64,000 bases of DNA from Sulfurospirillum sp. UBA12182 (GTDB taxonomy: Bacteria; Campylobacterota; Campylobacteria; Campylobacterales; Sulfurospirillaceae), in contig DLUF01000042.1 in the NCBI GenBank assembly GCA_002742765.1, forward strand, positions 1 through 64,000. Direction: 5' to 3'. The position numbers were made by a program, and so were the translations under genes. Numbering within the stretch: position 1 is the first letter of the stretch; every line of letters starts with the position of its first letter. Under the pieces are notes generated by a model. That model was not told where the DNA came from and did no database searches. It saw only the letters and a list, made by a program, of their open reading frames with translations. Below, one piece after another: positions 1 to 64,000 of the stretch.

Positions 1-114
1 ACGACCGCTAGAAGGTATCTTGAGTTTTTAGTAGCTACAAATAAAGCTGAAGTCGATTCTTTATATGGTTCAGTAGGACGACCTGAGAGAAAATACAAAC
101 TCAAGCCATCCTAA
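1..114 (+). CDS. C-terminal end of a CitB/DpiA/DcuR-type response regulator (partial, starts before the window)
   Basis: Frame 1 reads TTARRYLEFLVATNKAEVDSLYGSVGRPERKYKLKPS*, resembling the C-terminus of DpiA/DcuR regulators (TARRYLEY...YGxVGRPxRRY); convergent with tctA. Confidence 0.7.
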   Translation, partial: TTARRYLEFLVATNKAEVDSLYGSVGRPERKYKLKPS

Positions 115-117
115 AAT

Positions 118-1623
118 CTATCTTTTTAATTGATATCTTCTGACAACCATCTTTGCTAGCATTGGAACAAAGAGGATAAAGATGGTTAAACTCCAAAGTA
201 TCCAGTTGACACTTCCTTGAAAGAAAATCCCAACTTCTCCACCACTCATTGCAAAAGCACGACGGAGATTATCTTCCATGATTTTGCCAAGAACAAAACC
301 TAAGATAACAGGAGCCATCGGATAATGTAATTTTCTTAAAAAATAGCCTAAAATTCCCAAAATAATCGTTAAGAAAAGAGCATATGTACTCATATTGACT
401 GAGTATACTCCGACAAATGCCAAAACAATAACTGATGGAACTAAAAGCCAATAAGGAATTTGTAAAATTTTTGTAAATACTCGTACCATAGGAAAGTTCA
501 TAATCAAAAGCATGATATTGCCTATGTACATAGAAGCGATAAGCCCCCAAACTAAAAGAGGTTGCTCTACGAAAAGCATCGGGCCTGGGTTGATGTTATA
601 AAGCATCAAAGCACCAAGAAGTACAGCTGTTGTACCACTACCTGGAACACCTAGTGTTAACATAGGGATTAATGCCCCACCAGAACATGCATTGTTCGCT
701 GATTCAGGCGCTGCTAATCCTCGCATATCACCTGTACCAAAAGTTTTATCCTTATCAGAGATTTTTTGAGCGATAGTATAAGAAACAGCACTTGCTATAG
801 AAGCACCAGTACCTGGTAAAACGCCCACTAAAAAACCAATAGCAGAAGAGCGAAGCATCGTCCATTTACATGTAAGCAACTCTTTAAGTGTGATATAAAT
901 TCTCGTAATCTTTGGCATCTCGAAGTCATCACTGCTATGATGCTCTAACATCAGCATAATCTCACTTACAGCAAAAAAACCAACTATAACAATCAAAAAT
1001 TCAAAACCATCATAAAGTTCTGCTTCTCCAAATGTAAAACGAAGAACTCCCGTTGTAGAATCAACTCCAACAACTCCAACGATAAGTCCAACAGTCAAAC
1101 CAATTAAACTCTTCACAGGATTTGTACCCATCAAAGCGGAGATGGTTGCAAAGGCAAATATCATAAGAACAAAGTACTCAGAAGGTCCAAAGTAGATAGC
1201 AACTTTTGCTAAAAGAGGAGCAAAGAAAGTAAGCCCTACTATGGCGATAGTTGCTCCTACAAAAGAAGCTACACCCGAGAGTGCTAGTGCTGGACCAGCT
1301 AATCCTTTTTGAGCCATAGGATAGCCATCTAAACAAGTAAAAACTGCTCCTGCATCACCTGGAACATTGAGCAAAATACTTGAAATCCTACCACCAAATT
1401 CTGCACCATAATATATCCCTGCCAACATAATTAAAGAGGATTCTACAGGTAACCCTAAAGTATAACAGATAGGAAGTAAAATAGCCACACCATTTATCGG
1501 GCCAAGCCCTGGTAATGCTCCAAAAAGTGTTCCTAAAAGCGTTCCAAGAAAAATCAAAAAAAGATGAGTAGGAGTCAAAGCAACACTAAATCCAGTAGCT
1601 AGTGAAGAGAGTATTTCCATCAT
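118..1623 (-). CDS. tctA: Tripartite tricarboxylate transporter large membrane subunit TctA
   Basis: 501 aa with GALPGLGPINGVAILLPI and GVLPGTGASIAS motifs typical of TctA. Confidence 0.93.
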   Translation of the reverse strand: MMEILSSLATGFSVALTPTHLFLIFLGTLLGTLFGALPGLGPINGVAILLPICYTLGLPVESSLIMLAGIYYGAEFGGRISSILLNVPGDAGAVFTCLDGYPMAQKGLAGPALALSGVASFVGATIAIVGLTFFAPLLAKVAIYFGPSEYFVLMIFAFATISALMGTNPVKSLIGLTVGLIVGVVGVDSTTGVLRFTFGEAELYDGFEFLIVIVGFFAVSEIMLMLEHHSSDDFEMPKITRIYITLKELLTCKWTMLRSSAIGFLVGVLPGTGASIASAVSYTIAQKISDKDKTFGTGDMRGLAAPESANNACSGGALIPMLTLGVPGSGTTAVLLGALMLYNINPGPMLFVEQPLLVWGLIASMYIGNIMLLIMNFPMVRVFTKILQIPYWLLVPSVIVLAFVGVYSVNMSTYALFLTIILGILGYFLRKLHYPMAPVILGFVLGKIMEDNLRRAFAMSGGEVGIFFQGSVNWILWSLTIFILFVPMLAKMVVRRYQLKR

Positions 1624-1624
1624 G

Positions 1625-2071
1625 TTAAGCTCCTAAAAAAGGTTTGAAGATAGCTCCCATAGGAAGTGGTACTTCCAAAAGAAAACTAAAAATAATATAC
1701 ACACTCAAACTCACCCCAATAGCAGAACCGATAGCTTGGGTTGTTGTTCCTTTAAAAATCTTTGATATAAAAAATACCAATAGCAAAGTAGCAACGATAA
1801 AGCCTAGAAAATCAAAACTTAACTGATATAAGAAAAGTAAAACAACGATAATCACTGTTTTTATAGACGTAGAAAAATCAGGAAATTTTGCCGCAGAAGG
1901 CTTTAGTATCACAAACAAAGATAACACAGTAAGAACAGCACCTAAACCTATGGGGAAAGCGGAAGGACCTAGCGGGTCATAAGCAAAGGGGACCTCTAAA
2001 GAGAGCCCCCCATAAAGCACATAAACTCCTAAAAGTAATAAAAATACTCCAAAGAGTCTATCAACTATCAT
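1625..2071 (-). CDS. tctB: Tripartite tricarboxylate transporter small membrane subunit TctB
   Basis: Small 4-TM protein between tctA and tctC; DPLGPSAFPIGLG motif. Confidence 0.85.
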   Translation of the reverse strand: MIVDRLFGVFLLLLGVYVLYGGLSLEVPFAYDPLGPSAFPIGLGAVLTVLSLFVILKPSAAKFPDFSTSIKTVIIVVLLFLYQLSFDFLGFIVATLLLVFFISKIFKGTTTQAIGSAIGVSLSVYIIFSFLLEVPLPMGAIFKPFLGA

Positions 2072-3048
2072 TTTAACAACCCTGCCTCTTTGGCTAATTC
2101 TTTAAATCTCTTCTCTTCTTTTTGCATAAACTCATGATATGGCTTACCTATCATAGTAAATGGATATAATCCTCTTGCTTCTCTTTCTTGTTTAAACTCA
2201 GGAGTTTCTGCTAAAGCTTTGATCTTATTTACCCAGTAATCATACTCTTCATCACTCACTTTAGGTCCTAAGTAAAAACCTCTCCAAATCGTCCAAACAG
2301 CATCAAAACCTTGTTCTTTTGCAGTTGGGATATGTGACATTTGACCAGGTAATCTCTCTTCAGATAAAAGAGCTAGAACTTTAAACTTGCCAGATGAAAT
2401 TTGACCTGAGAACTCTGCGATATCACCTGGATAAATTTGGATATGATTTCCCATAAGAGCTGTTAAAGCTTCACCACCGCCTTCAAAAGCAACATATTTC
2501 ATATCTTTAGGATTAATTCCTGCTAATTTCGCGATGATAGCAGCTTTGAACCAATCTTGAGAACCAATTGAACCACCAGAACCAAGTACAAAACCTTTAG
2601 GATTTGCTTTTAAGTCTGCTACGAGTTCATTGAGGTTATTCCACTTTGCGTCAGCTTTGACGATAACCGCACCATAATCAGCACCAAGAGCAGCTAACCA
2701 TCTCACAGAATCAACACTATATTTTGCACCAAATTTTCCTTGAGCGATGTTTAATGCTGAACCTGTACTTGCGGCTACTATCATGTTTGCATCATCTGGC
2801 TTTTGACCTATAACATGGTTATAAGCAACAGCACCTACACCACCTGGCATAAAGTTTACTATCATAGGTTTGTCCAACAGTTTTGAAGCTGTAAGGGAGT
2901 TAGAAACTAATCTACATGTAAGGTCAAATCCTCCTCCTGGCTTTGCAGGGGCTAAACACAGAGGTTTATTTGGTTCAAAAGCGTGTACATTGCTTCCTAA
3001 AACTACCAAAGCAGCACAACTTGCTACGAAATGTAACATTTTACTCAT
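2068..3048 (-). CDS. tctC: Tripartite tricarboxylate transporter periplasmic binding protein TctC (Bug family)
   Basis: Signal peptide, APAKPGGGFDLTCRLV motif; overlaps tctB by 4 nt. Confidence 0.9.
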   Translation of the reverse strand: MSKMLHFVASCAALVVLGSNVHAFEPNKPLCLAPAKPGGGFDLTCRLVSNSLTASKLLDKPMIVNFMPGGVGAVAYNHVIGQKPDDANMIVAASTGSALNIAQGKFGAKYSVDSVRWLAALGADYGAVIVKADAKWNNLNELVADLKANPKGFVLGSGGSIGSQDWFKAAIIAKLAGINPKDMKYVAFEGGGEALTALMGNHIQIYPGDIAEFSGQISSGKFKVLALLSEERLPGQMSHIPTAKEQGFDAVWTIWRGFYLGPKVSDEEYDYWVNKIKALAETPEFKQEREARGLYPFTMIGKPYHEFMQKEEKRFKELAKEAGLLK

Positions 3049-3154
3049 AAAAACTCCTTTAGAAAATTTTGTTTAGAAACATCGTAACACTTTGAAGTCT
3101 TTGAATCAAGAAAAAAGATATAAGATGTTTTTATGCTATTGAGTGAATTTTGTG

Positions 3155-3178
3155 CATAAAGTGCAACGTTACTTTATG
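3155..3178. promoter_or_regulatory. Inverted repeat CATAAAGT-N8-ACTTTATG, candidate operator upstream of tctC
   Basis: Perfect 8-bp inverted repeat in the tctC/MFS intergenic region. Confidence 0.4.
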
Positions 3179-3208
3179 TATCAGTTAGAGGTAAAAAAGT
3201 ATTTTTTT

Positions 3209-4354
3209 TTAATTTTTATTGACTTTTAGAGCAAAAAAGAGAGTAGATAAAATTATAAAAGAGAGTAACAAGATAAAAACATGCCAACCCAGATACTCAA
3301 AGAAAACACCAGGTGCAAAAGTTCCAACAGCACCACCTGCATAGTAAAAAGAGAGATATAAGCCATTTGAGATTGCACGTCTTTCATGAGCAAGCTTACT
3401 TATAAGCCCAGAAGCAACAGCATGGATGATAAAAAAACCTGCACACAAGACAAACATAGCAACGAACATTACACTATAACTGCTGATATGAAACATTTGT
3501 AAACCCAAAGTGTATATAACTATCCCAGCTATGATAGCTCTTTGTTCCGTTTTAAAAAATCCTATTAGCTTCAAGACTCTCATAGAAATCACAAAACCGA
3601 TTATATAACCAGCATACATCAAACCGACTTTTGAAAATCCCATTTGAGAACTTATGTTTTGAAGTTGGAAAGGTAAAAAGTTTAAAACTGCTTGAAATAC
3701 AAAGAAGATAAAGAACATCATCAAATAGATATTTAAAAATGTCTTTACATGTAAAACTTCTAAAATCTGTTTTAACTTCGGTTTTACGAAATCAACTCTC
3801 GCCTCTTCTTGGATATAACTTAAAAGCCAAAATACTACAATGAGAGAAAATCCCAAAAAGATAAAAAATGCTCTCCAGCCAAAGATATCACTAGATAATC
3901 CAGAGAGTAATCTTCCTATAAATCCTCCAAAAATAGTCGCAGCTATATAATATCCCATCGCTTGTTGTACATGCTCTTTAGGCGTTATAAATGAGATATA
4001 ACTCATAAGTGAAGTTAAAATCGCAGGGATCAGAAGACCTTGCAATCCTCGAATACTAAGTAAGATAAAATAGCTATCACTATACGCAAAAGCTAATTCT
4101 AAAACTCCTAAAATCAAAACTGCTATACGTAAAAAACGCTTCAGTGAAAAACTTTCTAAGATATATCCATAAAGTATGGGGGCAAAGCCAAGTGGAAGCA
4201 TGATAGCAGTTGTGAAGATAACTGCTTGAAGCCTAGAGAGTGAAAACTCTGTTTCAAAGAGTGGTTGTATAGGCTGTACAGCATAAAGCGTGCACAATGT
4301 CAAAATCGTACACGCATAAATAATGATTAAATTAAAAGAGTTTGTACTTCGCAA
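3209..4354 (-). CDS. MFS transporter (YnfM-like)
   Basis: 381 aa, 12-TM hydrophobic pattern, MFS-type loops. Confidence 0.8.
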   Translation of the reverse strand: MRSTNSFNLIIIYACTILTLCTLYAVQPIQPLFETEFSLSRLQAVIFTTAIMLPLGFAPILYGYILESFSLKRFLRIAVLILGVLELAFAYSDSYFILLSIRGLQGLLIPAILTSLMSYISFITPKEHVQQAMGYYIAATIFGGFIGRLLSGLSSDIFGWRAFFIFLGFSLIVVFWLLSYIQEEARVDFVKPKLKQILEVLHVKTFLNIYLMMFFIFFVFQAVLNFLPFQLQNISSQMGFSKVGLMYAGYIIGFVISMRVLKLIGFFKTEQRAIIAGIVIYTLGLQMFHISSYSVMFVAMFVLCAGFFIIHAVASGLISKLAHERRAISNGLYLSFYYAGGAVGTFAPGVFFEYLGWHVFILLLSFIILSTLFFALKVNKN

Positions 4355-4357
4355 TTT

Positions 4358-4807
4358 TTATTTGTAGTTATCTATCTGGAAATCCCAGAAAAATTCTATC
4401 CATTCGGTTGCTTCACGTGCTGAAAAATCTGGACGTAGTAGTGCCTTTTCTTTATAAAATACCGAAGCCACTTTCAAATCAAGATGAGGATACTTCTGAT
4501 TCAAAACTCTTTTTATCTCTATCATCGTCTCTCCACTATCTATGATATCATCAACGATGATAACTCTAGTTGCACGAGAGAGATCAGGGATATTAAAGAT
4601 GTTGATAGTATCTAACTTTCTTGTTTCTTCATAGTGAATAGAGTTGATAGAGTACAAGTCTCTCATCTCTAAAGCCTCAGATAAAAAATGTCCTAGTGTC
4701 ATGCCACCTCTTGCAATTGCTAAGATTACATCAGGGTTGTATGGTTTAATCTCTTTTGCAAGCATATTTACATCACATTTAAACTCATCATAACTATAAA
4801 AACGCAC
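4358..4807 (-). CDS. Phosphoribosyltransferase (xanthine/hypoxanthine-guanine type)
   Basis: PRPP motif VIIVDDIIDSGETM; next to a purine permease. Confidence 0.88.
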   Translation of the reverse strand: MRFYSYDEFKCDVNMLAKEIKPYNPDVILAIARGGMTLGHFLSEALEMRDLYSINSIHYEETRKLDTINIFNIPDLSRATRVIIVDDIIDSGETMIEIKRVLNQKYPHLDLKVASVFYKEKALLRPDFSAREATEWIEFFWDFQIDNYK

Positions 4808-4825
4808 TTATTTCCTTTACATGTA

Positions 4826-4850
4826 AAGGAGGTTTTACCCTCCTTTTTAT
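4826..4850 (-). terminator. Hairpin AAAGGAGG-loop-CCTCCTTT downstream of the permease gene
   Basis: Stem with flanking A/T runs directly after the permease stop codon on the - strand. Confidence 0.55.
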
Positions 4851-4851
4851 T

Positions 4852-6132
4852 TTAATGAACGATAAAAGCTATTAAAGAAACAACAGCTAAAGTAATAATT
4901 CCTATATTGATATCTTTTGTCTCTCTTTTAAGAAGTTTGAGAATCAAAAATGCAACAAATCCAAAAGCCAAACCATTAGTAATCGAATAGGTAAGTGGCA
5001 TCATAATAACAATCAAAAATGTCGCCACAGAGATAGAGATATCTTTAAAATTGATATTAGAAAGTTCACTAAACATCAAAACACCGACCATCACTAAAAC
5101 TGGATAGATAGCATTTGCAGGGATTGCTTTAAACAGTGGCATCATAAATAGGGTCAAAATGAAAAATCCTCCTGTCGCAACCGCAGTAAGTCCTGTTCTT
5201 CCACCCTCTTCAACGCCAGCAGCACTTTCGATAAAAGCTGTAGTAGTTGAAGTTCCTAAAAGTGTACCAGCAACTGTAGCAGCAGCGTCAACTTCAAGTG
5301 TTTTTTGTAATTCTTTAGAGTCATCTTTAAAGATTCCCGCACGAAAACCAACACCTGTTAATGTTCCAAGAGAATCAAACATATCGGTAATCAAAAAGGT
5401 TATGATAACAGGAAGTAAAGCTAAAGTTAGAGCAGAAGTGATATCAAGTTGAAGTGCTATCGGAGCGATAGAACTTGGCATAGAGAAAAACTCTGTTGGA
5501 TAAGGAGCCAAACCACTCACCCAAGCGATAACAGATGTTACTAAAACTGCCAAGATAAATGCACCTTTGATTTTCCAAGCAAAAAAACCAAAAACTAAAA
5601 CCAGACCCAAAACACCAAGAAGAACGCTTGCATTACTAAAATCACCAAGTCCAACAAGTACAGCAGGATTATCCACTACCATACCCATCTCTTTTAGTCC
5701 TATAAATGCGATGAAAGCACCGATACCCGCACTAATAGCACGACGCAAATCATGTGGAACACTTTGCATTATCCAAACACGAAATTTCGTAAAAGAAAGA
5801 GCTAGAAAAAGAATACCTGAGATAAAAACTATTCCAAGAGCTGTTTGCCAAGGAATTTTCATCCCTAAAACTAAGCCAAATGTAAAATAAGCATTAAGAC
5901 CCATTCCTACTGACATAGCAATCGGTGTATTTGCCCAAAGACCGTTTAAGACAGTTGAAAAAATGGTTATCAAAGCAGTAGCAGTTACTAAAGCTCCAAA
6001 ATCCATACCTGTTTTACTCATGATGATAGCATTCACAGGAACGATATACATCATCGTTAAAAATGTTGTAAAACCAGCGGTAATCTCCATTTTCACATCA
6101 CTACCGTGTTCTTTCAGTTTAAAAAAACCCAA
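4852..6132 (-). CDS. NCS2 family purine permease (AdeP/PbuG-like)
   Basis: 426 aa; MEITAGFTTFLTMMYIVPVNA and DMFDSLGTLTGVG motifs. Confidence 0.9.
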   Translation of the reverse strand: MGFFKLKEHGSDVKMEITAGFTTFLTMMYIVPVNAIIMSKTGMDFGALVTATALITIFSTVLNGLWANTPIAMSVGMGLNAYFTFGLVLGMKIPWQTALGIVFISGILFLALSFTKFRVWIMQSVPHDLRRAISAGIGAFIAFIGLKEMGMVVDNPAVLVGLGDFSNASVLLGVLGLVLVFGFFAWKIKGAFILAVLVTSVIAWVSGLAPYPTEFFSMPSSIAPIALQLDITSALTLALLPVIITFLITDMFDSLGTLTGVGFRAGIFKDDSKELQKTLEVDAAATVAGTLLGTSTTTAFIESAAGVEEGGRTGLTAVATGGFFILTLFMMPLFKAIPANAIYPVLVMVGVLMFSELSNINFKDISISVATFLIVIMMPLTYSITNGLAFGFVAFLILKLLKRETKDINIGIITLAVVSLIAFIVH

Positions 6133-6152
6133 GATATCTCCTTTGTGGAATT

Positions 6153-7217
6153 TTAATTATAAACTTTTATTTCATTATATAGACTATCACGCTCTACTGG
6201 TATAAAACCACTCGTTGTGATTAAATCTAAAAAATCTTTTAGCTTAAGTCCTGCTGCACTTTTTGCTCCAGCTGCTGATTGGATTGCTTCTTTTTCGATA
6301 GTCCCATCAAGGTCATCTGCTCCAAACTCTTGAGCAACCAAAGCTAAATTTATCGTAGAAGTTGCCCAGTAAGCCTTGATATGCGCAAAATTGTCTAACA
6401 TCAAACGACTGATTGCCATAGTTTTTAAAATCTCAGTTGAACTTAAAAAATTCTCAACTTTAAGATAGTTGTTATCTCTTTGATACACAAGAGGGATAAA
6501 AGCATTAAATCCACCTGTTTCATCTTGTAAATCTCTGAGTCTAAGCATGTGGTCAATTCTATGTTTGCGCTCTTCTACGTGCCCAAAAAGCATAGTAGCA
6601 TTTGATTCTTTTCCTCTTTGATGCCAAAGTTTATGGATGTAAAGCCAATCAGTTGAGCTTACTTTGCCTTTACAAACATACTCTCTTATCTTTTCATCAA
6701 AGATTTCAGCACCACCACCTGGCATAGAATCCACACCATAAGTGACCATTTTATCTATTACCTCGTCCCAACTTAATCCATACTCTTTAGCTAAAAAGTT
6801 GATTTCAGCAGCAGTCAAAGCCTTTACATGTAAAGATGGATAAGCCTCTTTTATCTTTTTAAAAATTTCCAAATACCACTGTAAACCTGTATGAGGGTTA
6901 TGAGCTGAAACTATATGTACTTCTTTAATACCATTTTCATATGATTTGCTGACAATTTCAAGTATTTCTTCATGACTCATTGTATATGGGTTTGGATTTT
7001 TTCTGTTTGCACTAAACGCACAAAACTTACAGATATCTTTGCAAATGTTAGTTGGATTTATATGTCTGTTTATGTTAAAAAAGGATTTTTTACCGTGTAG
7101 CTGTTGACGCTTTTTATCTGCATACCTTCCTAAAGTAAAAAGATCAAGCTCATAAAGAGCTAAGCCGTCTTCATAACTCAGGCGTTCACCTGCATCTAAT
7201 TTATCAAGTAAATCCAT
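6153..7217 (-). CDS. mqnE: Aminofutalosine synthase MqnE (radical SAM)
   Basis: CKDICKFCAFS cluster motif; full length and motif order of MqnE. Confidence 0.88.
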   Translation of the reverse strand: MDLLDKLDAGERLSYEDGLALYELDLFTLGRYADKKRQQLHGKKSFFNINRHINPTNICKDICKFCAFSANRKNPNPYTMSHEEILEIVSKSYENGIKEVHIVSAHNPHTGLQWYLEIFKKIKEAYPSLHVKALTAAEINFLAKEYGLSWDEVIDKMVTYGVDSMPGGGAEIFDEKIREYVCKGKVSSTDWLYIHKLWHQRGKESNATMLFGHVEERKHRIDHMLRLRDLQDETGGFNAFIPLVYQRDNNYLKVENFLSSTEILKTMAISRLMLDNFAHIKAYWATSTINLALVAQEFGADDLDGTIEKEAIQSAAGAKSAAGLKLKDFLDLITTSGFIPVERDSLYNEIKVYN

Positions 7218-7276
7218 AATTCTCTTTTTTGAAAGTTTTAAAACGGTATTTTACCTAAAAAAAATTACAAGATAAT

Positions 7277-7302
7277 AAAAGAGGAGTAAAGCCCCTCTTT
7301 TT
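7277..7302 (-). terminator. Terminator hairpin between trpB and mqnE
   Basis: AAAAGAGG...CCTCTTTT hairpin just after the trpB stop codon. Confidence 0.55.
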
Positions 7303-7309
7303 CAATTTT

Positions 7310-8527
7310 TTAGTATTTTTCGGGTGGAAAATTTTCAACAACAAAGTCGATATCTTTGTCGCCTCTTCCACTTAAATTCACCAAAATAGACTCATAAGGC
7401 TTTTGACGAGCCAACTTCATCGCAAACGCCACAGCATGAGAACTTTCAAGTGCTGGGATAATGCCTTCATGACGAGAAAGTGCATAAAAAGCTTCTATCG
7501 TCTCTTCATCACTAGCCGTTCCAACGTTTGTTCTTTGAACGCTATTTAGATATGCATGTTCTGGTCCAACTGAAGGATAATCAAGCCCACTTGCTATCGA
7601 GTGAACAGCCGCAGGAGTACCATCTGCATTTTGTAGCATAATGGAGTTAAACCCATGAAGAACACCCTCACTTCCATAACTCAAACTTGCAGCATGTTCC
7701 CCTAGCTTTGTACCTTTGCCAAGAGGCTCAACCCCATAAATCTCACATGGGTCTTCGATAAAAGCTGAAAATAATCCCATCGCATTGCTTCCTCCACCCA
7801 CACAAGCTACTAAATTATCAGGCAGATTTCCTGTCATCTCTAAAAACTGTTCACGTGCTTCAAAGCCAACAACACTTTGAAAATCTCTTACCATTTTTGG
7901 GAAGGGGTGTGGTCCAACAACAGAACCGATAGCATAGATAGAGTTTACTGGATCTTTTAAATACGCTTCAAAAGCGCTATCTACCGCTTCTTTAAGTGTC
8001 TTTGCTCCAAAGCCCACTGGAATAACCTTTGCACCCAAAATTCGCATACGAGTTACATTTGGATGCTCTTTTGCGATATCAACTTCTCCCATATGTATCT
8101 CACACTCTAAACCAAAATACGCAGCAGCAGTTGCAAGTGCTACACCATGCTGTCCTGCTCCTGTTTCAGCGATAAGTTTCTTTTTGCCCAAGTATTTTGC
8201 TAAAAGTGCTTCACCCATACAGTGGTTGAGTTTATGCGCACCCGTATGGTTTAGGTCTTCACGCTTAAGATAGATCCTAGCCCCACCTACAAACTCTGTT
8301 AAATTTTTAGCATAATAAACTGGTGTAGGACGGCCTTGATAATGTTTTCTTATGTCTCTTAACTCTCTGATAAAATTATGAGAATTTCCTATCGTAAGAT
8401 AAGCTTGTTCTATACTTTTGAATTGTTCGATTAACTCTGGTGGCAAAAAAGCACCACCAAATCTACCAAAATACCCTTTTTCATCGGGGAACTGATTCAA
8501 ATAAGGCTTCTTTAATTCCATAAACAT
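7310..8527 (-). CDS. trpB: Tryptophan synthase beta chain
   Basis: [44 protein letters not shown] motifs. Confidence 0.92.
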
Positions 8528-8548
8528 CCTTTTTGTAAAATTTTCTTT

Positions 8549-10000
8549 TTATAAATCCAAAGGCTCTTTTTTAAAAGCTAAAGCCAAAGCTTCACAGATT
8601 TGTTTGTACTCTTCATAAAACTCTATATATTCGCTTTCTAATTCACTTTTGGCAACATCTCCTAAAGATCTTTTTTCTTGCCATTTGTCTAACTCTGTGT
8701 GTGTATTTTTCAAGATATACTCTTGTGTTTTAATTCTAACTTCTACTTGTTTAAAAGCCTCTAATAAATCTCGTTTTGCAAACTCTAATCTATCTTTATC
8801 TAAATTTTTTTTCTCTTCATATCCTAGATTTTGTATATCTATTTCAACTTTTTCGATAGCATTGAGTAACTCTCTTCTTCTTTGTTGCAAGTGAAGCATC
8901 TCATCTTCGCTTCTATGTACGATTTGCAAAGCTTTTTTTACTCTTTGGGTACTCTTAGCAATCTCTAATTTTTTATGAGAAATTTTTGATTGTAGGAGTT
9001 CTAGCTTTTTTAAAACACTCAAAATATGCTGAAAATTATAAATCTTGCCTGTTTTGCTCATCAAAGGTTGTCTTTTAAGAGTCATTTTCTTGTTTGAATT
9101 AACCACACTCTCCGAATAAGATTTTAAAAAATTAATCGCTTTTGTGTTTACATGTAAAGTCTCTTTTAAAAGATGTTTAGCGCACTCTTCGAGGATCTTT
9201 GGTAGAAATTTATCGTATGCAACCTTCGCATACTCCAAAGCATCTCTCTCATCAATAAAAGTGAAAGAATTCAAGATAAGATTGTTTATAAGCTGCAAAA
9301 ATTTTGATGGATAATTCGCATAAAAAAGCTTTTTGTTTTCATTAAAAAAGACAAATCCTTGTTTAAAAAGAGGCTCAAGACGTTTGCTAAGTACTTCCCA
9401 AAAGTTATTTGTGAATTTTTTATCCATAACGATAAAACTCTTTGCATACAAGAACTCCTCTTTCTCCTCAAAGATAAATTTTTTCACAAAAATTCTTTCA
9501 TTTAAAAAAACAACTATATCTCTTTTTTTTAGTTCAAAAACCAATGCTATCTGTTCACGCAAGATCTCTTTGGGAGTTTTTTCACTTAAAGCTAGCATCG
9601 CTAACTCAAATCTCCCTCTTGCATTTTTATCAAACATAAACAGAGAATCTTTTAAAACATCTTCTTCAAAATCTTTTTTGAAACCTATCAACTCTTGTCT
9701 TAAAGCATGGATTTGCCTATCTTGTCCCTCATTGATAGCTCCATTATCAAAATACTTCACAATCTTTAAACGCTCCTCATCTTCATAGATGAAAACTCTT
9801 TGATAAATAGCGTGAAAAAAATCTTGTAAAGCAACTTTAATAAGCTGTGCCCTACTAGCACCAGCACTTGAGGGGATAGAAGCGATATAGCGTTGCAAAG
9901 CACTTACTCTTTTTGAGTTAAAATCAGTAGCATATAAAGAGTAGTCATAGTTTTCACACATGTACTCTAAAACAGTTAAATATATGTCATCTTTTTGCAT
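8549..10000 (-). CDS. Conserved hypothetical protein with C-terminal coiled-coil
   Basis: Intact 483 aa ORF; Lys/Glu-rich heptad-like C-terminal half. Confidence 0.7.
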   Translation of the reverse strand: MQKDDIYLTVLEYMCENYDYSLYATDFNSKRVSALQRYIASIPSSAGASRAQLIKVALQDFFHAIYQRVFIYEDEERLKIVKYFDNGAINEGQDRQIHALRQELIGFKKDFEEDVLKDSLFMFDKNARGRFELAMLALSEKTPKEILREQIALVFELKKRDIVVFLNERIFVKKFIFEEKEEFLYAKSFIVMDKKFTNNFWEVLSKRLEPLFKQGFVFFNENKKLFYANYPSKFLQLINNLILNSFTFIDERDALEYAKVAYDKFLPKILEECAKHLLKETLHVNTKAINFLKSYSESVVNSNKKMTLKRQPLMSKTGKIYNFQHILSVLKKLELLQSKISHKKLEIAKSTQRVKKALQIVHRSEDEMLHLQQRRRELLNAIEKVEIDIQNLGYEEKKNLDKDRLEFAKRDLLEAFKQVEVRIKTQEYILKNTHTELDKWQEKRSLGDVAKSELESEYIEFYEEYKQICEALALAFKKEPLDL

Positions 10001-10092
10001 TTGCTATCCACTTTAACCCACATGGAGTAATTTTGTACAAACATTTTATCAAATATTTTAGTATTATAACAAGCAGAGTAAAAAGGATTACG

Positions 10093-12612
10093 ATGGATCT
10101 AAAATATCAAATAGAAGAGCTTATAGCTAGTGGTGCCAGTGATTTTCAAATCTCAAAACTTATCAAAACGCATATTCAAACCTATCTTAACTCGTTAGAT
10201 TCGATCTTTGAGGAAAATCAAGGAAAGGATTTCCTTGTAAAACATACAAAACATTTAGATAATTTTTTAATTCTTATCTATAAATACACTCTACGAAAAT
10301 TTTTTGGTGATTATATCCCTTTTCAAAATCAAATTCCCATCACTCTCATAGCTATGGGAAGTTATGGACGAGAAGAGCTTTGTATCTACTCAGATATTGA
10401 TTTGATGATTGTTTATAAAGACATCAAAGGATACAACATCGAACCAATCATCGAGTCAATCCTCTATCTAGCTTGGGATGCTGGTTTGAAGCTTGGTCAC
10501 CGTACGCATAAAGTAGAAGAGTTGTTTGAAGCAAGCAATAGTGATTTTACTATCAAAACGGCTATGCTAGAGTCTCGTTTTTTATGTGGTTCAAACTTTT
10601 TATGGATGGAGAGTGTGAGAGAATTAAATAAAATCAGAACACATAATCTCAAAGAATTTATCCAAGATAAAATCCAATCTAATGACAAAAGAAGACTAGA
10701 ATATCCAATCAGCATGGAGCCAGAGATAAAAAATGGAGTTGGTGGTTTAAGAGACACCAACACACTCTTTTGGATAGCTAAAGCCATCTTGAACATCAGT
10801 AAAATAAAAGATTTAGTTCCAAAGTATATCAGTGAAGAGGAGTTTAAAGAGTTTAGAAGTGCTTTAGAGTTTCTTTTTCGCCTCCGTTCTGCTTTGCATA
10901 TCAGTGCAAAAAAGAAACAAGATAAACTCAACTTAGAGTACATCCCTGATATCGCAAAAAAACTAGGTTTTAAAAACAGCAAACTTAAAAATGCTCAAAT
11001 GCAACTTTGTGAAAAAACTCTTTTTGCTATGCATACGATTGATATAACGACACAGATTTTTCTCAAAAAACTCACCTCTTCTTTTTTCTATGATGCCAAA
11101 AATCTCTCATGTCTTAAAAAAAATAGACTTGAAAAAGGAATTTACTATCTTGATGGTAAAATCTTTGCAAACAAGTTTAAAAAACCCACAAGCTTGTTAA
11201 ATCTTTTGAGGCAACTTTCAAGTTATGATGGAGAAGAGCTCTCTTATGACATCAGTTTTATAGATTATGCTAGAAAATGCTCTTACTCAAAAATCAACTC
11301 ACCTAGTATCTATAAAGCTTTTAAAAATCTCTTGTATAACTCAAATATCTATGCAACTTTTGTCATGCTTTACGATGCAAAACTTTTAGAACAACTTATC
11401 AAACCACTAAAACATGTCCTAAATCTGCCACAGTTTGATGGCTATCACGAGTACCCTGTGGATAAACACTCCATCTTAGGGCTTTATCACTTAGAAAATA
11501 TAAAATCACCTTTTATCAAAGCTCTTTATGATGACTTGTGTGGAGAGGGAAAAGCACTTATAAAACTCGTAGTGCTTTTACATGACATTGGCAAAGGTCG
11601 AAGCGCAGACCATAGCGAACTTGGTGCTGTTATCTTTAAAGCGTATGCGGCAAAACTACATTTTTCCGAAGAAGCTATCAAAAGTGGTACGATTCTTATA
11701 AAGTACCATACCCTTATGAGTTCTATCGCTACAAAAGAGGATATTTACAGTGAAGATATCATCCTCTCATTTATCACAAAAATAGAAGATATAAAAATCT
11801 TAAAACTACTCTATATCTTAACCTATTGTGATCTTAATTCTGTGGGAAGAGGTATCTATACAAACTTTAACTCTAGGCTGCTAAGAGAACTCTACAATTT
11901 GAGCGCTGAAATGTTTGACAAAAAAGAGCTTATCGGGGAGACCAAAAGACGACTAAGAAGAGAGAGTTCTTTGAAAAAGTATAAAGAGTTTTTAGAACTT
12001 CCAAAAATTTTGCAAAGAAAAACTCTTCAAATTGCCTCAAATCTCTTTTTTATTAAGCACAAACCTTACGAAATCGTAGAGATAGTCAATATAGCAAAAG
12101 AGGATGCACCTTATAAATTTAAGATTGAAAATGAGTTACATTTAAGTATCTCTATCATCAAATCTATCAACTTTAACCTTGGTTATTTGCTTGGAAAATT
12201 AAGCTTTTTAGACTTGATAAATATGGAAATTTTTAAACTTTTTGATGGGAAAAAATATTTTAAAATAGAGTTTAATGAAACTATCAATCCAGATGAAATC
12301 GGCTATCTTCACGAGCTTATAAAAGATAGTTTTGATATGAGTAAAACAACTACACTTTGCAAACCTATCATCTTAGCAAATGAGATTGAACTAGATTGTG
12401 AGCACTCTAAATCATATGCAAAAATGACCATTAATGCAAAAAATCAAAAAGGTATGATGGCTTATATGATGAGTATATTTGACCAAGAGGGTATAGATGT
12501 AGCAAATGCAAAGATTTTGACTATCAAAAATAGAGCGAGAAATCTTATCTTAATAGAAAAAAAGATAAACTTATGTAAAGACAAAGAAAAAATATTAAAA
12601 TTTTTTATATAA
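10093..12612 (+). CDS. glnD: GlnD-type nucleotidyltransferase/HD protein (PII uridylyltransferase family)
   Basis: GSYGREELCIYSDIDLMIVY nucleotidyltransferase motif, LHDIGKGR HD motif, ACT-like C-terminus. ORF opens at 10033; MDLKYQ at 10093 preferred. Confidence 0.85.
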   Translation: MDLKYQIEELIASGASDFQISKLIKTHIQTYLNSLDSIFEENQGKDFLVKHTKHLDNFLILIYKYTLRKFFGDYIPFQNQIPITLIAMGSYGREELCIYSDIDLMIVYKDIKGYNIEPIIESILYLAWDAGLKLGHRTHKVEELFEASNSDFTIKTAMLESRFLCGSNFLWMESVRELNKIRTHNLKEFIQDKIQSNDKRRLEYPISMEPEIKNGVGGLRDTNTLFWIAKAILNISKIKDLVPKYISEEEFKEFRSALEFLFRLRSALHISAKKKQDKLNLEYIPDIAKKLGFKNSKLKNAQMQLCEKTLFAMHTIDITTQIFLKKLTSSFFYDAKNLSCLKKNRLEKGIYYLDGKIFANKFKKPTSLLNLLRQLSSYDGEELSYDISFIDYARKCSYSKINSPSIYKAFKNLLYNSNIYATFVMLYDAKLLEQLIKPLKHVLNLPQFDGYHEYPVDKHSILGLYHLENIKSPFIKALYDDLCGEGKALIKLVVLLHDIGKGRSADHSELGAVIFKAYAAKLHFSEEAIKSGTILIKYHTLMSSIATKEDIYSEDIILSFITKIEDIKILKLLYILTYCDLNSVGRGIYTNFNSRLLRELYNLSAEMFDKKELIGETKRRLRRESSLKKYKEFLELPKILQRKTLQIASNLFFIKHKPYEIVEIVNIAKEDAPYKFKIENELHLSISIIKSINFNLGYLLGKLSFLDLINMEIFKLFDGKKYFKIEFNETINPDEIGYLHELIKDSFDMSKTTTLCKPIILANEIELDCEHSKSYAKMTINAKNQKGMMAYMMSIFDQEGIDVANAKILTIKNRARNLILIEKKINLCKDKEKILKFFI

Positions 12613-12636
12613 CAGATTTGGAAAAAGGTCTATTTT

Positions 12637-14448
12637 ATGTGTGGAATCGTAGGATACATTGGTAAAGAAGAAAAGAAGTCGTTTCTGTTAAACGGACTAA
12701 AAGAGTTAGAATATAGAGGTTATGATAGCGCAGGAATCGCTGTACTAAAAGAGTGTGAAATCCAAGCATATAAAGCTACTGGCAAATTAGAAAATCTTGC
12801 AAACAAAACATCTAATTTCACTTCTGAGGATTTTGGTATCGGTATAGGGCATACAAGATGGGCAACACATGGAAAACCAACTGAAATCAACGCACATCCT
12901 CACTGGGGAGAGTACTCTTATGTTGTTCATAATGGGATTATAGAAAATTATCGAGAGATAAAAGAAAATCTCCAAGCACAAGGTATCAAATTTTTGAGTC
13001 AAACAGATACTGAAGTTATCATTCATCAATTTGAAAAATACCTTAATGAAGGAGTAGAAATCCACGAGGCATTTACTAAAACTGTCTCTATGCTTCATGG
13101 AGCTTATGCTATCTTAATCATCACAAAAAAAGCTCCTGACACTATCTTTTTTGCTAAAAATGCTGTTCCACTTATCGTAGGTAAAAACGACAAAGGTGAA
13201 AAGTTTTTAGCCTCAGCAGATTCTCCGCTTATAGGATATGCAACTGATGTTGTCTATCTTGAAGATGGAGAGTATGGCTGGCTTAACAAAGAAGATATAA
13301 ACCTCTTTAAAAAAGGTGAAAAACAGTCTATATTTTACAAAAAGCTCAAAGAGGACAAACTCTGCGCTCAAAAAGAGGGATATAGGTTTTTTATGGAAAA
13401 AGAGATATATGAGCAATCTTCTGTGGCTAGTGAAACCTTGATGGGAAGAGTCAAGGATAGCTCTATCGCCCTTGATGAGTTAGAGGGATTTGATTTTGGA
13501 CAAATCAATGAGATAAAAATCTGTGCGTGTGGTACAAGCTATCATGCAGCCCTAACCTCAGCTTACCTTTTTGAAAGACTCAGTAAAATTAAAACAAATA
13601 TCGAAATTGCAAGTGAATTTAGATACAAAGAACCACTCTTAGATACAAAGACCCTTTTTATCGTTATAAGCCAAAGTGGTGAAACCGCTGATACACTTGA
13701 AGCTTTAAAGATGGCAAAAAACTCTGGTATGAAAACCCTTGCGATTTGCAATGTAGACAACTCTTCCATAGTACGTCTAGCAGATACTACCATCCTCACT
13801 CGTGCAGGGATTGAAAAAGGGGTAGCAAGTACAAAAGCTTTCGCTACACAAATCCTCACGCTGTGGATGCTATCTCTTTATATAGGAGATAAAAAAGGCT
13901 CACTTGATAAAGAGACTCTAAAAAGTGAGGTAAAGGCTTTAGCACACATCCCATCTGTTTTACATGTAAAAGATTCTCAACACGAAAAAATCAGACGTCT
14001 TTCAAAAAGATATCTCCACGGACATGGGTTTTTCTACATCGGACGGGATATATTTTATCCTTTAGCACTTGAGGGTGCTTTAAAACTCAAAGAGATTAGC
14101 TATCTACATGCAGAAGGTTACCCTGCTGGGGAGATGAAACATGGTCCTATCGCGCTAGCCGATAGTGAGCTTTTTACCATAGCACTCATGCCAAAAAATA
14201 CACTTTATGATAAAACAAAGAGCAACGTCGAAGAACTCAGTGCAAGGGATGCTACTATCCTTGCTATTTCTCCATACGAATTTGAACTCGCTGATGATTT
14301 TATAAAAACCTCTCTTCAAGAACACCCTATGAGCGAGTTTTTTGAGATGATGCTCATAACACAGCTTTTAGCCCTAGAGATAGCTGTGAGATTAGGCAAT
14401 GATGTTGACATGCCAAGAAACTTAGCAAAATCAGTCACTGTGGAGTAG
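12637..14448 (+). CDS. glmS: Glutamine--fructose-6-phosphate aminotransferase (isomerizing)
   Basis: MCGIVGYIG N-terminus; GIGHTRWATHG; C-terminal LAKSVTVE. Confidence 0.97.
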   Translation: MCGIVGYIGKEEKKSFLLNGLKELEYRGYDSAGIAVLKECEIQAYKATGKLENLANKTSNFTSEDFGIGIGHTRWATHGKPTEINAHPHWGEYSYVVHNGIIENYREIKENLQAQGIKFLSQTDTEVIIHQFEKYLNEGVEIHEAFTKTVSMLHGAYAILIITKKAPDTIFFAKNAVPLIVGKNDKGEKFLASADSPLIGYATDVVYLEDGEYGWLNKEDINLFKKGEKQSIFYKKLKEDKLCAQKEGYRFFMEKEIYEQSSVASETLMGRVKDSSIALDELEGFDFGQINEIKICACGTSYHAALTSAYLFERLSKIKTNIEIASEFRYKEPLLDTKTLFIVISQSGETADTLEALKMAKNSGMKTLAICNVDNSSIVRLADTTILTRAGIEKGVASTKAFATQILTLWMLSLYIGDKKGSLDKETLKSEVKALAHIPSVLHVKDSQHEKIRRLSKRYLHGHGFFYIGRDIFYPLALEGALKLKEISYLHAEGYPAGEMKHGPIALADSELFTIALMPKNTLYDKTKSNVEELSARDATILAISPYEFELADDFIKTSLQEHPMSEFFEMMLITQLLALEIAVRLGNDVDMPRNLAKSVTVE

Positions 14449-14450
14449 CA

Positions 14451-16277
14451 ATGAAAAAAAAACTCACCCTTGTAATTCTTATTTCGATTTTAAGTTCTTA
14501 TCTTCTTCTCATTGTTTTTAGCTCATATAACATAAGAAATATGGGTTTAAAAGGGGCGGAAGATAAAGCAAAAATTGCTGCTGAACTGGTCAAAGATGGT
14601 TTAACTGCCCATATGGTCAATGGCATCATGGACAACAGAGAGTACTTCTTAAAAAAAATCGAAAATTCTTCCAATATCCAATCTCTTTGGATTACAAGAA
14701 GTGAGTCAGTTATAGAACAGTTTGGTGCCGGTTTTAACAATGAAATCCCAAGAGATGAGATAGACAAAGAGGTTATAAGAACAGGAAAACCTTATAAGCA
14801 AATTTATGAAACATCCAAATCTGCTCATCTTCGTTTTACTATGCCTTATGTTGCTTCAAAATTTGAAAATCCTGATTGTATGAGTTGTCATACTGCAAAA
14901 GAGGGAGACGTTTTAGGTACTATTAGCATGATAATTGATGTAGAAGATGTAAGATCACATGGGTTAAACACCTCATTTGTTATCTTTGCTTTTACGATTT
15001 TTATGTCTTTGTTTGTATTTTTTATCATCCAAAAATCAATGAATCCTATCATAGAGCTTTTTGAATCCATCACTTATGTTATGAGTAAAGCAAAAGATGG
15101 AGACTACTCTAAAAGGGTTAAAAATGTTGGAAAAGACAAAGAGTACATCAATGTTACTTTTTGGATAAACTCTTTGCTGGATAAACTACAAGAGACTCTA
15201 GGTGAGATACAAAATACAGTTGGAGAGTTTTTAAGTAAACGAGATGGTCAAGATGATGATATCTTAATCGAATTAAAATCTTTAGTTCAAGAAATTGCGG
15301 ATATCCATAAATTTAAAAAAACTATCGAGTTTGATGAGGATAAAACACAAATCTATAACCGCATAGGCGTTCTTTTAAAAAAACGATTTGAGATAGATGA
15401 TTTTGTTTTAGTAGAATCCGATAAAAACCATGTAAATACTGTTTATTCAACTTTTGATTCATCACAGAAAATAAGTCCTACTTGTAGAGCATTTAGAACA
15501 AAACAGAGTGTCAACTCAGAACAGTTTTTTAATATTTGTGAAAATTGTAGTAAAAAATACAAATACTATATATGTATCCCTTACACCATAAGTGATGATT
15601 TGGAACTGATGTTACATGTAGGTACAAACAACATCGAAAACGTTGAAAAAGTCAAAAAAAGTAGAGAAAAAATCAATGATTATATCAATGAAGCTAGACC
15701 TGAGATAGTGAGTAAAAATCTTACTGAGATTTTGAAAATTTCTTCTACTACTGATGGTCTTACTGGTCTTTTTAACCGTAAATATCTGGATGAGTATATA
15801 GAAAAATCTGTGGCTCAAGCAAAAAGAACAGACTCAAACTATGGCATTATGATGATAGATATCGACTATTTTAAGATGGTCAACGACACTTACGGACACG
15901 ATGTGGGCGATAAAGTTATCAAAGCTCTCTCAAAAGTCCTTAAAAACTCTATCAGAGAAGCTGATTTGGCTTTTAGATTTGGTGGCGAAGAGTTTTTGGT
16001 TTTACTCTTTAATTGCGATGAAAACAAAATAGATGAAATCGCCCAAAAAATTAGAGTCACTTTCTCCCAAAAATCTATCCAAACAGCTGCTGGAGAAAGT
16101 TTTAAAAAGACTCTTAGCATAGGAACTGCGATGTTCCCTGGTGATGCTGATTCTATATGGAAAGCTATCAAATACGCTGATATCTCTTTATATAGAGCCA
16201 AAGAGAGTGGACGAAATCGTGTTGTAAAATTTGAAAAAGAGATGCTTGATGGCTCTAATCTAGCAGATGAGTTTTAG
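14451..16277 (+). CDS. Diguanylate cyclase with periplasmic c-type-heme-motif sensor domain
   Basis: N-terminal TM, periplasmic CMSCH (14877-14891), second TM, C-terminal RFGGEEF GGDEF domain. Confidence 0.88.
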   Translation: MKKKLTLVILISILSSYLLLIVFSSYNIRNMGLKGAEDKAKIAAELVKDGLTAHMVNGIMDNREYFLKKIENSSNIQSLWITRSESVIEQFGAGFNNEIPRDEIDKEVIRTGKPYKQIYETSKSAHLRFTMPYVASKFENPDCMSCHTAKEGDVLGTISMIIDVEDVRSHGLNTSFVIFAFTIFMSLFVFFIIQKSMNPIIELFESITYVMSKAKDGDYSKRVKNVGKDKEYINVTFWINSLLDKLQETLGEIQNTVGEFLSKRDGQDDDILIELKSLVQEIADIHKFKKTIEFDEDKTQIYNRIGVLLKKRFEIDDFVLVESDKNHVNTVYSTFDSSQKISPTCRAFRTKQSVNSEQFFNICENCSKKYKYYICIPYTISDDLELMLHVGTNNIENVEKVKKSREKINDYINEARPEIVSKNLTEILKISSTTDGLTGLFNRKYLDEYIEKSVAQAKRTDSNYGIMMIDIDYFKMVNDTYGHDVGDKVIKALSKVLKNSIREADLAFRFGGEEFLVLLFNCDENKIDEIAQKIRVTFSQKSIQTAAGESFKKTLSIGTAMFPGDADSIWKAIKYADISLYRAKESGRNRVVKFEKEMLDGSNLADEF

Positions 16278-17446
16278 AGATTAACAAACTTTTTCTTGTT
16301 TGCAAGCACCTTTTGTAGATACCGCCTTGTTTCCATATAGGGAAGTTCATTTTTTAAAGTATTGTAAACCTCTAAAGAAGACTTAGAGTTTATGATACTT
16401 TTTGCTTGATCCTTGTTTGTATGGAAAGTTTTCAGTACATTTCCACTACCTGTGTTATAAGCACTGATAGTACAATACTCCCTAGAAGTAGTATCACGAA
16501 TACCAGACAGATACTCTTTATCTATGATTTTCAGATATGCACTTCCAAGTTCTATGTTGTTTTTTGCATTGAAAAGATACTCTTTTGAAGGGGTTACACT
16601 ACTTCCTTTGGCGTACTTATAAGCATCACGCCCTGCGCTTGTCGGAACAATCTGCATAAGCCCTATCGCCCCAGCTTTAGAGACAGCAAATTGGTTAAAA
16701 TCACTCTCTGTTTTGATGATAGCATAGATGAGATTTTTACTCACTCCAAATCTTTTGGCAAACTCTTCCACATAAGGTTTGAATTTTCTAACCCTTATAT
16801 CCGCATGGTCTTTTACCATAGGGATTTGAACATAATGCACCCCCTCTTGTTTTCCATCATGTTCGATTACTCTATATTGATAACTATTTTTTATAAGAAT
16901 ATCCGCATAGCGGTTTGCTCTCCACTCATAACGAATCTCTTTTCCTTGGTCATCTTTTATCTCGCCTAAGAGATAAGGCGTTTCTCCTAATTTTATCTCA
17001 TTTGCATTGAACAAATCAGCACTTCTTGGATCTTCAGGAAAAAGCAAAGTTGTTACGATAGCTTTTTTTAAACTCTCTTTAGTATCTAAACTCTCAACAG
17101 TTACTATCCCACTATCAAAATCAACCATTGCCCTACTCTTGTAGTTTTGCATATACTTTACATACTCTTTTTGAGTAGGTGTTTTAACATTTTCACTACC
17201 CCAGTTTTTAGTAGCTTCTCCGATTAAGACATTAAATAACTCTGCGATACTTTTATCAAGAGAAGTCAAATCACTCTGGAGTTTTTTTGGATTTGCGGCA
17301 TACTGTACGCTTTTGCTTGTTGCAAAAGATTTTAAAACTACCTCAGGGTTTTTACTCAATGCCGCTTTGGCTAAAGACTGATAATCACTCGTCGAACAAC
17401 CTGAAAATAAAACACTACAACCAACCGCAAAAAAGTATTTTTTCAA
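16274..17446 (-). CDS. mltC: Membrane-bound lytic transglycosylase, MltC-like lipoprotein
   Basis: Lipobox LFSGCS; ESDFNQFAVSKAGAIGLMQIVP catalytic motif. Confidence 0.88.
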   Translation of the reverse strand: MKKYFFAVGCSVLFSGCSTSDYQSLAKAALSKNPEVVLKSFATSKSVQYAANPKKLQSDLTSLDKSIAELFNVLIGEATKNWGSENVKTPTQKEYVKYMQNYKSRAMVDFDSGIVTVESLDTKESLKKAIVTTLLFPEDPRSADLFNANEIKLGETPYLLGEIKDDQGKEIRYEWRANRYADILIKNSYQYRVIEHDGKQEGVHYVQIPMVKDHADIRVRKFKPYVEEFAKRFGVSKNLIYAIIKTESDFNQFAVSKAGAIGLMQIVPTSAGRDAYKYAKGSSVTPSKEYLFNAKNNIELGSAYLKIIDKEYLSGIRDTTSREYCTISAYNTGSGNVLKTFHTNKDQAKSIINSKSSLEVYNTLKNELPYMETRRYLQKVLANKKKFVNL

Positions 17447-17491
17447 AACATTCCTTCATTTTAGATATAATTCACAAAAACAAAGAAGCAA

Positions 17492-18331
17492 ATGAGATTC
17501 CAAAAAGTTTATATAGAGATTACAAATATCTGTGGATTAGCGTGTAGTTTTTGTCCTACAAAGACTCTGCCTTCTAAAATCATGCCTCTAAGTTTTTTTG
17601 AAGAGATTGTACCTCAAATTTCTCATTTTACCAAAGAGATAGCTTTACATGTAATGGGGGATCCTCTGACTCTTTCTAACCTACAAGCATATCTTGATAT
17701 CGCTTTAAAGCACCATCTTTTAGTCAACATCACAACAAGTGGGTTTCATCTCAAAAATCACGCCAACCTCTTTCATCCAAGCTTAAAACAGATAAATATC
17801 TCACTCAATAGCTTTAACAAAAACACCCCTAAAATGAGTTTTGAAGAGTATATGCAAACTATTTTTAACCTCTATGAAAAAAGGAAAAATGAGGAAATTT
17901 TTATCAACCTACGCCTTTGGAATTTAGATGAAAACAACACTGAAGAGAGTTATAACAAAGAAGTTTTTGAAGCACTTGAAGCTTATTTTAATATCAAAAT
18001 AATCCCTGATGGAAAAACATTTCGCCTTGCAAAAAAAGTTCTCCTACACTTTGATAACTATTTTGAGTGGCCAAGTTTACAAAGTGAACATTTCTCGCAT
18101 AGCTTTTGTCATGGCCTTAGCTCTCAAATCGCCATACTTTGTGATGGAAGAGTCGTACCATGCTGTTTAGATGCTGATGGGATTATGAGTTTGGGGGATT
18201 TACATGTAAACACTTTAGAAGAGATTTTACACTCAAAAAAAGCTCAAGATATCATCAACGGCTTTAAAGAAAAAAAAGCCGTAGAGGAACTATGTCAAAA
18301 ATGCTCTTTCAAAGAGAGATTTCATGAGTAA
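17492..18331 (+). CDS. Radical SAM/SPASM domain protein
   Basis: CGLACSFCPTK radical SAM motif; C-terminal CCLDADG and CQKCSF cysteines. Confidence 0.85.
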   Translation: MRFQKVYIEITNICGLACSFCPTKTLPSKIMPLSFFEEIVPQISHFTKEIALHVMGDPLTLSNLQAYLDIALKHHLLVNITTSGFHLKNHANLFHPSLKQINISLNSFNKNTPKMSFEEYMQTIFNLYEKRKNEEIFINLRLWNLDENNTEESYNKEVFEALEAYFNIKIIPDGKTFRLAKKVLLHFDNYFEWPSLQSEHFSHSFCHGLSSQIAILCDGRVVPCCLDADGIMSLGDLHVNTLEEILHSKKAQDIINGFKEKKAVEELCQKCSFKERFHE

Positions 18332-19151
18332 AATCACTTGCAAACTCTGTGCTCATTATTGTCAGTTACGAGAAGGTCAAAGTGGTATCTGTGGCGTCAA
18401 TGAAAACCAAAATGGAACTCTTACATGTAAAGTCTATGGCTATCCAAGTGCCTTGCATATTGACCCCATAGAGAAAAAACCACTTTATCACTTTTTGCCC
18501 CACACATACACTCTCTCGCTTGGAACAGTTGGGTGCAATATGAAGTGTCCTTTTTGCCAAAACTGGCAGATTTCACAAACCAATGAGTTTTCTAAAGAGC
18601 ATTTTTACTCGCCCCAAGAGATAGTGAAATTAGCTTTGCATCACAAATGCCCCTCTATATCTTACACCTACAATGAGCCAACTATCTTTTGGCCTTATGC
18701 AAAAGATATAGCAACGCTAGCAAAAGAGCATGGCTTAAAAAACATCATGGTCAGCAACGGTTTTATGTCAAAAGAGTTGTGTGAAGAGATACCAAGATAT
18801 ATAGATGCGATAAACATAGATATAAAATCTTACGATGAAAACTACTACAAAAAAGCTCTCAAAGGAGATTTACATGTAGTGCTAGAAAATGCAAGAGTAC
18901 TCAAACAAAAAGGCGTACATGTAGAGATAACTACGCTTTGTATCCCAAGCATTGATGCAAAGCAAATCCATAAAATTGCCCAGTTTATAAAAGAAGATTT
19001 AGGGGAGGATACACCGTGGCACTTAAGTGCTTATCATCCTGATTTTAAGATAAAAGAGGGAGAAAATACATCCCGTGAAACTCTTCATCAGTTTTTTACC
19101 ATAGCTAAAAGCTATAATCTACAAAATATATATCTAGGAAATGTAAAATGA
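18324..19151 (+). CDS. amrS: AmmeMemoRadiSam-system radical SAM enzyme (PflA-like)
   Basis: CKLCAHYCQLREGQSGICGV and CNMKCPFCQNWQIS motifs. Confidence 0.87.
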   Translation: MSKITCKLCAHYCQLREGQSGICGVNENQNGTLTCKVYGYPSALHIDPIEKKPLYHFLPHTYTLSLGTVGCNMKCPFCQNWQISQTNEFSKEHFYSPQEIVKLALHHKCPSISYTYNEPTIFWPYAKDIATLAKEHGLKNIMVSNGFMSKELCEEIPRYIDAINIDIKSYDENYYKKALKGDLHVVLENARVLKQKGVHVEITTLCIPSIDAKQIHKIAQFIKEDLGEDTPWHLSAYHPDFKIKEGENTSRETLHQFFTIAKSYNLQNIYLGNVK

Positions 19152-19507
19152 AAATTTTCGAAAATGAACTCTTCTTTGTAGAAGTTGAAAAAAGTGAAAT
19201 CCCTTGGCTCAAAATCTTTACATGTAAGCCTTACAAAGAGCTTAGTGAGTGTGATGATGCTACGAGGATAACTATACTAGAAGCAATGCTTAAAATCGAA
19301 AAAGAGATGATAAGTTACTACAATCCTAAAAAAGTAAATATCGCTATGTTTGGAAACTATGTTCCTCATGTTCACATCCACGTCATGGCAAGATTTGAGG
19401 AAGACTCCTACTTTCCTGAGCCTATGTGGGGTAAAAAACAAAGAGAAGCTAATCTTAAGTTACCTGATTTTACTACTTTTGTTGAGAAAGTCAAAAACAT
19501 TCTTTAA
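19148..19507 (+). CDS. HIT family protein
   Basis: HVHIHVMARF histidine triad. Confidence 0.88.
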   Translation: MKIFENELFFVEVEKSEIPWLKIFTCKPYKELSECDDATRITILEAMLKIEKEMISYYNPKKVNIAMFGNYVPHVHIHVMARFEEDSYFPEPMWGKKQREANLKLPDFTTFVEKVKNIL

Positions 19508-19596
19508 ATTTTATAAAACTGACCTAAAGTCAAAAATTTAAGTTTCGTCATAATCAGATATGCTACTATATCTTGAAAATTTTTTTTGGAGGATTC

Positions 19597-21189
19597 ATGA
19601 AAAAATTACTTTTAGCAGTATTACTGCTTATTTCAAGTGTTGCTTTTGCAGCACCACAATACGGTGGAACACTTGTATTTGGTAGAGGTGGAGATAGCTC
19701 AACTATCGACCCCGCACATGCAACAGATGGAGAGAGCTTTTATGCTTCAACAGCGGTTTACGATAACCTCGTACAATTCAAGTATGGAACTACTGAGATA
19801 GAACCTGCTCTTGCAACTTCATGGGATGTTTCAGCTGATGGTTTAGAGTACATCTTTCATCTTAGAAAAGGTGTGAAGTTTCACAAAACAAACTACTTCA
19901 AACAAGACGTAGAACTTAGCGCTGATGATGTTGTGTTTTCATTAAAGCGTCAGTTTGACCCTGCAAATCCATACAACAAAGTTGGTGGTGCTTATGAGTA
20001 CTGGTCAGCGATGGATATGGATAACATCGTAAAAGATGTTGTGGCTGTTGATAAATACACAGTTAAAATCACTCTCAAAAAGAAAGAAGCTCCTTTTATA
20101 GCAAATATGGCTATGGACTTTGCCTCTATCGTTTCAAAAGCTTTTGCGGATGAACTTTTAAAAAAAGGTAAAGCGGAAGATTTGAACCGTTTGGCTATCG
20201 GTACTGGTCCTTTTAAACTTGATAAATGGATCAAAGATGACCGTATGATTTTCTCTGCAAATGAAGAGTACTGGGATGGAAAGCCTTACGTTAAAAAGCT
20301 TATTTTTAAAGTTATTCCAAACAACTCAGTTCGTGCAGCTGAACTTAAAACTGGTGCGATTCATATCATGGATTTTCCAAACCCAGAAGAAGTAGCAGAG
20401 CTTGAAGCAAATCCTAAAATCAAACTTGTTCGCCAAGAAGGCTTAAATGTCGGCTATCTTGCACTTAACACAGAGAAAAAGCCTTTTGATGATGTTAGAG
20501 TAAGACAAGCAGTAAACTACGCTATCAACAAAGCTGAAATCGTAAAAGCTATCTATGCTGGGCTTGGTAAAGTTGCTAAAAACCCAATTCCACCTACTAT
20601 GTGGAGCTACAATGATGAAGTTGTAGATTATGATTACAACCCAGAAAAGGCAAAAGCTCTTTTAAAAGAAGCTGGATTAGAAAATGGCTTTGAAACAGAC
20701 CTTTGGGCTATGCCAGTTCCAAGACCTTATAATCCAAATGGTAGAAAAGTAGCTGAAGCTATGCAAGCTGACCTTGCAAAAGTGGGTATAAAAGCAAAAA
20801 TCGTCTCTTATGACTGGAGTACTTACCTAAACAAAACAAAAATGGGTGAACACCAAATGTGTCTTCTTGGTTGGACAGGTGACAATGGTGATCCTGATAA
20901 CTTCCTTTACACTCTTTTAAGTAAAGCTGCTGCTGTAAAACCAGCTCAAAACTTTGCTATGTGGAAAGATGATGAGTTTACTTCACTTGTAGAAAAAGCA
21001 AAAGTAACAACAGATGTTGCACAAAGAACTGAACTATACAAAAAAGCTCAAGTTGTTTTCAAAAAAGAAGCTCCTTGGGTTACTATCGCAAACTCTATCG
21101 TAGTTGCACCAATGCTTGCAGAAATCAATGGTTTTAAACTAGACCCAGTTGGAAAAAGAAGATTCCACAAAGTTTGGATAGCAAAATAA
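19597..21189 (+). CDS. dppA: Dipeptide/oligopeptide ABC transporter substrate-binding protein
   Basis: Signal peptide MKKLLLAVLLLISSVAFAAPQ; SBP family 5 motifs. ORF opens at 19573; 19597 preferred. Confidence 0.9.
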   Translation: MKKLLLAVLLLISSVAFAAPQYGGTLVFGRGGDSSTIDPAHATDGESFYASTAVYDNLVQFKYGTTEIEPALATSWDVSADGLEYIFHLRKGVKFHKTNYFKQDVELSADDVVFSLKRQFDPANPYNKVGGAYEYWSAMDMDNIVKDVVAVDKYTVKITLKKKEAPFIANMAMDFASIVSKAFADELLKKGKAEDLNRLAIGTGPFKLDKWIKDDRMIFSANEEYWDGKPYVKKLIFKVIPNNSVRAAELKTGAIHIMDFPNPEEVAELEANPKIKLVRQEGLNVGYLALNTEKKPFDDVRVRQAVNYAINKAEIVKAIYAGLGKVAKNPIPPTMWSYNDEVVDYDYNPEKAKALLKEAGLENGFETDLWAMPVPRPYNPNGRKVAEAMQADLAKVGIKAKIVSYDWSTYLNKTKMGEHQMCLLGWTGDNGDPDNFLYTLLSKAAAVKPAQNFAMWKDDEFTSLVEKAKVTTDVAQRTELYKKAQVVFKKEAPWVTIANSIVVAPMLAEINGFKLDPVGKRRFHKVWIAK

Positions 21190-21192
21190 CAC

Positions 21193-21236
21193 TTTACATG
21201 TAAGGGTAATCCCTTACATGTAAAATCTTTTTTTAA
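21193..21236 (+). terminator. Terminator hairpin built from two inverted TTACATGTAA palindromes
   Basis: TTTACATGTAAGGG-TAAT-CCCTTACATGTAAA, perfect 14-bp stem, 4-nt loop, followed by a T-run. Confidence 0.75.
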
Positions 21237-21244
21237 GATATTTA

Positions 21245-22282
21245 TTGGATATTTTGACAAAAGATTTAGGAGAATTTTTGTTTAGTTACATCATCAAGCG
21301 CCTTTTGTGGTCTGTACCTACACTTTTTGGCGTTTCGTTACTTGTTTTTTTCATGGTACATTTAAGCCCTGGTGATCCTGCGATGACTCTTTTAGGAGAT
21401 CACGCTAGTAAAGAAGCTGTCGAAAAAGTTCGAGAAGAATTAGGCTTAAACAAACCACTTTATGAGCAGTACATCACCTACATACAAAAAGTTTTACAAG
21501 GAGATTTAGGCAACTCCATCAAAACAAAACAATCTGTGTTACAAGAGTTCAAAGAGAGATTTCCTGCCACAGTAGAACTTGCTGTTGTAGCTATGATACT
21601 AGCCATCATCTTTGGCATTGGAGCTGGGATTATCTCAGCAATTAAGCGATACTCTGTATTTGATTATTCGGCGATGTTTGTAGCCCTTGCTGGGGTTTCA
21701 ATGCCCGTTTTTTGGCTAGGGCTTGTTCTTATCTACTTCTTTTCAGTAAAACTTGGCATCTTACCAGTATCTGGACGACTTGGATATGAGTTTTATGTCG
21801 AAGATGTTACTGGGTTTTATCTTATAGATACACTTTTAGCAAATGATATAGAAGCTTTTTGGGATGCACTCAAACATCTCATCATGCCAGCAATCGCACT
21901 TGGAACAATACCAATGGCTATCATCGCTAGGATGACAAGAGCTAGTATGATAGAAGTTATGAAAGAAGATTATATAAGAACGGCAAAAGCAAAAGGGTGT
22001 TCACACTTTTCTGTTGTCATGATTCACGCTCTACGTAATGCTATGATGCCAGTTATCACAGTTATCGGTCTTATGCTAGGAACTTTGTTTGCAGGAGCAA
22101 TACTCACCGAAACTACATTCTCTTGGCCTGGTATTGGGAAGTGGATAGTCAATGCAGTATACCAAAGAGACTTTCCAATCATCCAATCAGCTACACTTAT
22201 CATCGCAACAATGTTTATAGCAGTAAATCTTATCGTTGATTTACTTTATGCACTTATCAATCCAAAAATTAGGCTTAGCTAA
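21245..22282 (+). CDS. dppB: Dipeptide ABC transporter permease
   Basis: DppB family; FSYIIKRLLWSVPTLFGVSLLVFFMVHLSPGDP. True start probably at the FSYIIKRLL segment. Confidence 0.92.
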   Translation: MDILTKDLGEFLFSYIIKRLLWSVPTLFGVSLLVFFMVHLSPGDPAMTLLGDHASKEAVEKVREELGLNKPLYEQYITYIQKVLQGDLGNSIKTKQSVLQEFKERFPATVELAVVAMILAIIFGIGAGIISAIKRYSVFDYSAMFVALAGVSMPVFWLGLVLIYFFSVKLGILPVSGRLGYEFYVEDVTGFYLIDTLLANDIEAFWDALKHLIMPAIALGTIPMAIIARMTRASMIEVMKEDYIRTAKAKGCSHFSVVMIHALRNAMMPVITVIGLMLGTLFAGAILTETTFSWPGIGKWIVNAVYQRDFPIIQSATLIIATMFIAVNLIVDLLYALINPKIRLS

Positions 22283-22365
22283 TGAAAAAATTTCTCGACA
22301 CAAGTCGTAGCTTTAGTGCTAGGAATTTAACTTGGGACGAGTTCCAAGTTAAAGGAGACAATTAA
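22282..22365 (+). other. 27-codon mini-ORF filling the dppB-dppC gap
   Basis: MKKFLDTSRSFSARNLTWDEFQVKGDN*; ATG overlaps the dppB stop, TAA abuts the dppC ATG. Confidence 0.35.
22326..22353 (+). repeat. Inverted repeat TTTAACTTGG-N8-CCAAGTTAAA adjoining the dppC ribosome-binding site
   Basis: Perfect 10-bp inverted repeat read directly. Confidence 0.65.
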
Positions 22366-23235
22366 ATGAAAAATGATAATAGATTTTTAGAATTTGTAAA
22401 ACAATTCAAGAAAAACCGCTCAGCAATTTTAGGATTTTTTATCGTTGCTATTTTAGTTATATTTGCTCTTTTTGCACCTCTTATCGCGACACATATGCCT
22501 ATTGAACAAGAACTTACAAATAGACTCCTTCCTCCTATGTGGGAAGAAGGTGGTATTGCTACTCACATACTAGGAACAGATGATTTCGGACGAGACCTTT
22601 TTTCTCGTATCGTGTATGGAGCTAGAATTTCTATCATGATAGGTGCTATTTCAGTAAGTATCTCTTTGGCTTTTGGACTTATCATGGGTGTATTTGCAGG
22701 ATACTTTGGTGGTAAAATAGACATCATCATCATGCGCCTTGTTGATATCATGCTCTCGATTCCTGCTATTTTACTTGCTATCGTTATCGTAGCGATTTTA
22801 GGACCAAGTTTGATGAATGCGATGATAGCTATCGGTATCGTTGGAGTACCAACTTATGCTAGGATTGTTCGAGCTTCTGTGATGAGCGAGAAAAACAAAG
22901 AGTATGTAATCGCAAGTCGAGTAAATGGCTCAAATGATGTAAGATTGATGTTTCAAGTAATCCTTCCAAACTGTACAACTCCTATCATCGTTCAAGCAAC
23001 TATGGGCTTTGCTTCAGCAGTTTTGGAAGCCGCTGGACTTAGCTTTCTAGGTCTTGGTGCACAACCACCAACACCAGAGTGGGGAGCGATGCTCGCTGAT
23101 TCACTTCAGTACATCACAACAGCACCTTGGATGATTTTTTATCCTGGTCTTGCTATATTTTTAACAGTTCTTGGATTCAACCTCATAGGCGATGGGCTTA
23201 TGGATGTTCTTGATCCAAAGCTAAAGGAGAAGTAA
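22366..23235 (+). CDS. dppC: Dipeptide ABC transporter permease
   Basis: DppC family; HILGTDDFGRDLFSRIVYGARIS. Confidence 0.92.
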   Translation: MKNDNRFLEFVKQFKKNRSAILGFFIVAILVIFALFAPLIATHMPIEQELTNRLLPPMWEEGGIATHILGTDDFGRDLFSRIVYGARISIMIGAISVSISLAFGLIMGVFAGYFGGKIDIIIMRLVDIMLSIPAILLAIVIVAILGPSLMNAMIAIGIVGVPTYARIVRASVMSEKNKEYVIASRVNGSNDVRLMFQVILPNCTTPIIVQATMGFASAVLEAAGLSFLGLGAQPPTPEWGAMLADSLQYITTAPWMIFYPGLAIFLTVLGFNLIGDGLMDVLDPKLKEK

Positions 23236-24095
23236 TGCTACTCGAAGTAAAAAATCTTGTAACTTGCTTTTATGCAGATGAGCATGTAAATAGAGCAGTA
23301 GATAATGTCTCTTTTAGTATTCCTGAGGGGAAAACAGTTTGTATCGTTGGAGAGAGTGGAAGTGGCAAGAGTATCACCTCACTCTCTATCATGGGACTTA
23401 TTGAAAAGCCAGGTGTTGTTGAGAGTGGAGAGATACTTTTTGAAGGAACTGACTTGCTCAAATCTTCTCAAAAACATATGCGCTCCGTTAGAGGAGCTAA
23501 AATCTCGATGATTTTCCAAGAGCCTATGACTTCACTTAATCCCTCTTATACAGTTGGATATCAGCTTGATGAAGTGCTCAAACTTCATCAAAGCCACTTA
23601 AGTAAAAAAGAGCGCTACGAAAAAGTAATCGAAGCTTTAAAACTTGTTGGTATGCCTTATCCCGAGGAAAAGTACAACGAATACCCTTTTAAACTCTCAG
23701 GAGGGCAAAGACAAAGAGTGATGATAGCGATGGCTATGACATGTGAGCCAAAACTCTTAATAGCAGATGAGCCAACAACAGCGCTTGATGTAACTATCCA
23801 AGCCCAAGTGTTAGAGCTTATGTCAAAACTACAAAAAGAAAAAGGAACAGCTATCCTTTTTATCACACATGACTTAGGTGTAGTTGCTGGGATTGCTGAT
23901 GAAGTCGTTGTTATGTATAGAGGTCATGTGGTTGAAAAGGCAAGTGCAAAAGAGCTCTTTTCTGACCCAAGACATCCTTATACAAAAGCGCTTTTGAACT
24001 CCATCCCAACTCCTGGAAAAGTAAAACGCAAATCAAGACTTGAAACAGTAGATGAAAATATCGATTATCTTCAGTTTCCAAAGGAAATAAGATGA
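23235..24095 (+). CDS. dppD: Dipeptide ABC transporter ATP-binding protein
   Basis: Walker A GESGSGKS, LSGGQRQRV signature, Walker B. Confidence 0.93.
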   Translation: MLLEVKNLVTCFYADEHVNRAVDNVSFSIPEGKTVCIVGESGSGKSITSLSIMGLIEKPGVVESGEILFEGTDLLKSSQKHMRSVRGAKISMIFQEPMTSLNPSYTVGYQLDEVLKLHQSHLSKKERYEKVIEALKLVGMPYPEEKYNEYPFKLSGGQRQRVMIAMAMTCEPKLLIADEPTTALDVTIQAQVLELMSKLQKEKGTAILFITHDLGVVAGIADEVVVMYRGHVVEKASAKELFSDPRHPYTKALLNSIPTPGKVKRKSRLETVDENIDYLQFPKEIR

Positions 24096-24877
24096 ATCTT
24101 TTTGAAATAAAGAATCTACAAAAACACTATGATGTAAAAAAAGGTCTTTTCGCAAAACCAACAACTATCAAAGCGGTTAATGATATCAATTTTCATGTTA
24201 AAAAAGGTGAAGTTTTAAGTATCGTTGGAGAGAGTGGTTGTGGCAAAAGTACAACTGCAAAACTCCTTATGACCATAGAAGAGCCAACAGGTGGGGAGAT
24301 ATTTTTTGAAGGAAAAGATATCACAAAACTCTCATCAAACGAGCTAAAAGAGTATAGAAAAAAAGTACAAATCATCTTTCAAGACCCTTACTCTTCTCTT
24401 AATCCAAGGTGGAATGTAGGAAAAATAATCGCTGAACCACTGAAGCTAAACACAAATCTCAATGATAAAGAGATAAAAGAAAAAGTCCTTACTATCATGA
24501 AAAAAGTAGGACTTAAAGAGGAGTGGTATGAGAGATATCCTCACCAGTTTTCAGGAGGACAAAGACAGCGTATAGGAATTGCGAGAGCTTTAGTTTTAGA
24601 GCCTGAAGTTATCATCTGTGATGAACCTGTAAGTGCACTTGATGTTTCTATCCAAGCACAAGTATTAAATCTTTTGCTAGACTTACAAGAAGAGTTTAAC
24701 CTCACTTATGTGTTTATCTCTCATGATTTGAGTGTGGTAGAACACATCTCAGATAGAATTATCGTTATGTACTTTGGAGATATTGTGGAGAGCGATAACG
24801 TAGAAACTCTTTTTGCTAATCCACAACATGATTATACAAAACAACTTTTAGGGGCTATCCCTAAGATTGAGTTTTAA
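24092..24877 (+). CDS. dppF: Dipeptide ABC transporter ATP-binding protein
   Basis: Walker A GESGCGKS, FSGGQRQRIGIARAL. Confidence 0.93.
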   Translation: MNLFEIKNLQKHYDVKKGLFAKPTTIKAVNDINFHVKKGEVLSIVGESGCGKSTTAKLLMTIEEPTGGEIFFEGKDITKLSSNELKEYRKKVQIIFQDPYSSLNPRWNVGKIIAEPLKLNTNLNDKEIKEKVLTIMKKVGLKEEWYERYPHQFSGGQRQRIGIARALVLEPEVIICDEPVSALDVSIQAQVLNLLLDLQEEFNLTYVFISHDLSVVEHISDRIIVMYFGDIVESDNVETLFANPQHDYTKQLLGAIPKIEF

Positions 24878-24894
24878 CTCTTTACATGTAAATA

Positions 24895-25998
24895 TCAATC
24901 TTGATACTTTTGCTTGATTTGTAAAAACTCTTCTATATTTTTCAAAAAAGCATCTACGACTGCGGGGTCAAAATGAGACCCTGCACTTTGTTTTATAAAA
25001 CTGATAGCTTCTTCAAAACTCCAAGCCTTTTTATACGGTCTTTGCGAGGTAAGAGCATCAAAAACATCAGCCACTGCTGTGATACGTCCTGCAAGAGATA
25101 TCTCTTCTTTACTCAAACCTTTAGGATAACCACTACCATCGTATTTTTCGTGATGTTCAAGTGCTATTTGTGCCGCCATACGCAAAATCTCATCATCTTT
25201 TTCATAAAGGATTTTATACCCAATCTCAGAATGGTTTTTCATCACATTAAACTCTTCTTCACTTAACTTACCTGGCTTTAACAATATCTCATCACTAATT
25301 CCTATCTTCCCTATATCATGCATAGGAGAAGTTAGTTTGATAAGATTACAATAGTAAGCATCTTTGCCTAACTCTTTTGCTATAAGTTGCGTATAAAGAC
25401 CTACTCTTTTTGTATGAGCAGAAGTTTCACTATCTTTAAACTCCGCAGCTTCAGAGAGTTTATTGATAAGTTTGATTTGAGAACGTTGTAAACGCTCATA
25501 TAAAAGAGCATTTTCTAAGGAGACACTAGCATAGTTGCCTATGAGTATGAGAAGTTCAGCATCTATGTTATCAAAAGTACCCTCTTTTTTGTTGAGTGCT
25601 TGAAATACACCTATCGTTTTGTTTTCATAATTTAAAAGAGGAACGGCAAGTATGTTTTTTGTTACATATCCTGTTTGTAAATCTACTGCTTGATGAAATC
25701 GAAAATCCTTATAAGCATCTATAACTATCTGCACTTCCTTTGAAAGAGCAGCTTTTCCAACTACTCCTACATCAGCACTTACTCGAATCTCATCAACTCC
25801 ATGTGCCATTCTTGTCCAAAGTTCATTATGTTCTTCATCATATATGAAGATAGAACATCTATCCGCTTTTAAGATATCTCTTGCTGTATCACCCAATATC
25901 TTCAAAATCATATCAAGATTAGTCGTTGTAGATATCTCTCTGCCTAAATTCAGCAACATAAAAAGTTGTTCTGATATATTTTGTGTTCTATTTTCCAT
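24895..25998 (-). CDS. GAF domain plus HD-GYP phosphodiesterase
   Basis: N-terminal GAF; HDIGKIGI, HHEKYDGSGYPKGL HD-GYP motifs. Confidence 0.9.
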   Translation of the reverse strand: MENRTQNISEQLFMLLNLGREISTTTNLDMILKILGDTARDILKADRCSIFIYDEEHNELWTRMAHGVDEIRVSADVGVVGKAALSKEVQIVIDAYKDFRFHQAVDLQTGYVTKNILAVPLLNYENKTIGVFQALNKKEGTFDNIDAELLILIGNYASVSLENALLYERLQRSQIKLINKLSEAAEFKDSETSAHTKRVGLYTQLIAKELGKDAYYCNLIKLTSPMHDIGKIGISDEILLKPGKLSEEEFNVMKNHSEIGYKILYEKDDEILRMAAQIALEHHEKYDGSGYPKGLSKEEISLAGRITAVADVFDALTSQRPYKKAWSFEEAISFIKQSAGSHFDPAVVDAFLKNIEEFLQIKQKYQD

Positions 25999-26009
25999 AT
26001 TCTACTTCT

Positions 26010-28355
26010 TTATAAAGAGCTAAAATCCACACTCACAGCATCTATACTGCTATCAGGTAGATATGTTTTTGCATACTCCAGATACAAACCTGACTCATAA
26101 AAAAACTTCACTATATCTCTATCCAAATCATCCTCTTTTGCCATAAAATAGAGTATCTTCATAGCTGTTGAGAGTGGATTTGCTTTTTTGTATGGTCTAT
26201 CGCTTGCCGTAAGAGCTTCAAAGATATCTGCCACTGCTAAGATACGTGCTTCAAAAGAGATTTCATCTCCTTTAAGCCCATAAGGGTACCCTTTACCATT
26301 TATCTTTTCATGGTGATTTCCTGAGATTTGAGGTATTTCTTTGTATTTTTTAGGGAAAGGTAGTTTATTTAAGATATCAACACTGATTTTTGCATGTTTA
26401 TTGATTATGTCTCGCTCTTCATTAGTTAAAGTTCCCTTTTGAACACTTAGATTATAAGCTTCATCCTCCTCTAAAACCTTATAGGTGTTGCCGTTGAAGC
26501 AAAACTCTTTTGTCTTTAACTCCTCAAAGATTTGTATATGTTCATTTGGAGTAAACTCCGCACCTAAGTTACTCAAAACAATAATTTCTTCATAATGAGC
26601 CATTTCTTTGAGCAAATCCTGATACATTTGCTCCGTAATCTCTTTTTTCAAAAAAGCTATATTTGCCTCTTTTTTTATAAGTTCCATCCGAAGTTGTACT
26701 AACTTAATCCTATCAAAGATACACTCCAATTTTGTAGCCTTATCTAACACTTGCTCAGGTGTAGCAAGCTTTCCTATGTCATGCATAAGAGCTGCAAAAT
26801 TTATCTGCTTAATCTCTTCAGCCGAGAAAGTTTTCTCTTTAAAATATGCTGTATCATTTTTGATTGCTTCTGCTAACATAACACTAAGCTTGACCATACG
26901 CTCAATATGCCCAGCTGTATAAGGCGATTTTTGAGCAATAGCATAGATAATACTTCTTAAAAAAGCCTCTAATAATTTTTCCAAATCTGCTACTAAAGTT
27001 ACATTGTTTATAGCAACAGCAGCTTGAGATGCTAAAGAGAGAGTTATCTCTTCATCCTCTTTGCTAAAAGACTCAACTTTAGCTTGGAGTATGTTGTATT
27101 TGTTGATAAGCTGCAAAGCTCCTATAACTCTTTTTTCATGGTCTCGAAGGGGGATAACTAACATAGAAGAAGATCTATACCCTGTGGAAGCATCAAAAGC
27201 TTTTGTCCCATCAAAAGAGAAACCTTGTGCCTCATAAACATCGGGGATATTTATCACTCTATCTTCTAAAACACAAGTTGCCGCTACCATTTTTTTGTTT
27301 GCAGAGCCATCTTCTAAGTATAAAGGAAGAGGTTTCCAAGTGATCTCACCAGAAGTTCCTCCCATCTTAATCCCTAAAGAATCTGTCTGAACAACTGTAA
27401 ATCGCAACAACTCTTCATCTTTGATATAGAGTGTTCCACCATCAGCATTTGTTAGATTTTTTGCCTCTTTTACTATCATTTCCAAAAGCGAATCCAAATT
27501 TTCTTCTGCCGAAAGTGCTGTTCCTATGGTATTGAGTTTTTGAACTTTTTGTTCCAAACCTTCAAAACTTTTATGTAAAGAACCATTGTAAAATACAATA
27601 TCTCCATCTCTTAAAACTTGTGTTTGATGGATTCCAATTTCCTCTAACTCTTTTAAGATTTCTTCTTCATATGCATGTTTAAGATGATTAACATATACTT
27701 TTACCTCTCTATTTAAAAGCTTTATCTGCTCTTTTAAAAGTGCTGAAGTTAGATGCTTGCTTTCCATCGCTATCTTTTCAAATCTATTAGGAAAAGAAAC
27801 ATCAACGATAACCGCTTTTATATCTTCTCTTTTATCAATCATCAGCCACAACTCATCGTTTAAGTAACTATCAGCACTAAACAAGATAGAACTTCCCTCT
27901 TTTGTTATGATATAACCACAAGTTGGTATAGTGTGAACAGATTTGACTGGCTCTAACGTCACACCCTCTTCTACTTCATATCTTTGAGCGATTTCGATAG
28001 GGTTGTAACTAAGAGAAGGTTGTTGGTTTCTCACAAGATTAATTTGTGAGAAATCTGGCCAGATATCCCAGTTGAAGATATTTTTTTCTAAAGCTTCTAA
28101 AGTACTTTTTAAACCAAAAAGTTTCAGTGGTTTTTCTTTCTCCCCTAAGAAGTTATCTATTAAAAAAGCCGCATCTACGATATGGTCCAAATGCGCATGA
28201 GAAAAGAAAATAGAGTTTACATGTAAAGCTTCTTCACCTAATCCATTTAAAAGATTTCCAGCATCTATAAAAGTATTTTGTGTTACTTGAACACAGGTTG
28301 TAAAACTCTCTTTTGTTCGACTACCGCTTGAACCTAAAATTTTTATACCTTGCAT
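26010..28355 (-). CDS. Metallo-beta-lactamase-fold class II cAMP phosphodiesterase-like domain fused to GAF and HD-GYP domains
   Basis: SHAHLDHI and SFPNRFEKIAMESKHLTSALL (PDEase_II-like); GAF; HDIGKLATPEQ...NHHEKINGKGYPYG. Confidence 0.85.
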   Translation of the reverse strand: MQGIKILGSSGSRTKESFTTCVQVTQNTFIDAGNLLNGLGEEALHVNSIFFSHAHLDHIVDAAFLIDNFLGEKEKPLKLFGLKSTLEALEKNIFNWDIWPDFSQINLVRNQQPSLSYNPIEIAQRYEVEEGVTLEPVKSVHTIPTCGYIITKEGSSILFSADSYLNDELWLMIDKREDIKAVIVDVSFPNRFEKIAMESKHLTSALLKEQIKLLNREVKVYVNHLKHAYEEEILKELEEIGIHQTQVLRDGDIVFYNGSLHKSFEGLEQKVQKLNTIGTALSAEENLDSLLEMIVKEAKNLTNADGGTLYIKDEELLRFTVVQTDSLGIKMGGTSGEITWKPLPLYLEDGSANKKMVAATCVLEDRVINIPDVYEAQGFSFDGTKAFDASTGYRSSSMLVIPLRDHEKRVIGALQLINKYNILQAKVESFSKEDEEITLSLASQAAVAINNVTLVADLEKLLEAFLRSIIYAIAQKSPYTAGHIERMVKLSVMLAEAIKNDTAYFKEKTFSAEEIKQINFAALMHDIGKLATPEQVLDKATKLECIFDRIKLVQLRMELIKKEANIAFLKKEITEQMYQDLLKEMAHYEEIIVLSNLGAEFTPNEHIQIFEELKTKEFCFNGNTYKVLEEDEAYNLSVQKGTLTNEERDIINKHAKISVDILNKLPFPKKYKEIPQISGNHHEKINGKGYPYGLKGDEISFEARILAVADIFEALTASDRPYKKANPLSTAMKILYFMAKEDDLDRDIVKFFYESGLYLEYAKTYLPDSSIDAVSVDFSSL

Positions 28356-28368
28356 ACAACAATCCTAT

Positions 28369-30519
28369 CTATTTTGTCTCAAATGTAAATACCCCATCAA
28401 AATTCATAGGAGGATTTTTTACATAGTGTTCACATCTTTGGATATACAAAGAGATTAGTTTTGCATCTGTAATTTGTCCTATCTTGCAAAACTCTTCTAA
28501 GGCTTTTTCAAACTCTCCTTGCCTATACAGCCCAAGTGCATTCATGTACTCTAGCTTATACTTATCATAATCCTTCCACACTCCTCTAAAATCTCCATAA
28601 CACTCATAAATCCTAATAGGCTCTTCTTTTCCTTTAACCCTTACTACATCTAACTCTAAAAGAGCATACTCCTCTTTTAACTTTTCTTGTGTAAACTCAC
28701 TCAAAATGATTTTTGCACCATACGGTTTACAAAGTCCTTCTGCACGTGAAGCAAGGTTGACTGCATCTCCGATACAAGTATAATCACTTCTACCACTACT
28801 TCCCATCTCGCCAACGATACTCAAACCTGTATTAAGCCCTATACCAATGTCTATCAAAGGTAAACCTTGTTGCTTAAAAGTTTCGTTTAAAGCTTTGAGT
28901 GAAAGTATCTGCTCAACAGACGCACGAAGAGCCTTATCTGGATGGTTTTCTACTCTCATAGGAGCATTCCAATAAGCCATAATCGCATCACCGATAAATT
29001 TATCAACTGTACCTTGGTATCTTACAATAGTCTCAACCATAGGTGTCATATAAGCATTTAAAAGTGCTATAAGTGCTTTTGGACTCCCCATAGATTCTGA
29101 GATAGAAGTAAACCCTCTAATATCACTAAAAAAGATAGTTATCTCTTCTTCTTTTCCCTCTAAAGCATCATCGCTACTTTTGATAAGTTCTTCAACAACA
29201 GCAGATGAGACTTTTTTAGAAAACTTTGCTTTGATAAGCTCTTTTTGGCGTGATTCAAACAGATAATTCACCCCTTGCCCCAAAATAAAAAGTAAATTGA
29301 GCATTAAAAAAGGGATGATAGTGTTAAGAACCAACCCAGCATCAAACATACTTTTATAGTGCAAAAAAAGTAAGCCAAAATTTAAAGCAACAAAGAGTAA
29401 GAAACTCACAACTGCGCTATTTATGAGTAAGATAAAAAAGCTAAGAACACCTACTAGAACAATGCTAACAACATCAACACCGTTAATCCAAACAGGTTTT
29501 GAGATAAAGTCTTGATTTAAAATGTTATCAATCGCATTCGCATGAACTTCCACTCCAGCATAAACACTTTCAAAAGGAGTACTTCTCAAATCCAAAAGAC
29601 CAGCGGCAGAAGTCCCTAAAAGAGCGATTTTGCCCTCTATGAGTTTGGGTGAAACTTTTTTATGATAAATCTCACTTGCTGAGATATAAGGGTAACTATT
29701 TTGTCCAGCACGATAATTTACAAGCATACGCCCAAAATAATCAGTAGGAATCCTCACAGCTCCAAGCTCGATACTCTCAACTCCTTTTTGGTCATAGTTT
29801 ATGATTATCTTTTTTTCATCAAGTGCTATACGCATCATCTCTAAACTCAAAGCAGGATATAAAGCCCCATCATACTCCATAACCAAAGGAATACTCCTCA
29901 CAACTCCGTCATTATCTGGTATAGTGTTAAAGTAGCCACTCGAATAAGCTTTTTCTTGAACTTCAGGAATGTTGAGAATAGCTCTGTGTGGTTTTAAAAG
30001 TAGTGAAGTTTGTGGTCTGTTTTTTTCAACGATGATAGCTTGCGTAGTTGGTTGTCTCTCAGGTTTAATCCCATCATCACCAAGAGCAAAAACATATCCT
30101 AGTATCGTAGGAGTTTGAGCGACAACTTCGCCAAACAAAAAATCATAATCAACAACATCTTCATGTCTAAGTCCTAGCTTTTGAAAAACTTTTCTTGGAG
30201 AGCTATTGTCAGCTTCTGCAAAAACAACATCAAGCCCAACCATTCCAACACCATAATCTGCAAGATTTTGCAAGAGAGTAGCTACTTTGTCTCTACTCCA
30301 AGGCCATTGACCTAAGTCTCTGAGACTTTTTTCATCAATATCTATAATGATGATATTTTCATCAGCTTTTTTTGCACCACGAAAGAGAAACATCATATCG
30401 TTAATTCTGTTTTCAAAGGCATCATAAAAAGTTGGATATCTAAGATATACGCCAAGCATCAAGCAGACAGTTACAAAAAAGATAAAGAGTTGTATCAATA
30501 CCTTTTTTGTAAATATCAT
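28369..30519 (-). CDS. CHASE2 domain class III adenylate/guanylate cyclase
   Basis: CHASE2 N-terminus (IIIIDIDEKSLRDLGQWPWSRD), three TMs, cyclase domain IFFSDIRGFTSISE...DYTCIGDAVNLASRAE. Confidence 0.92.
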   Translation of the reverse strand: MIFTKKVLIQLFIFFVTVCLMLGVYLRYPTFYDAFENRINDMMFLFRGAKKADENIIIIDIDEKSLRDLGQWPWSRDKVATLLQNLADYGVGMVGLDVVFAEADNSSPRKVFQKLGLRHEDVVDYDFLFGEVVAQTPTILGYVFALGDDGIKPERQPTTQAIIVEKNRPQTSLLLKPHRAILNIPEVQEKAYSSGYFNTIPDNDGVVRSIPLVMEYDGALYPALSLEMMRIALDEKKIIINYDQKGVESIELGAVRIPTDYFGRMLVNYRAGQNSYPYISASEIYHKKVSPKLIEGKIALLGTSAAGLLDLRSTPFESVYAGVEVHANAIDNILNQDFISKPVWINGVDVVSIVLVGVLSFFILLINSAVVSFLLFVALNFGLLFLHYKSMFDAGLVLNTIIPFLMLNLLFILGQGVNYLFESRQKELIKAKFSKKVSSAVVEELIKSSDDALEGKEEEITIFFSDIRGFTSISESMGSPKALIALLNAYMTPMVETIVRYQGTVDKFIGDAIMAYWNAPMRVENHPDKALRASVEQILSLKALNETFKQQGLPLIDIGIGLNTGLSIVGEMGSSGRSDYTCIGDAVNLASRAEGLCKPYGAKIILSEFTQEKLKEEYALLELDVVRVKGKEEPIRIYECYGDFRGVWKDYDKYKLEYMNALGLYRQGEFEKALEEFCKIGQITDAKLISLYIQRCEHYVKNPPMNFDGVFTFETK

Positions 30520-31820
30520 TTAAAAACTTTTGAAAAAACTTACATAAAAAAGAGTTTTATCATACTCAAAAGGAGCATGATTTGAGTCTTGGTCGATATA
30601 ACTTACCCCTGAGTTCAAAGAGGTGTCTTCTGAGAGTTTATACATAAAATTAAGAGCATAGATATCTTGGTTATCCTCTCTTTTTGTCAGAAATGATACA
30701 TCTGTTTTATCAAAATCTTTATCCAAGTAAGCATAACTAAGTGAGCCCATAAGTTTTGGAAAAACTTCCTTAGATACTTCTACTTTATAAGTCAATGAAG
30801 AAAAGTCAACATCTGTTCTATCACCATTTACTTTAGAACTATTTTCATATGTGCTTGAAAGCGTCAATAAAAAAGGATTTTCTTCATAAAGCGCTCTTTT
30901 ATACTTAACTTCAGCGATATAGCCACGAGAATTTAAGTCTTTATTTGTATTATAGGAAGTTATTTTGTATTTTAATGCCCCACTAAGCATAGAGTTTTTA
31001 TCCAAAACATAATTTAGCTCACTCCCCATATAAAAAACCCTCGAATAAAACTCTCCAGCCAAATAAATATGGTCTAGAGTGAGAGGAAGCCCTATCTTAT
31101 AATCTTTTGTCACATAAGTCGGTTTAGAAGTGATAGAAAAAAGGGCTATGTTATTGGCGGTTATTTGTCTGTTAAGTTTTGAGTATGCTACAAAAGTATT
31201 ATATTATCTTTTTCGCCAAAATCATAGATATGATTAAGATATAAACTTGAACTTAAAGAAGTGTCACTTTTCTCAGCATCTCCTGGAACTGTTATGTTAA
31301 ATGAAGGGACTAAAAAGCTAGTATTGCCTATGTCATTGTTTGCATTACTATCGTATCCAAACCCTACACTCACACCTCCTGAAAAAAAGCTTCTATTCAT
31401 CTTTTTTTCTACATTTTCTTTAAAACGTAAAACATTTTTTCTTACATTTTGTGGGATATTAGACCTCAAGACTCGGTTAATCTCTTCATTCGCTAGAAAA
31501 TAAGACCCTGTTTCAAAATAAACCCTTGCAATTTCTAGCCTCACTCTTACATGTAAAGGATCTAACATCAAAACTCTATCAAATGCCATCAAAGCTTCGT
31601 TATACTCTTTAAGTTCTAAATGACAAAGTCCAACATAAAAATGAAACTCTGGATTTTGTGCATCTGCTTTTGAAAGTTTTTCAAATCTCTTTAGTGCATA
31701 TGAAAAATCTTTTTGATTATAGAGTTTGATAGCATTTTCATACTCAGTTTTTGAATCATTTACAAAATTTTGTGCTAAAACAAGTGTACATGTACACAGA
31801 ACCAACAAAAACTTTTTCAT
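30520..31820 (-). pseudogene. TPR-containing outer-membrane barrel protein, split by a frameshift near 31195-31206
   Basis: 31188-31820 encodes signal peptide, TPR and start of barrel; 30520-31113 continues the barrel in another frame that is open back to the end of the first ORF. Confidence 0.82.
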
Positions 31821-33502
31821 TATTTCACCGCCTTAAATACGCCTATAGCTGTTTTATCAGGAGCTGTTGCTTGAAATGAGCCACCAACTGCTTGCGCTTG
31901 ATCACCATAAAATGCTCCACTAACATTGGATAAATGTTCTACGGCTTCTTGTCCATTGATATAAACAGGACTTGTAGCAGAAAACGTACCGTTTGCAAAA
32001 CTCTGTTGTGTTAAGCCATCTAACTTCCAAACTTCTGGTGTAGCTGCATTTGTTTGAAACTGTATGTAACTAGAACTATCTAAAGGCGTACCTGAACCAA
32101 AATCAAAAGTTAAAGAGACTATGTTATTGTTTGTTGGGTCTATCCCTACATATGAATCAGCTACACTATCATAAACATATCCTATACTTTTACCTGTGTA
32201 AGTGTAAGGATTTGATGTTAAATTCAAACTAGCGATATCTGTCACAGGATTTATACCACCAACCCAAAAGTTTAGTATAGGTTTTGGTGTTCCAGCTGCA
32301 TCAACTTGCCAGTAACCCCACGAAACATACTCGTTGGTAACTGTATTTTCAGATTGTATCCAACCATTAAGCCCATCAAAATTTTGAACACTGAATTCAT
32401 TAATATTTTTATAGGTCATCGTGTCAGCATCTACACTTTTTGTCAAATTTACCTTTTGTCCTGAATCAAGCTGTATTTCAGAACCTGCAACAATCCCATT
32501 ACCAGAATTATCTATCTCTAATCTAAAAGAGCCATCTGTTTTAAACCCATAGCCATCTGTATTTGATGTTGCGTAACCAGTCAAAACAGGTCCACCAGCG
32601 ACAAGGGCAAATGTCGTAGAAGCTGCTTGTAGATTTGCAGTCCAATATGCTGGCAACGCATAAGAAGTATTTATAGGTTGGCAGTTTGGTGAAGTCCCAA
32701 TATACCCTGCTCCACAGCCATTTGATTGGACTTTTTCTATAACATCTTTTGTAGTTGTTTCTTGAAGATTTGATTGTGTAGCCCCATCTGCACTATCTTG
32801 AGCGCCGTCAGAGGGATTGTCATCACCTGTTCCACCTTCTTGTGTTCCCTCATCTTGAGTACCTCCTTCACCCTCACTTGGAGGATTATCTGAGGTAGCA
32901 CCAGCTCCATCTTCTTGCCCTACATCACCACCTTCCATAGCAGAAGGTTCTTGTGGTGCACTTCCATCACTGCCTACAAAGGTTCTCTCACCAGCTCCAA
33001 CAACAACACCCTCACCTCCACCAAGTGGTTTTACCTCGATAGAACCTTGTAAACAACCTATCTCATCTCCACTATCACCTAAAGCGCCAACAACGATAGT
33101 ACCCCGTATTCCTATGGTCGCTGTTTTGGTTTGTAAAGTGAAATTTTGAGGTGCAATTTTTCCAATCTTTCCTGTTATCGTTTTAAAAGTACCCTTTGAA
33201 AATCCAAATTTTGCTTTAGGACTGCTTGATTGAGTTGGAGCGACATACTCTTGAACATTTAAAGTGCTATTCGCTCCTAATGTGATAACTGTATCATCTA
33301 AAAATCTAACTTGTACTTTAGAGTTTTGCAGTGTTTCAATGATATCTTCTTTGAAAATTTCTGAGTCATTATAAGCGATGATTTTCTGCTGATTTCTCAC
33401 GATATTTACATCACCTTTTTTTAAAACTATATGCCCAACAGAGGCCTAACCAACTCCTACCAAAACAAAAAATGAGAAAATCAACCGTAAAAAAATCATC
33501 AT
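31820..33502 (-). pseudogene. FecR domain protein interrupted by an in-frame amber codon at 33446-33448
   Basis: From ATG 33502: MMIFLRLIFSFFVLVGVG*ASVGHIVLKKGDVNIVRNQQKIIAYND..., in frame with the 526 aa ORF starting at GTG 33400. Confidence 0.8.
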
Positions 33503-33650
33503 CTATCCTTTTAAAAGGCATTTTATGTAAGTTTTAATATTATATCTTTTTATTTTGTAAGAAATCAAATATGATTAATTTTATTCTTTAAGTGAATACC
33601 TTTTGAGTTTATGATATATTTATACCTAACTCCATAAAAAAGGATAAACC

Positions 33651-34796
33651 ATGAGTACATGTAAAGTAGAACTGGCTTTAAGAAAGTGTGTAACTCCAGA
33701 GTTTATCTTTGGGACTGGGGCTAGAAACCTTGCAGGCAAATACGCTAAAAACTTAGGTGCAAAAAGAGTTTTGTTAGTAAGTGATATTGGTGTACAAAAT
33801 GCTGGCTGGGTAGATGATGTGATCGCCTCTTTGAACAAAGCATCCTTAAGCTATACTCTTTTTACTGACATTGTTCCAAATCCAAGAGACTTTAATGTCA
33901 AACAAGGTGTAGAAATCTACAAACAATATAGATGTGATGGCATCGTTTGTATAGGTGGTGGTAGTGTAATTGATTGCGCAAAAGGTATCGGCATAGTTGT
34001 TGCAAATGGTGATGATATCTTGACCTATGAGGGCATAGACAAAATCAACTCTCCACTTCCCCCTTTGATTTGTATCCCAACAACAGCGGGCTCTTCTGCT
34101 GATGTTTCGCAATTTGCCATCATTAATGATACTAATAGAAAAGTAAAAATAGCAATTATCAGCAAATCTATCGTGCCTGATGTAGCACTTATCGACCCGC
34201 AGACAACACTAAGCATGGATTATAATCTCACTATCTACACAGGCTTAGATGCGCTTACCCATGCCATAGAAGCGTATGTCTCAAATGCAAATTCTAGCAT
34301 TACTGACATGTATGCACTAGAAGCAATCAAGTATCTTTATACAGCATTACCACAAGTAGCACAAAACCTAGAAAATTTAGAAGCAAGAGGTGCTGTTATG
34401 ATGGGAAGTTTACTTGCTGGACTCGCTTTTTCAAATGCTTCATTAGGAGCTGTTCATGCTATGGCTCACTCACTAGGTGGCTGGCTTGATCTTCCACATG
34501 GTCTTTGCAATGCAATTTTGCTCGATAAAGTTATCCAATTTAACTTACCTTATGCAAATGAAAAATACAAGCCAATAGCTAGAATTTTTGAAACAAAATC
34601 ATCACAAGATTTAGTAAAAAGTATTAATGATTTTAAAACAAATCTCAAACTCACTCAAAGTTTAGAGAAGATGGGAGTAACAAAGAGCGTCATACCTCAT
34701 CTCTCTTCTATGGCTCTCAAAGATGCTTGCATGATAACAAATCCCAAGTTTCCAAACCAACAAGAAGTAGAGGAGATTTTCCACAATGCCCTCTAA
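33651..34796 (+). CDS. Iron-containing alcohol dehydrogenase (ErcA-like)
   Basis: Type III Fe-ADH; GGGSVIDCAKGI, AHSLGGWLDLPHGLCNAILL metal-binding region. Confidence 0.9.
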   Translation: MSTCKVELALRKCVTPEFIFGTGARNLAGKYAKNLGAKRVLLVSDIGVQNAGWVDDVIASLNKASLSYTLFTDIVPNPRDFNVKQGVEIYKQYRCDGIVCIGGGSVIDCAKGIGIVVANGDDILTYEGIDKINSPLPPLICIPTTAGSSADVSQFAIINDTNRKVKIAIISKSIVPDVALIDPQTTLSMDYNLTIYTGLDALTHAIEAYVSNANSSITDMYALEAIKYLYTALPQVAQNLENLEARGAVMMGSLLAGLAFSNASLGAVHAMAHSLGGWLDLPHGLCNAILLDKVIQFNLPYANEKYKPIARIFETKSSQDLVKSINDFKTNLKLTQSLEKMGVTKSVIPHLSSMALKDACMITNPKFPNQQEVEEIFHNAL

Positions 34797-36546
34797 TGAT
34801 GAAATCGAAAAATTAAGAGCCCAAATCATAGGACTTGGAGAAGAGTCTATCAGAAAGAGTTACTACCCAAAACTCCAGTATCATATACATGAGCTAGAGC
34901 GTTTTAGAGCTTTACTTGACCAATCCAAAGAGATGATTATCCTTGTTGATTTTAAAACACGCCAAATAGTTGATATCAACTATACTGTTTCCCTCACTTA
35001 TGGGAAAGATAAAAAAGAACTGCTAGGGAAAAATGCAGATATCTTTTTCCCAACAAAAATCAGAGAAAATATGGATATAATCCAAAGGGGTAATATAGAT
35101 GAACTCAAAAATTGCTGTATTACAGAAGCTAATATCATCACACCTAAAGGTGAAATTCCTATCGAGTTTAGCCTCCAAAAGATAGAGTTTGAAGATAATG
35201 CCTATTTTGTAATCTTTGGTACAAATATAAGTGAAAAAAATAGAGCTAAAGAAAAAATCTTCCAACTTGATTTTTATGATACTTTAACAAATCTTCCCAA
35301 TAAGAAAAAACTCTTCAATGATTTAGAGAGTATCAACGCTAAGCAAACTACATTTGCTGTGCTACTTTTAGATTTAGACAATTTTAAAGCTATCAATGAT
35401 ACTAAAGGGCATAAACTAGGAGATAAGTTGCTTATAAAAGTTGCAAAAAGACTTTCTGCTCTTTGTAAAAGTTGGTATTTTCTTTATCGTATCGGTGGAG
35501 ATGAATTTGTGATTTTAATCGATTTGCAAGGAGATACCTCTCAAGAAGCTATTATGGAGATTGAAGAGTTTGCTTTTAAAGTCAAAAACAACATCAATCA
35601 AGCATACTACTTTGATGAAGAGGAGTTTGTTTTTTCTTCTAGTATAGGTATAGAGTTTTGTCTCTCAAATGTACTTAGCCCTGATGAAATTCTCAAACAT
35701 GTAGAAATAGCAATGTATGAATCGAAAAATAAAGGTAGAAATACCATCAATTTTTATGATCCTAAAATGCAAGAAGCCATAAAAGATAAAATCACTTTAG
35801 AATCTGATTTAAAAGCAGCATTAGAAAAAAATCAATTTTGTCTATACTATCAACCCCAATTGGATATCCAACAAAAAGTTATTGGGTTAGAGGCTCTTAT
35901 AAGATGGTCTCATCCCACCCGAGGTTTAGTTCCACCTAGCTCTTTTATACCTTTAGCTGAAGAGAGTGGACTTATCATACCACTAGGTGAATGGATTATA
36001 CAAACTGTTTGCAAGCAGCTAGAGAAATTTGCACTTGATGAAAAAACTAAAAACTTAAGTATCGCAGTAAATGTAAGTATAAAACAGTTTCAAGATACTT
36101 ACTTCATACAAAGATTAGCTGAAATTTTAAAACAAGTTCATTTAGATAAAATCAATCTATCCTTTGAGTTAACAGAGTCAATCGTGATTGATAATATCGA
36201 AGAAACAATCATAAAAATGGAAGAGATAAAAAAACTAGGAATCTCTTTTTCTATGGATGATTTTGGAACAGGCTACTCCTCGCTAAGCTCTCTTAAAAGG
36301 CTTCCTCTTGAAGAGTTAAAAATCGACCAAAGTTTTATAAGAGATATCACTACTGACCCAAATGATGCAATCATCGTCAAAACGATTATAGGTATGGCAA
36401 AAAACCTCGGTTTACAAGTTGTAGCAGAGGGGGTAGAAACAAAAGAACAATTTGAATTTTTACAACACTATGATTGTGACATCTATCAAGGATATCTTTT
36501 TAGTAAACCTCTCCCCATAGAAGAGTTAATGCGAGAAATTATATAG
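34786..36546 (+). CDS. PAS-GGDEF-EAL protein
   Basis: PAS domain, RIGGDEFVIL, EALIRWSHPTRG...DDFGTGYSSLSSLKRLPLEELKID. Confidence 0.92.
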   Translation: MPSNDEIEKLRAQIIGLGEESIRKSYYPKLQYHIHELERFRALLDQSKEMIILVDFKTRQIVDINYTVSLTYGKDKKELLGKNADIFFPTKIRENMDIIQRGNIDELKNCCITEANIITPKGEIPIEFSLQKIEFEDNAYFVIFGTNISEKNRAKEKIFQLDFYDTLTNLPNKKKLFNDLESINAKQTTFAVLLLDLDNFKAINDTKGHKLGDKLLIKVAKRLSALCKSWYFLYRIGGDEFVILIDLQGDTSQEAIMEIEEFAFKVKNNINQAYYFDEEEFVFSSSIGIEFCLSNVLSPDEILKHVEIAMYESKNKGRNTINFYDPKMQEAIKDKITLESDLKAALEKNQFCLYYQPQLDIQQKVIGLEALIRWSHPTRGLVPPSSFIPLAEESGLIIPLGEWIIQTVCKQLEKFALDEKTKNLSIAVNVSIKQFQDTYFIQRLAEILKQVHLDKINLSFELTESIVIDNIEETIIKMEEIKKLGISFSMDDFGTGYSSLSSLKRLPLEELKIDQSFIRDITTDPNDAIIVKTIIGMAKNLGLQVVAEGVETKEQFEFLQHYDCDIYQGYLFSKPLPIEELMREII

Positions 36547-36759
36547 TTTATTTTAAAGGCGAAAAATTATATTAAACTTTTTGAGAAGTTTAATCCCTAT
36601 TAACAAAGCTATAACAACTAGTACAAGTAAAACAAATACGAAATAACTCCCATACTCTTCTTTTGCAAAAGGAAGAGCATTTGTATTCATGCCAAAAAAC
36701 CCAACAATTAAATTTAATGGTAAAAAAATAGCAGAAAGAAAAGTTAAGATATAAATAGT
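36546..36759 (-). pseudogene. corA: 3' fragment of corA (C-terminal TM domain)
   Basis: Reverse strand reads PTIYILTFLSAIFLPLNLIVGFFGMNTNALPFAKEEYGSYFVFVLLVLVVIALLIGIKLLKKFN, with the CorA GMN signature. Confidence 0.85.
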
Positions 36760-36882
36760 TGGGTTGATTTATATAAAATAGAATAGATAAGACAATTGTT
36801 GATAATACAAAGTTTATATTTCCTTCTATAATAAGAATTATATCTAATAATATAAAGGCAATAAAATATAATAAAAGCTGTT

Positions 36883-37560
36883 TCATTTCTGTACCCACCT
36901 TACAATGGGTTTATTTATCATAATAATAAGAAGCCAAGATAAAATCATAGTAATCAATGTATGGCTTAAAAAATGGTCTCCTATAAGCATTTTGTAAATA
37001 CCCATTGTCCAACCTAGAGCTAGTGCTCCACTTAATGCTAATAGTTTATTTCGTTTTGTTTTGAATAAAAAGAATAAACTCATCAAGGCAAATCCTCCAC
37101 TTGCATGACCTGCAGGCCAACAGGCAATATGTTCCATATTTTTGTATGGTTGTGGATAGATTTGCCATACAGCAGTTCTAATTAGTTTTCCTCCATAATG
37201 TATCTCATTTTTAGGACAAGGCATATTTGTGGTCTTTTTTAATCCTCCGACAATAGCAGGTATAAAAATAGCTGATAACACAACTATAATCATCCCATGT
37301 TTATACTCTTGAACAATACTATTTTTTCTAAAAAAGATTAATGTAACTAAAAAAAGTACGCCAATTAAAATTAGTAACTTTTTGATTCCATCATAAAATA
37401 TAAATTTCCAAGGTTGTATATCTCTTCCTAGCCACCAAGTATGTTCTTTAAAATCATAAAACATATCTTGCACAAAAATATCAATATTAGTTATTCCAAA
37501 TATGACAACTACAAATAAAAGTAAAAAAATAGTTAAAGGTATTTGTCTATCAATCAGCAT
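36883..37560 (-). CDS. PAP2 family phosphatase (lipid A 1-phosphatase/PgpB-like)
   Basis: KKTTNMPCPKN...CWPAGHASGGFAL...GDHFLSH PAP2 motifs; start at MLIDRQIP preferred. Confidence 0.82.
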   Translation of the reverse strand: MLIDRQIPLTIFLLLFVVVIFGITNIDIFVQDMFYDFKEHTWWLGRDIQPWKFIFYDGIKKLLILIGVLFLVTLIFFRKNSIVQEYKHGMIIVVLSAIFIPAIVGGLKKTTNMPCPKNEIHYGGKLIRTAVWQIYPQPYKNMEHIACWPAGHASGGFALMSLFFLFKTKRNKLLALSGALALGWTMGIYKMLIGDHFLSHTLITMILSWLLIIMINKPIVRWVQK

Positions 37561-39184
37561 AAATAATATCCTTTGATTTATCATATACTTTTGTTTCAAC
37601 TTCAAAGAGCCCTAAAAGTGTATGAAAAAGATTATCTTGTGAATATTTTTGCTCTTTATTTTTATGTAACTTTTTCATATCAATATCTTTTTTCATCTCT
37701 TCCCCAAACCACATAAAAGCTCCTATATTAGTTTGAGAATCAGGTGCCATAAAATAAGGTAATCCATGTAGATACACACCATTTTCTCCAAGACTCTCTC
37801 CATGATCACTCATATAAATAAGAGCTGTTTCATGTGTCTTGTCATATTTTTTTAAAAAATTAATAGTTTTAGTTAAAAAATAATCTGTATATAAAAGTGC
37901 ATTATCGTAAGCATTACTAATTTCTTCTTGTGTACATTGTTCTAATTGATTTGTCTCACAAACAGGAGTAAATTTTTCAAATTCTTTTGGATACCTTTTA
38001 TAATAAGCTGGACCGTGATTACCCATTTGATGAAGTACTATTAAAATATCTTTACCCTTGTTTTTTTTAATATACTCATCTAATCCTACAAGCATACCTT
38101 CATCTCTACATTCACCGTTATCTTCACATATTGTATTTGTTTTAGAAGTTCTATAGTCTTCAAAAGGTACTCGTAAAGCTACACCTTTACTATCAGAGTT
38201 ATTATCTCTCCACAAAACTTCTATATCCTTTGTATGTGTTAAAACATCTAAAACATTTTGGGTTGAAATACCTTTTTTATAGCTATAATCATCCCTATCA
38301 AATATTGAAAACATACAAGGAACACTATAAGCTGTACTTGTTCCACATGAATAAAATTCAGAAAAGTTGATAATATCCTTATTTTCAAGTAGTGGATTTG
38401 TTTTTTTCTCATATCCATTCAAAGAAAAATGATCAGCTCTAGCTGCTTCACCTACAACCATAATAACTAACTCTGTATGGTGATCATTTCCATCATCATC
38501 TTTTTCAATAACTTTTGCATCCACTCCAATAGGTTTTATAATAACTTGACCACTATTAAAGGTTTTGTTAATATAGTTTCCAATACTATATATCCAATAG
38601 GTAGGATTTACATTATATCTTAGTGGTTTATGTTCTCTGAAAAATGAAGTGTAGTGCTTGCTAAAAATCAATACTAAGGCTATAACAGTCAATAAGGATA
38701 TTAAAATATATTTTATTTTTCTTAATAATTCTTGCTTGAAACTTCCATACGCAATGTTTGCTTTAAAAACTACATAAGACGGTATAACTCCTAACAAAAT
38801 AAAGTAAATTATTTGTTTTAATGTTAAAAGATCAAATGATTCATTAAAATTTGTTTGTACTACATTTCGTATCATATCATCATCTATTACTATATGATAG
38901 GTATTCATAAAATAATTAGTCAATGATGAAACTAAAAGAACTGTTATTAAAATAGGTTTTGTAGTGTATTTTGAACTAAACAGTGTAAATAGTAAAGTAT
39001 TAAATGCAATGAGTAAAAAAAACAAAGAGATTAAAAAACCGATGTTATTTAACTCTAAAGGATAAACTTTTAGTACATTCTCAAAAAATGTATAGTTGTC
39101 AAAAATTGATATAAAAATGACTGTAAGTAAGATAAGTTGTGTCTGATTCATTTTAAGAGATTTTAAATTCAATATTTCCTCCAA
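37550..39184 (-). CDS. eptA: Lipid A phosphoethanolamine transferase (EptA/MCR-like)
   Basis: MVVGEAARADHFSLNGYEKKTNP; SCGTSTAYSVPCMFS; HQMGNHGPAYYKRYP; MSDHGESLGENGVYLHG. Confidence 0.93.
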   Translation of the reverse strand: MEEILNLKSLKMNQTQLILLTVIFISIFDNYTFFENVLKVYPLELNNIGFLISLFFLLIAFNTLLFTLFSSKYTTKPILITVLLVSSLTNYFMNTYHIVIDDDMIRNVVQTNFNESFDLLTLKQIIYFILLGVIPSYVVFKANIAYGSFKQELLRKIKYILISLLTVIALVLIFSKHYTSFFREHKPLRYNVNPTYWIYSIGNYINKTFNSGQVIIKPIGVDAKVIEKDDDGNDHHTELVIMVVGEAARADHFSLNGYEKKTNPLLENKDIINFSEFYSCGTSTAYSVPCMFSIFDRDDYSYKKGISTQNVLDVLTHTKDIEVLWRDNNSDSKGVALRVPFEDYRTSKTNTICEDNGECRDEGMLVGLDEYIKKNKGKDILIVLHQMGNHGPAYYKRYPKEFEKFTPVCETNQLEQCTQEEISNAYDNALLYTDYFLTKTINFLKKYDKTHETALIYMSDHGESLGENGVYLHGLPYFMAPDSQTNIGAFMWFGEEMKKDIDMKKLHKNKEQKYSQDNLFHTLLGLFEVETKVYDKSKDIIYAD

Positions 39185-39216
39185 TTTGGTTGTTGGAACG
39201 AATATTAAAATTTCAA

Positions 39217-39233
39217 AATTAATTAAAAATTAA
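39217..39233 (-). promoter_or_regulatory. PmrA-box-like direct repeat TTAATT-N5-TTAATT upstream of eptA
   Basis: AATTAA on the + strand at 39217-39222 and 39228-39233, 11-bp spacing. Confidence 0.5.
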
Positions 39234-39244
39234 TATATTTGATT

Positions 39245-39829
39245 TCAATTTACAAGTTGCTTATTTCTTTTAAAATACCAAACTAATGTTAATACAACTA
39301 AAAGAATAATAAAGATTGTAATATCTTTTAAATATATACTGATAAGTTTCTCATTTTCTCCAAGAAAATATCCAAGCATTGTAAGGATAGTTATCCAAAT
39401 ACCTGCACCTAAAGTCGTATATATACTAAACTTTATCCCATTCATACGAGCTAGTCCCGCAGGAAATGATATATATTGTCTAATACCAGGAATTAATCTT
39501 CCACTAAAAGTTGAAATGTGACCATGTTTCTCAAAAAACTTATCTAACTTGTCAATTTTTTCATGACTTATTATTGTACTTAAAAATTTTCTTCCAAATT
39601 TTAAGGCAAGCAAATAATTAAACCAAGCCCCTGCTAAACTTCCTAAGAGTCCTGATAGTAAAACAAGCACTAATTCCATCTCACCTTGAAAAGCTAAATA
39701 CCCTGCAGGTATCATTACAACTTCACTAGGAAACGGGAAAAATGAACTCTCAAGAAACATTAAAGTAAAAATACCAAAGTATCCTAAGCTACCTATAGTA
39801 TTTACTAAAAAATTAACTATTTCTGACAT
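39245..39829 (-). CDS. DedA family membrane protein
   Basis: [42 protein letters not shown]. Confidence 0.92.
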
Positions 39830-41180
39830 TAATATGTTCTAAATTAGCTTCAAAAGTAATGAGAACCGTAGTCCCAACTGATTCTTTTGATCCAATGTTC
39901 ATATTCCCATTGTGAAGTTCAATTATATTTTTTACTATACTGAGCCCTAATCCAAATCCTTTTATGGATTTATTTCTACTCTCATCAACTCTGTAGAATT
40001 TATCAGTGATTTTTGGTAGTAATTCTTTAGGTATTCCTATGCCTTCATCTTTTATTATAAATATAATTCTACCGTTTTCTTCGAATAGGGATAAAAATAT
40101 TTTCTTGTTTTCCAGACTATATTTTATAGCATTATCAAGCAAGTTTGAAAATAGTATGGTAATTAAAGAGCTATTTGCTTTTAATAGGGTTTTTTCAAAT
40201 TTCTTTACTTCTATAGATATGTTTTTTTTATCTGCAAAAAAAACAAATTTTTCAATACAATTCATTAAAATTGAATTTAAGTCACATAAACAAAAAGTCT
40301 CTTCGATATTATCTTTTGTATATTTTGTTAATATGAGCATATCTTGAACCATATGTTTCATTTTTTTTGATTCATCATCAATTTTTTCCAAACTGTTTTT
40401 ATAATACTCTTTTTCTCTATCTTTTTTAAGAGCCAGTTCTATTTGCGTAGAGATTACTGTTAATGGAGTACGTAGTTCATGAGACACATCATTATTGAAT
40501 CTTTCCATCTTTTCAATACCCTCACGAAGTCTTTTTACCATATCGTTAAAAGTAAAAGCCAACTCTTTTAACTCATCCTCTTTTTGATCTGTGGAAATAT
40601 TCTGGGTTAAATTATCTATATTGATCTGTTTTGCAGTTTGTGTTATATTTTTAATTGGAATTAATATTTTATCTATTAGTTTTATTCCAATAAAAATAAG
40701 TACGATTAAAAAAATTGGATTTAAGACAAATAGAATCTCTTCAATATCTTCAGCTTTATTAGGAAGCCCTTTTTTATGAAGTACAATAGAGCCTTTATAT
40801 GGTGTTTCAAAATTTAATACATAAATTGCATCAACTGTTTCATTGCTTGATTCATTTGAAAAAAATATTTGATCTTTATTTATATACTCAGATAAGTTTT
40901 TTATTGTAAAGTCTTCACTTTTTTTAATTATCTTATCATTTTGAATAATAGCTGCGGCAATTCCATTTGCTTTTTCATACTTGAAAGTTATCTCATGGAG
41001 TTTATTCTCTACTATTTCATCATGCATATCTTTAGCACTATAATACATATTATTTTGTATTTTTAAATTTATACTTTCTTCTATAAAATAGTAAAGTAAA
41101 AAACTAAATGAAAATAAAACTATGGTAATAGTTCCAATGAACCAAATTAGTACTTTAGTTTTTAAACTACTAAATTTCAA
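39813..41180 (-). CDS. Sensor histidine kinase
   Basis: HAMP-like region, [14 protein letters not shown]-box, [20 protein letters not shown]. Confidence 0.92.
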
Positions 41181-41826
41181 TTTTATATCCTAACCCTTTA
41201 AAATTTTTAATAAGTTCTTTAGATAGTTTTTTACGCAAATTAAAAATAGTAACTTCAATTACGTTACTGGCTATAAACTCTTGATTGTTCCAAAGTTGAT
41301 CTTCTATCATAAATTTAGATACATAAGAGTTTTTATTTTTTATTAAAAACATTAAAAGGTCATACTCTTTTAATGTGAGATTAACAACTGCATCATCTTT
41401 TTGAACAATCTTTTTATCTGTATCAATTGTAATATTCTGAATTTGTATTTTATTGCTTCCATTAAAAGATATTCTTCTGTAAAGAGCTTCAACTCTTGCT
41501 TGAAGCTCTTCAAAACTAAATGGCTTTGCTAAGTAATCATCAGCTCCACATTTAAGACCTACAACTTTGTTTTTAATCTCATCTTTTGCAGTAAGCATTA
41601 TAACAGGTGTATTGATATTTTCATCTCTTAACTTTTGTAAAACTTCAATTCCACTTTGAATTGGTAGCATCCAATCTAAAATGATTGTATCGTAATTATT
41701 TACTTGAGCAAGATACTGAGCATCTTCTCCATCCATTGCAACATCTACAATATAATTTTCTTCTTCAAATCCATCTTTTAATAAAGAGAGGATGTTTTCA
41801 TCATCCTCTACGATTAATATTTTCAA
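41170..41826 (-). CDS. OmpR-family response regulator
   Basis: MKILIVEDDENI, DTIILDWMLP, winged-helix C-terminus. Confidence 0.93.
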   Translation of the reverse strand: MKILIVEDDENILSLLKDGFEEENYIVDVAMDGEDAQYLAQVNNYDTIILDWMLPIQSGIEVLQKLRDENINTPVIMLTAKDEIKNKVVGLKCGADDYLAKPFSFEELQARVEALYRRISFNGSNKIQIQNITIDTDKKIVQKDDAVVNLTLKEYDLLMFLIKNKNSYVSKFMIEDQLWNNQEFIASNVIEVTIFNLRKKLSKELIKNFKGLGYKIEI

Positions 41827-42230
41827 TTAAGATACTCCTTAAATTCACTCCAAACAGAATCTTCCTCATCTTCTTTTTCCAATAAAATTTGACCGTTTCC
41901 TGCATCTATCACTATATCCTTAACTATATCATTTTTTGTTAGAATTTCAGCTTCATAAACTAAATTGCCATCTTCATTTCCCAATTCTATGTGAGTGATT
42001 TTTCCATCATATTTATCATCTATAATATTGACAACTTCATTCACATCAATTTTTGCTAATCTTTTTTCCTCTAATTCACTAATATCATCTTTAACTTGTA
42101 TAGAACTTTTAACTACTCTATCTTTCCCATTATCATCATTTAATTCCAAATCATTATCTGAAGCCAGAGCAACAGATGATATTAAACCTAATGCAACAAT
42201 ACCTTTTACAAAATATGAATTATTTTTCAT
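41823..42230 (-). CDS. Periplasmic PepSY domain protein
   Basis: Signal peptide MKNNSYFVKGIVALGLISSVALAS; KIDVNEVVNIIDDKYDGKITHIELGNEDGNLVYEAEI. Confidence 0.82.
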   Translation of the reverse strand: MKNNSYFVKGIVALGLISSVALASDNDLELNDDNGKDRVVKSSIQVKDDISELEEKRLAKIDVNEVVNIIDDKYDGKITHIELGNEDGNLVYEAEILTKNDIVKDIVIDAGNGQILLEKEDEEDSVWSEFKEYLN

Positions 42231-42290
42231 TTTAAATCCTCGTATAACTTTCACCCAATATTGATTGATAGTCAAATTGTAAAAGTGAAA

Positions 42291-42307
42291 AATTAATTGA
42301 AAATTAA
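42291..42307 (-). promoter_or_regulatory. PmrA-box-like direct repeat TTAATT-N5-TTAATT upstream of the PepSY-RR-HK genes
   Basis: AATTAA on the + strand at 42291-42296 and 42302-42307, same 11-bp spacing as the eptA site. Confidence 0.5.
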
Positions 42308-42997
42308 TTAAAATAACTGTCACAAAATAAGCTAACACAATTTTCTTGAAAACAGGTTCTAAAAATGGTCACTAAACTTCCCTTAATTAAACATATTTTG
42401 AGAAAATTCAAAATTAAGAAGCCTTTATTAATAAATAGTTTTGGACATTATATATAAAATAGATTGTCGTAATAAACTAGTATGTCGATCTTTCTCTTTA
42501 CATCTATTACTTAATTCAATTTACTGTTCTACAACTTCTTATATTTGAAACAAAATTAGAAAATCTCACTTATTGGCTTTATAACCTTTATATAGAGATA
42601 TAATTTGTTCCAAAAAGTGTTTAAGAAGTAAAATTTCGTGATTCTCTCAAACCCTTAGGACTTTTGGCGTTTAATATGTGAATTATCTTCAAAACAGATA
42701 AATAGAGAATCGTTTAAAAAACAAATTGGAAGTTTGTAATAGCTCATAAAATACTAGAAATGAGAATTTAATTTGTCACTTTAAACTGAAAAGTCATAAC
42801 TTGAATTACAAAATGATAAGGAATATTAAGTATAATTTTGCAATCGTTAGGGCAATATTAATTATTGTTCATAAATATAAATGGACAAATATAAGCTTCA
42901 ATTGAAACTATATATTAAATATAATGGACATATGGTAAAATTTCAGGAGTAGGATTTCTGGTACTTTGTATCTTGTCCATTTTTTTAAATATTTTCG

Positions 42998-43393
42998 TAT
43001 GAATGGGAACATGTAATGCCAGCTCAAAACTTTGGAAAGCATTTACATTGCTGGAAAGAGGGTGGTAGAAAAGCTTGTCAAAAAGACCAAATATTTCAAA
43101 AAATGGAAGCTGATATGATGAATCTTGTTCCAGCTATTGGAGAACTTAACGGAGATAGGTCAAATTATGGATATGGAGCTGATAAACCACAAATTGGACA
43201 ATATGGTCAGTGTGAATTCCAAGTTGATTTTAAAAACAAAAGAGCGTATGTGAAAGATGATATAAAAGGAGACATTGCTCGTATATATTTTTACATGTCA
43301 AAAACTTACAATATTAATCTCTCAAAACAAGAAAGACAAATGATGGAAGCTTGGGATAAACTAGACCCTATTAATGAATGGGAAATTAAAAAG
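42998..43393 (+). pseudogene. Endonuclease I (EndA/Dns) fragment, truncated at both ends
   Basis: YEWEHVMPAQNFGKHLHCWKEGGRKAC...MNLVPAIGELNGDRSNYGYG...WDKLDPINEWEIKK; in-frame stop just upstream, corA junction just downstream. Confidence 0.83.
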
Positions 43394-43418
43394 ACCATAA
43401 AAATAAATAAATTAAAAA

Positions 43419-44006
43419 TCTATTCATTTTATCTTGATGCACACTTACATAAAAATTATAAAGTGCATCAAGTTTTTCTAAAGCATGCAGTGCATTTCTA
43501 TTTGTTCTTTCTAAATGTTCGGATAAATCATCAAAATGAACTTCTAAAAAATCTTCACTCTCTTTATATGCTTGAATAAATTTTTTCATCTCTTCATTTG
43601 CTTTATTTAAAACTCTATTTATCCTTATAAGTCTATTTTTATGCATAAACCAAGTATGATTAAAATCTTTAATCGCTTTTCTTTCATAAAAACTATCTTC
43701 CATAACTTCAATTTGATTAAAGATATCTAGTGTAGCTTGCATCGCAAGATTGACTTTTTCATCTAAAGAGCTATACAACTCTTCCAAAGTTTGTAACTTT
43801 AAAAAATGCTTTAAACTCTTATCATAATAAAAATATGCCTCTTTTGTGATTACATAAGCATAGCTTGTTACTAAAAGCTCTCCTTTATAAAAGTAAGGAA
43901 GTCTAAGGATAAAAACATCATAATCGTTTTTTAGAGTGAAATCTGAGGGGTGTAACTCATTTTGTATATCTAAAAGATGAAATCTATCAAGAATTTCTTC
44001 TACCAT
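43419..44006 (-). pseudogene. corA: 5' fragment of corA (cytoplasmic domain)
   Basis: MVEEILDRFHLLDIQNELHPSDF...NALHALEKLDALYNFYVSVHQDKMNR; homology stops at KMNR, before the GMN-containing TM region. Confidence 0.8.
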
Positions 44007-44048
44007 TACACCCTTTCATATTTAAATTTTTAATTTGAAAAACATTTT

Positions 44049-44477
44049 TTACATTATATTTTTCATATCCAAAACATTAAGTTGTTTTTGTAAGTTAATC
44101 AAATCACCTAAAACCCAAATATCTATAATCTTATTGTTATAAAACTTAAAAAATGAAGCTCCTGTATAGCGTATCGTTTTCCCTGTTGGCTCTAGCTCAA
44201 AAAGTTTTCCACTATGTACCCCATGATAGTATACCCTAGCAGATACAAGATTTTTTTCACAGACCATAACTTCTATACCATGATACAAATCAGGAACACC
44301 TCTTGTAAGATTATCAAAGTAAGTTTCAAAGCCTTTTTTCCCTTTTGTTTCTATATTTAAAGAGCCTCTAAAAGTGATATTGTCATCAAAAAGTATATCT
44401 ATATACTCTTTGTTTTTTTCATTCCAAAGTTCCTCATAATATAAAACAACTTGCTCCTTATAAGAGAAAGATTTCAT
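44049..44477 (-). CDS. SnoaL/NTF2-like protein
   Basis: 142 aa; VVLYYEELWNEKNKEYIDILFDDNITFRGS typical of SnoaL-like domains. Confidence 0.7.
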   Translation of the reverse strand: MKSFSYKEQVVLYYEELWNEKNKEYIDILFDDNITFRGSLNIETKGKKGFETYFDNLTRGVPDLYHGIEVMVCEKNLVSARVYYHGVHSGKLFELEPTGKTIRYTGASFFKFYNNKIIDIWVLGDLINLQKQLNVLDMKNIM

Positions 44478-44586
44478 TTACATATCCTTATCAAAAATGC
44501 AACACTTTAAGATGTTACAATTTTGGAATTATAATCAAAAACAGTATGAATATCGCTAAAAATATCCTTAAACACTTAAAAATAAC

Positions 44587-45081
44587 TTATTTGCTTATTT
44601 TAATGACTGGGCGCTGCATAAAAAGGTTATTTGGATAGATGATAACAGAGCCATTTTCATCTTTTATTTGGATATGAAAAAGGGCAATTTCGATGATTTT
44701 CCCCTCCACTGAATTGTCTCCATCTAAGATTTTTATATGGTCTCCAACCCGTGATGGAAAAGAAAAAAAGATAATTACACTAGAAGTAAGATTACTTAAA
44801 ATTGACCACTGAGCAAAAAGAGCTACTCCGATAATGGCAAATATAGAAGATGCAAAAACAAGTAATCCATCTAAGCTAACACTCCAAATAAAAGCTAAAA
44901 AAGCAATTGCAATAACAACAATCAAAAGGTTGATACTCTTTGAGATATAAAAAATTCTTTTTTGAGTAACCTCTTTTGATTTTCCTATTTTGTTTAAAAA
45001 ACGCTTTGAGATTCGTAAAGCGATAAAAGTCACCACAACAAGAACGATACTTAAAACTATATTTTTATCTAAAAACTCCAT
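44587..45081 (-). CDS. Small mechanosensitive ion channel (MscS family)
   Basis: FAQWSILSNLTSSVIIFFSFPSRVGDHIKI, MscS pore-beta signature. Confidence 0.88.
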   Translation of the reverse strand: MEFLDKNIVLSIVLVVVTFIALRISKRFLNKIGKSKEVTQKRIFYISKSINLLIVVIAIAFLAFIWSVSLDGLLVFASSIFAIIGVALFAQWSILSNLTSSVIIFFSFPSRVGDHIKILDGDNSVEGKIIEIALFHIQIKDENGSVIIYPNNLFMQRPVIKISK

Positions 45082-45089
45082 CTTATCTC

Positions 45090-46145
45090 CTACTCCGTAA
45101 TCTCTTCTTCAAACAGCTTTGACAACTCACTATCACTAAGAACTTGTTCATGAAAATACTCAAGACTATTTTCTGCTTTTTCAAGGTTTTTGAATTTAGC
45201 GATATGAAACACAGCATCTCCCTCTTGTGCTAGGGGGATTTCTGATTTTCCTATGATAATGCCATCAAAAGGTGCTGTTAACTCATATGTACTGTCTCCA
45301 TTTGGATCATCTATATAAGCAATTACTTCTGATTTTTTTACAGTATCTCCTAATGACTTGACAGTTCTTATAACACCACTTTCAATCGAACGCACCCAGA
45401 AGCTGTTTTTGGTTACGATGGGAGTTCTTTTAGATTTTTTCTTAACCTTAGGGAGCATTTCTAACTCTCTTAAAACATTGATTATCCCTTTAACACCTAT
45501 TTTGATACTCTTTTCATCAAAACGCAAAGCTTCACCTGCTTCATACAACAGTGTTGGTATGCCTAAAGAATCACACAATGCACGCAATGAACCTTCCCTT
45601 AAAGGGGAGTGTACTATAACGGGGGCTTCAAAAACTTTTGCCATGCCTAGAGTATATTCATTTTCTGCGTTTATACGTATTTGAGGTAAATTTGATTTAT
45701 GTATAGAAGCTGTATGCAAATCAATCCCAAAATCACACCTTGCAACTATCTCATCAAAAAAAATCTTTGCTACTCTGCTTGCTAAAGAACCCCTTGTACT
45801 TCCTGGAAAACAGCGATTCAAATCTCGTCTATCAGGAAGATATCGAGAAAGATTCATCACCCCATAAACATTAACAATCGGAACTAAGATAAGAGTTCCT
45901 CTAAGGTGGTTAAGAATTTTAAGTTTTCTAATCCTACGAATAATCTCTATGCCATTGAGTTCATCCCCATGCAAACCTGCACTCACAAAAAAGATAGGAC
46001 CATCTTTTTTCCCTCGTATGACACGAATTGGTAGTTTCGTAGGAGTGTTATAAAGGCTTGGTAAATCAACATTTATAGCAATGTTACTATTTTTACTGAT
46101 TTCATTAGTGCCTATGATTATCTTTTTATGAGCCATTTTACGCAC
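45090..46145 (-). CDS. Succinylglutamate desuccinylase/aspartoacylase family protein
   Basis: SAGLHGDELNGIEIIRRI; DLHTASIHKSNLPQIRIN. Confidence 0.88.
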   Translation of the reverse strand: MRKMAHKKIIIGTNEISKNSNIAINVDLPSLYNTPTKLPIRVIRGKKDGPIFFVSAGLHGDELNGIEIIRRIRKLKILNHLRGTLILVPIVNVYGVMNLSRYLPDRRDLNRCFPGSTRGSLASRVAKIFFDEIVARCDFGIDLHTASIHKSNLPQIRINAENEYTLGMAKVFEAPVIVHSPLREGSLRALCDSLGIPTLLYEAGEALRFDEKSIKIGVKGIINVLRELEMLPKVKKKSKRTPIVTKNSFWVRSIESGVIRTVKSLGDTVKKSEVIAYIDDPNGDSTYELTAPFDGIIIGKSEIPLAQEGDAVFHIAKFKNLEKAENSLEYFHEQVLSDSELSKLFEEEITE

Positions 46146-47064
46146 CTATGTTATCTTTTTTTCTTTTTGGCTTTTTCTTAGGCTCTTGTACATGTACATT
46201 TTGTGCGATATAATCCATAATCTTTCCAGCGATATCTATGCTAGTTGAAGTTTCTATCCCCTCAAGTCCAGGAGAAGAGTTTACTTCCATAACCAGTGGA
46301 CCACGAGCAGAAGGAATCATATCAACTCCACACACTCCTAACCCCATAGCTTTAGCTGCTGCTAATGCTGTTGCTTTTTCTTTGCGATTTAGAGTATAAG
46401 CTTGTGCGGTTCCACCTTGATGTAAGTTAGAACGAAAATCACCCTCAGCACCTTGTCTTTTCATAGCACCAACCACTTCTCCACCTACGATAAATGCTCT
46501 GATATCAGAACCTCCAGCCTCTTCTATAAACTCTTGAACAAGAAGATTTACCTCCATCCCATAAAAGGCATCAAGAACGGATTTTGCTGCTTTCTCACTC
46601 TCAACTAAAACAACTCCAACACCTTGAGTTCCTTCTAAAATCTTCAAAACCAAAGGTGTACCACCACTTAGGGCAATCACATCTTTAGCACTTGAGAGAT
46701 TTGAAGCAAAAACAGTTTTTGGCAAATCCACACCTTTTCTTGAGAGTATCTGCAAACTTCTTAACTTATCTCTGCTGCGTTTGATAGCCAAACTCCCAGA
46801 AACACTAAAAACGTCCATCATCTCAAAGTGTCTTACCATTGCCGTTCCATAAAAAGTCCTACTCGCTCCAATGCGGGGGATAATCGCATCTGGTTTTGGT
46901 AACTCTTCTCCTAAATAGTTGATTTTTAACTCATTTTTCATAATCTCTATACTACACTTCAAAAAATCAATTACTCTTACTTCCCAACCTCTTAGGGTTG
47001 CTGCCTCAACCAATCTTTTTGTTGAGTAAAGTGTCTCGTCTCTTGACAATATATATACTCTCAT
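46138..47064 (-). CDS. rimK: RimK family ATP-grasp ligase
   Basis: PLVLKILEGTQGVGVVLVES; VMEVNSSPGLEGIE. Confidence 0.92.
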   Translation of the reverse strand: MRVYILSRDETLYSTKRLVEAATLRGWEVRVIDFLKCSIEIMKNELKINYLGEELPKPDAIIPRIGASRTFYGTAMVRHFEMMDVFSVSGSLAIKRSRDKLRSLQILSRKGVDLPKTVFASNLSSAKDVIALSGGTPLVLKILEGTQGVGVVLVESEKAAKSVLDAFYGMEVNLLVQEFIEEAGGSDIRAFIVGGEVVGAMKRQGAEGDFRSNLHQGGTAQAYTLNRKEKATALAAAKAMGLGVCGVDMIPSARGPLVMEVNSSPGLEGIETSTSIDIAGKIMDYIAQNVHVQEPKKKPKRKKDNIGA

Positions 47065-47188
47065 CTTTTGCCTTTTATAAATTATAAGGTTGATTATATC
47101 ACTATTTCATATAAAAGATTACGCTATTTTAAACACATTTTTAAACAAAAAAAACTATCATTTCAAAGAACAAATGCAAAGGAGTGTT

Positions 47189-47419
47189 ATGCAAGTCAAT
47201 ATAATTTACTGTAATCAGTGAAGTTATAGACCAAGAGCTTTCCGTGTGGAAGATGAGATAAGAATGGCCTATGAAAACGCTGATGTCATCGCGTTACCTA
47301 GTTTTGGTGGTATCTTTGATGTTGAAGTTGATGGAAAGGTTATCTTTTCCAAAAAAGAGACAAACAGATTTCCAAATCCTGGTGAAATTGTTGATTTATT
47401 AAAACAGGCTGGATACTAA
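47189..47419 (+). CDS. Selenoprotein W-like (SelT/SelW/SelH, Rdx family) with in-frame UGA at 47219-47221
   Basis: MQVNIIYCNQ(U)SYRPRAFRVEDEIRMAYENADVIALPSFGGIFDVEVDGKVIFSKKETNRFPNPGEIVDLLKQAGY*; RBS GGAG at 47181; CxxU motif. Confidence 0.85.
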
Positions 47420-47448
47420 GAGAAAAGGCAAAAGCCTTCTCTCTTACT
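47420..47448. terminator. Hairpin between selW-like gene and SDR gene (convergent)
   Basis: GAGAAAAGGC-AAAA-GCCTTCTCTC imperfect stem-loop. Confidence 0.55.
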
Positions 47449-48202
47449 CTTTATGGATATGAAGTCCTGCCCAGCTTTGTGCTGTTGGCATAACTTCAAG
47501 AGAGTTGACATTTACATGTTCTGGTAACTTTGAGAGTGTAAAGATAAGATTTGCTATATCCTCACCCACAAGTGGTTGCATTCCTTCATAGATTGCATCT
47601 GCCTTTTTATCATCCCCTTTAAACCTTACATTTGAAAACTCAGTTTTTGAAAAACCAGGCTCTATGTTAGTAACTCTTATGTTAGTGCCTCTTAAATCAT
47701 TGCGTAAGTTAAAAGAGAATTGCTGTACAAAAGATTTAGTACTTCCATAAACATTACCACCTTGATAAGGCCAGTTTCCTGCAATTGAGCCTATGTTAAA
47801 GATATATCCACTTTTTCTTTGCGTCATAATCGGTAAAACTGCTTTTGTGACATATAACAAACCCTTTATGTTTGTGTCTATCATCACTTCCCAATCTTCC
47901 AAATTTGCTTCAGGGGCATTTTCGAGTCCTAAAGCTAAACCTGCATTGTTCACTAAGATATCTATCTGTTTATACTCTAAAGGAAGGTTTTCAATAGCTT
48001 CAAAAACAGCTTTTTTATCTCTTACATCAAGAGCTATGGTATATACATCACAACCTACTAACTCTTTTTTTAACTCTTCTAATCTCTCTTTTCTTCTACC
48101 TGTTGCTATGACTTTATATCCATCTTTTGCAAACATACTAGCTGTTGCTTTGCCAAACCCTGATGTTGCACCTGTAACTAAAACAACTTTAGACATATAC
48201 AC
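47444..48202 (-). CDS. Short-chain dehydrogenase/reductase (YdfG-like)
   Basis: VTGATSGFGKATA, NNAG, YGSTK motifs. Confidence 0.92.
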   Translation of the reverse strand: MYMSKVVLVTGATSGFGKATASMFAKDGYKVIATGRRKERLEELKKELVGCDVYTIALDVRDKKAVFEAIENLPLEYKQIDILVNNAGLALGLENAPEANLEDWEVMIDTNIKGLLYVTKAVLPIMTQRKSGYIFNIGSIAGNWPYQGGNVYGSTKSFVQQFSFNLRNDLRGTNIRVTNIEPGFSKTEFSNVRFKGDDKKADAIYEGMQPLVGEDIANLIFTLSKLPEHVNVNSLEVMPTAQSWAGLHIHKE

Positions 48203-48235
48203 TCCTTCATTTTTTTTAATTATAACAATTTTTAT

Positions 48236-49147
48236 TTAAAGTATTGGAACGATTAAAAACAAACTACCCATGCAAGCGAGAGTCTGTAAGGTAATGATAG
48301 AAGCCATCAAAGAGACATCACCTCCAAGTTCGCGAGCCAAGATATAACCTGAAACTGCTGTTGGCATAGCGCCAAATATCACAGCGATACTAAGCATCAT
48401 CCCATGTAAGCCAAAAAGAATACCTACCCCATAGATAACCACTGGAAAATAGAGCAATTTGGCAAAAGTTGAAACTATAAGTTCTGATTTTGCACTTTTT
48501 AAATACTTAAACTCCAACCCAACACCAACAGAAAGAAGACCGATAGGTAGGGCTGATTGACTTAACAAGGAAAGAGATTTAAAAAGAACTAAAGGTATCG
48601 CTATATCACTATAATTGATAAGACCGCCCAAGAGACAAGCTAAAATGAGAGGGTTTTTTAAGATAGTCTTGAAAAAAGAGACAAAAGAAAAATTCCCTTT
48701 TTGTGTATAAATAGCAAAGGTTGAGATACACATAACATTGATAAAAGGGATAACAAACGCCATCACGATAGCCGCAAACACCAATCCCTTATCCCCATAT
48801 ACAGAATCTACAAAAGCTAAAAACACATATGAGTTAAAACGAATCCCCCCTTGTACGATAGAGGTAAAAGCTCTGTTTTCAAATCTAAAAAAGAAATTCA
48901 ACACAACAAGTGTGGCTAAAACAACTACGATACTGATAAGGGAAACTGCTACAAGCCCTAGTGTATTGTCCAAATCAACTTTTGCATTTGAGAGTTTATA
49001 CACTAGCAAAGAAGGCATAAGCACATAGTAAGTGAACTTGTCCGCTAAGGGCCAAAAATCGATTGAGGGAAACTTAATATACTTAAAAAAATACCCCAAT
49101 AAAATCAATGAAAATATCGGTATAAGCGTATTGATAACGTGTTCCAA
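48236..49147 (-). CDS. AEC (auxin efflux carrier) family transporter
   Basis: 303 aa, 10-TM pattern, AEC-type sequence. Confidence 0.85.
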   Translation of the reverse strand: MEHVINTLIPIFSLILLGYFFKYIKFPSIDFWPLADKFTYYVLMPSLLVYKLSNAKVDLDNTLGLVAVSLISIVVVLATLVVLNFFFRFENRAFTSIVQGGIRFNSYVFLAFVDSVYGDKGLVFAAIVMAFVIPFINVMCISTFAIYTQKGNFSFVSFFKTILKNPLILACLLGGLINYSDIAIPLVLFKSLSLLSQSALPIGLLSVGVGLEFKYLKSAKSELIVSTFAKLLYFPVVIYGVGILFGLHGMMLSIAVIFGAMPTAVSGYILARELGGDVSLMASIITLQTLACMGSLFLIVPIL

Positions 49148-49159
49148 GATATAGCCTTC

Positions 49160-49495
49160 TTATGATTTTGTTCTATAACCCTCTTTTTTGAGAAGAACTT
49201 TTAACTTCTCTCTACACTCCCCTTGAAATTCTAGCCAGCCATCTTTACATGTACCGCCAACACCTAAGTTTTTTTTCAATTTAGAACACAACTCTTTTAG
49301 CACTTCTGAAGAGACAAAAAACTCCCCAACCAAACTCACTGCTTTGCCTCTTCTTTTTTCCATCATAAAAACCAAAGCATGTTCATTTGGCTTTTTTAAA
49401 ACAAGAAGAGGTTTTGCCTCCTCTTGCTTTTGTAAACTCCAAGCACTATCGGTGTCTAAACTAGAGCCTATCTCAAAAAGATTTTTACTCTTCAC
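49160..49495 (-). CDS. SUI1/YciH-like translation factor
   Basis: LGVGGTCKDGWLEFQGECREKLKVLLKKEGYRTKS; GTG start at 49495 preferred over the upstream in-frame extension. Confidence 0.82.
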   Translation of the reverse strand: MKSKNLFEIGSSLDTDSAWSLQKQEEAKPLLVLKKPNEHALVFMMEKRRGKAVSLVGEFFVSSEVLKELCSKLKKNLGVGGTCKDGWLEFQGECREKLKVLLKKEGYRTKS

Positions 49496-51083
49496 CCAAA
49501 CTCTCTTTATAAGCTTCATAATCGCCTTTAAAATCAACCACACTACCATCTGGCTTAATCTCAATGATACGATTTGCAAAAGCGTCTATAAGCTCTCTAT
49601 CGTGTGTTACACAGATAACATTGCCCACAAAGTTATAAAGTCCCTCACCAAGAGCGATGATAGCTTCCAAATCCAGATGGTTATCTGGTTCATCAAGTAC
49701 TAAAAAATTTCCTTTTTGAAGCATCATTTTTGAGAGCATCATACGGTGTTTTTCTCCACCACTGATATTTTGAATACTCTTTTTTTGCTCCTCGCCTGAG
49801 AAAAGCATACGTCCTAGGCATTTTCTAATCTCATCTAAATCTTTATTTGCATCATATCCTTGAAGCCACTCAAAAAGTTGTTCATCGCCATTGATTATCT
49901 CAGTTGTGTTTTGAGGAAAGTAACTAGGCTCGATGGTAGCTCCCCACTTTATCTCTCCGCCATCTTGTTTTAACTCACCCATGATGATGTTTAAAAGTGT
50001 CGTTTTACCCACACCATTTGAGCCTATGATAGCAACTTTATCACCCTTTTCTATCTTGAAGCTAATCCCTTTTAAAACTTCGTTTGAACCATAGGATTTT
50101 TTGATATCGTTAATTTCCAAAATCTCATTTCCAATATCCCTTTTTGCTTTAAAAACGATACTAGGATCACGTCTTGAAGATGTTTGTAACTCTTCGATGT
50201 TTAATTTTTCAAGCTGTTTCTGTCTTGAAGTTGCTTGTTTTGCTTTTGAAGCATTGGCTGAAAATCTTCTTACAAATGCTTCAAGTTCTGCTTTCTCTTT
50301 TAGTTTTTTGGATTGTTCTAACTCTTTTTGTTTTTGAATTAAATTTGCAGCGATATACCAATCATCATAATTACCACTAAATTCACGAATTTTTCTAAAA
50401 TCTACATCTAGGATATTTGTACAAACTGTGTTTAAAAAGTGTCTATCATGAGAGATAACAACCATTGTTCCTTCATGTCTTTTTAATTGCTCTTCAAGCC
50501 ATGAGATAGCACCCAAATCAAGGTTATTCGTAGGCTCATCTAAAAACAAAACATCTGGTTTAGGGTATAAAACCTGAGCTAAAAGAATCTTAAATTTATC
50601 TGCTGAGGTAAGTGAACTCATAAGATTTTGATGCGTAGAAACATCAAACCCAAGCGCACATAAAATCTTTTCGATATTAACATCAACTTCATAAGTAGGG
50701 TCTTCTTCCGCACAGATAATCTCTAGTTCGGCTAATCTATCATTAACTTTTTCATCCTCAAAATCGCCATTTATGTACAAATCTTCTTTTTCTTTGATAG
50801 CATCATAAAGACGTTTGTTCCCTATCATTACAGCATCTTTGAGAGTAAAGTTTTCAAAAGCAAACTGATTTTGTCCTAAAACTCCAACTTTTAAACCATT
50901 TTGAACCGACACATTACCACTTGTTGGCTCAATGATACCTGCCAAAATCTTCATAAAAGTACTTTTTCCAGCTCCATTAGCACCTATCAAACCATATCTT
51001 TTACCTGCATCAAGCTTTAAATTGATATCTTCAAAAAGCAATTGTGATGCAAACCTCATTGTTAAATTATTGACTTCTACCAT
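49485..51083 (-). CDS. ABC-F family ATPase (YbiT-like)
   Basis: Two ABC cassettes; LLDEPTNNLDLGAI and LDEPDNHLDLEAI. Confidence 0.93.
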   Translation of the reverse strand: MVEVNNLTMRFASQLLFEDINLKLDAGKRYGLIGANGAGKSTFMKILAGIIEPTSGNVSVQNGLKVGVLGQNQFAFENFTLKDAVMIGNKRLYDAIKEKEDLYINGDFEDEKVNDRLAELEIICAEEDPTYEVDVNIEKILCALGFDVSTHQNLMSSLTSADKFKILLAQVLYPKPDVLFLDEPTNNLDLGAISWLEEQLKRHEGTMVVISHDRHFLNTVCTNILDVDFRKIREFSGNYDDWYIAANLIQKQKELEQSKKLKEKAELEAFVRRFSANASKAKQATSRQKQLEKLNIEELQTSSRRDPSIVFKAKRDIGNEILEINDIKKSYGSNEVLKGISFKIEKGDKVAIIGSNGVGKTTLLNIIMGELKQDGGEIKWGATIEPSYFPQNTTEIINGDEQLFEWLQGYDANKDLDEIRKCLGRMLFSGEEQKKSIQNISGGEKHRMMLSKMMLQKGNFLVLDEPDNHLDLEAIIALGEGLYNFVGNVICVTHDRELIDAFANRIIEIKPDGSVVDFKGDYEAYKESLGEE

Positions 51084-51252
51084 ACACTCTCTTTTTATAT
51101 TATGTATTATAATTTTTACGCGATTATAACATAAGCCTCCTTGATATAGCCAAAATCCACAAATACTAAAGATAATCTCACTTTAATAAGAATTAATTAG
51201 AAAATTTAAGTTTTTGATGTATAATCACTTAGATTTTTACAAGCGGGGCAAC

Positions 51253-52323
51253 ATGATAAAAGCAATCAATGATTTAAAAAATTCTTTAATCTTTGAAGAA
51301 GAGCATGATTTTTTCAAAAAATATAAAAAAGATTTTATAGCATCTTTTGGGTACCATTATAAACTACACTATAATTGTGAACACTGTATTCTCGATGTTC
51401 AAACCATCGCAAGTAATTTTTATGACGCCCTTTTTGACAATCAAACAGATTGTTATCCAAAACAACTCTGTTGTCTTTTAAGGATGAACGAAAACAAAGC
51501 TCAATACGGCTTTCTCTTTGCTGAACTAATCGTTGATATGACAGAAGCTTTCTTAAATCAAAATATTGATGATGCAAAAGCAGTTAATCAGAGTAAAAAG
51601 ATACTAGAGGTCTTAAGAAAACAGATAAAAATCATCTCCCAAATGACGCCAGAAGAGGATGAAAATTTTGAGATTTCTACTAATTTTGCTCTACAAAGCT
51701 CCAATGTAAAATATCTCAAAAATCTACATAACCTTGGACGAGGCATAAAGTTTTTTGTTCACACTCAAATCGGAACCTCCATGTCTATTTCTCCTATCAT
51801 TCAGGTAGGAAACAACTCCATTGTAATTAAAGTAAGCGAAGAACAGATGACTGCTTTAAAACTAGCAAACAACTCTTTTATCCTCAAAAATAGTGACAAT
51901 GAAAAAAACTTTAGTGTAAAAGCTAAAATCCTTTGTGCTAAGGAGTTAACAGTCGTTTTAGAGAATATAAAAGAACTAGATAAGATACCTCTTTTGAGCC
52001 GCAAATATCCAAGAGCTGCTATCATGCATGCTAGTTTAGTACACCTAGCAAATGAAAATGAGTATATAACTGGGAATATGCTAGATATTAGCGAAGGGGG
52101 AGTAGGTGTTATAAGTAGCCAAAAAAGTAGCTTTGAAAAAGGACAAAGTGTCGTAGCATTTCTCTCATATGAAGACCCGAAAAAAAATTTCAAATTTAGT
52201 TTTGAAGCAACTGGTTATATAGTGAGTATCATAGGCAAAGAAAAGGCTTTTAGATACGGTGTTAGTTTAGACTTATCGACACAAGAGAAGGAACTCATCA
52301 AAAATCTTATCAATTTTTCATGA
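51253..52323 (+). CDS. PilZ domain protein
   Basis: RKYPRAAIMHASL...GNMLDISEGGVGV matches PilZ RxxxR...DxSxGG; ORF opens at 51214, MIKAIND at 51253 preferred. Confidence 0.75.
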   Translation: MIKAINDLKNSLIFEEEHDFFKKYKKDFIASFGYHYKLHYNCEHCILDVQTIASNFYDALFDNQTDCYPKQLCCLLRMNENKAQYGFLFAELIVDMTEAFLNQNIDDAKAVNQSKKILEVLRKQIKIISQMTPEEDENFEISTNFALQSSNVKYLKNLHNLGRGIKFFVHTQIGTSMSISPIIQVGNNSIVIKVSEEQMTALKLANNSFILKNSDNEKNFSVKAKILCAKELTVVLENIKELDKIPLLSRKYPRAAIMHASLVHLANENEYITGNMLDISEGGVGVISSQKSSFEKGQSVVAFLSYEDPKKNFKFSFEATGYIVSIIGKEKAFRYGVSLDLSTQEKELIKNLINFS

Positions 52324-52390
52324 CAGTTTGAAATATTTTTTTTGATACAAAGACTCTTTTGATACAATAACACAAAAACTTTAGGCTAAA

Positions 52391-53608
52391 ATGAAATACA
52401 TAAAAAACTATAATTTCTTATCTTTTTTTCTTCTAATTTTAACAGGAATATTTGTCATTTTTGTACAACTTCCTAAGAGTTTTGAGTTACATGTAAAAAA
52501 TATATCCATTTTCATCAACCTCATTGCACTTTTTATGAGTTTATATTTTGGAAAGAGTAAAATCTTTTTTTTACTTCTTTTACCCCTCTTTTTTGTACAT
52601 TACATGTACCATCCAACTTTACTGGGTTTAGATGGGGGGAAATACTCTTTTTGGTACATGTACCCACTCGTTCTCTCTACTGGCTTTTTGATTATCTCGC
52701 TATTACAAGAAAGAGCTATCATGAGTATATATGGTTTTTTCAAATTTTTTATCATTTTCTCACTACTTTTACTAAGCTACTTTTTTATTAAAAATTTTTC
52801 TCTTGATTTGCGATTGGCTTTAGAGATGAACCTTGTGGGAGCAAGCTCTTTAAATTTTATAAAGATTCAAGACTTTGCACTTATCCTCTCTTTGATATCT
52901 TTGGTTTTTACTGCTATTTTTTCTTTTATATTTTATGGAAAATCCCAAAGTGACAAATCTCTCTTTTGGACTTTGCTAGCGCTTCTAATTCCCTCTTACT
53001 TTTTTGAAGAAAATTTTCATTTTCTTCTTTTTTATTCCCTCAGTGCTATCTTAGCAATCATAGCTATCTTAGAAGATGCTTATACAATGGCTTACATAGA
53101 TACTCTTACAAAAATCCCTGGAAGACGAGCTTTAGAAGATGAGTTTTTAAAACTAGGTTCAACCTATACGATAGCGATGGTAGATATAGATTTTTTTAAA
53201 AAGTTCAATGATACTTATGGGCATGATATAGGAGACGAAGTCTTAAAACTTATAGCACTCCAACTCAGCCAAGTAAAAGGTGGTGGCAAAGCATATCGTT
53301 ATGGGGGAGAAGAGTTTACTATCCTTTTTAAAAGCAAAACAGCTGAACAAGCCTTTGTTTATTTGGAAGAGATTCGAGAGAGTATCGCTAAAAGAGGCTT
53401 TATCATCAGAGATAAAAATCGACCAAAAAAACCTCCAAAGCAAAAGGTACAACCTCAAAATCAAAAGACAGTAAGTTTGAGTGTAAGTATAGGAGTGGCT
53501 ACATCAAGTAAAGAGTCTAAAATACCTAGTAATGTTATGAAGCTAGCAGATGAGGCTTTATATAAAGCAAAAGAGGCGGGAAGAAACTGTGTTATGAAAG
53601 CAGCATAA
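52391..53608 (+). CDS. Membrane-bound diguanylate cyclase
   Basis: Multiple N-terminal TMs; RYGGEEFTILF. Confidence 0.92.
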   Translation: MKYIKNYNFLSFFLLILTGIFVIFVQLPKSFELHVKNISIFINLIALFMSLYFGKSKIFFLLLLPLFFVHYMYHPTLLGLDGGKYSFWYMYPLVLSTGFLIISLLQERAIMSIYGFFKFFIIFSLLLLSYFFIKNFSLDLRLALEMNLVGASSLNFIKIQDFALILSLISLVFTAIFSFIFYGKSQSDKSLFWTLLALLIPSYFFEENFHFLLFYSLSAILAIIAILEDAYTMAYIDTLTKIPGRRALEDEFLKLGSTYTIAMVDIDFFKKFNDTYGHDIGDEVLKLIALQLSQVKGGGKAYRYGGEEFTILFKSKTAEQAFVYLEEIRESIAKRGFIIRDKNRPKKPPKQKVQPQNQKTVSLSVSIGVATSSKESKIPSNVMKLADEALYKAKEAGRNCVMKAA

Positions 53609-53630
53609 GAGGAGATGAACTCCTCTTTTG
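53607..53630. terminator. Bidirectional terminator hairpin
   Basis: AAGAGGAG-ATGAA-CTCCTCTT between convergent genes. Confidence 0.65.
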
Positions 53631-53634
53631 TTAT

Positions 53635-54843
53635 CTAGTGTAAATCGCTGTTTAAAACAACTTCTCTGCGACTTCTTGAACCAGTGATTTGACCTGTGAC
53701 ACTGTTTTGACGGAAATGAAGTCCATGAAGACCTGCTAATTGTAAGCCTTTAAAATACTGCATCTCTTCCAAACTCTCATCATAACAAAACTCTGGATTT
53801 GCCTCTTTGATTTTAGGCAACTCTGCAAAAGCAATGCCTATCTTTGTTCCCTCTAAGATTGCTATGCCTGCATCTACGATACAACCATCGCCTAGAGGTA
53901 TGCCAGTAACAGAGTTTGCCCCAAGAAGAGTATTTTGACCAATGCTCACTGGATTTCCATCTGTACCACTGAGAACTCCAAGGATACTAGCTCCTCCTCC
54001 AACGTCACTACCTGCTCCAACGATTGCTGATGAGCTTATACGTCCTTCAACCATAACAGGACCTGTTGTTCCTGCGTTAAAGTTGATATAACTAGCTCCT
54101 GGCATAACTGTTGTACCAGCATGGAGTTGTGCACCCATACGAACTTTACTTGCATCTAGTACTCTTGTGTTATCGGCAGGGATTACATGTGCTAAGTATC
54201 TTGGGAATTTATCCACAGAATCAATAACAGGATAAGTTCCTTGAAGCTTCATCTCAATCTCATTTTCTCGCAACCATTCTAACTCGATAGGAACATTCAA
54301 TGACCAAGCAACATTTTCAAGTACACCAAATGCACCACTGAGATTTAAACTTCTTATAGGAGCTTTAGAAGTTGAAAGTGCATAAAGTTTTAGATAAACT
54401 GCTTCCACACTTTTTGGAGCAACATCTTCATAGATAAAAACGAGCCTAAAATCGTCTCTTAATTTATCTATTTCATTTATCCAGTGTAGTGTTTTTATCA
54501 CTTGAACATTTCTATGTGCATCTCCCTCGGCTTCCGCAAAGTAAGGTGCAAATGCTTTAAAAGCTGCTTTAACAAACTTTTTCTTCACATCACAAACAAA
54601 CTCACTTCCACTAAAATCAACCTCAACTCCAGCTTCTTTGAGAGCTGCTACATATATAGCTGCACTCCCAAAGTTTTCATTCCAGTTGATGATTGGAAAA
54701 TTTGCTTGAAGAATTTTATCTTTGTTTTTTTGCCCTCTATCTACTCTAGCGATACCAAATCCTAAGGGTTTTCTATACCCTGCGATACTTTCAGTCTCTT
54801 CTATTAGAGCTTTAAACTCTTCTTTAGTATTAATCTTTTTCAA
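53635..54843 (-). CDS. dapD: 2,3,4,5-tetrahydropyridine-2,6-dicarboxylate N-succinyltransferase
   Basis: Left-handed beta-helix repeats; SSAIVGAGSDVGGGASILGVLSGTDGNPVSIG. Confidence 0.9.
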   Translation of the reverse strand: MKKINTKEEFKALIEETESIAGYRKPLGFGIARVDRGQKNKDKILQANFPIINWNENFGSAAIYVAALKEAGVEVDFSGSEFVCDVKKKFVKAAFKAFAPYFAEAEGDAHRNVQVIKTLHWINEIDKLRDDFRLVFIYEDVAPKSVEAVYLKLYALSTSKAPIRSLNLSGAFGVLENVAWSLNVPIELEWLRENEIEMKLQGTYPVIDSVDKFPRYLAHVIPADNTRVLDASKVRMGAQLHAGTTVMPGASYINFNAGTTGPVMVEGRISSSAIVGAGSDVGGGASILGVLSGTDGNPVSIGQNTLLGANSVTGIPLGDGCIVDAGIAILEGTKIGIAFAELPKIKEANPEFCYDESLEEMQYFKGLQLAGLHGLHFRQNSVTGQITGSRSRREVVLNSDLH

Positions 54844-54913
54844 GCTACCTTCCTTTTTGCTTTTTTGTATATTATACCAATGTATCTCTAAACCTTAGAG
54901 CTTTTTATACACC

Positions 54914-56050
54914 TCAACCACCATGGCTTGTTGTAGAACAAGCACTAGGAGCTCCATTTATACCAACAGTAGGCTGAATAGCTTCATTACTCACCCCACC
55001 TTCTTCATTTACTTTTTCAATCTCTTCCCAAAGCTTACGTGCTGCTGCTTGATATCTTTTTGCTGTTTCACTTGTTGGGTATGCAACTACGATAGGCTTA
55101 CCTGCATCTCCACACTCTCTAACAGCAGGCTCGATTGGAATTTCTCCCATAACTTGTGTATTAAACTTTTGTGCTAATGGTTTTGTAGTACCTTTACCAA
55201 AGATATCGTATTCTTTATTTGTATCAGGGCAGATAAAACCACTCATATTTTCTACGATTCCTGCGATTGGGATATGAAGTTTTTGGAACATATCTAAACT
55301 TCTTGCAGTATCATCAAGTGCAACTTGTTGAGGTGTTGTTACACAAACACCCGTTGTTACAGGTACACTTTGAGCAAGGGTAAGTTGAGCATCGCCAGTT
55401 CCTGGAGGCATATCTATAAAAAGAACATCTAAGTCACTCCATAAGATATCGCGAAGTAGTTGCTCAATCGCTTTCATGATCATCGAACCTCTCCAGATGA
55501 GCGATTGACCCTCTTCCATCAAAGACCCCATACTCATCATCTCAACACCATGAGCAAGGATTGGCTTTACTTTTTGTCCTACTATCTCAGGTGATTTTCC
55601 AACTACACCGAGCATTCTTGGGATATTTGGTCCATAGATATCAGCATCAAGTAAACCTACTTTTTTACCTTGACTTGCCAATGCCACGGCTAAGTTTGTT
55701 GTTGTTGTACTTTTACCAACTCCTCCCTTACCAGAACTTACCATAACAAAATTTCTGATATGAGGAACTATGTTTTTACCACTTTGTGAATTGCTCTTTT
55801 GAACAGGAGCTTTTGGTTGTTTGATTGCAACATCTACTCTACTAGCACCTGCATTCATAACAGCTTTTACAACACCAGCTTTTACCTCAGTTGCTATCTC
55901 CTCACTTGCAGCAGTTATCTCAACTTCTACGAAAACATTTGTTTCATTTATATCTATATCTTTAACAAATCCAAATGTAACGATATCCTTTTCAAAACCA
56001 GGATATTTAACATTTTTAAGTGCATCTAAAACTATCTCTTTTGTTAGCAT
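54914..56050 (-). CDS. mrp: Mrp/ApbC/NBP35-type P-loop Fe-S carrier ATPase
   Basis: VSSGKGGVGKSTTTTNLA; DMPPGTGDAQL. Confidence 0.93.
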   Translation of the reverse strand: MLTKEIVLDALKNVKYPGFEKDIVTFGFVKDIDINETNVFVEVEITAASEEIATEVKAGVVKAVMNAGASRVDVAIKQPKAPVQKSNSQSGKNIVPHIRNFVMVSSGKGGVGKSTTTTNLAVALASQGKKVGLLDADIYGPNIPRMLGVVGKSPEIVGQKVKPILAHGVEMMSMGSLMEEGQSLIWRGSMIMKAIEQLLRDILWSDLDVLFIDMPPGTGDAQLTLAQSVPVTTGVCVTTPQQVALDDTARSLDMFQKLHIPIAGIVENMSGFICPDTNKEYDIFGKGTTKPLAQKFNTQVMGEIPIEPAVRECGDAGKPIVVAYPTSETAKRYQAAARKLWEEIEKVNEEGGVSNEAIQPTVGINGAPSACSTTSHGG

Positions 56051-56186
56051 TTTTGTTTATACCTTTCTTTTAGTTTTTTGATTTTGTATCAATTAGGAGT
56101 AATTATATCTAATTTAACAAAATATTTTTTTAACAAACGAAAAAAAGAAATAAAAAATCTCTTTTTTTCGTTTTACATGTAAAGAT

Positions 56187-57593
<1,407 letters not shown>

Positions 57594-57666
57594 TTATCAC
57601 AAAAAAGATAAAAAAAAGCTTTCATAGTGTATAATATCGTAACACTTACAAGAAAAAGGATAAAAT

Positions 57667-58791
57667 TTGCCTGATTTATCACTTATTATGCTTGGTGCAG
57701 GCTCTTCAAGTAGATTTAACCATCAAGTTAAAAAACAGTGGTTAAGGATATCCCACACTCCATTGTGGTTATATGTGACACAAATGATTTCAAAAAGTGT
57801 AGATTTTAAACAAATTATCGTTGTTTGTTCAAAAGATGAATTAAATTACATGAAAAATTTTAGTGAAGATATCATTTTTGTTGAGGGCGGAGAAAGTAGA
57901 CAAGAATCACTCAAAAATGCTCTTTTACATGTAAAGAGTGAAAAAGTTCTCGTAAGCGATGTAGCAAGGGCTTATATCCCTCAAGAGATGATTCAAAGAA
58001 TCCTTGATGAAAAGCTAGAAGCTGATATAGTTGTTCCGTTCTTACCAGTAAGTGATACTGTTGTTTACCAAGATAAAACGATTAATCGAGATGAAGTCAA
58101 ACTTATCCAAACACCCCAACTCTCAAAAACTGCTATCCTAAAAGCAGCTCTAAATAGCGATATAATTTATACAGATGATAGTAGTGCTATCAAAGCTTGT
58201 GGGGGAAATGTTGCATATGTCTTAGGCTCTTCTTTGGCAAACAAACTCACTTTCATAAATGATCTTGTACTCTTACAAGACTTCCCAGCTCCAAGTTCAG
58301 ATATCTTTGTTGGTAATGGCTTTGATGTTCATGCTTTTGAAGATGCTAAAACGATGTGGCTTGGAGGTGTAAAAATCAGTGAAGAGTATGGTTTTAAAGC
58401 ACACTCTGACGGAGATGTAGCGATTCATGCTCTCATAGACTCTTTGCTTGGGGCTATGGGTGGAGGAGATATAGGAGAACTATTTCCAGACACACAAGAA
58501 AAATATAAAGATATTGACTCCAAAATTTTACTTCAAAAAGTTGTAGAATTTATTTGCCAAGTTGGTTACGAAATTATTAATACAGATATAACTATAATGG
58601 CTCAAAAACCAAAATTAAGTCAATACAAAAACAGTATGAAAAAAACTATCGCTACTATTTTAAAGATAGATCCTGTACATGTAAACATCAAAGCTACAAC
58701 AACGGAAAAACTAGGCTTTGTTGGAAGAGAAGAAGGGGTTGCGGTTAGTGCAACTGCAACTTTAAAATATCACAATTGGAAATGTAAATGA
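57667..58791 (+). CDS. ispDF: Bifunctional IspD/IspF
   Basis: LGAGSSSRF N-terminal cytidylyltransferase; GNGFDVHAF...LGGVKI IspF domain; probable TTG start. Confidence 0.94.
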   Translation: MPDLSLIMLGAGSSSRFNHQVKKQWLRISHTPLWLYVTQMISKSVDFKQIIVVCSKDELNYMKNFSEDIIFVEGGESRQESLKNALLHVKSEKVLVSDVARAYIPQEMIQRILDEKLEADIVVPFLPVSDTVVYQDKTINRDEVKLIQTPQLSKTAILKAALNSDIIYTDDSSAIKACGGNVAYVLGSSLANKLTFINDLVLLQDFPAPSSDIFVGNGFDVHAFEDAKTMWLGGVKISEEYGFKAHSDGDVAIHALIDSLLGAMGGGDIGELFPDTQEKYKDIDSKILLQKVVEFICQVGYEIINTDITIMAQKPKLSQYKNSMKKTIATILKIDPVHVNIKATTTEKLGFVGREEGVAVSATATLKYHNWKCK

Positions 58792-59678
58792 AGATTTTAA
58801 TCGTAGAAAATGAGATATACTTAGCCCAAAGTATAGCTACAAAACTCACAGAAGTTGGGTATAGCTGTGAAATCGCTGCAACCATCAAAGATGCAATGAG
58901 AGAAGATAGATATGATGCTGTTTTACTCTCAACTAACATCTCTGGACAAAACTTTTATCCAGTTATTGAAAAGCATAAAAATGCCATTATTATTTTGATG
59001 ATTAGCTACATTAGTAATGACACGGTTACAAACCCTATCAAAGCAGGTGCAAGTGATTATATACAAAAACCTTTTATGATAGAAGAGTTAATTAGAAAGT
59101 TGCAACATCTCACTCTTTTTAACTCTCTAAAAAAAGAGAATAGAACTTACAAAGAGTATGTAAATAATCTTTTTGAAAGCTCAGATATAAAAGCAATTGA
59201 CCCAAAAACAAAGCTTCCTATCCTCATCAAAACAAGCTTTCAAAAACATGCAGATGCAGTTGTATTTCACTACTCTGTTGAGAAAAAAGAACCTTTTGTA
59301 TTTATCTCTTTATCAAATCCAAATGCGATAGAAAAAATCGTGAAAACGCCCTACAACGAACTCCTTTATATCGTAGATTTACAAAATATCAAAAAAAGCG
59401 ATAAAGCAAAGATTTTTAATCTCATAGAAGATAGACGTGTTATCATCTCAACGACTGATACAACAGAGTCTTATGAGGGAATTGAACAGATGGAGATTAC
59501 TACTGATAGCAAAGTTTTTGATAGAAGTGATATTTTAAGTATAGATGATTATGTAAAGTATGTGATACTTAACTTTCAAAATAAATTTCCAGATACAGAA
59601 CTTTCAAAAAAATTAGGGATTTCAAGAAAAAGCCTTTGGGAAAAAAGGAAAAAATATGGTATCGCTAAGAAAAAATAA
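58788..59678 (+). CDS. HP1021/CemR-like atypical response regulator
   Basis: MKILIVENEIYLAQ; receiver with LLSTNI in place of the usual LLDxxL phospho-acceptor; C-terminal Fis-like HTH; next to ispDF as in Helicobacter pylori. Confidence 0.82.
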   Translation: MKILIVENEIYLAQSIATKLTEVGYSCEIAATIKDAMREDRYDAVLLSTNISGQNFYPVIEKHKNAIIILMISYISNDTVTNPIKAGASDYIQKPFMIEELIRKLQHLTLFNSLKKENRTYKEYVNNLFESSDIKAIDPKTKLPILIKTSFQKHADAVVFHYSVEKKEPFVFISLSNPNAIEKIVKTPYNELLYIVDLQNIKKSDKAKIFNLIEDRRVIISTTDTTESYEGIEQMEITTDSKVFDRSDILSIDDYVKYVILNFQNKFPDTELSKKLGISRKSLWEKRKKYGIAKKK

Positions 59679-59710
59679 TAACTTTTTATCTTCCTTAAGG
59701 AGAGATTTAC

Positions 59711-60889
59711 ATGAAAAATAGACAACTTTTTATCGACAAAGAAGCTCTTGCTACCCTCTCTTTAGTAAAAGAGGGGATTTTAAGTCCTATTGATAAACTT
59801 ATGAACAGAGAAGAAGCTCACGAAGTTGAGAGAACTGGGTATTATAATGGTGTTCCTTTTCCATTTCCTTTTATCATCGCACCTATTGGAGAGAAGAACA
59901 ATGAAGTTCTTACAAGTACTCAAAAAGGTGAAATCCTTGATTTTGTAGTAGATGGGGAGATTCGAGGTAGCATCGAAGTAAATGAAGTTTTTAAAGTAGA
60001 TAAACAAAGAAGAATTCGTCAGATTTTTGGTAGATACGATGAAAATGACCCAGAGATTCAACTCTTTTTAAAACGTCTTGGAGATTATGCTCTAACGGGT
60101 GAGTATCAACTTGATTTTAATGATATCAAAATAGCAAAACAAACCATAAAAGAGGCAAAAGAGAGGGTAAATCCAAAATGCACAGCTTCGATTATGCTGA
60201 GTGCAAAGCCTTTTCATAGAGCGCATGAAAGATTGATTCGTATCACTTTAGAGAAGACTGATTTGTTAGTTATCTTCTTGCTTAAACCCTATAAACAAGA
60301 TGTGTTAGCATATAAGCTACGACTAAAAACACTTCAATATTTTGTTGACAATTATCTACCTAAGAATCGAGTTGTAATCGTTCCTTTTGAAAACACTTAT
60401 ATCTTTGCAGGCTACAATAATGCTGTTTTAGATAGTATCTGCGCTTATAATTTTGGCTGTAACAAACTCGTTTTGGGTCAAAATCATAGTGGTATAGGAA
60501 TGTACTACGATAAAAATGAGATACGTTCAATTTTAGATAAATACAAATCTTTAGAGATTCAAGTCGAGATCATCACTGAATTTGTCTACTGTAATGAGTG
60601 TAAAACCTTAGTAAGTAAAAACACTTGTCCTCATGGGCAACACCATCACATAAAGTACAATTCAAAGTCGCTTATGCAGCTTTTAAAGGCAGGTTTATTG
60701 CCTCCTGCTGTACTCATGAGAAAAGATATTTCAGCTATTCTTTTAAGTGAAATGTTCCCTGATAGGTTTGAAAATATCCAAGAGATATACGATAGTATCT
60801 TTCCAAACAAGGGTCTTTTAGAATCTCATGATGAAAAAGATTTTTATCTTGAACTTATGAATTTACACCAAACAATGTCATTAACATAG
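59711..60889 (+). CDS. sat: Sulfate adenylyltransferase (ATP sulfurylase)
   Basis: AKPFHRAHERLIR; LGQNHSGIG. Confidence 0.88.
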   Translation: MKNRQLFIDKEALATLSLVKEGILSPIDKLMNREEAHEVERTGYYNGVPFPFPFIIAPIGEKNNEVLTSTQKGEILDFVVDGEIRGSIEVNEVFKVDKQRRIRQIFGRYDENDPEIQLFLKRLGDYALTGEYQLDFNDIKIAKQTIKEAKERVNPKCTASIMLSAKPFHRAHERLIRITLEKTDLLVIFLLKPYKQDVLAYKLRLKTLQYFVDNYLPKNRVVIVPFENTYIFAGYNNAVLDSICAYNFGCNKLVLGQNHSGIGMYYDKNEIRSILDKYKSLEIQVEIITEFVYCNECKTLVSKNTCPHGQHHHIKYNSKSLMQLLKAGLLPPAVLMRKDISAILLSEMFPDRFENIQEIYDSIFPNKGLLESHDEKDFYLELMNLHQTMSLT

Positions 60890-60897
60890 GGAATAAA

Positions 60898-61350
60898 ATG
60901 CAAAGACTATTTTTAACATTTTTTTATTCAGGTTTATCGCCGATTGCTCCTGGCACTATCGGTTCTCTTGCTGCTGGGCTTGTTGGATATCTTATTTTGC
61001 TCTATTTTCCAACAGATACACTATTTTTGCTCGCTGTTTTAATCAGTGTTATAGGAATACAAGAGATAAATAAATACGAAAAAGCAACCAATACTCATGA
61101 TGATAAAAGTATAGTTATAGATGAAGTTGCTGGACTTTGGATAGCTTTTTCATTTACTTCAAATTCTTTGATTGAGCTTGTTTTGGCTTTTTTATTTTTT
61201 AGACTTTATGATATCTACAAACCCTCTTTGATAGGGAAAATAGATAGAGAATACAAAGGTGGTATAGGAGTGATGGGGGATGATATCTTAGCTGGTATCT
61301 TAGCTGGTATCTCTACATTAATCGTCTTTCAACTCTATTCGCATCTTTAG
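60898..61350 (+). CDS. pgpA: Phosphatidylglycerophosphatase A
   Basis: GLSPIAPGTIGSLAA; DDKSIVIDEVAGLWIA. Confidence 0.93.
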   Translation: MQRLFLTFFYSGLSPIAPGTIGSLAAGLVGYLILLYFPTDTLFLLAVLISVIGIQEINKYEKATNTHDDKSIVIDEVAGLWIAFSFTSNSLIELVLAFLFFRLYDIYKPSLIGKIDREYKGGIGVMGDDILAGILAGISTLIVFQLYSHL

Positions 61351-61438
61351 CTTAAAGTATTAATTTAACTTATAATATAAAAGTTACATAAGTCCTCTTG
61401 GAGTAAAATGATTAAAATTTTATTAAAAGGGGACAATT

Positions 61439-62002
61439 ATGAAACGATTATTATTTATTCCAATTCTTCTGTTTTTTACACTTAGCTTTGCAAAAGCTAG
61501 TGAGTATATCATAGACACTCCTCACTCTCATGTAAGCTTTAGTATTAAACATTTAATGATTTCAACTGTAAAAGGTGAATTTAAAAACTATGAAGCAGAT
61601 ATCGACTTTGATGCTTCTAGCAAAAAGTTTAACAAAATTGAGGCGATCATCACTGCTAGTTCAATAGACACTGGCAATCAAAAAAGAGATGACCATCTTA
61701 GAAGTGCTGACTTTTTTGAAGTGGATAAATTTCCTGATATAAAATTTGTTGCAACTAAAATTTCTGCCGATAAAATAGTAGGAAATCTCACTATAAGAGA
61801 TGTAACAAAAGAGGTTGTACTCAAACCTACCATACACGGTGTGATAAAATTTAAAGGAAGCAATAGAGTTGGTTTTAATTTAGAGGGAATGATAAATCGC
61901 AAAGATTTTGGTTTAACATGGAACAAAGCTCTTGAAACTGGCGGTGTTGTAGTTGGTGAAGAGGTAAAAATCAGTGTAGATATAGAAGCGATTGAGTTAT
62001 AA
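61439..62002 (+). CDS. YceI family periplasmic protein
   Basis: DTPHSHVSFSIKHLMISTVKGEFK; signal peptide. Confidence 0.94.
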   Translation: MKRLLFIPILLFFTLSFAKASEYIIDTPHSHVSFSIKHLMISTVKGEFKNYEADIDFDASSKKFNKIEAIITASSIDTGNQKRDDHLRSADFFEVDKFPDIKFVATKISADKIVGNLTIRDVTKEVVLKPTIHGVIKFKGSNRVGFNLEGMINRKDFGLTWNKALETGGVVVGEEVKISVDIEAIEL

Positions 62003-62575
62003 AATATCTATCCCAAGCAAAGAGGAAAAGCTCTCAAAACTTTTCCTCTCTTCTTCGCTTAAAAGCACACTCCAAGTTGCTCCATTTGCATCAAAATCCC
62101 TCTTTGCAACTTCTAAATTCTGTGAACTAAAATAGTGTTCAAACCTTGAGAGTAAAGAAAAAGGTGTATAGAAATTAATATACTCTTTATGTACGTACTC
62201 ACTTAGAATAGAGTTTTCTATCAACTCTTTTGCACTCCTACCATAGGCTCTTACCAAGCCTCCTGTACCTAGTTTAATTCCACCAAAATAGCGTACAACT
62301 AAGATAGCACAATCAACAAGTTCACTCCCTCTCATAACATTTAAGATAGGTGGTCCTGAAGTTCCTTTTGGTTCTCCATCATCACTACAATTTTCTACAA
62401 TCTGATTGTATTCATTAAGATGTCTCAAAGCCCATACGATGTGATTTGCTTTTGGATGTTCCTCTTTAAGCTTTACATGTAAAGTTTTAAAATCACTAAT
62501 AGGTGCGATAAAAGCTAAAAAATGGGATTTTTTTACCTCTATTTGAAAATTTTGAATCTCTTTTACACTAAACAA
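61997..62575 (-). CDS. YigZ/IMPACT family protein
   Basis: DDGEPKGTSGPPIL; YFGGIKLGTGGLVRAYG. Confidence 0.93.
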   Translation of the reverse strand: MFSVKEIQNFQIEVKKSHFLAFIAPISDFKTLHVKLKEEHPKANHIVWALRHLNEYNQIVENCSDDGEPKGTSGPPILNVMRGSELVDCAILVVRYFGGIKLGTGGLVRAYGRSAKELIENSILSEYVHKEYINFYTPFSLLSRFEHYFSSQNLEVAKRDFDANGATWSVLLSEEERKSFESFSSLLGIDIL

Positions 62576-62667
62576 GAAAAACCTTTTTATTTTATACTAA
62601 GAGTATTTTAATTGTGAAAACATTATAATAATTGCTTATTCATTTCAAAACAAATAATGAGACTTTC

Positions 62668-64000
62668 GTGAAAAAAAACAATAACTTTATCATTTTTGTC
62701 TTTTTTACTTTATTTATATATTCACTTTTTGTATATGTATATTATCAAAAATCACATCAAAATGCTATCCAACAAGCTATTTTAAGTACTCAAGACTTTT
62801 TAAGAAATATAGAAGCAGCACAAACATATTTCAGTGAAGACCAAAAAAAAAGGCTTTTAAAATATCACGAAAAAGGTCTTCTAGATGAGGAGATGTTTGT
62901 CCCAGAACTCTACTCTTGTACTTATGCAGCTAAAAAGATAAACCAATACTACAATGAAATTCGTGCAAAAGAGGGTTTAAGTTCTATAAGTTTACAATAT
63001 ATTGCTAAAAACCCAAAAAATATCAATAATCAAGCAACAACTGAAGAAATTGAACTTTTAGATAGATTTCAAAGAGGAGATATCACTTTTTATAAAAAAG
63101 TTTTTATCAATGACCTTGGAAAAGAGACTCTTTATTATGCAAAAGCTGGAAAACCACTTACAAAAAGCTGTCTTAATTGTCACGGAGATCCTCATTCTGC
63201 TCCATTAGCTATAATTAATGAGTATGGACCTGCAAAAGGTTTTTTTGGACAAGAAGGAGAGATACGAGCTTTTAGTAAAGTACTCATGCCTCTTGAGCCT
63301 TTCATTCAAATAGAAAGAAATGTTTTCCAAACACGTACAGTTGCTTCTTTTCTCTCTTTACTTATCATTTTCATACTCACTTTTATATTTTTAAGAAAAG
63401 AACAAAAAGAGGCAAATAAATTTCAAAAAGTAATCGATACACTCAATGAAATCGTAATTATAAAAACTAAAGAAGAAGTTTTGTCAACAAATCGTTCTTT
63501 TTTAAAGTTTTTTAATGTTAATGATATCAAAGAGTTTCAGAAAAAATACTCTTGTGTTTCTCAAGTTTTCCAAACAGAAGATGAAAGCTTAAAAATTGAT
63601 TTAAACAACATTGATGATGCTCTTATACATCAACTAGATAGTTTGGACAAATCAAAACGTATCGTTTCGATGAAAGATGGAAAAGGTGAACTCAAAAAAT
63701 TAACTATAAAGATTCATAAACTAAATGAAACCCAATATGTTATCGTTTTTTCAGATATCACCCAAATTAAAAATCGAGCAGATATGTTAGAGCAAAAGGC
63801 AAATCTTGATTCTCTCACAGGAGCTTATTCGAGAGAAAAATTTAATGAACTTTATGAGATAGAATTTAGAAGAAGTCAAAGATATATCAACTCACTCTCT
63901 CTCCTCTTTCTTGATATAGATCACTTCAAAGAGATTAATGATACTTACGGACACGATTTAGGAGATCAAGCTCTTATCCAATTTGTAAAAATCATCCAAG
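62668..64000 (+). CDS. DUF3365/Tll0287-like c-heme-motif sensor, PAS-like region, GGDEF diguanylate cyclase (runs off the window)
   Basis: GTG start at 62668; N-terminal TM; CLNCH at 63169-63183; second TM; DIDHFKEINDTYGHDLGDQAL GGDEF start. Confidence 0.85.
   Translation, partial: MKKNNNFIIFVFFTLFIYSLFVYVYYQKSHQNAIQQAILSTQDFLRNIEAAQTYFSEDQKKRLLKYHEKGLLDEEMFVPELYSCTYAAKKINQYYNEIRAKEGLSSISLQYIAKNPKNINNQATTEEIELLDRFQRGDITFYKKVFINDLGKETLYYAKAGKPLTKSCLNCHGDPHSAPLAIINEYGPAKGFFGQEGEIRAFSKVLMPLEPFIQIERNVFQTRTVASFLSLLIIFILTFIFLRKEQKEANKFQKVIDTLNEIVIIKTKEEVLSTNRSFLKFFNVNDIKEFQKKYSCVSQVFQTEDESLKIDLNNIDDALIHQLDSLDKSKRIVSMKDGKGELKKLTIKIHKLNETQYVIVFSDITQIKNRADMLEQKANLDSLTGAYSREKFNELYEIEFRRSQRYINSLSLLFLDIDHFKEINDTYGHDLGDQALIQFVKIIQ

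Follow-up and report, generated by a model that had tools for sequence, protein, structure and literature searches.

A selW-like gene with an in-frame UGA selenocysteine codon and a covarying SECIS-type hairpin in Sulfurospirillum sp. UBA12182

A short reading frame on the forward strand of contig DLUF01000042.1 from Sulfurospirillum sp. UBA12182 is interrupted early by a TGA, which raises the question whether it is a broken gene or a gene in which UGA is decoded as selenocysteine (Sec). The frame lies at positions 47189-47419 of the window, meaning the whole stretch of 64,000 nucleotides that was analysed. It starts with an ATG at 47189, contains the in-frame TGA at 47219-47221 as codon 11, and ends with a TAA at 47417-47419. 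Translation with TGA as U gives a protein of 76 residues, in which the codons TGT AAT CAG TGA (47210-47221, +) encode a CNQU redox motif at residues 8-11, with Sec at residue 11. The start codon is preceded at a distance of 4 nucleotides by the Shine-Dalgarno sequence AAGGAG (47179-47184, +), and AAGGA-type sites are also found before most of the homologous genes. These elements agree with the original prediction of the start, ribosome binding site, UGA, stop and protein sequence, and the CxxU motif has the position expected for the Rdx family, as had been proposed. The gene was also said to be absent from the ORF track, and a standard ORF list indeed lacks it, since such programs end a frame at UGA.

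The family assignment is clear. The Pfam Rdx family (PF10262) matches residues 2-72 with profile positions 1-73 of 74 (70.4 bits, cut-off 22.6, E-value 1.5e-19), thus covering the whole protein with the UGA-encoded CxxU near the N-terminus. When the UGA is read through, the protein also matches the NCBIfam equivalog model NF041051, SelTWH_Campy (100.4 bits, cut-off 88, E-value 5e-29). Solved relatives identified by sequence are Atu0228 (PDB 2fa8, E 6e-10) and Selenoprotein W (PDB 2npb, E 2e-4), and by this homology the product is probably a thioredoxin-fold protein. The nearest named relative, Sulfurospirillum sp. UBA6810, has 79% protein identity, and comparison with it gives a dN/dS of approximately 0.21 over the 65 codons 3' of the UGA. 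These codons are thus under constraint as coding sequence, contrary to what termination at the UGA would lead one to expect. The two family scores and the dN/dS value place the gene far beyond chance.

Under the standard code, the frame contains one in-frame stop and could be taken for a pseudogene derived from a Cys-type Rdx gene in which the codon for the second active-site Cys has mutated to a stop. The purifying selection on the codons after the UGA speaks against this, and so does the distribution of the codon in related organisms. In a set of 250 genomes from the same order (Campylobacterales), an Rdx match exceeds the cut-off in 34; all 34 genes contain exactly one internal TGA and keep the UGA of the CxxU motif, and no Cys form was found among them. 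The selA gene is present in 33 of these 34 genomes and in 77 of the 216 others, counts that ignore shared ancestry. The one exception, G183, is considered below.

The prediction of a SelW-like gene implied that the organism has a Sec decoding system, and named the absence of selA, selB and tRNA-Sec as the sign of a pseudogene. A search for the named families in the genome of the organism itself (2.25 Mb, 98.8% complete) found all three, with selA at 438.8 bits, selB at 296 bits (cut-off 242) and one tRNA-Sec over the gathering score (56.4 bits, cut-off 47) to which ARAGORN assigns the anticodon TCA. selD is also present (358.5 bits, cut-off 125). The complete Sec machinery, together with the conserved UGA, the constraint behind it and the covarying hairpin described below, makes the pseudogene reading hardly credible, and the complete system and the two family scores bear out the identification of the gene as a SelW-like selenoprotein gene.

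Three more genes in the same genome have an in-frame UGA, namely selD (U16) and two fdhA genes for formate dehydrogenase (U189 and U241, codons of the listed frames). The selD gene, which sits after a TusA/DsrE-like gene that is probably yedF, also seems to have a tandem TGA-TGA at its end (L015:1486 onward, contig C90), in which case a single message would use UGA for Sec as well as for termination. This bears on another reading, in which the UGA of the selW-like gene is translated as some other amino acid, either by general readthrough or by reassignment to Trp or Cys. Nothing specific favours such a reading. The apparent use of UGA UGA as a normal stop in selD argues against it, as do the presence of SelA, SelB, SelD and a tRNA-Sec with anticodon UCA and the fact that the UGA falls in the CxxU motif and is accompanied by a SECIS-type hairpin. 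It can be set aside with about the same assurance as the pseudogene.

The search of the genome gave some further observations. An MntP-family gene for a putative manganese efflux pump lies between selA and selB (L010:673-1230, contig C12). Only about 70 nucleotides separate the matches for selA and selB in one relative (G204), so the MntP gene appears to be an insertion specific to the lineage. The genome of UBA12182 had no match to DUF466/Sel_put, a further selenoprotein family found in the same bacterial class.

Bacterial Sec insertion at a UGA involves a hairpin in the message, and a conserved one is found here at 47238-47252 (+), beginning 16 nucleotides after the UGA. It has the form CTTTC-CGTGT-GGAAG, with the stem at 47238-47242/47248-47252 and the loop at 47243-47247. 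The gene and its relatives make up 29 distinct sequences that align on the UGA without gaps, and every possible stem of 5 base pairs with a loop of 3-11 nucleotides was scored in the approximately 54 bases 3' of the UGA. The CTTTC/GGAAG stem with its 5-nucleotide loop has all five pairs in 29/29 sequences (145/145 cells), compared with 9 sequences for the next best stem. The loop G at 47244 (alignment column 26) is invariant. Formal counts on 19 sequences give 100% paired cells against 82% in shuffles. Substitutions affect both sides in four of the five pairs and in 16 cells, and the covariation is 0.620 against 0.216 in shuffles, none of the 500 being as high.

Constraint on the protein sequence does not account for this covariation. 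In the innermost stem pair, both partners are third codon positions (Phe/Ser/Ala/Leu/Thr on one side, Val/Ala/Leu on the other); C-G, T-A, A-T and G-C all occur there, so the bases vary while the pairing is kept. The same is seen in synonymous swaps: some relatives encode Ser-Arg-Val as TCC CGT GTG, others as TCT CGT GTA, and the bases pair in both cases. Moreover, a synonymous re-draw with the codon usage of the window would be expected to leave only about 4.8 of the 29 rows fully paired, compared with 29 observed; because the rows are related, the comparison does not amount to a formal P value. No SECIS family was matched when the window and a 171-base region were scanned with Rfam. By eye, hairpins of the same form also follow the UGA in selD (AGCTC-CGGGT-GAGCT) and in each of the two fdhA genes (L055 and L056; TCGCC-GGTGT-GGCGA) of the same genome.

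The original prediction had rightly placed a hairpin after the UGA but drew it as TTTCC-GTGT-GGAAG at 47239-47252, 17 nucleotides from the UGA and one base off the conserved register. This shifted form, or a bulged-U version of it modelled on E. coli fdhF, might act as the SECIS here, in this gene alone. It has the lower free energy when the single sequence is folded (-3.6 against -2.2 kcal/mol for the conserved register). However, it is complete in only 5 of the 29 sequences, and in the set of 19 it pairs 73.7% of the cells with a covariation of 0.173, hardly over shuffles. The hairpins of selD and both fdhA genes also fit, by eye, the register of 5 base pairs and 5 loop nucleotides. The shifted register and its bulged-U variant were rejected on the 29 sequences, and either would be a very improbable SECIS even for this gene alone.

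The anatomy of the gene speaks for the usual bacterial route of Sec insertion. Loaded with Sec-tRNA-Sec, SelB would bind the hairpin in its conserved register, and the ribosome would then insert selenocysteine at codon 11 instead of stopping. In the finished protein, Cys8-Asn-Gln-Sec11 is probably a selenenylsulfide/thiol-selenol redox centre, with redox activity suggested by membership of the family. We infer with a probability of roughly 97% that this is a functional, apparently stand-alone SelW-like selenoprotein gene, encoding a 76-residue redox protein in which Sec is inserted at the UGA by means of SelB and the hairpin.

The genome G183 belongs to the same taxonomic family and is 99% complete. 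Its SelW gene (L029) has the UGA and a fully paired hairpin, in which the stem CTCTG/CAGAG has bases changed on both sides with the pairing compensated. No selA was found in this genome, and no selB, selD or tRNA-Sec over the cut-offs. The DNA flanking its SelW gene matches the flanks in relatives, making contamination of that contig less likely. The genes may be missing through a gap in the assembly or because the Sec trait was lost recently. If G183 is truly complete, it would contain a freshly stranded selenoprotein gene or have another way of reading UGA. That SelW in the order is obligately a Sec protein is a rather doubtful generalization; it would draw on the lack of a Cys form among the homologues and on G183, which keeps the UGA and an intact, compensated hairpin with no Sec genes found.

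SelW-like proteins were among the listed bacterial selenoproteins already in 2006 (PMC1794560). Cravedi et al. 2015 (PMC4607533) found SelW in Epsilonproteobacteria and reported that, in particular, genome annotation had entirely overlooked the SelW genes; Sulfurospirillum is not mentioned in the main text of that paper. They also described a SECIS hairpin common to Fdh, SelD and SelW, with a stem of 5/6 base pairs a few nucleotides after the UGA and an invariant loop G. The hairpin reported here has the same stem, position and loop G, and no difference was found. In Campylobacter jejuni, SelW (transcript CJnc60) is likewise small, was at first unannotated and has its UGA read by tRNA-Sec, and its full-length translation was confirmed in 2025 by Ribo-seq and proteomics (PMC11955535). 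That protein, from another organism, has 80-81 amino acids compared with 76 here. The match to SelTWH_Campy, which represents the SelT/SelW/SelH family of Campylobacterota, is likewise full-length with the same CxxU, and the difference is ordinary sequence divergence only. Selenoprotein W (PDB 2npb) and Atu0228 (PDB 2fa8) belong to the same family by sequence, but in the alignment Atu0228 has Cys where the present gene has Sec.

The gene is thus a further member of a family known from this group of bacteria, without unusual features, and it leaves the knowledge of Campylobacterota selenoproteins unchanged. What it adds is the well-supported annotation of one gene that ORF callers overlook, and a SECIS hairpin that is placed in the right register and shows synonymous covariation.

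The gene apparently stands alone, with a divergent RimK-like gene upstream and a convergent short-chain dehydrogenase (SDR) gene downstream. On its strand, the upstream region yielded no sigma-70-like promoter. Between the convergent selW and SDR genes there is a terminator-like inverted repeat at 47417-47446, predicted to form a hairpin as part of a -15.2 kcal/mol fold; its T tail is weak, and a terminator scan found none. Two relatives keep part of the neighbours of selW without any constant partner, and synteny therefore gives no functional clue. The RimK-like ATP-grasp ligase gene overlaps a gene for an AstE/AspA-type deacylase (45090-47064, -), and the two might be a peptide-modification pair. 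A small ORF at 44587-45081, by eye similar to a mechanosensitive channel, adjoins these two genes.
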